A stretch of 32,437 nucleotides of DNA, taken from IMG/VR virus record IMGVR_UViG_3300020190_000228, positions 1 through 32,437 of that record. One strand, written 5' to 3'. This document shows, piece by piece, positions 1-32,437 of this stretch. The notes below the pieces were generated by a model, which was given only the letters and a program-made list of their open reading frames with translations, ran no database searches and was not told where the DNA came from. A program made the position numbers and the translations under genes. This stretch comes from a virus. Each line of letters begins with the position of its first letter. The stretch's first letter is position 1.

Positions 1-2
1 AG

Positions 3-395
3 GACATTGAACGGTCCCTCACGCCCACCCGCCGCCCCGGTCACGCCACCGCCTACCGCGTGCGCCTGCCCGCCGTGACCTACGTGCATCCGGAGTTTGG
101 CCCTCACGCCGAAAGCCCCGCCCACACCCTGACCGTGGATACGGCGGGACTGGAGGGGCTGGACCGCGCCGCCTTCCTCGACTTCATGCGGGACTATCAG
201 GCGAGAGGGGGGACGTGGGTGCTGTATGCGCCTGATACGCGGGACGGTTTGCAGCCCACCCGAAGGGGGGACGCAACGCAAGCGCAACTCCGGCGTATCT
301 TCGAGCAACTGATCTTGCCCCATGAGGCCCATTTGTCCGCCCTGCCTCAACCTCTCCCGGTAGAGGTCGGCAATGATGTTGCGCTCCCCGTGTAA
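3..395 (+). CDS. C-terminal part of an unrecognised protein, truncated by the window edge
   Basis: The reading frame is open from the first bases of the window and stops at a TAA at 393-395, so only the last ~130 residues are present. GTG60 is an in-frame codon but the frame continues upstream of it with plausible protein sequence, so it is probably not the start. The visible part is soluble, with no membrane segment, and has a charged C-terminal helix (LRRIFEQLILPHEAHLSAL). I do not recognise a family. It is the first of a run of plus-strand genes leading to the terminase genes. A hairpin follows its stop. Confidence 0.6.
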   Translation, partial: DIERSLTPTRRPGHATAYRVRLPAVTYVHPEFGPHAESPAHTLTVDTAGLEGLDRAAFLDFMRDYQARGGTWVLYAPDTRDGLQPTRRGDATQAQLRRIFEQLILPHEAHLSALPQPLPVEVGNDVALPV

Positions 396-420
396 AAGTC
401 GTATCCTGATCGTCAGAATC

Positions 421-454
421 CCCCCGTGTCTCTGTGACCGGGGGCCTTCTCTTT
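421..454 (+). terminator. Possible intrinsic terminator after the first gene
   Basis: CCCCCG (421-426) pairs with CGGGGG (439-444) around a 12-base loop, followed by a pyrimidine/T-rich run (CCTTCTCTTT, 445-454). The loop is long and the T-run is interrupted, so this is weaker than the other terminators in the window. Confidence 0.4.
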
Positions 455-468
455 GCCGAGGTGCGCCC

Positions 469-708
469 TTGTGGACTGATCTTGAGACGATAGAGACGCC
501 CGACCTCCCCGCCGCGAAAGCCGCCCTGGAAGCCGCACAGAAGCCCTACCGGGATGCGCTGGAACGGTGGAAGGCGGGCCAAGCCGCCCGCGCCGCCCAG
601 CATGTCCCCCGTGCCCCCGCCTCATGGAGCGAGTACCGGGTGAAGCTCAGCAAATGCGGGACGCGGGCGACGGTTCAGCGGAGGGACGCCCGTGCGCCCC
701 TCGATTGA
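469..708 (+). CDS. Small hypothetical protein (79 aa)
   Basis: The frame is open from 373, but the peptide before 469 would read across the hairpin at 421-454 and looks unnatural. The TTG at 469 (product starting MWTDLETIET) is preceded by a weak GAGG-like site. The product has an Ala/Glu/Lys-rich helix in its middle (about residues 14-45) and a basic tail. No family is recognised. It overlaps the next gene by 17 bases, which suggests coupled translation. The start codon is uncertain. Confidence 0.45.
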   Translation: MWTDLETIETPDLPAAKAALEAAQKPYRDALERWKAGQAARAAQHVPRAPASWSEYRVKLSKCGTRATVQRRDARAPLD

Positions 709-874
709 GATTGAGCGCCAGGAGCGCGGCTACTTTGTGGAGTTCTGGCGCGACCATGTGGGCGCTCAGGCCGTCGCGCCCAATCTGCCCCTTGCGCTGT
801 GGCGTGTGTGGCAAGAGTGGAAGGCGAACGTGCGCGACATGAAAGCGGACAGGCTCAGGCGGGGCAGGCCGTGA
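692..874 (+). CDS. Small hypothetical protein (60 aa)
   Basis: GTG692 follows a GGAGGG site at 680-685 with good spacing. The product is 60 residues, Trp- and Arg-rich, with a helical C-terminal half (WRVWQEWKANVRDMKADRLRR). No domain is recognised. Its stop overlaps a GTG at 871 by four bases (GTGA), the usual junction in this operon. It belongs to the run of tiny overlapping genes that precedes the terminase genes. Confidence 0.55.
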   Translation: MRPSIEIERQERGYFVEFWRDHVGAQAVAPNLPLALWRVWQEWKANVRDMKADRLRRGRP

Positions 875-999
875 CGGGCTGGACTCGAAAGGACTACCGC
901 TGGAAGTGCCGCGTTCCTGTGGGGACTCGACACAATGGTGGCCGCACCGGGAGGCGAGGGCCAGCGCGTGAGCGGGGCAGCCGGAGGGGGAGAGCATGA
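871..999 (+). CDS. Very small basic protein (42 aa), doubtful
   Basis: GTG871 overlaps the previous stop by four bases, and its own stop (997-999) overlaps the next ATG at 996 by four bases. That neat fit on both sides is the main argument that it is real. The product is very rich in Arg and Gly (ending RERGSRRGRA), which high-GC DNA can also give by chance. No function can be assigned. It may instead be a spacer between 692-874 and 996-1151. Confidence 0.35.
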   Translation: MTGWTRKDYRWKCRVPVGTRHNGGRTGRRGPARERGSRRGRA

Positions 1000-1151
1000 A
1001 CACCATGCAGAGCGTGAGGCAAGTTGAGCTTGCTCTTGCGGGCCTGTGGACGCTGCTACCGGGGAAGACTTGGAACCGCAAGCGCCACACCCAAAGGCAG
1101 AAACGGCCTGGCTTTCTGAATGGTGCCGGATTCAAGCCGCGCCGCTGCTAG
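996..1151 (+). CDS. Small hypothetical protein (51 aa)
   Basis: ATG996 is preceded by a strong purine-rich site (GGAGGGGGAG, about 982-991) and overlaps the upstream stop by four bases. The product has a short hydrophobic helix (about residues 10-22, VELALAGLWTLLP) followed by a strongly basic C-terminal half. No family is recognised. The stop TAG at 1149-1151 is followed by the palindrome pair at 1156-1191. Confidence 0.5.
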   Translation: MNTMQSVRQVELALAGLWTLLPGKTWNRKRHTQRQKRPGFLNGAGFKPRRC

Positions 1152-1155
1152 TCCA

Positions 1156-1191
1156 TTCAGAATCTGAAACGCCCGTTTCTGTCACAGAAAC
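1156..1191. repeat. Two adjacent palindromes, operator-like
   Basis: TTCAGAATCTGAA (1156-1168) and GTTTCTGTCACAGAAAC (1175-1191) are perfect odd palindromes with centres 21 bases apart, about two helical turns. A third symmetry, GAAACG-CC-CGTTTC, joins them at 1166-1179. They lie between two small genes. The first motif recurs at 11652, 21961 and 31359 and the core of the second at 19534. They could bind a dimeric regulator, or be a dispersed host repeat. Confidence 0.6.
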
Positions 1192-1206
1192 TCCGGGGGG
1201 TGCGCT

Positions 1207-1374
1207 GTGCCCAAGTGCGAGTCGCGCCCGATCAGTTGGAGGGGCGAGCCGACCCCGGAAGCGCGGGAGGCTGCCCGCGAGTACGAATGGCAGATGCGCC
1301 GCTACTGGGCGACGGACGATGACCCCTACTACGTGCCCGCCCTGCCGGATGAAGAAACGAAGGGAGAGCCATGA
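1207..1374 (+). CDS. Small acidic hypothetical protein (55 aa)
   Basis: GTG1207 opens a 55-residue frame ending at TGA 1372-1374, which overlaps the next ATG at 1371 by four bases. A G-rich stretch at 1194-1201 could serve as a weak ribosome binding site. The product is rich in Glu, Asp, Arg and Tyr (AREAAREYEWQMRRYW, then DDDPYY), which looks like a natural protein rather than a shadow frame. No domain is recognised. Adjacent palindromes upstream make it a candidate for local control. Confidence 0.5.
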   Translation: MPKCESRPISWRGEPTPEAREAAREYEWQMRRYWATDDDPYYVPALPDEETKGEP

Positions 1375-1589
1375 AGTACAACCGAGGCGATAAGGTCCGC
1401 ATCCTGCCCCACGCCGTGATTGATGCGCCGGAGCTGATCGGGCAGGTGGTGACGGTCAGAGTGGAGAGCTTGGGCATCATCAGCGTGACCGCCGATAGTG
1501 GCCGTTCCGCTGCCTGCACACGGGATGAGTTGGAGCTTGTGGAAGCCAACCCAACGCCACCCCGCCCGATTCAGCAGCAGTTCGCCTGA
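1371..1589 (+). CDS. Small beta-rich protein, SH3/KOW-like (72 aa)
   Basis: ATG1371 follows a GGGAGAG site (1362-1368) and overlaps the previous stop as ATGA. The N-terminal ~55 residues (MKYNRGDKVRIL, then GQVVTVRVESLG and GIISVTADSG) alternate short beta strands in the manner of small SH3-like or KOW barrels, with the usual basic GDKVRI opening. The tail is Pro-rich (NPTPPRP). This is a fold guess from pattern only. Such proteins often bind nucleic acid or protein partners, but no partner is indicated here. Confidence 0.6.
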   Translation: MKYNRGDKVRILPHAVIDAPELIGQVVTVRVESLGIISVTADSGRSAACTRDELELVEANPTPPRPIQQQFA

Positions 1590-1621
1590 CCCGCCCTCCC
1601 CCACGACGGGGACGGGGAGCT

Positions 1622-1876
1622 GTGGCCCGCGCCGAATGGAGAGACATGACCGAGACTGAGCAGCGCTTCCTTGACCGTATCTGTGCGATTGAGCTGATGG
1701 CCTACGGTCACAGCATTGACCACATCCCCGAGCATCTGCGGGATGACCCGCTCGTGCGCCGCGTTATGGAGCTGCACACCTGTTGGAAGGCGCAGTTTTA
1801 CAAGGCGCTGGCTGAGCGGGAGATGCAAGCGCATATTGACCCACTGTTTCCCAAGCCCGCGCCTTTGCTAGACTGA
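1622..1876 (+). CDS. Small helical hypothetical protein (84 aa)
   Basis: GTG1622 lies just after GGGGAG (1614-1619). ATG1646 is an alternative start giving 76 residues. The spacing to the purine site is short for both, so the start is open. The product looks wholly helical (TEQRFLDRICAIELMAYGHSI; RVMELHTCWKAQFYKALAERE) and ends with a Pro-rich tail. No family is recognised. It is the last gene before the non-coding leader of the terminase genes. Confidence 0.55.
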   Translation: MARAEWRDMTETEQRFLDRICAIELMAYGHSIDHIPEHLRDDPLVRRVMELHTCWKAQFYKALAEREMQAHIDPLFPKPAPLLD

Positions 1877-1907
1877 GCGCACCCCTAGCCCGCGCTTTTG
1901 CCTTTCC

Positions 1908-1931
1908 GCCCCCTTCACCGGGGGCTTTTTT
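1908..1931 (+). terminator. Intrinsic terminator
   Basis: GCCCCC (1908-1913) and GGGGGC (1920-1925) form a perfect stem with loop TTCACC, followed by six Ts (1926-1931). It would end transcription of the small-gene cluster upstream. Confidence 0.85.
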
Positions 1932-2057
1932 CATGGCGGGAAGAGAACTCGACACGGTGGGAGTCCGTGCCCCGCCACCACACGCCCACCGGGGGCCAAC
2001 CCGGTAGACTGATTGCGGACCGCCGTAGGAAGTTGTCCGATGCAGTGCAGCAGAGTC

Positions 2058-2081
2058 GCCCCCCACCTCGGGGGGCTTTTT
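2058..2081 (+). terminator. Intrinsic terminator directly before terS
   Basis: GCCCCCC (2058-2064) and GGGGGGC (2070-2076) form a perfect 7-bp stem with loop ACCTC, followed by five Ts (2077-2081). The ribosome binding site of the small terminase gene starts only six bases later. This makes it a possible attenuator or antitermination target rather than a simple operon end. Confidence 0.8.
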
Positions 2082-2098
2082 CGTTGAAGGAGGGCCGC

Positions 2099-2539
2099 GT
2101 GTCCAAGACGTACACAGACGATCAGCGGATTGCGGCCCTCGCCGCCCTCGCTGCCAATGGTGGCAACATCAGCCAGACCGCCCGCCAGACGGGTATTCCG
2201 CGCATCACGCTCCGCAAGTGGCAAGCTTCTGAGCTGAATGACTTGCCAGAGGTTGCCAGCATAAAAGCTGAGCTGACCGGGAGCTTTATCGAGAAGGCCC
2301 GGAGTGCCCGTGAGCTGATTCTGGACCGCCTCGTGGCCCTGGCCCCGGAAGAGCGGGACATGTTCAAGCTCGCCGGGGCCTTCAAGATCGTGAACGAAGC
2401 CGCCCGCCTGGAAGGGGGAGAGGCGACACAACGGAGTGAGGTGAGGCAGGTTGACGAAGACCCCGAACGCGCCCGCCTCGCCAGGGCAGCCGCAGAAGCC
2501 CTTGAGCGGGAGTGGGAGCAGGGCACCACGCTCAACTGA
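2099..2539 (+). CDS. terS: Terminase small subunit
   Basis: The small terminase recognises the packaging site on phage DNA and passes it to the large subunit. The frame is open from 1898, but GTG2099 is chosen because AAGGAGG lies at 2087-2093 and the upstream part would cross a terminator. The 146-residue product starts with a helix-turn-helix (about residues 8-35, IAALAALAANGGNISQTARQ then IPRITLRKW). A helical middle follows (EKARSARELILDRLVALAPE) and then an acidic tail. Length, fold and position just before the large subunit fit the family. The large subunit frame overlaps its 3' end. Confidence 0.85.
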   Translation: MSKTYTDDQRIAALAALAANGGNISQTARQTGIPRITLRKWQASELNDLPEVASIKAELTGSFIEKARSARELILDRLVALAPEERDMFKLAGAFKIVNEAARLEGGEATQRSEVRQVDEDPERARLARAAAEALEREWEQGTTLN

Positions 2540-3929
2540 CCTCCCGCCCCTCCTGCTGGCCCGTGAGCGTCTGAGCATGTACTTCAACCTTGCACGCGGC
2601 TACCGCCCCGCCCCCCATCAGGTGCGGATTCTGCGGGAGGTGCAAGAGTTCCTAGAGGAGTGCTGGCGCACCCCGCCCGGCGAAGCGGACGGCCTGCGGG
2701 TGCTGGTGGTCAACATGCCGCCCGGCGCGGGCAAGAGCAGCATCATCTCGGCCACCGCCCCGCCCTGGATTCTCGGGCACCGCCCCTTTGAGCGCATGGG
2801 CATTGTGTCCGCTAAGGGTGACCTCGCGGCGATGTTCGAGAGCGTCACCAAAGTGGACATTGAGAGCGGCAACGTCTATGCCGAGTGCTTCCCCGACGAA
2901 GCCGCCCGCCCGGACGCCTCACGCGGCTGGGCAAAGGGCACGCTCTACCTGAAGGGCCTGCCTGCCGGGGAAGCGACGCCGAGCATCAACACGGCGGGCC
3001 TGTTCGGGTCCATTCTCGGGAAGCGGTGGACGTTCCTGATTCTGGATGACCCGCAAGATCAGGAGACGGCCCGCACGCCCGATCAGCGCAAGAAGACGTG
3101 GGAGTTCATCAACGGCACCGTCCTCTCCCGCGTGATTCCCGGCTCTCCCGTGATCTGCGTGCAGCAGCGCTGGCACGAGGATGACGTGTCCGGGCAGCTC
3201 ATTCGCCACTACGGGGCGCGGGTGGTCACGCTGCCCGCCCTGGATGAGGAGGGGCGCTCTTACTGGCCGGAGATGTACTCGGCAGACTACCTCCGGCAAC
3301 GGCGGCAGGCTGACCCGCACCTGTTCGAGGCGAACTATCAGCAACGCCCCGGCCAGGGCGCGGGTGACGTGTTCAAGCGCGAGTGGTTCCAGTATTACGA
3401 CACCCTGCCCGCCGAGGGCTACCACCTCCAGAGCTGGGATACGGCGTTCAAGACCGGGCAGGAAAACGACTACAGCGCCCGCGTGGACGGCTTCGTGACG
3501 CCCAACCGGGATGTGTACATCACAGATTTTGACTGGCAGCGGCTGGAGTTCCCGCAACTCGTGGCCGAGGTCAAGCGGGCCTATGAAGCCCGCAAGCCCC
3601 GCTCGGTGCTGGTAGAGGACAAGGCGAGTGGGACCAGCGCCGTGCAAGCCCTCAAGCAGGGAAGCGCGGTGCCCATCGTGCCCATCAAGCCGGAGACGGA
3701 CAAGGTGAGCCGCGCCCGCAGCACAACGGGATGGTTTGAGGCCGGGAAGGTTTTCTTTCCCCGCAACCACCCCCGCGTGGCTGAGTTTGAGGCGTTCCTG
3801 ACGGGCTTCCCCCTGCTGGCCCATGACGACCCAACCGACGCGATTGTGCAACTGCTCAAGCACGTCATTTCGCGGCCCGCCCTCAATCTCCCCGACCGCG
3901 CAGGCCACAGCGCCGCACAAGCGAGGTAA
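2451..3929 (+). CDS. terL: Terminase large subunit (ATPase and nuclease)
   Basis: This is the packaging motor that pumps DNA into the prohead and cuts it. Walker A is PPGAGKS (residues 90-96), Walker B is LILDD (196-200), and the coupling motif is QRWHEDD (239-245). The RNase H-like nuclease shows SWDTAFK (328-334, Asp330), LVEDKASG (387-394, Asp390) and HDDPTDA (458-464). All key motifs are intact. The TTG2451 start overlaps terS by 89 bases; TTG2502 or ATG2577 are alternatives. Sequence before ATG2577 (LLLARERLSMYFNLARGYRP) looks like a normal terminase N-terminus, so I favour an upstream start. The function is secure; the exact start is not. Confidence 0.95.
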   Translation: MTKTPNAPASPGQPQKPLSGSGSRAPRSTDLPPLLLARERLSMYFNLARGYRPAPHQVRILREVQEFLEECWRTPPGEADGLRVLVVNMPPGAGKSSIISATAPPWILGHRPFERMGIVSAKGDLAAMFESVTKVDIESGNVYAECFPDEAARPDASRGWAKGTLYLKGLPAGEATPSINTAGLFGSILGKRWTFLILDDPQDQETARTPDQRKKTWEFINGTVLSRVIPGSPVICVQQRWHEDDVSGQLIRHYGARVVTLPALDEEGRSYWPEMYSADYLRQRRQADPHLFEANYQQRPGQGAGDVFKREWFQYYDTLPAEGYHLQSWDTAFKTGQENDYSARVDGFVTPNRDVYITDFDWQRLEFPQLVAEVKRAYEARKPRSVLVEDKASGTSAVQALKQGSAVPIVPIKPETDKVSRARSTTGWFEAGKVFFPRNHPRVAEFEAFLTGFPLLAHDDPTDAIVQLLKHVISRPALNLPDRAGHSAAQAR

Positions 3930-3932
3930 GCA

Positions 3933-5618
3933 ATGGAACCAGACGCAATCCTGAAGGCCGTTCAGGAAGCACGGAAGGCGGCCCTCAAGGTTGAGGCTGA
4001 CCCACGCCTCCTGACGAACGTCAAGCGTCGTGACTTCGCCCAGGGTGAGCAGATCGGGAAGAATCTGGAGTACTACCCCGGCCTGATTCCCGAAGACCCC
4101 GACGAGCGCGAGGCATTCAAGAAACGCCTGATGGTGCTGGCCCTCATCGGTCCCGCCCTGAACAATTTCACTACGCATACCCTCGGGCGCGACCCGGAAT
4201 GGACCGCCAGCGCAGGCGAGGACGGGAAGCCCCTTGAGCCTGACGATGAGCGCGTCAAAGCCCTCTCCATCTGGCACAAGGGCAACGGGCGCGTTCACGC
4301 CGAACTCAAGCGGGCCGATCAACACATGCGCTGGGGCGGCGTGGCCTACCTGTGGATGTATACGCCTGATGTCTACCGGGTCCTCAGCGGCGGGCAGCTC
4401 CAACGGAACGCCCCCACCTACGCTGAGGCCCTTGAACTCATCCGCCTGGATGCCCTGGACGCCACGCAAGCGGGCGCGGTGGAGCAGGACGGGGTAAAGC
4501 TGGCCTACTGGCGCTCCTACAGCGTCACGGTGGACGGCAAGGCGCAGAACCGCATCGAGGTTCACACCCGGCAGGAGATCACCGTCTACGTGGAAGACGG
4601 GGACAAGCTGGTCCCGGCCTCGGACGTGGGCGAGAATCCCCGCCCGAACCCCCTTCATGACCCTGCCCGCCCCCTGCGCTTCCCCGCCCTGATGTATGAG
4701 ATGAAGCGCGAGGAAGGCCCGCAGGTCACGCAGAGCATGGTGGATGTTCAGAACGCCACGAACACCACCGCTATGAATGTCCTGCGGAACAACAATCTCG
4801 GGGGCTGGCGGCAGTACTACACCCTGAACGCCGCCCGTCCGGTGGATGACGTGACCGGGGAGAAGACGAACTACCGCTTTGGCCCCTCGCGGGTGCTGGA
4901 CATTCAGGCAGATTATCTGCGGAACGCCGATGGAACGCCCCTCCTGAACGCGACGGGTGACCCGATCATGCTGACGGCCTCTGTGGGCACGTTCGACCCC
5001 GTGAACAGTCAGTTCATGCGCGAGGACGCCGACTGGTACGAACGGAAGCTGCTGGGGCAGCTCAATCAGCTCTGGACACTGGCGGCAGAGGCAGCCATCA
5101 GCGGGGAATCGCGCAAGCAGTCGCGGCGGGCCTTTGACCTCAGCCTGCCCGCTGAGGCTCAGCCTGCCCGTGACGCGCTGCAATGGATTATCCAGACGGC
5201 TGACCATTTCGCGCAGTGGGTGATGGGCCAGGACGTGCCGACCGACCCCATCACGGTAGACGCCCGTCTTTTCCTCGATGTGGACGCGGTAGACCTCGAA
5301 ACGCTCAAGCAACTTGACCTCATGCACAGCGCCGGGAAGATCAGCCTGGAAACGCTGCTGGAATCCACGCCCGGCGTCACCGATGTGGCAAAGGAACTGG
5401 AGCGCATCAAAGCCGAGCTTGCCAGCAACGCGAAGTTTGCCCTGGAACTGTTCACGGGCGGCCTCCTGCCCCGTGCGGTGGGCCTAGGCGTGCTGAAACA
5501 GGCAGGCTACCCGGTCACGCCCGAGCAGATCGCGGCGGCTGAGGAAATGGAATCGCTGGGGCTGCCAGCAGAGGGGGGAGAGGATGAGCCTGTTTCGCCC
5601 GAAGTTCACCCCGCTTGA
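3933..5618 (+). CDS. Portal protein
   Basis: The portal ring forms the DNA entry vertex of the capsid and docks the terminase. ATG3933 follows GAGGTAA (about 3923-3929), three bases after the terL stop. The 561 residues are a normal portal length. The pattern fits SPP1 gp6/DUF4055-like portals: a helical N-terminal part (FKKRLMVLALIGPALNNFTTHTLGRDPEW), a wing with beta strands, the clip-like PALMYEMKREEGPQVTQSMVDV segment, and a long helical crown (about 470-545). The subfamily is a guess. Position between terL and a gp7-like gene strongly supports the call. Confidence 0.85.
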   Translation: MEPDAILKAVQEARKAALKVEADPRLLTNVKRRDFAQGEQIGKNLEYYPGLIPEDPDEREAFKKRLMVLALIGPALNNFTTHTLGRDPEWTASAGEDGKPLEPDDERVKALSIWHKGNGRVHAELKRADQHMRWGGVAYLWMYTPDVYRVLSGGQLQRNAPTYAEALELIRLDALDATQAGAVEQDGVKLAYWRSYSVTVDGKAQNRIEVHTRQEITVYVEDGDKLVPASDVGENPRPNPLHDPARPLRFPALMYEMKREEGPQVTQSMVDVQNATNTTAMNVLRNNNLGGWRQYYTLNAARPVDDVTGEKTNYRFGPSRVLDIQADYLRNADGTPLLNATGDPIMLTASVGTFDPVNSQFMREDADWYERKLLGQLNQLWTLAAEAAISGESRKQSRRAFDLSLPAEAQPARDALQWIIQTADHFAQWVMGQDVPTDPITVDARLFLDVDAVDLETLKQLDLMHSAGKISLETLLESTPGVTDVAKELERIKAELASNAKFALELFTGGLLPRAVGLGVLKQAGYPVTPEQIAAAEEMESLGLPAEGGEDEPVSPEVHPA

Positions 5619-5757
5619 CCTCATCGCCCCGCTGTGGCTGGCCCACATGACACTTCTCCTGAGCAGTCAGGGGCAGTGGGGCAGCGCGGCGCTGGCGTTT
5701 GCGTGGTACGTGATGTTCATGGCCCTGCTGAAGGGCGCGTATGGGGCCTCCCCATGA
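5584..5757 (+). CDS. Small membrane protein (57 aa)
   Basis: ATG5584 is preceded by a strong GAGGGGGGAGAGG run and lies 35 bases inside the 3' end of the portal gene, in another frame. The product has two hydrophobic segments (about residues 11-28, LDLIAPLWLAHMTLLL, and 34-50, SAALAFAWYVMFMALL), so a two-pass membrane protein is likely. No family is recognised, and a role in head assembly is not obvious for a membrane protein. The stop overlaps another ATG at 5754, which opens only a 12-codon frame. Confidence 0.6.
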   Translation: MSLFRPKFTPLDLIAPLWLAHMTLLLSSQGQWGSAALAFAWYVMFMALLKGAYGASP

Positions 5758-5788
5758 CCGGGCCAAAGGTATCGCTAGTGGAGGCCGA

Positions 5789-6211
5789 ATGACCCGCAAA
5801 GCCCCACCCGCGCCCCTCTCGCAAGCCTGGACGGGCGCTCAGGTGGAAGCCCACGCCCACGCCGCCCTGACTGCCGCCCTCAATTACTTCCGCATTCCCG
5901 ATCACTGGGAGGTCACGCTCTGTTTCAGCGGGGGAGACGGGGACAACGCGGGTGAGGTCCATGTGGACCAAACCTATCTGCGGGCCACCATCACGCTGAA
6001 CACCGAGTATCTGCGGACCAGCCCTCAGAAAGTATGGGAGACGGTCGGGCATGAGGTCGCCCACATCGCCCTTGCGCCCTTCGATGCTTTCTGGGTGGGC
6101 CTGCCAGATAAGACGCAGGGCAAGCAGCGGGAGCAGTACATCCGGGCCGTAGAGAACACCGTGGTTCAGTTGACGCGAATGTGGCTGCGGGACCATCCCG
6201 ACCCGGCCTGA
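5789..6211 (+). CDS. HExxH zinc metallopeptidase-like protein
   Basis: ATG5789 follows GGAGG (5780-5784) at good spacing; the frame is open further upstream but without a better site. The 140-residue product has the zinc-binding motif GHEVAHIAL (His88, Glu89, His92). Glu122 in RAVENTVVQL is a possible third ligand. A beta-rich part comes before the motif (HWEVTLCF; RATITLNTEYL), as in minimal zincins of the SprT type. It sits between portal and minor head genes, so prohead processing is possible, but no cleavage target is visible. It could also be a structural relic of a peptidase fold. Confidence 0.65.
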   Translation: MTRKAPPAPLSQAWTGAQVEAHAHAALTAALNYFRIPDHWEVTLCFSGGDGDNAGEVHVDQTYLRATITLNTEYLRTSPQKVWETVGHEVAHIALAPFDAFWVGLPDKTQGKQREQYIRAVENTVVQLTRMWLRDHPDPA

Positions 6212-6222
6212 GGGGGTGAGCC

Positions 6223-6441
6223 ATGAAAACGAAGCGTGGCCGCGTGGTCCACACCACCGTCAAGATCATGATTGAGTGTCAGGGCCGAGAAACCGAGCAT
6301 GACGCCCCGTTCGCCTACTACGAATGTCCCTGCGGGCATGAGGACGCCCGCCCCTGCCCGCCCTACGCCTTTCCAGCATGTGAGGCGTGCGGGGCGGTGG
6401 TGATGCCTGAGCGTGAGGCCCTGGAAACCCGGAGGGGGTAA
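6223..6441 (+). CDS. Small Cys-rich protein, zinc-ribbon-like (72 aa)
   Basis: ATG6223 follows GAGGGGGTGAG (6210-6220). The product carries CPCGH (about residues 35-39), a further Cys at about 44, and ACEACG (about 52-57), a spacing compatible with a small zinc ribbon or other metal-bound knuckle. The N-terminal half forms beta strands (RVVHTTVKIMIECQG). I do not recognise the family. It lies in the head operon, three bases before the minor head protein gene. Confidence 0.6.
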   Translation: MKTKRGRVVHTTVKIMIECQGRETEHDAPFAYYECPCGHEDARPCPPYAFPACEACGAVVMPEREALETRRG

Positions 6442-6444
6442 GCC

Positions 6445-7260
6445 ATGAAGCAGACGCCCACCCTCCCCCAGTTGCTCAAGATGCTGGAAGCCGATGGGCG
6501 GAAGCTCGAAGCGCAAGCGATACGGGCCATCCTCCGGGCGTTCAAGGCGACTGACCCGGAAGTGGCGCAGCTCCTCCGGGAGTTGACTGCCGCTCTGATG
6601 CTGCCCTCGCCCACGGCCCGCTTCCAGCAGCGTGAAAGGCTCCTCAGACTGGCCTCTGCGACGATTCCCGATCTCCCCCCGCCCTTCCTGGCCGCTCTGA
6701 CCGATGCCGTGACCCTGGGCGGCAACGTGGGCGCGGGGATGCTGGCCGCGTCGGGTGCTCCGGCTGCCTTGACCATCGCGGCTCCGGCAGTGGAGGCGGC
6801 AGTGGCGGCTATTCCTGCCCGCCTCACGGCCATCTGGGGGGACGCGAGAGCGGACCACGCGGCGCGGGTGGGGCGGGTGATGACTCAGGCGCTGAGTGCG
6901 GGGGGGCGATACCCAGTGCGTGCCCAGCTACAGGCCGCGTTGGGCGTGAGCCGGGCACGGGCGCAACTGTTGGCGACCAATGAGACGCTGAGCGCGTTGG
7001 CAACCGGACAGGCGAGCGTGTTTGACGCTGCCCAGGAGGAGCTAGGGCTAAAACTGGAAGCGGAATGGTTGGCAGCGAATGACGCCCGCACTCGCCCATC
7101 ACATCGCCGGGTGAACCGGGAGAAACGGCCCTACGGGGGGAAGTTCTCTAATGGGCTGACTCGCCCTCATGCGCCAGATGCGCCGCCAGCCGAGACTGTC
7201 AGATGCCGTTGTGTTTTAGCGGTGAGGGCGCTCCCAGACGGAAAAGATGCGGTAGAATAG
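6445..7260 (+). CDS. Minor head (head morphogenesis) protein, SPP1 gp7 / Mu F-like
   Basis: Proteins of this family join the capsid as minor components and help assembly and DNA ejection. ATG6445 follows GGAGGGGGT (6431-6439). The C-terminal ~110 residues show the gp7 domain pattern: RARAQLLATNETLSAL, a helix, EWLAANDARTRPSHRRVN, then the Cys-rich end ETVRCRCVLAV. The N-terminal half is helical and Ala/Leu-rich. The order terminase, portal, gp7-like is the SPP1 one. After this gene the head cluster is interrupted by the cassette at 7330-9279. Confidence 0.8.
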   Translation: MKQTPTLPQLLKMLEADGRKLEAQAIRAILRAFKATDPEVAQLLRELTAALMLPSPTARFQQRERLLRLASATIPDLPPPFLAALTDAVTLGGNVGAGMLAASGAPAALTIAAPAVEAAVAAIPARLTAIWGDARADHAARVGRVMTQALSAGGRYPVRAQLQAALGVSRARAQLLATNETLSALATGQASVFDAAQEELGLKLEAEWLAANDARTRPSHRRVNREKRPYGGKFSNGLTRPHAPDAPPAETVRCRCVLAVRALPDGKDAVE

Positions 7261-7307
7261 GCAAGTCAAAGCCCCCGCGCAGTCGTTACCTGCCGGAGGC
7301 GTGGCGC

Positions 7308-7324
7308 AGCACTTAGGAGGTGCT
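7308..7324 (+). promoter_or_regulatory. Hairpin holding the ribosome binding site of the GIY-YIG gene
   Basis: AGCAC (7308-7312) pairs with GTGCT (7320-7324) around a 7-base loop TTAGGAG. The AGGAGG site at 7315-7320 is in the loop and first stem base. The ATG follows five bases later. The same architecture precedes the next gene at 8036-8054. Confidence 0.6.
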
Positions 7325-7329
7325 AACGC

Positions 7330-7968
7330 ATGGACTATGATGCCACATCCCCCCGTTGCTGGCGCGATATGCGCTCGGTGGCCGACGCCCCAAGCGTGAG
7401 TGGCGTGTACGCCCTTCGCCACAAGCTCAAAGGGCGAATCTATGTAGGGCAATCCAACTGCATAGCTGCCCGCCTTACAAGCCACTATGCCAACCTTCGC
7501 AACCTTGCACCCGGCACTAATCCTGAGATGCTGAAGGACGCCGTTACGGATGGGGCCGACTGCTTTGAGTGGTGCGTGTTAGAGGCGGTAGACGAATCAC
7601 GCATTACGGCGGCTGAGCTTCGCTGGTACACAACCCTTAATGCCAGTGTTTCACGGGGCGGTTATAACCTCGCTGTCCCCCAGGCGACATGGCTACAGGC
7701 GGCATCGCCACGACCCGTTGCTAGTACGCACGCCCTTCAGAATCCCCACGCCTACGCGCTGCCCCCACAGCGCAAGGGGAAGCGGGATGACGGCACCGTG
7801 AGACGGATGGACGTTCCCCGCGAACAGTTGAACGTGCGGATACGCCCCGAACTCAAGCGGGCGGCGGCCAGTCTCGCGGGCTTGCAAGGGCTGACCCTGG
7901 GGGACGTGGTAGAGGCGGCGCTGATCGAGTACATCACTGCCCATCAGTCTGAAGTGGCTGCCGACTAA
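7330..7968 (+). CDS. GIY-YIG nuclease fused to a ribbon-helix-helix domain
   Basis: The N-terminal ~115 residues are a GIY-YIG endonuclease domain: GVY (25-27), YVG (38-40), Arg48, the catalytic-type Glu96 in AAELRWYTTL, and the closing GYN (111-113). All key residues are present, so it is probably an active nicking or cutting enzyme. A basic linker (about 137-160) leads to a C-terminal ribbon-helix-helix DNA-binding domain (about 166-204: LNVRIRPELKRAAASL then LTLGDVVEAALIEYI). GIY-YIG homing enzymes usually carry other DNA-binding modules, so this pairing is unusual. The gene shows less GC-biased codons than its neighbours and lies next to a replication initiator. A free-standing homing endonuclease or a replicon-associated nuclease are both possible. 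Confidence 0.85.
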   Translation: MDYDATSPRCWRDMRSVADAPSVSGVYALRHKLKGRIYVGQSNCIAARLTSHYANLRNLAPGTNPEMLKDAVTDGADCFEWCVLEAVDESRITAAELRWYTTLNASVSRGGYNLAVPQATWLQAASPRPVASTHALQNPHAYALPPQRKGKRDDGTVRRMDVPREQLNVRIRPELKRAAASLAGLQGLTLGDVVEAALIEYITAHQSEVAAD

Positions 7969-8000
7969 AGACCCGGTAGACCCACCCTGTAAAACAGAGC

Positions 8001-8030
8001 GCCCCCCACGCCACGCGACGGCTGGGGGGC
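8001..8030 (+). other. Hairpin between the nuclease and replication initiator genes
   Basis: GCCCCCC (8001-8007) pairs with GGGGGGC (8024-8030), extended inward by A-T and three more pairs with one bulged C. No T-run follows, so it is not a standard intrinsic terminator. ACCCGGTAGAC (7971-7981), shared with the terminase leader at 1999-2009, lies 19 bases upstream. Confidence 0.5.
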
Positions 8031-8035
8031 TGGCA

Positions 8036-8054
8036 AAGCACGTTGGAGGTGCTT
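8036..8054 (+). promoter_or_regulatory. Hairpin holding the ribosome binding site of the replication initiator gene
   Basis: AAGCAC (8036-8041) pairs perfectly with GTGCTT (8049-8054) around a 7-base loop GTTGGAG. GGAGG occupies 8045-8049, so the site is in the loop and stem. The GTG start is the very next base. Folding could limit translation of the initiator, which would fit copy control. Confidence 0.65.
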
Positions 8055-9104
8055 GTGCGTACCCATTGTACCCCTTCCGGGGGGCGGGCACATTTCATCC
8101 GCCACGCCCCGAAGCGGCCCCGCGCCGCAGACGATTACACGCGGGGCGTTCAGATCATGCCCAAACGGGCTGCGCTGGAGTGCGCGAGTATCCAGCTCCA
8201 GCCGCCTGACATGCGGGCGAGCATATCCGCCGATCTGGACAGCCCTGAGAGCTACACCGTCATTCGGGAAATGGACTTCCCGACCCCTCAACTCATCATG
8301 GTCAACCCGGCCAATGGGCACGCGCACGCCATTTGGCAACTGCGGGAGCCGGTCGGGTTTGGCGAGGCCACCCGCCGCACACCCCAGCGGGCCTTTCTCG
8401 ATTTGCAACGGCAGATCACCACCCTGTATGGGGCCGATCTCGGCTATCCGCATTACATGGTGAAGACGCCGGGGCATTCGCGCTGGCACACGGTCGAAAC
8501 GGGCGCGGCGCTCTACACGATGCCCGAACTGTATGAGGCCATGCCTGCGGGCATCCGCAAGCTGGCCGCACAGCAGCGGGCAGAGCGGCAGGCCCAGGGC
8601 GAGGGGCGGCACAGCACGCTCTGGGAGATCGGGCGGCGCTGGGCCTACGGGGAGGCGAGGCGGTTCAAGCGCCGGGGTACACGCCCCCAGTGGTACGCGC
8701 ACGTCCTGGCCGAGTTCAAGGCTCTCAATTCCTTTGCCCTCCCGCTTCCGGCCCGCGAGGTGGAAAGCCTCGCCCGGTACGTGGCCGGGTGGACCTGGGA
8801 CAACGCGGAACGGCTGAACGGCTCCGTACTCGACGGGGAAAAGCGGAGTCTCATTCCCAGTTGGAAGCGGGAAGCCTTGACAGAGGAACAGCGCACGCAA
8901 CGGCGCTCACAGGGGGCACGGTATGCCAACGCCGCACAGCGCAACGCCACCGACGATGCCATCACCGCCGCAATCGCTGAGCTTGCAGGCGAGGGCGTTC
9001 ATGCGCCCTCTGTCACGCTCATTGCCCAGCGTGCGGGAGTTACGCGCCCGACCGTCTACGCCTTCCGCAAGCGTCAGGGGGTACAGGCAGGGGAAGGGAA
9101 CTAG
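8055..9104 (+). CDS. Replication initiator, ColE2-type replicase/PriCT-like
   Basis: GTG8055 is chosen because GGAGG at 8045-8049 fits it; the frame also has TTG8043. The product is 349 residues. Residues ~40-97 match the replicase pattern of ColE2-family Rep proteins: ALECASIQLQPPDMR, ADLD, then NPANGHAHAIWQLREPV (84-100). Residues ~181-247 resemble the primase C-terminal (PriCT-1) helical region (GEGRHSTLWEIGRRWAYGEA to LARYVAGWTW). The end (about 315-342) is a helix-turn-helix (SVTLIAQRAGVTRPTVYAFRKR), as expected for origin binding. Such proteins prime plasmid replication at a nearby origin. Finding one between head genes is odd. The family call rests on motif recognition only. Confidence 0.75.
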   Translation: MRTHCTPSGGRAHFIRHAPKRPRAADDYTRGVQIMPKRAALECASIQLQPPDMRASISADLDSPESYTVIREMDFPTPQLIMVNPANGHAHAIWQLREPVGFGEATRRTPQRAFLDLQRQITTLYGADLGYPHYMVKTPGHSRWHTVETGAALYTMPELYEAMPAGIRKLAAQQRAERQAQGEGRHSTLWEIGRRWAYGEARRFKRRGTRPQWYAHVLAEFKALNSFALPLPAREVESLARYVAGWTWDNAERLNGSVLDGEKRSLIPSWKREALTEEQRTQRRSQGARYANAAQRNATDDAITAAIAELAGEGVHAPSVTLIAQRAGVTRPTVYAFRKRQGVQAGEGN

Positions 9105-9241
9105 CCTCACAGCCTATCCATCCTTTATCCACTGCATTCTTTACACCCCAAACCGTGACCCGCCCTCTCAAATCTGAAGCGCTGACAAGCTGGCCTTGAT
9201 TCCTGCGGAGTCCTGTAAGACCAGCGCCAAACCCTCAGACG
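9105..9241. other. Candidate replication origin downstream of the initiator gene
   Basis: This non-coding stretch is more AT-rich than its surroundings, chiefly 9111-9150. It holds TTATCCACT (9125-9133), one mismatch from the DnaA box TTATCCACA. TATCCA occurs twice 11 bases apart (9115 and 9126). An inverted repeat GCGCTG/CAGCGC lies at 9179-9184 and 9222-9227. ColE2 origins also lie just downstream of their rep gene. The assignment is inference. Confidence 0.45.
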
Positions 9242-9262
9242 CCGCCCCGGTGGGGCGGTTTT
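9242..9262 (+). terminator. Intrinsic terminator before the scaffold gene
   Basis: CCGCCCC (9242-9248) and GGGGCGG (9252-9258) form a perfect stem with loop GGT, followed by four Ts. It ends the replication cassette and stands 17 bases before the scaffold start. Confidence 0.75.
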
Positions 9263-9264
9263 GC

Positions 9265-9279
9265 CATTCCGGAGGAATG
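9265..9279 (+). promoter_or_regulatory. Hairpin holding the ribosome binding site of the scaffold gene
   Basis: CATTCC (9265-9270) pairs with GGAATG (9274-9279) around loop GGA, so GGAGG (9271-9275) is partly in the stem. The gene start at 9280 directly follows. It belongs to the same class as 7308, 8036, 13026 and 26171. Confidence 0.55.
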
Positions 9280-9912
9280 ATGACGTTCAACGCAACCGAA
9301 TACCTTGCCGAACACGGCGGGGACGCCCTGAAAGCCCTTGACGCCCTCGCCGCGAAGCGGGACGAGGAAGGCAAGGACGCCGCCCGCGCTCGCCGTCAGC
9401 GTGACGAGGCCAAATCTGAGCGGGACGCCCTCAGAGATCAACTCACCGACGCTGAGAAACGGGCCGCACCGGACGGGGCAACCGTGCTGACCGGGGACGA
9501 TGCTGCGGCGTGGCAGACGTTCAAGGAGCGCGGCGGCCTGAAAGCCTTTGACGAGGCCGAACAGGTCAAGCAGGAACGGGATGCCCTCAAGCGGCAAGCG
9601 GACCTTACCGAAGCCGCCCAGGCCCTCGGCAAGCCCGCTGACGCCCTCGCGGAGATTCTGGAGGGCAAGACCCTGGAGAAACGCACCGTGAAGGCCCAGG
9701 ACGGCTCTGAGAGCGAGCAGTGGGGCATTCCCCAGGGCGACACGTTCAAGCCGCTGAGCGAACTGAAGTCCATTCAGCTTCTCGGCACCGCCCAGCCCGA
9801 CAAGCCCACGCCCGCGCCGCTGCCCACGGGGCAACGGGGGGGGAATGCCAAGCCCACCGATCCGGTGCAAGCCCTGAACGCCGCCCTCTTCGGCGGCCCC
9901 AAGGAGAACTGA
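9280..9912 (+). CDS. Head scaffolding protein
   Basis: Scaffold proteins guide capsid assembly and are removed before DNA fills the head. ATG9280 is preferred over ATG9277 because of spacing from GGAGG (9271-9275). The 210-residue product is highly charged and helical, with coiled-coil-like stretches (about residues 24-60, KRDEEGKDAARARRQRDEAK; and 88-110). A Pro/Gly-rich region and a short C-terminal helix (DPVQALNAALFG) follow. Such C-terminal helices often bind the capsid protein. Position directly before the decoration and major capsid genes supports the call. No protease domain is seen in it. Confidence 0.75.
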   Translation: MTFNATEYLAEHGGDALKALDALAAKRDEEGKDAARARRQRDEAKSERDALRDQLTDAEKRAAPDGATVLTGDDAAAWQTFKERGGLKAFDEAEQVKQERDALKRQADLTEAAQALGKPADALAEILEGKTLEKRTVKAQDGSESEQWGIPQGDTFKPLSELKSIQLLGTAQPDKPTPAPLPTGQRGGNAKPTDPVQALNAALFGGPKEN

Positions 9913-9913
9913 C

Positions 9914-10291
9914 ATGAAGATGGAAACCCTGACCACCACCGCCACCCGGCCCCGCTGGGCTGGCTCCTACGGCGAGCGGCTGACGCTGCTCAGCGGTGGG
10001 GCCAAGCTCAACGGCGCAAACTTCCCCCTTGTCAACGGCAAGCGCAACGTGCCCAGCGGTACCCTCGTCTCCCGTGACGCAGCGGCGGGTGCCCCCACCT
10101 TCGGCACCTTCAACCCCGCTCACGCCCAGTTCGGGTTCGTGTGGCTGGACGTGACCGACACGGGCGCGACTCCCGACGTGGAGATTTACACCGCTGGCGA
10201 GGTTCGCCTTGATCGCCTGCCCACCGCTCTCACCGCCGAACAGATCACCGCTCTTCGCGGCGCGTTCGTGCTGACCACGGGTGATCTCTGA
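9914..10291 (+). CDS. Head decoration protein
   Basis: ATG9914 follows AAGGAG (9900-9905). The 125-residue product is beta-rich and Gly/Thr-rich, with an N-terminal TTTATRPRW segment, FVWLDVTDTG and VEIYTAGEVRLDRLP. It resembles lambda gpD-type capsid-stabilising proteins, which lie in the same place before the capsid gene. The C-terminus (EQITALRGAFVLTTGDL) is helix-strand. The stop overlaps the capsid gene start as TGATG, so the two are probably translated together. The call comes from size and position more than from a clear motif. Confidence 0.65.
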   Translation: MKMETLTTTATRPRWAGSYGERLTLLSGGAKLNGANFPLVNGKRNVPSGTLVSRDAAAGAPTFGTFNPAHAQFGFVWLDVTDTGATPDVEIYTAGEVRLDRLPTALTAEQITALRGAFVLTTGDL

Positions 10292-11355
10292 TGGATATCC
10301 GCGCACTTGTCGAGTCCCTGATGACCCAGGGCCAGTTCACCAACGCCGCCCGCCTGCCCGGCCTGACGCTGGGCCTGCCCGCCCGCCGCTACGTGGGGGC
10401 GACCGTCCTGCCCGTCCGCAACGTGGAAGAGAACATCTTCCGCGAGAGCGGCGTGACCTACCGCACCGTCATGGCGAACACCGGCACCCGCTACAGCCCC
10501 GTGGTGATTGAGGAGGGCGCGGCGGTCGGGTCCATGCTGGTCGAACTGGGCGAGCTGGACATTGGCAGCGAGTTCAAGGCCAGCGACTATGACGCACTGG
10601 TCAAGCTGCTGGGCCGCGCCGGGGAGATGGGCGCGACGGCGGAACTGCTGAACTGGACCGCCCGCACCCTCGCCCTGCCCATTCAGGAACGTCTGGAAAA
10701 GCAGCGCTGGGAGGCCATTGACGATGCTCAGGTCACGCGCCTGGGGGCCAACGGCTATGAGGAGGTTGTGCCCTACTCCAACCCTGCCGGGCACCGCATC
10801 GCGGGGACGAGCCTCGCAGATCAGGCGGCGGACCCCATCGAGCCGATCATCGCTCAGCAGCAGCTTCTCGCCAGCAAGGGGCAGACGGTGGGACGCATCA
10901 TCACCTCCACCCGCGTGGCCGGGATGATCGCCCGTCACGCGAAGGTGCGGGCCGCGATTGGCGGTGAGGGCGCGACGGTGCCCGTGCGCGTCACCCGCGA
11001 ACTCGTCAACGGCTACCTTCAGGACAACGGCCTGCCCGCCCTGGAGGTCTATGACCTCACCGCCCGCAACCGGGACGGCTCCACCGTGCGGTTCAAGCGG
11101 GAGAACGCCCTCACCCTGATTGCCGACACCGGGCGCACCGCTCAGGTGGACCTGCCCGACGAGCAGCGCATCCTCGCCAACACCCTCGGCTACACCGCCG
11201 TGGGCCGGGCGGCGGGCCAGCAGGACAGCGGCGTGATCGTCAAGGTGAAGTATCAGGACGAGAAGCCCGTGGGCCTGCGCGGGGAAGCCTACGCGACCGC
11301 CGCGCCCGTCATCTTGGACCCGGAAGCTGTGGCCGTGGTCAATTTCCAGCTCTAA
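10291..11355 (+). CDS. Major capsid protein (HK97 fold, lambda gpE-like)
   Basis: This is the main shell subunit. ATG10291 overlaps the decoration gene stop (TGATG) and lacks a clear ribosome site of its own, so coupling is likely. The 354 residues include the typical N-terminal region (LPARRYVGATVLPVRNVEENIF), a long helix (ALPIQERLEKQRWEAIDD), a central domain with GRIITSTRVAGMIARH, and a beta-rich end (GVIVKVKYQDEKPVGLRGEA, then DPEAVAVVNF). Length, order after scaffold and decoration genes, and the closing strand pattern fit lambda gpE-type capsids. No N-terminal delta domain of HK97 size is seen, in line with a separate scaffold. Confidence 0.85.
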   Translation: MDIRALVESLMTQGQFTNAARLPGLTLGLPARRYVGATVLPVRNVEENIFRESGVTYRTVMANTGTRYSPVVIEEGAAVGSMLVELGELDIGSEFKASDYDALVKLLGRAGEMGATAELLNWTARTLALPIQERLEKQRWEAIDDAQVTRLGANGYEEVVPYSNPAGHRIAGTSLADQAADPIEPIIAQQQLLASKGQTVGRIITSTRVAGMIARHAKVRAAIGGEGATVPVRVTRELVNGYLQDNGLPALEVYDLTARNRDGSTVRFKRENALTLIADTGRTAQVDLPDEQRILANTLGYTAVGRAAGQQDSGVIVKVKYQDEKPVGLRGEAYATAAPVILDPEAVAVVNFQL

Positions 11356-11365
11356 GGAGGCCGTC

Positions 11366-11539
11366 ATGAGCGATTACCGCAACAGTGAAGGCAGCACGGG
11401 CCGCTGGGAGGAGGGCAAGGGCTTTGTGCCCTTTGCCTCCCAGAAGGAAGCCGATGCCAGCCTGAAGCCCGCCCCGGCTGAGAAGCCCGAAGCGGACACC
11501 GAAGACGCCAAGCCCACCCGCCGTAAGGCTGCGGACTAA
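11366..11539 (+). CDS. Small hypothetical protein (57 aa)
   Basis: ATG11366 has a very good ribosome site (TAAGGAGG, 11353-11360) that begins in the capsid gene stop. The product is hydrophilic. It has an N-terminal aromatic/Gly part (DYRNSEGSTGRWEEGKGFVPF), then an Ala/Pro/Lys/Glu-rich low-complexity tail ending in Arg/Lys. It is probably a small head-associated or connector-region protein. No family is recognised. The strong ribosome site and the position after the capsid gene suggest good expression. Confidence 0.65.
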   Translation: MSDYRNSEGSTGRWEEGKGFVPFASQKEADASLKPAPAEKPEADTEDAKPTRRKAAD

Positions 11540-11541
11540 GC

Positions 11542-11913
<372 letters not shown>

Positions 11914-11916
11914 GCC

Positions 11917-12288
11917 ATGACGATTCGTGATGGCCTGCGCCGCATGGGGCGGGACCTGGCGCGGCTCGCTCCCCACGACGCCACCGTGCAGCTTCCGGGG
12001 GCAGCGGGGCCGGGGATTGAAGACGAGTTCGGCAACGTTGAACCCGGCCCACCCCAGCCCGGTCCCACCTATCCCTGTCACGCCGCCCGCCTCAGCGCGG
12101 AAGACGCGACAAAGGCAGGGCTGGCCTCCACTGCGGAGGTATGGCGTGTGGTGATTGACGCCCCCGCCCCCCTTACGCCGGAGATGACCCTGACGGTGAC
12201 GCTCGCCAATGGCGCTGTTGTTCATCTCAGCGTGACTCAGGTGTCGGGTGTGGAGCGGGTTGCGGCCCTGTGCGGGAGGTCGGGATGA
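11917..12288 (+). CDS. Head closure (stopper-like) protein
   Basis: ATG11917 follows GAGGGGTGAG (11905-11914). The product has 123 residues: a short N-terminal helix (GLRRMGRDLARLAPHDATVQL), a Pro/Gly-rich loop (PGIEDEFGNVEPGPPQPGPTYPCHA), then a beta-rich half (VWRVVIDAP; MTLTVTLANGAVVHLSVTQVSGV). This layout is that of SPP1 gp16/HK97 gp7-type stoppers: small barrels with a long loop that plug the connector. The GNVEPG loop with the conserved-looking cysteine is consistent. It overlaps the next gene by four bases (ATGA). Confidence 0.65.
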   Translation: MTIRDGLRRMGRDLARLAPHDATVQLPGAAGPGIEDEFGNVEPGPPQPGPTYPCHAARLSAEDATKAGLASTAEVWRVVIDAPAPLTPEMTLTVTLANGAVVHLSVTQVSGVERVAALCGRSG

Positions 12289-12614
12289 ATGCAGAAGCGA
12301 TCATGGCGCGACTGGAGAAGAAGGTCATGGCGCAACACCTGCTGCCCCTGGCCCTCGACATTCAGGCTGGAGCGCGGCAGAACCTCAGCGGGGACGTGCT
12401 GAATGTTCAGTCCGGCACCCTGAGAAACGCCGTGCAAGTCGCCATCACTGGCCCGTTGGAGGTTCAGGTGGGCCTCGTGGCCGTCAAGAACCCGGAGAAC
12501 GGGGCCAGTACGGCGGTTTACGGACCTGCCCATGAGTTCGGCACCCGGCTCCAACCCGCTCGCCCTTGGATGCGTCCTGCCGTGGCAGCGGTCCGCGCCA
12601 AACGGAGGGTGTGA
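12285..12614 (+). CDS. Tail completion protein, HK97 gp10-like
   Basis: ATG12285 follows GGGAGGT (12274-12280); the frame extends upstream to 12270 without a better site. The product is 109 residues. The end (YGPAHEFGTRLQPARPWMRPAV) carries the EFGT...ARPWMRPA signature of HK97 gp10-like neck/tail completion proteins. The middle is beta-rich (NAVQVAITGPLEVQVGLVAV). Neighbours on both sides are connector proteins. Function in joining head and tail is inferred from the family. Confidence 0.75.
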   Translation: MNAEAIMARLEKKVMAQHLLPLALDIQAGARQNLSGDVLNVQSGTLRNAVQVAITGPLEVQVGLVAVKNPENGASTAVYGPAHEFGTRLQPARPWMRPAVAAVRAKRRV

Positions 12615-12982
12615 TGCCTGCCGTGTTGGAAGGCCGCGCCCAGGCAAAGAGCCTGCTAACCCCGCTCGGGGTGCCCGTCCTGTATGCCGACGCGACCCGG
12701 CCCGCTTCCGGGGAGTACATCGTCCTCACGCTGGTGAGTGCCCCGCCTGTGGGCACCTTCGGGGGCCGCGCCTACAACGTGGTCGAACTCCAGATAGACG
12801 TGTGGACGCTTGCCAAATCGGACAGCCGCGCCGGGGTGCTGGGCGAACAGGCGGAAAACGCCCTGGACGCCGCAGGCTGGACCCTTCGCCCCTCCGGGCA
12901 GCCGCTCACCCACGAGGGGCAGCGGGACGCCGGGGGGAACCTCTGGTATCGCTACCGTTTCGACGCTGAACGCGAGTTCTAG
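12614..12982 (+). CDS. Tail terminator / tail completion protein (DUF3168-like)
   Basis: ATG12614 overlaps the previous stop as TGATG; the frame is open from 12566 but that part is a shadow of the upstream gene. The 122-residue product has the expected alpha-beta layout: an N-terminal helix (GRAQAKSLLTPL), strands (PVLYADATRP; EYIVLTLVSAP), then YNVVELQIDVWTLAKSDSRAGVLGEQAENALDAAG, and a final beta segment (WYRYRFDAER). This pattern is typical of the tail terminator family that caps the tail tube. It is the last gene before the tail tube gene. Confidence 0.7.
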   Translation: MPAVLEGRAQAKSLLTPLGVPVLYADATRPASGEYIVLTLVSAPPVGTFGGRAYNVVELQIDVWTLAKSDSRAGVLGEQAENALDAAGWTLRPSGQPLTHEGQRDAGGNLWYRYRFDAEREF

Positions 12983-12998
12983 ACCCTAAGCCCTCTCT

Positions 12999-13020
12999 GC
13001 CCCTGCTGAGTGCGGGGGTT
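12999..13020 (+). terminator. Possible intrinsic terminator before the tail tube gene
   Basis: CCCCTGC (13000-13006) pairs with GCGGGGG (13012-13018, one G-U) around TGAGT, followed by TTCATTCATT. The same stem sequence occurs in the terminator at 26140-26164. The T-run is broken, so strength is uncertain. Confidence 0.5.
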
Positions 13021-13025
13021 CATTC

Positions 13026-13041
13026 ATTCCTTTGGAGGAAT
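13026..13041 (+). promoter_or_regulatory. Hairpin holding the ribosome binding site of the tail tube gene
   Basis: ATTCCT (13026-13031) pairs with AGGAAT (13036-13041) around TTGG, so GGAGG (13034-13038) is half in the loop, half in the stem. ATG13046 follows. It is the same type as the hairpin at 9265-9279. Confidence 0.55.
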
Positions 13042-13045
13042 ACAC

Positions 13046-13498
13046 ATGGCGCAAGCCGAAAAGCTGGTTGTCCGCTCCACCACCACCGTCGAACTCGCCC
13101 GCTACACCGGGGACGCCGTGGGCACCTACCGCACCATTGTCCCCCGTGGCAGCGTCTCGATCTCCGATAGCCGGGGGACTCAGACCTACGCCGATTTCAG
13201 CAGCGCGATGGGCGCTCTCGCCTCCCAGTACGCGGACGGCGACCGCACCGTGAGCGTCAGCTTCAACACCTTCCTCATCCCCTCGGACGCGGCCTACACG
13301 GACGCCTACGACGCCTACGACGACAATGCCAACGTCGCTCTCCGCATCACCTTCAAGGAGCGCGTGGGGGCCACGTCCGTCGTGCGCCACTTCCGGGGCA
13401 GCCTGAACCAGTTCAACGAGACGGGCAATCAGGACGGCGCGGCGGAGGCGAGCATCAGCTTCGTCGCCAGCAGCAAGATTGAGCCTGTGACCCCCTAA
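13046..13498 (+). CDS. Major tail (tube) protein
   Basis: ATG13046 fits GGAGG at 13034-13038; the frame is open from 13010 but that part crosses the hairpin. The 150-residue product is beta-rich (KLVVRSTTTVELARYTG; RTVSVSFNTFLIP; NVALRITFKERVG; AEASISFVASSKIEPV), as expected for the stacked hexameric tube. Size, position between tail terminator and chaperone genes, and its own leader with terminator-like hairpin point to a highly made structural protein. The next gene overlaps its stop (TAATG). Confidence 0.75.
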   Translation: MAQAEKLVVRSTTTVELARYTGDAVGTYRTIVPRGSVSISDSRGTQTYADFSSAMGALASQYADGDRTVSVSFNTFLIPSDAAYTDAYDAYDDNANVALRITFKERVGATSVVRHFRGSLNQFNETGNQDGAAEASISFVASSKIEPVTP

Positions 13499-13731
13499 TG
13501 ATCGTGGCCGCCTTGAATGAGCGCGGCCACGCCCGCCTGCTGTGCCTGGACTGCTCCCCCGCTGAGGGGGGCGTCCGGGTGGGGCGGCTTGTGGCTGAGG
13601 TTGACCTAGAAGCCGCGAGCTATGCGGGCTTCCGGGTCACAGATACCGAAACAAAAGAACCTGTCACGGTGCATCTGCCGGAGCCTCTGGAGGCCGGGAT
13701 GTATCGGGATTTTTACGTAGGAGTTGATTAA
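13498..13731 (+). CDS. Small hypothetical protein between tail tube and chaperone genes (77 aa)
   Basis: ATG13498 overlaps the last base of the tail tube stop, so translation is probably coupled; I see no strong ribosome site. The product is beta-rich (ARLLCLDCSPA; VRVGRLVAEVDLEA; EPVTVHLPEPLEAGMYRDFYVGV) with a CLDC pair. No family is recognised. It may be a minor tail or assembly protein. Confidence 0.6.
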   Translation: MIVAALNERGHARLLCLDCSPAEGGVRVGRLVAEVDLEAASYAGFRVTDTETKEPVTVHLPEPLEAGMYRDFYVGVD

Positions 13732-13732
13732 C

Positions 13733-14092
13733 TTGCCGCTCAAGCTCAAGAACAGTGCCGCCCTCGCCCCCAAAACCTCGGAGACGGTAGAGGCCGTGGG
13801 TATCGTCATTCCCGTACACCCCTACCTGACGACGGCAGAGAAATTGACGTTTGCGAGCTTGGAGGACGACCCCCGCTCGCCCCTCTTTGTGCTGCGGGCG
13901 TTCAGCATCTTTACCCAGTGGCGCTGCGAGCCAGTGGACCATGTGGCGTTTGAAGACCTCGCCGGGGCGAATCTGGAAGAAGACGAGATTGGGGCAATCG
14001 CCCAGGCCGTCTCCCGCCTGTTCGCTGCTACCCGCGAAAATGCACCGGAAGGCGGGCAAGAGGGAAAGCCGGAGAAGAAGACCAAGAGCTAG
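13733..14092 (+). CDS. Tail assembly chaperone, short form (lambda gpG-like)
   Basis: This 119-residue protein is made in the zero frame. TTG13733 fits AGGAG (13719-13723) at nine bases; TTG13724 is too close to it. The sequence is alpha-beta (VGIVIPVHPYLTTAEKLTFA; PLFVLRAFSIFTQWRCEP; NLEEDEIGAIAQAVSRLFAATREN) with a Lys/Gly/Glu-rich tail. A GGGAAAG slippery site at 14062-14068 allows a longer -1 product. In lambda, gpG and gpGT bind the tape measure and recruit tube subunits; the same job is inferred here. Confidence 0.8.
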   Translation: MPLKLKNSAALAPKTSETVEAVGIVIPVHPYLTTAEKLTFASLEDDPRSPLFVLRAFSIFTQWRCEPVDHVAFEDLAGANLEEDEIGAIAQAVSRLFAATRENAPEGGQEGKPEKKTKS

Positions 14093-14445
14093 ACCTCCTG
14101 ACCGTTACGGCCCTGCTGTGCGCCAACTACCCCGCCGTAGACCCTGAACGCATCCCCTACATGCCCTGGCCGATTGTGTCGGGTTTGCTGGCCCGGTTGG
14201 ACATGATTGAGTTCAGGCGGCACGCGCACACCGCGCTCTTGGCGCATGTGGTGGTCGCCTCAATGGGCGGCGCGAAGAATGGCAAGCTCACTGACTATCT
14301 GCTGTCCTTTGCTCAGCTTGAGATGGGCAGCGGGCAGAGCTGGAAGGCAAGCTTCCTCGACAGCGCGGCGGCTGAGACTGATCTGCGGCTCGCGGTGCGG
14401 TGCGGCTACGTTTCGCAGCACGTGTTTGACTGTTTGACGACCTAG
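13733..14445 (+). CDS. Tail assembly chaperone, -1 frameshift long form (lambda gpGT-like)
   Basis: After -1 slippage at G-GGA-AAG (14062-14068), reading continues from 14068 in the other frame to the stop at 14443-14445. This gives a 237-residue fusion: 112 residues of the short form plus 125 new ones. The new part begins AGEEDQELDLLTVTALL and continues helical (YMPWPIVSGLLARLDMIEF; HTALLAHVVVASMGG). The downstream part has no good ribosome site or convincing start of its own before ATG14161, and protein-like sequence extends upstream of that ATG to the slip site. That supports the fusion. Confidence 0.8.
14062..14068 (+). promoter_or_regulatory. Programmed -1 ribosomal frameshift site GGGAAAG
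   Basis: The heptamer lies in frame as G-GGA-AAG relative to the short chaperone and is identical to the slippery site of lambda G/T. The zero frame ends 22 bases later (TAG 14090-14092). The -1 frame is open across it to 14445. Confidence 0.85.
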
Positions 14446-14467
14446 AAAAGCCCGCGCTGAGGCGGGC
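14446..14467 (-). terminator. Terminator-like hairpin in minus orientation
   Basis: GCCCGC (14450-14455) and GCGGGC (14462-14467) form a perfect stem, with AAAA just before it on the plus strand. Read on the minus strand this is stem plus TTTT, so it would stop antisense transcription. On the plus strand it has no T-run. Confidence 0.5.
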
Positions 14468-14527
14468 CGGGTCGGGAGAGAAGAAATGGGGGGACGGTAA
14501 GGGGTAGGGCAGTGTAGGTTTGGGGGC

Positions 14528-15001
14528 ATGAAGAAAAAGCGTCGGGTGCCCTGGTGGGTATGGCTAATCGGCGGACTGATCGTGTTGGCGGCGATTACGC
14601 CCCGCTCTGCCGAGACTCAAGCTGAGTCCCCCTCACAGGTTGAAGAAGCCCCACCCCAGCCCGCTACCGATGAAGCTCTGGCCGCCGACATCGCCGCTCT
14701 AATACGGGGTGAAGGATTGGACTGCACTCCTGTTGAGAATGGGCGTTCCTGTGGGGGCGAGAGCGCCCGCGCCAGCAGCGTTTCTCTCTCCGAGAAAGAG
14801 GGGCATCAAACGTTACTCCTGAGCGGCATTCAGTTTGACCCCGCCGCTTTGGGGCCGAACACGGGCAATCTCTCTGTGCGGCATCGCTTGATTGCGGGCG
14901 GTCCCCTTGAGGGCTACTACGTCCAGCAGATCGGCACCAACAGCGGTGATGTGCAACTCAATATTCGCAATAAAGCCGCCTATGAGTGGTTTGAAAACTA
15001 G
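14528..15001 (+). CDS. Membrane-anchored exported protein, moron-like
   Basis: ATG14528 opens 157 residues. The basic start MKKKRR is followed by one hydrophobic segment (about residues 8-24, PWWVWLIGGLIVLAAIT), then a Glu/Pro-rich linker and an outer domain with two Cys (GLDCTPVENGRSCGG) that could form a disulfide. No lipobox is seen. The gene sits between tail chaperone and tape measure, where virion genes normally run on unbroken. It has a hairpin on each side, and its codons are less GC-biased than its neighbours. This is moron architecture. Superinfection exclusion or altered host surface are family-style guesses without direct evidence. No clear promoter is visible at 14468-14527. Confidence 0.7.
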   Translation: MKKKRRVPWWVWLIGGLIVLAAITPRSAETQAESPSQVEEAPPQPATDEALAADIAALIRGEGLDCTPVENGRSCGGESARASSVSLSEKEGHQTLLLSGIQFDPAALGPNTGNLSVRHRLIAGGPLEGYYVQQIGTNSGDVQLNIRNKAAYEWFEN

Positions 15002-15006
15002 CTAAC

Positions 15007-15050
15007 GCCCCACTGGGGCACCGGGCCAGCCATCGCGCTGGCCCTTTTTT
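15007..15050 (+). terminator. Strong intrinsic terminator with tandem hairpin
   Basis: GGGCCAGC (15023-15030) and GCTGGCCC (15037-15044) form a perfect 8-bp stem followed by six Ts. A smaller hairpin GCCCC-ACT-GGGGC lies just before it (15007-15019). It closes the moron-like gene. Confidence 0.9.
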
Positions 15051-15076
15051 GTTGTGCCCCTGGAAGGAGGCGACAC

Positions 15077-18000
15077 ATGACGATGGCCGATAGCGGGGTG
15101 CTGGACACCCTGGTAGTCAAGCTCCGGGCGGAACTCGACACCCTGCGGAACAACCTCAAGGAAGCCCAGCAGGAAACCGCGAGAGCGGGCGAGGCGGCGG
15201 GGCAAGCCTTCGGGCGGTCCTTTGGGGGTGCGAGTGGCGGCGGGATTGGCGGCTCGGTAGACGCCCAGAAAGGCAAGCTCACCAATGACGCCCAGCAATC
15301 GGGCACGGCGGCGGGCCGCGCCTTCGGTGCCGCTTTCCGCGTGCAGATCAGCGAGGCCGCGCAGGAATCAAGCAAGGTGCTTGCCGGGGTACTCGCCACG
15401 GTGGGCGCGGCGGCGGTCACGGCGGGCACGGGCCTCGTCAAGCTGGCGGGGGAAGCGGAGCAGGCGCAGGTCGCCTTTACCACCCTGCTGGGAAGTGCAG
15501 AGAAAGCGCAGGCGTTCCTCGCTGAGCTGCGGGACTTCGCCGCCCGCACGCCCTTTGAGATGGCCGGGCTACAGGATTCCTCCCGGAAGCTGCTGGCCTT
15601 CGGATTCACCGCCCAGCAGATCATCCCCATGCTCACGGCGGTGGGGGACGCGGTAGGCAGCCTGGGCGGGAGCGCCGAGGTCATGGACCGCGTGGTGTAC
15701 GCGCTGGGGCAGATGCAGGCCAAAGGCAAAGTTTCCGCTGAGGAAATGATGCAATTGGCCGAGACGGGCATCCCCGTGTGGAAGATGCTGGCCGACGAAA
15801 TCGGCGTCAGCATCCCCGAGGCCATGAAGATGGCCGAGAAGGGCGCGATCTCGGCGGGTCAGGCCATCCCCGCGATTCTGGAAGGAATGCAGAAGAAGTT
15901 CGGCGGAGGCATGGCCGAACAATCGCAGACCCTGCTGGGCATGTGGTCCACCACGATGGACAACCTCAAAACCGCTGGTGTACAGGCGGGCGAGGCCATC
16001 ACGGAGGCGCTGAACCTCAAGGAAGTCCTGGGCGGCGTCAATGACGCGCTGGGGCGACTCCCCGCCATGCTGGACGGGCTGGACCTCAAGCAGTGGGCGC
16101 AGGACAACGCCACGGCCCTCACCGCCCTCGGCGGGGCCATCACTGCCGCCCTCATCCCCGCTGCCGTGGCAGGCGCAACCGCCCTCGCGGGCTTTATTGC
16201 GCCCCTCCTTCCCTTCATGGCGGCAGGCGCGGCCATCGCGCTCACCCTCCGGGCAATGGGCGTGGGCATGGACGATGTGCGCCGGGGCTTCGAGCAGGCG
16301 AAACAGGCCCTCGCCCCCTTTGTGGAGGCCATGAGCGTGGCAGGCCGGGAGGCCCAGACCCGCCTTACTCCCATCCTCCGCACGGTGGGAGAGGGGGCGC
16401 GGGCAGGCTTTGAGGCGGTGCGGGACGTGGTGGAGCGGGTGTTCATGCCCGCCCTTGCCAGCCTCGCCCCCTACGCCCGGCAGATTGGGGCGCAACTGGG
16501 GCCGCTGTTCAGCAACATGGCCGACGCCATCCGCGCCGCCTTTGAACTGGCACGGGACGCCGTGCAAACCATCTTCATTCCGGCTTTTGAGAAGGTGTGG
16601 CCCGTCATTCAGCCCATCCTTGCCACACTGCTCAAGGGGATTGAGGCGACCCTGGCCCTGATCTCCGGCGCATGGCGCACTGTGACCCAGGTACTCACCG
16701 GGGACTGGGCGGGCGCATGGCAGACGATTGTGGACAGCGTGGCCGGGTTCGGCGTGCGAATCGAGGCCGCTCTAGACGCGCTCGCGCCCAAGCTGGGGGA
16801 GGCCGGGAAGAAGCTCGGCACCTACATCTGGAACGGGCTACAGGGCAGCTTTGACGGGTTGCAAGCGCTCTTTCTGGATGCCATCGCCAACGCGATTGAG
16901 GCGCTGAAGGAGCAGTTGCCCGGTTTCTTCCAGGGCATTGCTGGGAGCCTTGTGGGAGGGGCACGGGCCGGGGCAGCCCGTAATCGGGCGGAATCGCAGA
17001 CCAGTATCAACACTGCCGCCAACGTGGACTTCACCCCCAGTCCCCCACGGGGCACTCCCACGAATGGTTTCACGGCCAGCAAGGGGCAGGCTATCCGCGC
17101 CGCCGCGCAACTGCTGGGGATTGACCCCAATGACCTCGCCGCCGTCATCTCCTTTGAGACGGGCGGGACGTTCCGGCAGGACATTCGCAACCCGACGAGC
17201 AGCGCCACAGGACTGATTCAGTTCATGGAAGCGACCGCCAAGCAGCTCGGTACATCCACCGCTGAGCTTGCCCGGATGAGCTTTGAAGAGCAGATGAAGT
17301 ATGTGGTGAAGTACCTCCAGGGGCGGGGCATCACCAACGGCAGCACGCTGGGGGACATTTACAGTGCTGTGGCCGGATGGGGTTATCGTCGGGGCACAGA
17401 AGCCTACCGGCTCAATCAGGTATGGGACGCCAATAAGGACGGCTTCATCGCCAAAGGCGAGGCAGTCACGGCGGGACCGTTTCAGGCGCATCGCCGCAAC
17501 TACTTCCCCGATCAGGGGGGGACGCTGGCTTACGCCAACGCCAGGATTCCCTACCCGACCAATGCCCCGAGTGCAACCAACACGCCCGCCCAGACGGGTT
17601 ACAACTATCAGGCCCTCTTCAACAGCGCCAACGCCGCCGCGCCCACCGCTGAGGAGCAGAAAAAGTACAACCTCACCCTTGCCGACTGGAACAAGCACAA
17701 GGCGCAGGCCATCAAGCTGGAGCAGTTGCACGCAGAAGCCATCGCTAAAGGCGACGATGCCGCCCGCCTGAGCATTGAAGCCCGCATGAGGGCATGGGCC
17801 AAAGAGGACAAGGCCAAGCTCGCCTCCCTCCAGTTTGCCCGTGAGGTCTACGCCCGTGAGCGGGCAGAAGCCGCCAAAAACGATCAACCCGCCCGCACTC
17901 AGGCCGAAATCCGCGCCCAGGAACAGCTAGAAAAAGCCCTCCGCAACACCTCCCGCGCCCGCCTGGAACAGCTCGCAGGCGGCACCGTGGGAGAGAACGG

Positions 18001-21000
18001 GCTGACCCTCGAAAAGTGGAAGGCCGCCCGCACCGAGATTGAACGCCGGGACCGGGCCGCTGAGCAATCCCGCGCCAAAGACAAGGCCGAAGACGAGAAG
18101 GCCGCAAAAGAGGCCGAGGCCCGCGCCAAAGAAGCTGCCCAGCGCCGCGCCCGCGTGGCAGAGGAGGCCCGGCAGGGCAGCATCACCCTCGCCAAGCAGG
18201 AAGCCGAGCGCCTGGAACAGATGCGCGACAACGATCTCCGCAAGGCCGGGGACAGCGCGAAGAAGCGCCGTGAAGTGGAACTCCGGTATGCCAATGACAT
18301 TTACCTCGCCAAGAAGGCGATTGCCGAGCGGGAATATGCCGACGCCATGCGGGATGCAGCGAACGGCCCCGCACAGAACCGGGCGAATGCGGAGAAGATC
18401 GCCAAGCAAGCCCTAGACGCCGCACTCGGGAAAGCCGAGGCAGAGAAGAACACCCGCCTGACTGCCGCCCGGAAGGCAGAAGAAGCGGAAGATAAGGCCG
18501 CGAAGGACCGCGCCGCCGCCCGCGAGAAAGAACAGGCCCAACTGCGGGCCAGAATCGCAGATGAACGCCGCAAGCTCACCGAAAGCGCCGCCCGTCAGGA
18601 GTTGGAGCGGACGCAGGAGCTGAACAAGCAAGAGTTGGCCGCGTTCAAGGGCACCGGGACCGAGCGGCTGGCCCTCATCCGCCGTCAAGCGGAAGACGAG
18701 TATCAGGCACGCCTCGCCGTGGCCCGTGCTACCCGTGACCGCCTGCTGCGGGAGAGCGCCAATCAGGGCGGGTCGAATCAGGCTGAGCGTGATCGGCAGA
18801 TCAGGGCCAATTTCACCCAAGCTGGCCTCACCGCCCAGGGCCAACGGGACGCCGCCATCGCCCAGGCGCAGGAGCAACAAGCCGAGACGGTGCGGAAGCT
18901 GCGGGGCGAATATTCCAAACTGGCCGAATCCATCCGCGAGCAAGTAGCCGCTGGCGAGTTCGGAGCCGATCAGCAGCAGGAGGCCACGCGCCTTTTCAAC
19001 CTGTTGGGGCAGGCCGCCGCCGCTGCGGGCCTGACCACCAATGAACACATGGAACTGGCCCGCAAATCCGTCTGGGGCCTCATCACCACCGGAGCGGACC
19101 TGTCCACCACCCTGAACCTCATCGCCTCCGGTGTGGCGCGGGTGGGGGAGAACGGTGAACTGCTGTATGCCACCGACGATGAGTTGCGCGGTATCGGGGT
19201 AGCGGCTGAGGACACCGCTGAGGACTTCTTCGACCTCCAGAACGCCATAGACGGCGTGGGCCTGCTCAGCCGGGACGAGCTGGGCACGCTGATCGAACAG
19301 GCGGGACTCGCAGAGGACGCGGCAGAGGCGCTGTGGGCCGCCTGGAACCGCATTAACGAGGGTCTGACGGGTGGCCCGATTGAACTGGGGGACAACCTCG
19401 CGGGGCGGGGTATCCAGAATGAGCCGGACGCCTTCGACCCGGCCACCGGGAACATGGCGGAAGGGGAAGCGGAAAGCCTCGCCCGTGCGTTCTGGGGGCA
19501 GTCCATCGAGGAACTGAGGGCCGTCTTCGCGTCTCTGTCACAGAAAGACACCCCGCTGGGGAACCTGTTGCAGGGCGCGATCAAAGCGCAAGAACTCCTC
19601 TCCCGGCTGGAGATCGCCGCTGACCCGGTAGAAATCCAGGGCATCACGGCAGAGATAGCCGAGTTCATGGCCTCCGATATGGGCAAGGCGCTCCCGCCCA
19701 CGATCAGCGGGGCGCTGGAAGCGGGCGTGAAGGACGCCGACAGCTACCGGGAGATTCTGGCGAGCGCGACCGCCGAGGGCATCACGGACGGATTCAACCG
19801 GGCGGCAGACGCGGGGACCGGGCCGCAAAACCGCTTTGCCGAGTTCTCCGAGACGCTGTGGGGCATGGGGGACGCCCTGAAAGACCCCGTGACCCTGGAA
19901 GCCGTGACGGGGGAACTGGAGAAAGCGCGGCAGGCCGGGGAACTGACCACGGCTGAACTGACCCTGCTCAAGCAGATCATTGACAGCATCAACGGGACGC
20001 CAATTGAGATCGGTCTGACCGACGATGAGCGCCGCTTTGAGGAGGTCAGCGAGCGGGCCAACCGCATCGTGGCGGATTTCGAGGCGGGGGCGATCTCCGC
20101 TGAGGAGTTCGCCTCACAACTCGGCCCCGTCACCGCCCAGATGGAACGCATGGCGGCGATGGCCGAGGCGCAGGGCAAGCATGATCTGGCTGCCCTGTAC
20201 CGGGACATTGCGGTGGGGCTGCGGAACATGATTCCGCCTCTCGCTCAGGCGGCAGAGGAAGTCACCACGCTGGGGCAAGGGCTGGACGATCTAGGGCGGG
20301 GCTTTGCCGCCGTGCTGGACGCCTTCGGTCTGAGCGAGTGGGGCAAACTGAGCAGCGCCGCCGCTGGCCTGTTCAAGACCTTTGAGCAGGGCCGCACGGC
20401 GCTCTCTGCCATTGGCCCGGCCTTCTCCAAGTCCTTCGGTGCGGGCCTCTCCGCTGTGGGCGCTTTTCTCGGCGTGGTCGCCTCCGGCATCAACCTCGTG
20501 GGCCAGATCGGGGACGCCATTCTCAACCTCTCTCCGGCGTTCCGGGCCTGGAAGAAGAACCTGCTGGAAGTGGCCGAGCTCCAGGGCAAGGCGGCCAGCA
20601 TGAATGGCGGTCTGCTGGGCAACCCCTATGCCGCCGCGCTGAAGGAGGACGCGGCCAAACGGGAGAGCCTCGCCAACGCCGGATTCTGGAAGCGGGCATG
20701 GTGGGCGATCTCGGGTAGCGCTCCCAAGGTCATGGAGGAGGGGGCGGCGCGGCTCAAGTCGCAGGCCGCCGAAATCTTCGCAGACCTCGGGCAGACCATC
20801 TCCAACACGCTGGAAAACAGCCTTATGGACGCCTTCCTCAAGGCGGACTTCTCCGGCGTGGAAGAGGCGATGAAGAAGGCCCTGGACCAATTCGTCGTCA
20901 AGGCGGCGATTGAGGCGGTCATCAAGAAGTCTCAGCTCCAGCAGCTCGTCGAAGCCTACGCGGATGAGGCAGCCCGTGGGGGCGACACCTCCGATGAACT

Positions 21001-21337
21001 GGCCCGGCTGCGGCAGGGCATGAGCGCCGTGTCTCAGACGTTTCAGGCCCTCGCGCCCGGCCTGCCCGGCTACGGGAGTGGGGCCGAAACGGGCATCGGC
21101 GGGGGGCAATCCGGCTCCCTCGTCGGGGCCGCCCCCATGCCCCAGCTCGGTATTCCCCGCATCGAGGTCACGCTGCCCGAGTCGCTGACCCGCCCGCTGG
21201 GAGAGTTTGCGACCGCCGTGCCCGTGTTCGCGGAAGGCAGCGCGACCCTGCTCCGGGCGGCGCGGCTGATCGAACAGACATTCGGGCGCGGCACCGGACA
21301 ACCCCCGGCCCTCTCGGGCATGGGGAGCCTCGTCTAA
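15077..21337 (+). CDS. Tape measure protein with embedded muralytic domain
   Basis: This protein sets tail length and travels with the DNA during infection. ATG15077 follows AAGGAGG (15063-15069). It has 2086 residues; at the usual ~0.15 nm per residue this means a tail of about 300 nm. Residues ~123-300 resemble the TP901-type core (FTTLLGSAEKAQAFLAELRD, FAARTPFEM, GMWSTTMDNLK). Hydrophobic segments lie at ~345-400 and ~1775-1820. Residues ~665-815 form a lysozyme-like transglycosylase domain with likely catalytic Glu694 (ISFETGG) and SSATGLIQFMEATAKQLG. It includes a canonical EF-hand loop DANKDGFIAKGE (784-795). Residues ~860-1310 are Ala/Lys/Glu-rich coiled coil. The enzyme domain probably cuts peptidoglycan at DNA entry. 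Confidence 0.92.
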   Translation: MTMADSGVLDTLVVKLRAELDTLRNNLKEAQQETARAGEAAGQAFGRSFGGASGGGIGGSVDAQKGKLTNDAQQSGTAAGRAFGAAFRVQISEAAQESSKVLAGVLATVGAAAVTAGTGLVKLAGEAEQAQVAFTTLLGSAEKAQAFLAELRDFAARTPFEMAGLQDSSRKLLAFGFTAQQIIPMLTAVGDAVGSLGGSAEVMDRVVYALGQMQAKGKVSAEEMMQLAETGIPVWKMLADEIGVSIPEAMKMAEKGAISAGQAIPAILEGMQKKFGGGMAEQSQTLLGMWSTTMDNLKTAGVQAGEAITEALNLKEVLGGVNDALGRLPAMLDGLDLKQWAQDNATALTALGGAITAALIPAAVAGATALAGFIAPLLPFMAAGAAIALTLRAMGVGMDDVRRGFEQAKQALAPFVEAMSVAGREAQTRLTPILRTVGEGARAGFEAVRDVVERVFMPALASLAPYARQIGAQLGPLFSNMADAIRAAFELARDAVQTIFIPAFEKVWPVIQPILATLLKGIEATLALISGAWRTVTQVLTGDWAGAWQTIVDSVAGFGVRIEAALDALAPKLGEAGKKLGTYIWNGLQGSFDGLQALFLDAIANAIEALKEQLPGFFQGIAGSLVGGARAGAARNRAESQTSINTAANVDFTPSPPRGTPTNGFTASKGQAIRAAAQLLGIDPNDLAAVISFETGGTFRQDIRNPTSSATGLIQFMEATAKQLGTSTAELARMSFEEQMKYVVKYLQGRGITNGSTLGDIYSAVAGWGYRRGTEAYRLNQVWDANKDGFIAKGEAVTAGPFQAHRRNYFPDQGGTLAYANARIPYPTNAPSATNTPAQTGYNYQALFNSANAAAPTAEEQKKYNLTLADWNKHKAQAIKLEQLHAEAIAKGDDAARLSIEARMRAWAKEDKAKLASLQFAREVYARERAEAAKNDQPARTQAEIRAQEQLEKALRNTSRARLEQLAGGTVGENGLTLEKWKAARTEIERRDRAAEQSRAKDKAEDEKAAKEAEARAKEAAQRRARVAEEARQGSITLAKQEAERLEQMRDNDLRKAGDSAKKRREVELRYANDIYLAKKAIAEREYADAMRDAANGPAQNRANAEKIAKQALDAALGKAEAEKNTRLTAARKAEEAEDKAAKDRAAAREKEQAQLRARIADERRKLTESAARQELERTQELNKQELAAFKGTGTERLALIRRQAEDEYQARLAVARATRDRLLRESANQGGSNQAERDRQIRANFTQAGLTAQGQRDAAIAQAQEQQAETVRKLRGEYSKLAESIREQVAAGEFGADQQQEATRLFNLLGQAAAAAGLTTNEHMELARKSVWGLITTGADLSTTLNLIASGVARVGENGELLYATDDELRGIGVAAEDTAEDFFDLQNAIDGVGLLSRDELGTLIEQAGLAEDAAEALWAAWNRINEGLTGGPIELGDNLAGRGIQNEPDAFDPATGNMAEGEAESLARAFWGQSIEELRAVFASLSQKDTPLGNLLQGAIKAQELLSRLEIAADPVEIQGITAEIAEFMASDMGKALPPTISGALEAGVKDADSYREILASATAEGITDGFNRAADAGTGPQNRFAEFSETLWGMGDALKDPVTLEAVTGELEKARQAGELTTAELTLLKQIIDSINGTPIEIGLTDDERRFEEVSERANRIVADFEAGAISAEEFASQLGPVTAQMERMAAMAEAQGKHDLAALYRDIAVGLRNMIPPLAQAAEEVTTLGQGLDDLGRGFAAVLDAFGLSEWGKLSSAAAGLFKTFEQGRTALSAIGPAFSKSFGAGLSAVGAFLGVVASGINLVGQIGDAILNLSPAFRAWKKNLLEVAELQGKAASMNGGLLGNPYAAALKEDAAKRESLANAGFWKRAWWAISGSAPKVMEEGAARLKSQAAEIFADLGQTISNTLENSLMDAFLKADFSGVEEAMKKALDQFVVKAAIEAVIKKSQLQQLVEAYADEAARGGDTSDELARLRQGMSAVSQTFQALAPGLPGYGSGAETGIGGGQSGSLVGAAPMPQLGIPRIEVTLPESLTRPLGEFATAVPVFAEGSATLLRAARLIEQTFGRGTGQPPALSGMGSLV
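19534..19544. repeat. Partial second copy of the TCTGTCACAGA palindrome
   Basis: TCTGTCACAGA is identical to the core of the palindrome at 1175-1191. It lies inside the tape measure gene. The flanks are only partly symmetrical, so it may be chance. Confidence 0.4.
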
Positions 21338-21352
21338 AGGAGGTGAGTTATT
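21337..21352 (+). promoter_or_regulatory. Perfect Shine-Dalgarno pointing to an ATT start codon
   Basis: AAGGAGGTGA at 21337-21346 is a full anti-16S match. The only codon at start distance in the open frame is ATT (21350-21352). The nearest normal start in frame, GTG21377, is about 30 bases away. Confidence 0.6.
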
Positions 21353-22894
21353 CCCGATCTCAATTGGCGCCTGAACGTGTGGAGCGCGGTGGGGGGCACT
21401 CCCCGCGTCATCCCGCGTGATGAAACGTTTGTCCGCTCGGCGGGCCTGCGAATGCAACTCACCCCGGACGGGGACTGCCGGGAGGCGAGTTTCACGGCGA
21501 AGGGGGCGGGCCTGCGGGTGCCGTCCCTCTCGGCTGTGCAAATCGAGTATCTGGCCCCCTCCGGCTGGACGCCGCTCTATTACGGCGAGGTCCGGCAGGG
21601 GGGCAACGCTCGGGACGTGAACGGGGAGACGTACATCCTGCGGTCATTCGCCCAAGCGCTCAAGGAAGTCACGCTCCCACCGGGGTTCAGTGCTCCAAAA
21701 CAGCCTGCCCATCTCACCGTGCGGGCCATCATTCAGGCTGCACTGCCCCAGTTGGCGGGACTGGTGCTGTATGACGCGGCGCTCTGCCCGGACCTCGGTT
21801 ACGACTGCCGGGAGATCAAAAACGCCAATCAGCAGACCGTTTCGGCCTTCCTTGAGCAGATTGCGGAGGATGGGGCGGGGATGGGCGTCACGGTGGGCTG
21901 GGGGGTGCGGCCCGACCGCCACTTCTTCTTCAGGCCCGCCCGGACCGACACGGCCACCCTTTCAGAATCTGAAACCCTGGACCTCCAGTGGAAACCGCCT
22001 ATTGCGGAAACGCCCTACACGGCGGTCCTGTGGTTTGTGGCGCAGCACGCGGGCGACTGGCTCACCCACCTGAGCCAGTCGCCCGACGCGGCCACCTACA
22101 GGCGTCGGGTCAAGCCGCTGCCTGTCATGCCGGGTGTGGAGGGCATCCGGGGCAGCGCCTACACTTTCACGGCCACAGGCTTTTGGTCGGCCCCGCCTGA
22201 CCGAATCCCAGCCATCCTCAGCGGGACAGACCCCATCAGCCAGTACCTCCTGCTGTTGGGGCAGGATGATACGCAGGTCATTGAGGCGGTTTTCACGCTG
22301 ACCGAACCCGCCGCCCGCCTGCGGGTGGACGTGTACTTCGGCGGCACCCACCCAGGCGACACGGCCCGGTATCTGGAGCTCACGGCCCCGGATGGGCGCA
22401 CCCTGCGGCGTGACGCCGCGCAGTATGGCTCTACCGCCGTGGGCGGATTTCTCGGGTACATGCGGGATACGCTGTATGCGGGAGCAGTGCCCTGGCCTGC
22501 GGGCACGGTCATTCGGCTGGTCAGCACGCCCGACCCCGCGCAGCCAGTCGGCAACCGCCTCGCCAACCTCAGCTTTACCCGCCTCGTCCCCGAACGGGCG
22601 AACGCCGAGGTGTTGGACCGCCTCGCCCAACACCACTATTCGGTCCCGGCTTCCGAGCCCGCCGACATTGAACTTGCCACCTACCGCGCCCCCGCTGACC
22701 TTGCCGGGCGCGTCACCCTGAACGATTACACCCGCGCCGTGGAGGCGTGGGAGTACCGCCTGACCGCCGGGCGGGGCCTGACTCTCGCCGCCCTGACCGG
22801 GCAGGCGGATGACCCCGCCAAACTCGCGCAAGCCGCGCTGATTAAAGCCCGCGACGGGCAAGCGACCATCACCGCCCTGACCGCCCAAACCTGA
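21350..22894 (+). CDS. Distal tail / tail-tip protein, probable ATT start
   Basis: The frame is closed upstream by TGA at 21344. ATT21350 sits correctly behind a perfect ribosome site, giving 514 residues starting (M)PDLNWRLNVW, a typical first strand. GTG21377 would remove it and leave the site unused. The protein is beta-rich throughout, with helices near the end (KLAQAALIKARDGQATI). It comes directly after the tape measure, where distal tail and hub proteins lie, so a tip or hub role is inferred. I recognise no enzyme motif. The palindrome copy at 21956-21975 is inside it. A central ~150-residue region (SAYTFTATGFW to GTVIRLVSTPDP) resembles a carbohydrate-binding-type beta sandwich by pattern only. 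Confidence 0.65.
   Translation: MPDLNWRLNVWSAVGGTPRVIPRDETFVRSAGLRMQLTPDGDCREASFTAKGAGLRVPSLSAVQIEYLAPSGWTPLYYGEVRQGGNARDVNGETYILRSFAQALKEVTLPPGFSAPKQPAHLTVRAIIQAALPQLAGLVLYDAALCPDLGYDCREIKNANQQTVSAFLEQIAEDGAGMGVTVGWGVRPDRHFFFRPARTDTATLSESETLDLQWKPPIAETPYTAVLWFVAQHAGDWLTHLSQSPDAATYRRRVKPLPVMPGVEGIRGSAYTFTATGFWSAPPDRIPAILSGTDPISQYLLLLGQDDTQVIEAVFTLTEPAARLRVDVYFGGTHPGDTARYLELTAPDGRTLRRDAAQYGSTAVGGFLGYMRDTLYAGAVPWPAGTVIRLVSTPDPAQPVGNRLANLSFTRLVPERANAEVLDRLAQHHYSVPASEPADIELATYRAPADLAGRVTLNDYTRAVEAWEYRLTAGRGLTLAALTGQADDPAKLAQAALIKARDGQATITALTAQT
21956..21975. repeat. Copy 3 of the TTCAGAATCTGAA palindrome
   Basis: All 20 bases match 11647-11666, including the TTTCAGAATCTGAAA palindrome at 21960-21974. 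It lies in the tail-tip gene and again encodes Thr-Leu-Ser-Glu-Ser-Glu-Thr. Confidence 0.75.
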
Positions 22895-22906
22895 GGAGGG
22901 CCACCC

Positions 22907-23338
22907 ATGCTCAGATTCCTGGCCCCACTCGGGGCCGTTTTCCTTTCTGCCTGCGGGCTGACCATGCCCCCACTCTCCGGCCCCGCCGTCTGGGGCATCC
23001 CCTACATCGCCCAGACGGTCCCGGCAGGCCACTTGGACCCGCTGGACGGGCTCGCCGTGGGCTACCGCGTCCAGATCGAAGAGGACCGGGTCAGCACCTT
23101 TATCGTCGCTCACGAGCTGGCCCACGTCTTTGATTGGCACCAGCGCAGCATTCCGCTCGCATGGCTGGGCGCTCCCTGTGCCGTCCAAGCCGAGCACCGC
23201 TGCAACGCTCTGGAGGCCCATGCAGACGCCGTGGGGCTGGCCGCTGTGGAGGCTGGGTGCCTGCCGGGGGATTTCGGCTGGCCGGACTCGCCGCGCTCGG
23301 GCTGCACCGTGCCCCATCCCTGGGGGGTGAGGCCGTGA
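22907..23338 (+). CDS. Lipoprotein zinc metallopeptidase candidate
   Basis: ATG22907 follows GAGGAGGG (about 22893-22900). The 143-residue product begins with a short signal peptide and lipobox LSAC (residues 13-16, Cys16), so it should be lipid-anchored outside the cytoplasm. VAHELAHVFDWH holds the zinc motif His69-Glu70-His73, and LEAHADAVG supplies Glu103/Asp107 as possible third ligand, as in gluzincin-type enzymes. Four further Cys (91, 99, 118, 133) could form disulfides, in line with export. It lies in the middle of tail-tip genes and overlaps the next gene by four bases. It may act on the host envelope during infection or in the lysogen. It is not a known virion family to me. Confidence 0.7.
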   Translation: MLRFLAPLGAVFLSACGLTMPPLSGPAVWGIPYIAQTVPAGHLDPLDGLAVGYRVQIEEDRVSTFIVAHELAHVFDWHQRSIPLAWLGAPCAVQAEHRCNALEAHADAVGLAAVEAGCLPGDFGWPDSPRSGCTVPHPWGVRP

Positions 23339-23961
23339 CGCTGCCCGCCCCCACCTTCGACCGCGTGACCCGTGACCCCGTGAGCTGGCGCGGCAACGGC
23401 TTCGAGGTCCGGGACGCCAATGACGCTTTCCTGTTCGCCCTGCCGCCCACGGTGGGGCTGCGGGACGGTATGGGCACCCCGGACCCCTATGAGTGGGACC
23501 GCGCCCCCGGCTCTGTGGCGTGGTTCCCGCTTGGAGACGGCATCGGCTCGCAGCGCCCCCTCGTGCGGCTGGACGGGCAGTGGAGCTACCGGACGCTGGA
23601 GGAGGCCATGCTCCACACGGCGACGATTGAGGAGCTGCTGCCCCGTGCCCGGTCGCTGTACTGGCGCGGGAGCTTCGTGACCCTGCTGGACCTCCGCTTT
23701 CCCGGCTCGGTGCTGATGACGAGCGGGGCGCGGTTCGTAGACACGACCTACGCGGTCACGCTCAACACCACCGTGCCCGTCACCCGGCGCACCCTGACCA
23801 GCATTTTCCCGCTCGGCAAACTCCGCGTCACCTCGCTCAGCGGCGGCATCGCCACGGTGGAGCCGCTGACGGGAGTCACGCTGCAAACCACGACATTCAC
23901 GCTCTCTGGAGCGAACGGCGCGGCGTTCACGTTCCCCGCCCTGGAGGCCAGCTATGGCTAA
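23335..23961 (+). CDS. Tail-tip / baseplate protein (208 aa), unrecognised family
   Basis: GTG23335 overlaps the upstream stop by four bases and follows GGGGTGAGG; the frame is open further upstream only as a shadow. The 208 residues are mostly beta (VSWRGNGFEVRDANDAFLFAL; VAWFPLGDG; VLMTSGARFVDTTYAVTLN; TVEPLTGVTLQTTTFTLSGAN). One helical stretch (TLEEAMLHTATIEELLPRARSL) interrupts. The position between tip and spike genes suggests a baseplate part. It overlaps the spike gene by eight bases. Confidence 0.65.
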   Translation: MTLPAPTFDRVTRDPVSWRGNGFEVRDANDAFLFALPPTVGLRDGMGTPDPYEWDRAPGSVAWFPLGDGIGSQRPLVRLDGQWSYRTLEEAMLHTATIEELLPRARSLYWRGSFVTLLDLRFPGSVLMTSGARFVDTTYAVTLNTTVPVTRRTLTSIFPLGKLRVTSLSGGIATVEPLTGVTLQTTTFTLSGANGAAFTFPALEASYG

Positions 23962-26098
23962 GGTCATCACCGACGACAACGCCGCATTTCAGGCATTCAC
24001 CGCCGCCACCCAGCACGCCCAATCCCAGGGGGACCGGGTGGCGGGCAAAATTGCCGAGGTGGACGCGCTGGCCGCCCAGACCGCCCAGACGCGTTCTTAC
24101 GCCGAGGCGGCCATCAACACCCTGAACAGCAGCATCTCGGGTGCGGCGTCCCAGGCGGCGGCACAGACCGTCACCCGTGTGGACGCGGCCATTGGGCGCA
24201 CGGACGCGGCGGTGGCCGATGCCCTGGGCCTCTCGGCCATTGCCCCCGAGCACATCTATACGGCGGGCGAGGTCCCCGGAGCGGCCACGGACGGCACCCA
24301 CGCAGCCCAGTGGACCGGGGACGGGGTGTTCAAACGGCTCAAACGGCAGGCGGGCACCTGGGTCGCGTACGGTTCCGGCCTGCTCTCGCTCGTCGGTCTG
24401 CGGCTCCGCGTCGGCTACAACGTCATGGACTACGCCCACCTGCGGGTCGGGGATGACTGGGCACCCGCGTTTCAGGCCATGTTCAACGAGGCTCCGGTCG
24501 GGGCGACCGTCATCGCGCCACCCGTGGATTTCACCATCCGCAGCGGCATCAACCCCAGCAAGCCCTATCACTTCGTCATGGCCGGAGCGCGGCTACTGGC
24601 GACGGGCAACGGGTTTCTCCCCGATGCCCAGGGCAAGCCGCGCTACGCGCTGGACCTGTCCACTCGGGACGGGAACGGCTCGCTGGGAGACAACCCCGCG
24701 CACGGCACCAATGATGTGCGCCTCACCGGGCATCTGCCGCACCTGGTCCGCGTCGGCAACGGGGACGCGCTGTTCCGAGACGGCTCGGTGGGGCTGCGCC
24801 TCAACAACACCTATTACCCTGACCTGACCCTCGGCAGCATCCTCCATTTCCACACCGGGTTCGTCCACGATGCGGAGAACCTCGTCGGCACGGCGAACAG
24901 TGCGCGGGGCAGCAGCCACGGGCGCATCAAACTCGGGCGCTTCGAGTGCGTACGGGGGATGGTCCTGAACGGGCGCGAGAGCAACAACACGGCGCCGAAC
25001 AACCCGGAGCGCTGGGGCTGGGTGACGTGCAACACGTACTACAAGGGGTCGTGGGCCAACCCCCCGTTTCCCTACGTGGGCGGCGTGCTCCAGATTCCGG
25101 ACGACCACTTTCACGTCGTGTCCTACGGGAAAGACATTTTCTGGCAGTACGGGAACCGCCTGGAGCAGCCGCTGTTCGAGGGGACGGGGCTGCGGGCGCT
25201 GTGGGCGGAGGGGCCGCAGCAGGGCAACATCATGGAGGACCCGCTGTTCGAGTTGCCGTGGGGGCACGCACGGGGCATCGCGCCGTTCTTTCACGGCGAG
25301 TACGCCAACGCCTGGCAGTACAACGGCGGGAACGTCACCCCGGAACAGATCGAGGATAAGGCCCGGTACAGTTACTCCCGCACTTCCAGCTACCGGGGCG
25401 TGATTGAGTATTTCGACGGCATCGCGGCGGTACGGCAGACCCGCAGCGGGGAGAGCAGCGCGGGAACCCGCGAGTGGTATCCGGAAGGGCCGTTCACCAG
25501 GCAGTACAGGGCGTACACGTCGGCATATACCTCTGCGGTCCCCCTCGAACTGGACCTCAGCAGCCGCCGCAATTTCGTGATCGGCGTGCAGTCGAACGTG
25601 GTGCCGGGGTCCATCAAATTCATCAACCCCCCAACACTGTTCGCGTTTGAGGTGGAGGTGGAATTCACCAATGAGACGGGGGCACTGATCTACCCCACGT
25701 GGCTCCCTGGTGACGGCCCCCACTACTGCGGCCACCCGACGCCCGTTCAGGGGCTTTACAGGCGGGACCGCTACGTGTTGCGGTTCGAGGCAGGAGCAAC
25801 TGCGGCCCCGGTCGTTGTGCAGTACAGCAGCACCAATCTATATCAGGCCGGGACTGAGTTTCCGACCCTGACGTTCAACCACCGCAACGGTAGCCAGCGA
25901 TTCTTCCACACTGGCGAGGGTATTCTCTACATCAATCAGGACGCGGCTTGGGTGCCGGTCATCAATGCGGCCACGACAACTCGCCGGGGCACGGTGAGGG
26001 TGGCCGAGGCGGTGGCAGACGTGCAGGCCGCGCCGACCGCTGCGGAGTTCAACGCACTTCTAGAGCGGCTGCGGGTCGCGGGCGTCCTGAGCCGCTAG
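23954..26098 (+). CDS. Tailspike / receptor-binding protein with beta-helix
   Basis: ATG23954 follows GAGG (23945-23948). The 714 residues start with a helical, Ala-rich stalk (about 1-90, QAAAQTVTRVDAAIGRTDAAV), then a short linker domain (EHIYTAGEVPGAATDGTHAAQWTG split by loops). From about residue 153 (DYAHLRVGDDWAPAFQAMFN, then PPVDFTIRSGI) the sequence looks like the start of a pectate-lyase-type right-handed beta-helix. This is common in phage spikes that bind or cut surface sugars. Several Trp/Tyr-rich loops follow. A C-terminal Ala-rich helix (about 680-714) may help trimerise. No catalytic pair can be assigned safely. A terminator follows the gene. Confidence 0.7.
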   Translation: MAKVITDDNAAFQAFTAATQHAQSQGDRVAGKIAEVDALAAQTAQTRSYAEAAINTLNSSISGAASQAAAQTVTRVDAAIGRTDAAVADALGLSAIAPEHIYTAGEVPGAATDGTHAAQWTGDGVFKRLKRQAGTWVAYGSGLLSLVGLRLRVGYNVMDYAHLRVGDDWAPAFQAMFNEAPVGATVIAPPVDFTIRSGINPSKPYHFVMAGARLLATGNGFLPDAQGKPRYALDLSTRDGNGSLGDNPAHGTNDVRLTGHLPHLVRVGNGDALFRDGSVGLRLNNTYYPDLTLGSILHFHTGFVHDAENLVGTANSARGSSHGRIKLGRFECVRGMVLNGRESNNTAPNNPERWGWVTCNTYYKGSWANPPFPYVGGVLQIPDDHFHVVSYGKDIFWQYGNRLEQPLFEGTGLRALWAEGPQQGNIMEDPLFELPWGHARGIAPFFHGEYANAWQYNGGNVTPEQIEDKARYSYSRTSSYRGVIEYFDGIAAVRQTRSGESSAGTREWYPEGPFTRQYRAYTSAYTSAVPLELDLSSRRNFVIGVQSNVVPGSIKFINPPTLFAFEVEVEFTNETGALIYPTWLPGDGPHYCGHPTPVQGLYRRDRYVLRFEAGATAAPVVVQYSSTNLYQAGTEFPTLTFNHRNGSQRFFHTGEGILYINQDAAWVPVINAATTTRRGTVRVAEAVADVQAAPTAAEFNALLERLRVAGVLSR

Positions 26099-26139
26099 CC
26101 CCCGCACCACCCCTGAGACACACCTGATGCAACGCCCCA

Positions 26140-26164
26140 GCCCCTGCCCAGCGCGGGGGCTTTT
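26140..26164 (+). terminator. Intrinsic terminator after the tailspike gene
   Basis: GCCCCTGC (26140-26147) and GCGGGGGC (26153-26160, one G-U) form a stem with loop CCAGC, followed by four Ts. The stem resembles that at 12999-13020. Confidence 0.7.
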
Positions 26165-26170
26165 CCATTC

Positions 26171-26184
26171 GCACTTGGAGGTGC
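26171..26184 (+). promoter_or_regulatory. Hairpin holding the ribosome binding site of the next tail gene
   Basis: GCAC (26171-26174) pairs with GTGC (26181-26184) around TTGGAG; the GGAGG site overlaps loop and stem. It matches the AGCAC-loop-GTGCT pattern at 7308 and 8036 with a shorter stem. Confidence 0.4.
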
Positions 26185-26187
26185 CAC

Positions 26188-26583
26188 ATGCTCACATCAC
26201 AGGTCGCCTTCACGGCCATTCGGGGGGATACGTGGCTGCGCCTGATTCCCTTGGAAATTCTGGAGGGCTCCACCCGCAGCCCCATGCCCGCCGATCAGAT
26301 CGCAGAACTCGCCTCCCGGTTCACGGGCCTGCTGTTTCAGGTGCGGGAAAAAGAGGACGCCACGCAGGTGTTTCTGGAACTCACCGGGGCGGCGGGAGAG
26401 GTGCGGATTGACCCGGCGGCGGGGGGCATCGTGCTGGAAGCGCCCGCCGCGAAAATGGCCGCCATTCAGGACGGCATGGCCGACCTTCAGATGACCGAAC
26501 CCCGCCCCGGACACCCGCTCGGCCCCCTCGTTTGGACGCCGTTCTATGGGGCGTTCAAGGTCCACAAGGACATTGCGCGGTGA
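26188..26583 (+). CDS. Small tail protein, BppU-N-like pattern
   Basis: ATG26188 follows GGAGG (26178-26182). The 131-residue product has the order often seen in small phage tail proteins placed before fibre genes: strand ([19 protein letters not shown]), a loop, [34 protein letters not shown], a short helix (AKMAAIQDG), and a closing strand before HKDIAR. This resembles the N-terminal attachment domain of baseplate proteins of the BppU type, but only by pattern. The stop overlaps the GTG of the collagen-like gene by four bases. Confidence 0.5.
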
Positions 26584-27755
26584 GCGTAGACCTAGACCGC
26601 ATCGTCTGCGGCGCGGTTCAGACGCCCCCAGTGCCCGGCCTCCCACCCATCGTCAGCGGGAGCAACCCCGCTGCACCGCCCGCCCCAGCCGCTCAGCCGA
26701 TGCTCCGGGGTGGGGTGGTCCTGCCCGTGCCGGGGCCGAGGGGCGAGAGGGGGGCGGATGGGGCCAAGGGGGAGCCGGGGGAGCCTGGCCCCGCTGGGCC
26801 AAGGGGGGCAGACGGTGCTCCCGGCTCTCAGGGCGGCGCTGGACCCCAGGGTGAGCGCGGTCCTGCTGGGGCAGACGGTGCGCCCGGCCCGGTCGGTCCC
26901 GCTGGGCCAAAGGGCGATACCGGCCTGGCTGGCCCCTCAGGCCCTCAGGGTGAGCGGGGCGTAGACGGCGCTCCGGGGACTACCGGTCCTGCTGGGCCCA
27001 AGGGGGACACGGGCGCGGCAGGGGCGACTGGACCGAAAGGTGACACCGGGGCGGCTGGGGCGACCGGCCCTCAGGGGCCAAAAGGCGACCCTGGCGCGGC
27101 GGGAGCCACCGGCCCCAAGGGGGATACCGGAGCTACCGGACCCAAGGGCGATACGGGCGCAACGGGCGCGACCGGCCCAAAGGGGGACGCTGGGGCAACT
27201 GGCGCAGTCGGTCCTCAGGGGCCGCCCGGCTCCACCGCCCTCCCCACCCCGAGCTGGCACGGCCTCGCCGCCTGGACGGATGACCCGGCCCTTGCCACGG
27301 CGTCTGTCCGGCCTACATCGGGAGAGATGCGTATCGGGTACACGCGGGCCGACGCGGCGAGGGCCAGCGGCGCAGCGGCAAATCTGTATGTGGAGGTCAC
27401 AGTGGCGGGAGCATCGCTGACCTACGCCCGCTGCGCCGTGTACCGCCTGAGTGGGAGCGGGTGGGAGCAGATTGCCCTCACCGCCGATCAGGGAACCGCC
27501 TGGGCGACCATCGGCCTCAAGGCCATGCCAGTCACACTGGCGAGCGCAGTCAATCCCGGCGATGAGCTGTATTTCGCCGTGCTGTCCACGGGCACTACCA
27601 TCCCCACGTTTCGGCAGGCAACCACCTCAGCGGTCATCAATATCGGGGCGCTCAAACGTCGCGCCAACCTGACCGGGCAGACCATCCTCCCGGCCACGAT
27701 CAACCCCGCCACGTTCGCCAGTCAGCAGGGCTGCACGTTCATGGCCCTGGGCTAG
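26580..27755 (+). CDS. Collagen-like tail fibre protein
   Basis: GTG26580 overlaps the previous stop as GTGA; the frame extends upstream only as a shadow. The 391 residues have an N-terminal Pro-rich attachment part (1-51) and 56 uninterrupted Gly-X-Y triplets (about 52-219, many GPKGDTGAT and GPQGPKGDP units). A C-terminal globular domain of ~170 residues follows ([13 protein letters not shown] to GCTFMALG). Collagen repeats in phage fibres form triple-helical shafts that carry a receptor-binding head. No interruption or frameshift is present in the repeat. The C-terminal domain is beta-rich and probably the adhesin. Confidence 0.9.
26733..27236 (+). repeat. Collagen Gly-X-Y coding repeat
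   Basis: These 504 bases encode 56 Gly-X-Y triplets without a break. Units such as GPKGDTGAT repeat several times at both protein and DNA level in the second half, so recombination could change the shaft length. Confidence 0.9.
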
Positions 27756-27763
27756 AGGTTCAC

Positions 27764-28168
27764 ATGCACATTCGTCTGCTGGTCGCCCTCACCGGGGCGG
27801 CTTTTCTTTCTGTCACCGAATCCGCACCCGACCCGCCCCTGTGTCGGGTGACGGCGGAATACCGTCCGGTGAGCTGGCCGACATGGGCTGAGCCGGAGGA
27901 ACGGTTTCGACGTATCACCGTCCGGTTGCGTCCAGGCTGCCCGCCCAACGGGATAGCCCGCGTTCACCTGTTCAACGTCACGTCAGGCCGTCGCCTGCCT
28001 GAATCGGGCAGCTACACCCTGACCACCGACCGGCCCGCCCTCACCATTCCAGGCACCCCGGCCTACGCAGTGACGACACCGGGGTGGGACGTGTTTTGGA
28101 AGGCCAACAACGGGCGGCTCTGGTCGGTCCCCCAAACACAACTCTCGCCCCGAGGGGGTGCGCCGTGA
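27764..28168 (+). CDS. Secreted hypothetical protein (134 aa)
   Basis: ATG27764 lies eight bases after the fibre gene with a weak GAGG site. Residues 1-21 form a signal peptide (MHIRLLVALTGAAFLSVTESA) with likely cleavage after Ala21. No lipobox is seen. The mature part is beta-rich with two Cys (27 and 58) that may pair, and segments such as ARVHLFNVTSG and GSYTLTTDRPALTIPG. I recognise no family. Its place between fibre and lysis genes could mean a periplasmic or envelope role. It is too small for a typical endolysin and lacks catalytic motifs. Confidence 0.6.
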   Translation: MHIRLLVALTGAAFLSVTESAPDPPLCRVTAEYRPVSWPTWAEPEERFRRITVRLRPGCPPNGIARVHLFNVTSGRRLPESGSYTLTTDRPALTIPGTPAYAVTTPGWDVFWKANNGRLWSVPQTQLSPRGGAP

Positions 28169-28174
28169 GGTCAC

Positions 28175-28564
28175 ATGACGGAATCTCTACCCCCGCTGCT
28201 GGCGGGATTCGATTGGACAGCGCTCACGTGGGCGCTCGGCTGGGCATTGCTCTTCTCTGCCTCCGGCCTGCCCGAACAGCGGCGCAGGCAGGCGCGGGCC
28301 GGGCAGGCCCTCACCCCCTGGAGCGAGGTGCTGTGGAGCACCCTTGCAGGCGGCACCCTCGGCGGCGTCCTGTTCGCCCTGCTGGGGCCGGAAATCTGGC
28401 CCACCCTGCGGGGCCAGGGCAAACAGGCAGGATTGGCCGTGGCGGGCGCGGCCCTCGGTCCCTACCTGCGGGCCTGGATTGTGCGGGGCGCCCCGCAGGT
28501 CATCAAGGACAAGTTCGGCGTGGATGTGGGAGGGGAGGGCGATGACCGTGAAGCGAAAAGCTAG
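28175..28564 (+). CDS. Holin-like membrane protein
   Basis: ATG28175 opens 129 residues with hydrophobic segments at about 15-30 (TALTWALGWALLFSASG), 52-70 (LWSTLAGGTLGGVLFALLG) and 84-98 (QAGLAVAGAALGPYL). A charged C-terminal tail follows (IKDKFGVDVGGEGDDREAKS). Size, topology and the position at the head of the lysis region suggest a holin that lets endolysin through the membrane. No named family is recognised. It overlaps the next membrane protein gene by 23 bases. Confidence 0.6.
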   Translation: MTESLPPLLAGFDWTALTWALGWALLFSASGLPEQRRRQARAGQALTPWSEVLWSTLAGGTLGGVLFALLGPEIWPTLRGQGKQAGLAVAGAALGPYLRAWIVRGAPQVIKDKFGVDVGGEGDDREAKS

Positions 28565-29027
28565 GCCGCTGCTCGCCCTCCCGCCCGGTCTGCGGCCCGC
28601 CCGCTGGCACGGCTTTCACACGGGACTGCTGATCGTCGCCCTGATCGTGATGGGCCTGAGCCTCTTTTTCCCCGCCAATTCCGCAGCGGCGGCGGGGCAG
28701 ATCATCCTCGACGAGGACAACGCCCGGTACATGCGGGCGGGTATGGCGCTGTTCGCCCTTTGGGTGGCCTTCGGGATTCGCGGGCAGCCGTGGTGGCATG
28801 TGGTGATCTGCATGCTGATCGCTTTTTTTGCGCGGGGGCAGATGGTCCGGGCCGAATACACGGCGGAGGTGACGGGCGTGCCGTTGTCTCTCCTCTGGGC
28901 GAATCTCGCGTGCCTGTTCTATCTGTTCGTACTGGCATGGCGGCCCTCGGTCCACGAGCGACTGGAGGAGCGGGACCGCCAACTGGCCGAGGCGCAGGCC
29001 GAGATTCGCCGGATGAGGGGGCCGTGA
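28542..29027 (+). CDS. Four-pass membrane protein, possible lysis accessory
   Basis: ATG28542 follows GGAGGGGAGGG (28529-28539). The 161 residues have about four hydrophobic segments (TGLLIVALIVMGLSLFF at ~24-40; MALFALWVAFGI at ~64-76; WWHVVICMLIAFF at ~81-93; LSLLWANLACLFYLFVLAW at ~111-130). A short charged helix ends it (ERLEERDRQLAEAQAEIRR). The mix of membrane segments and C-terminal coiled helix could suit a holin partner or anti-holin; this is inference from place. The stop overlaps the next ATG (TGATG). Confidence 0.55.
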   Translation: MTVKRKARPLLALPPGLRPARWHGFHTGLLIVALIVMGLSLFFPANSAAAAGQIILDEDNARYMRAGMALFALWVAFGIRGQPWWHVVICMLIAFFARGQMVRAEYTAEVTGVPLSLLWANLACLFYLFVLAWRPSVHERLEERDRQLAEAQAEIRRMRGP

Positions 29028-29866
29028 TGCTGCACGGTGCCTACCACGTCGCTTGGGAGAATCCCGGCACGACAGCGGAGAAAATCGCCGCCCAGATGCG
29101 CGACCTCCGCACGGTCGCCGGGGCGGGCATGAACCTGTTTCACACCAGTCATCTGGAAGACATTGCCGCTACCCGCCGCCTGCTGAACACGGCCCGGACG
29201 CTCGGGGTGCTGGTGATTCTGGAGGATGTCAACCCGAGCGAGCGGGCAGCCTTTCTGGGGCATCCGGCGTTGCTGGCCCTCAATGTGGCCGATGACGCCA
29301 ACCGCCTCCAGACGCCACAGACGCTGGCCGCAGAAACCCAGGTGCCCGGTGCCCGGTACATGTCCATCGGGGTGACGGATGACGGGGCGGAATGGACCTA
29401 CGGGCACTCGGAGGTGATCGGCCTCCAGACCTACCCCTACCCGTATGAGCAACTGGCCTACTACTGGCCCAAACTTATCCAAGCGCGGGAACTGGCCGAC
29501 AAGCACGGGCAGCGGCTCTACGCCAACCTGCAAGCCCACCACAACAACCACCGCGACAAGGAGACGGGCGAACTGGCGTACCCGAAAGCCGAGCAAATCC
29601 GCGCCCTCGCCTGGCTCTCTGCTGCTGCGGGCGTAGACGGCGTGCTGTGGTTCGCCCAGGTGTGGAAGGGGGGCCGGATGCCTCCCGCCGTGTGGCAGGC
29701 CGTGCGGGCCGTGACGCTAGAGATGCGGCGCGTGACGGTCGGGCGGCCTGCGGTGACGCTGGACGGGGAGCGGCTGACCGCCGTGTGGCCGGGTGGGGGG
29801 CGCGTGGTGATTGATCTGACCGAAAACCGCGTGCTGAGCGTGGAAGCGCGATTGGAGAACAAATGA
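29027..29866 (+). CDS. TIM-barrel glycoside hydrolase-like protein
   Basis: ATG29027 overlaps the previous stop; GTG29024 is in frame too. The 279 residues show alternating strands and helices of a TIM barrel: AGAGMNLFHTSH, LGVLVILEDVNP (Glu66), LLALNVADDANR, RYMSIGVTDD, VIGLQTYPYPYEQL, RLYANLQAHHN and GVLWFAQVWKGG. A small beta domain follows from about 225. Strand ends carry acidic and aromatic residues as in sugar-cutting enzymes, but I cannot name the family or the catalytic pair. It precedes the M15 endolysin with a four-base overlap, so a second cell-wall or surface-polymer hydrolase in the lysis region is a fair inference. It has no signal peptide. Confidence 0.55.
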   Translation: MLHGAYHVAWENPGTTAEKIAAQMRDLRTVAGAGMNLFHTSHLEDIAATRRLLNTARTLGVLVILEDVNPSERAAFLGHPALLALNVADDANRLQTPQTLAAETQVPGARYMSIGVTDDGAEWTYGHSEVIGLQTYPYPYEQLAYYWPKLIQARELADKHGQRLYANLQAHHNNHRDKETGELAYPKAEQIRALAWLSAAAGVDGVLWFAQVWKGGRMPPAVWQAVRAVTLEMRRVTVGRPAVTLDGERLTAVWPGGGRVVIDLTENRVLSVEARLENK

Positions 29867-30675
29867 GTTTTGACTTTGCACGCGCCATTCAGCAGCGCCC
29901 CGGTGGAAACACTCGGGGCGAGCTTGTGGCAGCCTATGGCGACCCGCTTGAAGGCAGCCGCCCAGACCCCCGCAAGCGCGGGTGGTTCATTCCCTCGCCG
30001 CAGTGGGAGGCCGACAATCTGGTGGGCATCAGCACCGCCGATCTGCCGGGCTTCCCGCCGTTCGGAGAGCAGCACGTCAGCAAGATCAAGCTGCACCGCG
30101 CCGTCGCGCCGATCTTCCGGGCGACGTGGGCGGAACTGGTGCGCCGGGGGCTGCATGAGCAACTGCGGACCTACAGCGGCGCGTTTGCGCCCCGGCACAT
30201 GGGGCATGACCCGAAGCGGGCGGTGAGCGTCCATGCCTACGGCGCGGCGATTGACTTTGACGCGGCGTGGAATGGGTACGGGGTGCCGCTCGAACGAATG
30301 CAGATCAACCGCGAGGTGGTCCGCTGCTTTGAGGAGTGCGGCTGGCACTGGGGCGGCAGATGGACGGGCGCGTATGCCGATGGAATGCACTTCCAATGGA
30401 CCGACGCGCTCAGCGGGGTGGAGGTCCCCGAGTGGCAGGACGCGGTGGGCAAGGTGCCACCCGCGCCCCGTGTGGAAGACATTCCACCGCTCCCCCTGCC
30501 CACGCCTGCGCCCGCCATGCCCCCAGCCCGCGTGCGCGTCATGGTCCACAACGGCATTGCCGATCAGTGGGAAAACCTGACGGGTGAGCGGTTTGTCATC
30601 AGTGACGCCGATGAGGTCACGGTCAACGCGACCGACCCCGGCACCATCTGGATTCGTTATCTGGACAGGAGCTAA
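29863..30675 (+). CDS. Endolysin, M15-type peptidase
   Basis: The enzyme should cut peptide bonds in peptidoglycan at the end of infection. ATG29863 follows GGAGA and overlaps the previous stop as ATGA. The 270 residues contain the M15 zinc site: SVHAYGAAIDFD (His124, Asp131) and DGMHFQW (His176, with Asp173 nearby). HMGHDPKR comes before and the Trp-rich GWHWGGRW between. All expected ligands are present. This order fits the L-alanyl-D-glutamate/D-Ala carboxypeptidase group. After about residue 190 comes a Pro-rich linker and a small beta domain (RVRVMVHNGIADQWE to GTIWIRYLD), which may bind the wall. No signal peptide, so release needs a holin. Confidence 0.85.
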   Translation: MSFDFARAIQQRPGGNTRGELVAAYGDPLEGSRPDPRKRGWFIPSPQWEADNLVGISTADLPGFPPFGEQHVSKIKLHRAVAPIFRATWAELVRRGLHEQLRTYSGAFAPRHMGHDPKRAVSVHAYGAAIDFDAAWNGYGVPLERMQINREVVRCFEECGWHWGGRWTGAYADGMHFQWTDALSGVEVPEWQDAVGKVPPAPRVEDIPPLPLPTPAPAMPPARVRVMVHNGIADQWENLTGERFVISDADEVTVNATDPGTIWIRYLDRS

Positions 30676-30677
30676 TC

Positions 30678-31184
30678 ATGGAAGGAATCATCGTTCCCGG
30701 CCTGCCCCCCGAGTGGGGGCACGTTGTTACCGTCCTTATCGGCCTGCTCTCGGGCTGGCTGGTCTATCCGGCAACGGCCATCGCCAAGAAATTAGGCCAG
30801 ACCCACGGCCCCGGCACCGTCACCATCGCGGCGGCCCTCTCCATGCTGGTGGGCGTGGGGTATGCGGCGGTCAGCGCCATGAGCGGCGGGGCATTCTCGG
30901 TCACTCAGGCAATCACGGTGGCGGTCATTGCCTTTTTCAAGGCGAACGGCGAGGCGATTGCCCGCGCTCAAGCGGCAGACAGAGCCGAGCGGGAGAAGAA
31001 GGCCGGGGGGGAAGCTCAAGCCCAACGCGAGTCCGCCCCCAGCGTCACCGTGAATGTGCCCGCCCCGGCCCCTCAGCAGCCCGTGACACCCCCTCCGGGG
31101 ATTGAGGCGGGAAAACCCCTGCCCGCTGAGTACGTCGAGCCTCAAGCGGCCAGGAAAGCCCCGAGCCTGCGAATCGAGAAATGA
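30678..31184 (+). CDS. Holin-like membrane protein with long Pro-rich tail
   Basis: ATG30678 follows AGGAG (30667-30671). The 168 residues have two or three hydrophobic segments in the first half (VVTVLIGLLSGWLVYPATAI at ~16-35; VTIAAALSMLVGVGYAAV at ~48-65; VTQAITVAVIAFF at ~75-87). A basic helix and a long Ala/Pro/Gln-rich tail (about 105-168) follow. The position next to the endolysin suggests a holin or a spanin-like partner. It is the second holin-like gene in this region. The stop overlaps the next ATG. Confidence 0.6.
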   Translation: MEGIIVPGLPPEWGHVVTVLIGLLSGWLVYPATAIAKKLGQTHGPGTVTIAAALSMLVGVGYAAVSAMSGGAFSVTQAITVAVIAFFKANGEAIARAQAADRAEREKKAGGEAQAQRESAPSVTVNVPAPAPQQPVTPPPGIEAGKPLPAEYVEPQAARKAPSLRIEK

Positions 31185-31300
31185 ACCCCTCCCAATGGTC
31201 CCCCGCCGACTGGCTCGCCCTCCCCCTCACCCTGGCCGTGCTGGGGGCGGCGGCTGGGGCGGGTGTGCGGGCGATCTGGCGGGAGTGGAAGCGGAAATGA
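31181..31300 (+). CDS. Tiny single-pass membrane protein (39 aa)
   Basis: ATG31181 overlaps the upstream stop as ATGA. The product has one hydrophobic segment (about residues 11-30, WLALPLTLAVLGAAAGAGV) and a basic end (IWREWKRK). It may be a lysis accessory. The overlap and membrane pattern support it as a real gene. It is the last gene of the rightward region, right before a strong terminator. Confidence 0.55.
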   Translation: MNPSQWSPADWLALPLTLAVLGAAAGAGVRAIWREWKRK

Positions 31301-31303
31301 GAT

Positions 31304-31344
31304 GCCCCCACCGTTGCCTGTCATGGGCGCGGTGGGGGCGTTTT
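31304..31344 (+). terminator. Terminator at the end of the late region
   Basis: GCCCCCACCG (31304-31313) and CGGTGGGGGC (31330-31339) form a perfect 10-bp stem, then GTTTT. It lies between the ends of convergent gene sets. The minus-strand T-run is poor, so it acts mainly on the plus strand. Confidence 0.85.
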
Positions 31345-31355
31345 CGCATTTGGGG

Positions 31356-31736
31356 CTATTCAGAATCTGAGAGGGCTGCCTCGACAGCCAGGGCGAGGGC
31401 ATGGGCGGGGGTGTCGGCGTAGTGATCGTCCGCCTCGTCCCCCGTGACGTAGACCTGGGCACCGTAGTTGCTGGGCAGCTTGCCCCGGTAGGACCACCAG
31501 CGCCAGCCCCGCGCCTCGCACTCCTCGCGCAGGGCCATCTCCAGCGCCCACGCCTGAGTCCACTGGGGGTTGTCGCCGCCCCACCACACATCCCGCCAGC
31601 CGTGGTAGTCCACCTCTACGGCCACCAGCCACACATCAGCGGGGTCGGTATCGTTCCAGTCCACTCGCACCCGCTTCGGCAGCAGCTCGGCCAGCCGCGT
31701 GAGGGTGGTCGGGAGGGTGGGGGCGGTCATTCCCAT
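31356..31736 (-). CDS. Hypothetical protein, Trp-rich (126 aa)
   Basis: ATG at 31736 (reading left) follows GAGG (about 31743-31746); a second ATG lies two codons in. The product is alpha-beta with many Trp (RVRVDWNDTDPADVWLVAVEV, GWRDVWWGG, EECEARGWRWWSYRG). An Ala-rich helix ends it (HALALAVEAAL). No family is recognised. The fourth palindrome copy forms its last codons. It ends the leftward gene set and faces the late region. Confidence 0.6.
   Translation of the reverse strand: MGMTAPTLPTTLTRLAELLPKRVRVDWNDTDPADVWLVAVEVDYHGWRDVWWGGDNPQWTQAWALEMALREECEARGWRWWSYRGKLPSNYGAQVYVTGDEADDHYADTPAHALALAVEAALSDSE
31359..31370. repeat. Copy 4 of the TTCAGAATCTGAA palindrome, imperfect
   Basis: TTCAGAATCTGA matches 12 of 13 bases of the motif at 1156. 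It lies at the 3' end of the leftward gene ending at 31356. Confidence 0.55.
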
Positions 31737-32017
31737 GCCAACACCTCCTCTGGCACGCTCTCAGCCCAGTACGCCGAGTCCTCGTCAGCATAGGACGGGG
31801 AGGGGGCGTAGCCCGGCTCAGGCTCCGGCGCAATCGCCACACCGATGCACCACAGGCGGTTCTCAGCGTCCACGGTGCCGAGGTGGTTGCGGTATACCCG
31901 GTCACACTCGGCCTGCGCCTCCTCGCGGGTCGCGTGGGTGCTCAGCACCTCGTCGTAGTCGTACCCGGACAGGCTGGCATCCGTGGTCCAGCTCGTGCAG
32001 ACGACCCAACGGCTCAC
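31727..32017 (-). CDS. Hypothetical protein (96 aa)
   Basis: GTG at 32017 follows a G-rich site (GGGGG, about 32024-32028) and overlaps the upstream gene stop by four bases. The product is acidic: strand (RWVVCTSWTTDAS), helix (ATREEAQAECDRVYRNH), strand (RLWCIGVAIAP), then a Pro/Glu/Tyr-rich end. No family is recognised. It overlaps the next leftward gene by ten bases. Confidence 0.6.
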   Translation of the reverse strand: MSRWVVCTSWTTDASLSGYDYDEVLSTHATREEAQAECDRVYRNHLGTVDAENRLWCIGVAIAPEPEPGYAPSPSYADEDSAYWAESVPEEVLAWE

Positions 32018-32280
32018 TGGGAGCCCCCTTCCAGCAGGATCACGTCGCCCTCAATCACCGGGTCATAGCTGAAGTCGGTCAGGTACAGCCCTAGCCATTG
32101 CGTGAACTCGCAGAAGGTGGCTTCCACATACCCTCTGCTGTCGCGCTTGGGGTACTTCTGATCGCCCGGAATCCGCAGGGCAAGCTTCAGCCTGCGGCAA
32201 TCAGCTTGAATCAACCGCCAGCCCCGGTCGGTCGGCTTGAACTTGAGCATGGTGGTCATGCCGATACGTGCCCCCTTCAT
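32014..32280 (-). CDS. Hypothetical protein (88 aa)
   Basis: ATG at 32280 follows GGTGGG and overlaps the upstream stop as ATGA; the frame is open further but only as shadow. The product is basic at first (MKGARIGMTTMLKFKPTDRG), with a helix (RLIQADCRRLKLAL) and a strand-rich end (WLGLYLTDFSY; DVILLEGG). No family is recognised. It is part of the leftward run of small genes. Confidence 0.6.
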   Translation of the reverse strand: MKGARIGMTTMLKFKPTDRGWRLIQADCRRLKLALRIPGDQKYPKRDSRGYVEATFCEFTQWLGLYLTDFSYDPVIEGDVILLEGGSQ

Positions 32281-32437
32281 CCCACCATCCCCTGCGGCTC
32301 CGGCATCGGGGCGTACAGCGCCCCCAGCAGCATCCACGCGAGGGCCAGCGCCAGCCCGATCAACAGGGCCGCATAGGGGTAGGCGGTGGCGAGGCGCAGG
32401 GCGTACAGGGCAGCATGTCGCCAGAGCAGGCAGCGGG
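32277..32437 (-). CDS. Small membrane protein, truncated by the window edge
   Basis: The frame is open from the right edge to the TGA at 32277-32279. The visible 52 residues include one long hydrophobic segment (ALLIGLALALAWMLLGALY) and a short polar end. It overlaps the next leftward gene as ATGA, which supports that it is real. The start lies outside the window. Confidence 0.5.
   Translation of the reverse strand, partial: RCLLWRHAALYALRLATAYPYAALLIGLALALAWMLLGALYAPMPEPQGMVG

Follow-up and report, generated by a model that had tools for sequence, protein, structure and literature searches.

Organization of the locus

The stretch of DNA analyzed here (the window) is an entire IMG/VR record, 32,437 bases long, in which no terminal repeats are present. 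By its gene content it appears to be the late region of a siphophage, comprising terminase, portal, MuF, scaffold, capsid (Phage_cap_E), tape measure, collagen-like fibre and endolysin genes, and has an average GC content of 66.4%. The window starts 1.9 kb upstream of the terminase gene, and the early region lies outside the record. Searches of the window against Rfam and for tRNAs gave no matches. Three short ORFs lie beyond the lysis genes on the minus strand (31356-32337, GC3 0.74-0.87). The host is likely Deinococcus, because the product of one tail-region gene (28994-29863) and the C-terminus of the nuclease described below have matches in Deinococcus only among plasmid records.

The genes for a GIY-YIG nuclease and a ColE2-type replication initiator (Rep) lie between the genes of the MuF-type minor head protein and the scaffold-like protein (Table 1). 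This order, which is known from one record only, had been pointed out in a sequence-only reading of the window, and Pfam matches bear out both genes at this place.

Table 1. Features at and around the interval between the MuF and scaffold-like genes
Feature	Position	Strand	Remark
MuF-type minor head protein gene, left border of the slot	6445..7260	+	PF04233, E 1e-11
Leader hairpin of the GIY-YIG gene, GCG(C)AGCAC-loop-GTGCT(AA)CGC, Shine-Dalgarno sequence in loop and stem	7304..7329	+	
GIY-YIG domain (residues 24-115) fused to partition-type ribbon-helix-helix (RHH) domain (residues 114-207)	7330..7968	+	
Leader hairpin of rep, GCA(A)AGCAC-loop-GTGCT(TG)TGC, overlapping the GTG start	8033..8058	+	
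ColE2-type Rep with AEP primase domain, PriCT-like region and putative C-terminal HTH	8055..9104	+	
AT-richer non-coding stretch past rep, candidate place of an origin	9105..9210	+	composition
Pre-scaffold leader with hairpin 9241-9259, outside the cassette	9211..9279	+	resembles the gap in relatives
Scaffold-like gene, right border of the slot	9280..9912	+	
Capsid gene, Phage_cap_E	10291-11355		downstream of the scaffold-like ORF

A nuclease joined to a partition-type DNA-binding domain

The N-terminal part of the nuclease matched PF01541 (E 4e-6) and keeps the GVY25, YVG38, Arg, Glu and Asn motifs, in accordance with the earlier assignment as a GIY-YIG nuclease, and the matches of this part are phage homing endonucleases. 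Residues 114-207 matched small RHH proteins of Deinococcus plasmids only, at 62-65% identity. The protein in AB2017081 (plasmid unnamed3) is 65% identical over the C-terminal 94 residues and shows no differences in the strand segment QLNVRIRPELKRAAA, and that in pDrdII is 59% identical over 59 residues. In both plasmids the RHH gene sits directly behind a ParA gene. Because residues 114-207 match an RHH protein encoded behind ParA in a Deinococcus plasmid, the product is, as judged by homology, chimeric, combining a nuclease of the homing type with a DNA-binding domain of the kind found in plasmid partition. The likeness to the ParA-partner proteins covers the C-terminal 94 residues, whereas the window protein has the nuclease in place of their N-terminal stretch and is encoded with no ParA nearby. 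No ParA was found in the window or in the relatives described below, and the RHH domain therefore does not belong to a ParA-based partition pair there. GIY-YIG proteins are also encoded in two other Deinococcus phage-like plasmids, and their C-termini are unlike that of the window nuclease. The 33.6-kb AB2017081 plasmid record (NZ_CP140101.1) itself looks like a head-to-tail dimer, with genes repeated about 16.8 kb apart.

A Rep with intact primase motifs

Rep matched PF03090 (Replicase) with an E value of 8e-23, and of 2.4e-25 in the genome-level search. When it was aligned with ten plasmid Reps, every invariant residue was kept, including D60, D62, H91, D128 and K137-H141, and the first four of these fit the motifs hhhDhD, sxH and hD defined for AEPs (PMC5862659), as expected of a ColE2-type Rep of the Replicase/AEP class. 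The ColE2 Rep has been grouped with AEPs having PriCT-1 and HTH domains that unwind DNA (PMC5862659). In the window protein the PriCT_1 match was weak and under the cut-off (E 0.11), although the region aligns with that of the plasmid Reps, and the HTH match (TetR_N, E 3e-5) was barely over it. Thus, the identification as a ColE2-like initiator is upheld by the PF03090 match and the intact primase motifs, and of the two families suggested for a profile search, Replicase was recovered and PriCT matched below the cut-off. The window Rep shares with ColE2-type Reps (PF03090; ColE2 Rep-like AEP family) the apparent order of primase, PriCT-like region and HTH, all motif residues and a similar length; it differs from them in identity (33% or less), in its long branch, in its location within a phage head cluster and in having no ColE2-consensus origin behind the gene.

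A tblastn search with Rep matched 2517 plasmid records, with the best identity at 29-33%, and none of 50,697 phage records. This difference argues for a plasmid parentage of the gene. A phage-only family was ruled out, since neither PHROG nor INPHARED gave a match. In the tree, the window Rep formed a long end branch (2.64) and was unplaced, and near relatives of Rep or of the GIY-YIG protein were not found in viral and genome collections. GC3 of rep is 0.78, similar to that of the phage, and that of the GIY-YIG gene is lower (0.68). Structure predictions from the single sequences were poor (pLDDT 41-43) and were not used.

The two genes have matching leaders

A 33-nt repeat (D1) occurs at 7292-7324 and 8021-8053, immediately ahead of both start codons, and each leader can adopt a hairpin of the same two-part design, whose loop holds the ribosome-binding site. 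The folding energies by themselves are unexceptional (-11.8 kcal/mol, z -1.9 for the GIY-YIG gene and -11.3 kcal/mol, z -0.8 for rep). Among 465 pairs of leaders in the window, these two were the most similar (74%; runner-up 60%, mean 41%, sd 6), which agrees with the earlier remark that the cassette has leader elements of its own, and argues for shared regulation of the two genes, possibly through RNA or a DNA-binding protein. For the RHH domain, the window leaders aligned with the region upstream of AB2017081 parA no better than random 40-mers of the window did; AGCAC half-sites, which look alike by eye, were dropped as its binding site for this reason.

The leaders also bear on whether the block is an assembly chimera or a functionless, dead insertion. 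Its occurrence in one record, its unusual place and the low GC3 of the GIY-YIG gene could be taken that way. However, both ORFs are intact with their motif residues kept, the ribosome sites are good, the leaders match and the GC3 of rep is like that of the phage, and we regard this explanation as very improbable.

The region behind rep

The non-coding region 9105-9279 is indeed AT-richer, with 57.7% GC compared with the window average. When the sequence after rep was compared with that of plasmids, the ColE2 origin consensus was absent from the window; it was present after rep in two plasmids, and several other relatives also do not have it. The cassette had been supposed to end in a terminator. 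This is not upheld: the hairpin at 9241-9259 also precedes the scaffold gene in the relatives, and therefore does not mark the end of the cassette. A terminator scan gave nothing exceeding chance. A related gap element, in which TAAGnCC has a GC hairpin and then a run of T behind it, stands before the scaffold gene in all three phages (window 9211-9279; L023 14151-14281; L022 14111-14245 and 16380-16518), twice in one of them.

A variable slot in the head gene cluster

The window was compared with the two closest phages found, which were reached via the portal: G001 (47,257 bp), whose portal is 65% identical, and G002 (47,657 bp), in which several tail genes are 91-93% identical. MuF residues 1-261 are 75-76% identical to both, and residues 93-198 of the scaffold-like product are 83% identical to G002. 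Between them, DNA homology to the relatives is lost at 7211-7228 and comes back at 9604-9628. Neither relative has the cassette genes. The slot contains one basic protein gene in G002, and two of the G002 type together with two reverse-strand genes in G001. The latter are at 15236-15811 and 15880-16299 of L022 (minus strand), and at the end of the first product there is a weak match to an Arc-like (RHH) domain. It had been assumed that head genes normally run on directly here, whereas the relatives have one or more other genes in the gap. Because the relatives carry different genes there and DNA homology breaks, the MuF-scaffold interval is, at the level of sequence, a variable slot. The head cluster is mosaic outside the cassette as well, and the scaffold N-terminus and the capsid differ from those of the relatives. 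Elsewhere in G002 (12883-14190 in reversed coordinates, minus strand), a 435-aa ORF resembles a TnpB-type protein by eye and lies near ThyX-like and dCTP-deaminase-like ORFs.

Such a slot could be filled by homing, in which cleavage by the GIY-YIG enzyme close to the junction of MuF and scaffold, in relatives that have no cassette, would be followed by repair that copies the whole block, with Rep as a passenger. The GIY-YIG matches are to homing endonucleases, the sharp loss of homology coincides with the ends of the block, and homing genes occur at exchange boundaries in phages (PMC10448857). On the other hand, both relatives hold other genes at the site and neither offers an empty one, the DNA-binding domain comes from a plasmid protein and not from a module binding phage sites, and no phage found has a second copy. 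On this balance a homing cassette seems unlikely. That the nuclease moves the cassette, as had been proposed, is possible, but its putatively plasmid-partition-derived DNA-binding part points at least equally to a plasmid target.

Rep and the replication of the phage

Upstream of the terminase gene, G001 encodes an O-like/DnaD-like initiator, ERF and a serine recombinase, and G002 encodes a DnaB helicase, a Toprim primase and a Rad52-type annealing protein. The relatives thus have ordinary replication modules separate from the slot, and one has a serine integrase. In the comparison with related phages that the sequence-only reading had called for, the genes of 7261-9279 are absent from both closest relatives, which keep replication modules elsewhere. 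Of its interpretation, the capture of a plasmid-type Rep stands, since the protein is of plasmid type with intact primase motifs, is absent from the relatives and is encoded beside a nuclease gene. The other part, replication of the phage by this Rep, is conceivable, but the relatives have modules of their own upstream of the terminase gene, in a region outside the window record, and no ColE2-consensus origin follows rep. For Rep, an accessory role in initiation is more probable than the main one.

The same data bear on a phage-plasmid replicon, the main interpretation of the sequence-only reading. Rep and an origin at 9105-9210 would here maintain the prophage in the form of a circular plasmid, with a part in this maintenance for the nuclease/RHH protein. 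Rep is intact, the AT-richer stretch directly behind its gene is where ColE2 origins are positioned in plasmids, and Deinococcus phage-plasmid-like records exist. However, the consensus origin is missing, ParA was found neither in the window, which has Rep and begins 1.9 kb upstream of the terminase gene, nor in the relatives, which use other replication modules, in one case with an integrase, and a PF03090 Rep is absent from the Deinococcus phage-plasmid-like records searched. A replicon of this kind is doubtful here. Circular Deinococcus plasmids with tape-measure and other phage genes, which are likely phage-plasmids by gene content, are pDAETH-4 (L038), KNUC1210 plasmid unnamed6 (L006/L008/L009) and QL22 plasmid unnamed8 (L033); the first two also have ParA genes.

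ColE2-type Reps in other viral records

Of the 13 viral records in which a scan with the Rep alignment found ColE2-type Reps, 9 also have a gene for an HK97 capsid protein. Several measure 8-12 kb and carry Rep next to genes for capsid, protease, portal and terminase, and two of the small records read begin with an integrase. Seven records of 8-12 kb (L045, L046, L048, L049, L051, L053 and L054) resemble capsid-encoding satellites. Tail genes are present in two Rep-bearing records (L043 and L050), and a 55-kb record (L052) has a ColE2-type Rep together with an O-like initiator. Such Reps are thus carried both by full-size phages and by small elements that encode a capsid, and finding one in a phage or satellite is in itself nothing new, as far as sequence comparison goes. 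New here are the location, with MuF on one side and scaffold on the other, and the partner that Rep has there.

The small satellite-like elements of IMG/VR share with the window a Rep gene adjoining capsid genes, so that the segment might have been captured from a capsid-encoding satellite, in which this neighborhood is usual. The number of HK97 capsids and the 8-12 kb records with Rep beside head genes speak for such a source. Those elements differ from the window in their size, HK97 capsid, frequent integrase and separate Rep group, and no tail genes were seen in them. The window Rep falls outside that group, its capsid is of another family, and the window belongs to a full tail-bearing phage with tape measure, tail and lysis genes. 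A satellite origin is accordingly improbable.

A proposed plasmid-derived cargo and its possible use

We tentatively prefer the explanation that 7229-9210 is co-regulated, plasmid-derived cargo acquired into the MuF-scaffold slot of a probable Deinococcus siphophage, with a nuclease that may hit rival plasmids and a probably accessory Rep. The RHH half would bring the nuclease to the binding sites of that protein on Deinococcus plasmids or phage-plasmids, and cutting at these sites would damage the rival replicons, perhaps to the benefit of the phage. Rep would serve to prime DNA synthesis at its cognate origin, which may lie unrecognized in the block or be located elsewhere.

That the chimera is led to sites of ParA-RHH plasmids is proposed by analogy with Odn of vibriophage ICP1, a GIY-YIG-superfamily nuclease whose DNA-binding domain resembles the RepA of a satellite and which cuts the origin of that satellite (PMC8263062), and with the domain swapping between phage homing nucleases and satellites (PMC10448857). 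Both Odn and the window protein are phage-encoded nucleases of the GIY-YIG superfamily whose DNA-binding domain is related to a protein from the replicon of a rival element, a homology that rests here on the RHH identity. They differ in that Odn has a RepA_N domain, whereas the window nuclease has a partition-partner RHH domain, is linked to a Rep gene and has a predicted activity. A more specific form, in which the stolen ParA-partner domain would aim the nuclease at partition (centromere/operator) sites and the module, with Rep, would attack or displace resident plasmids or phage-plasmids, is conceivable but rather unlikely. Counting against an anti-plasmid role is that Rep is no obvious fit to a nuclease weapon, and homing would be an equally good role for the nuclease.

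Should the chimera act in the proposed way, nucleases directed at partition sites would be among the weapons in the conflict of phages with plasmids. The principle of Odn would reach beyond the origins of satellites to the segregation of plasmids, and this in a group of hosts that has received little study. Parts of plasmid replication and segregation would then be reused as cargo within phage head clusters.
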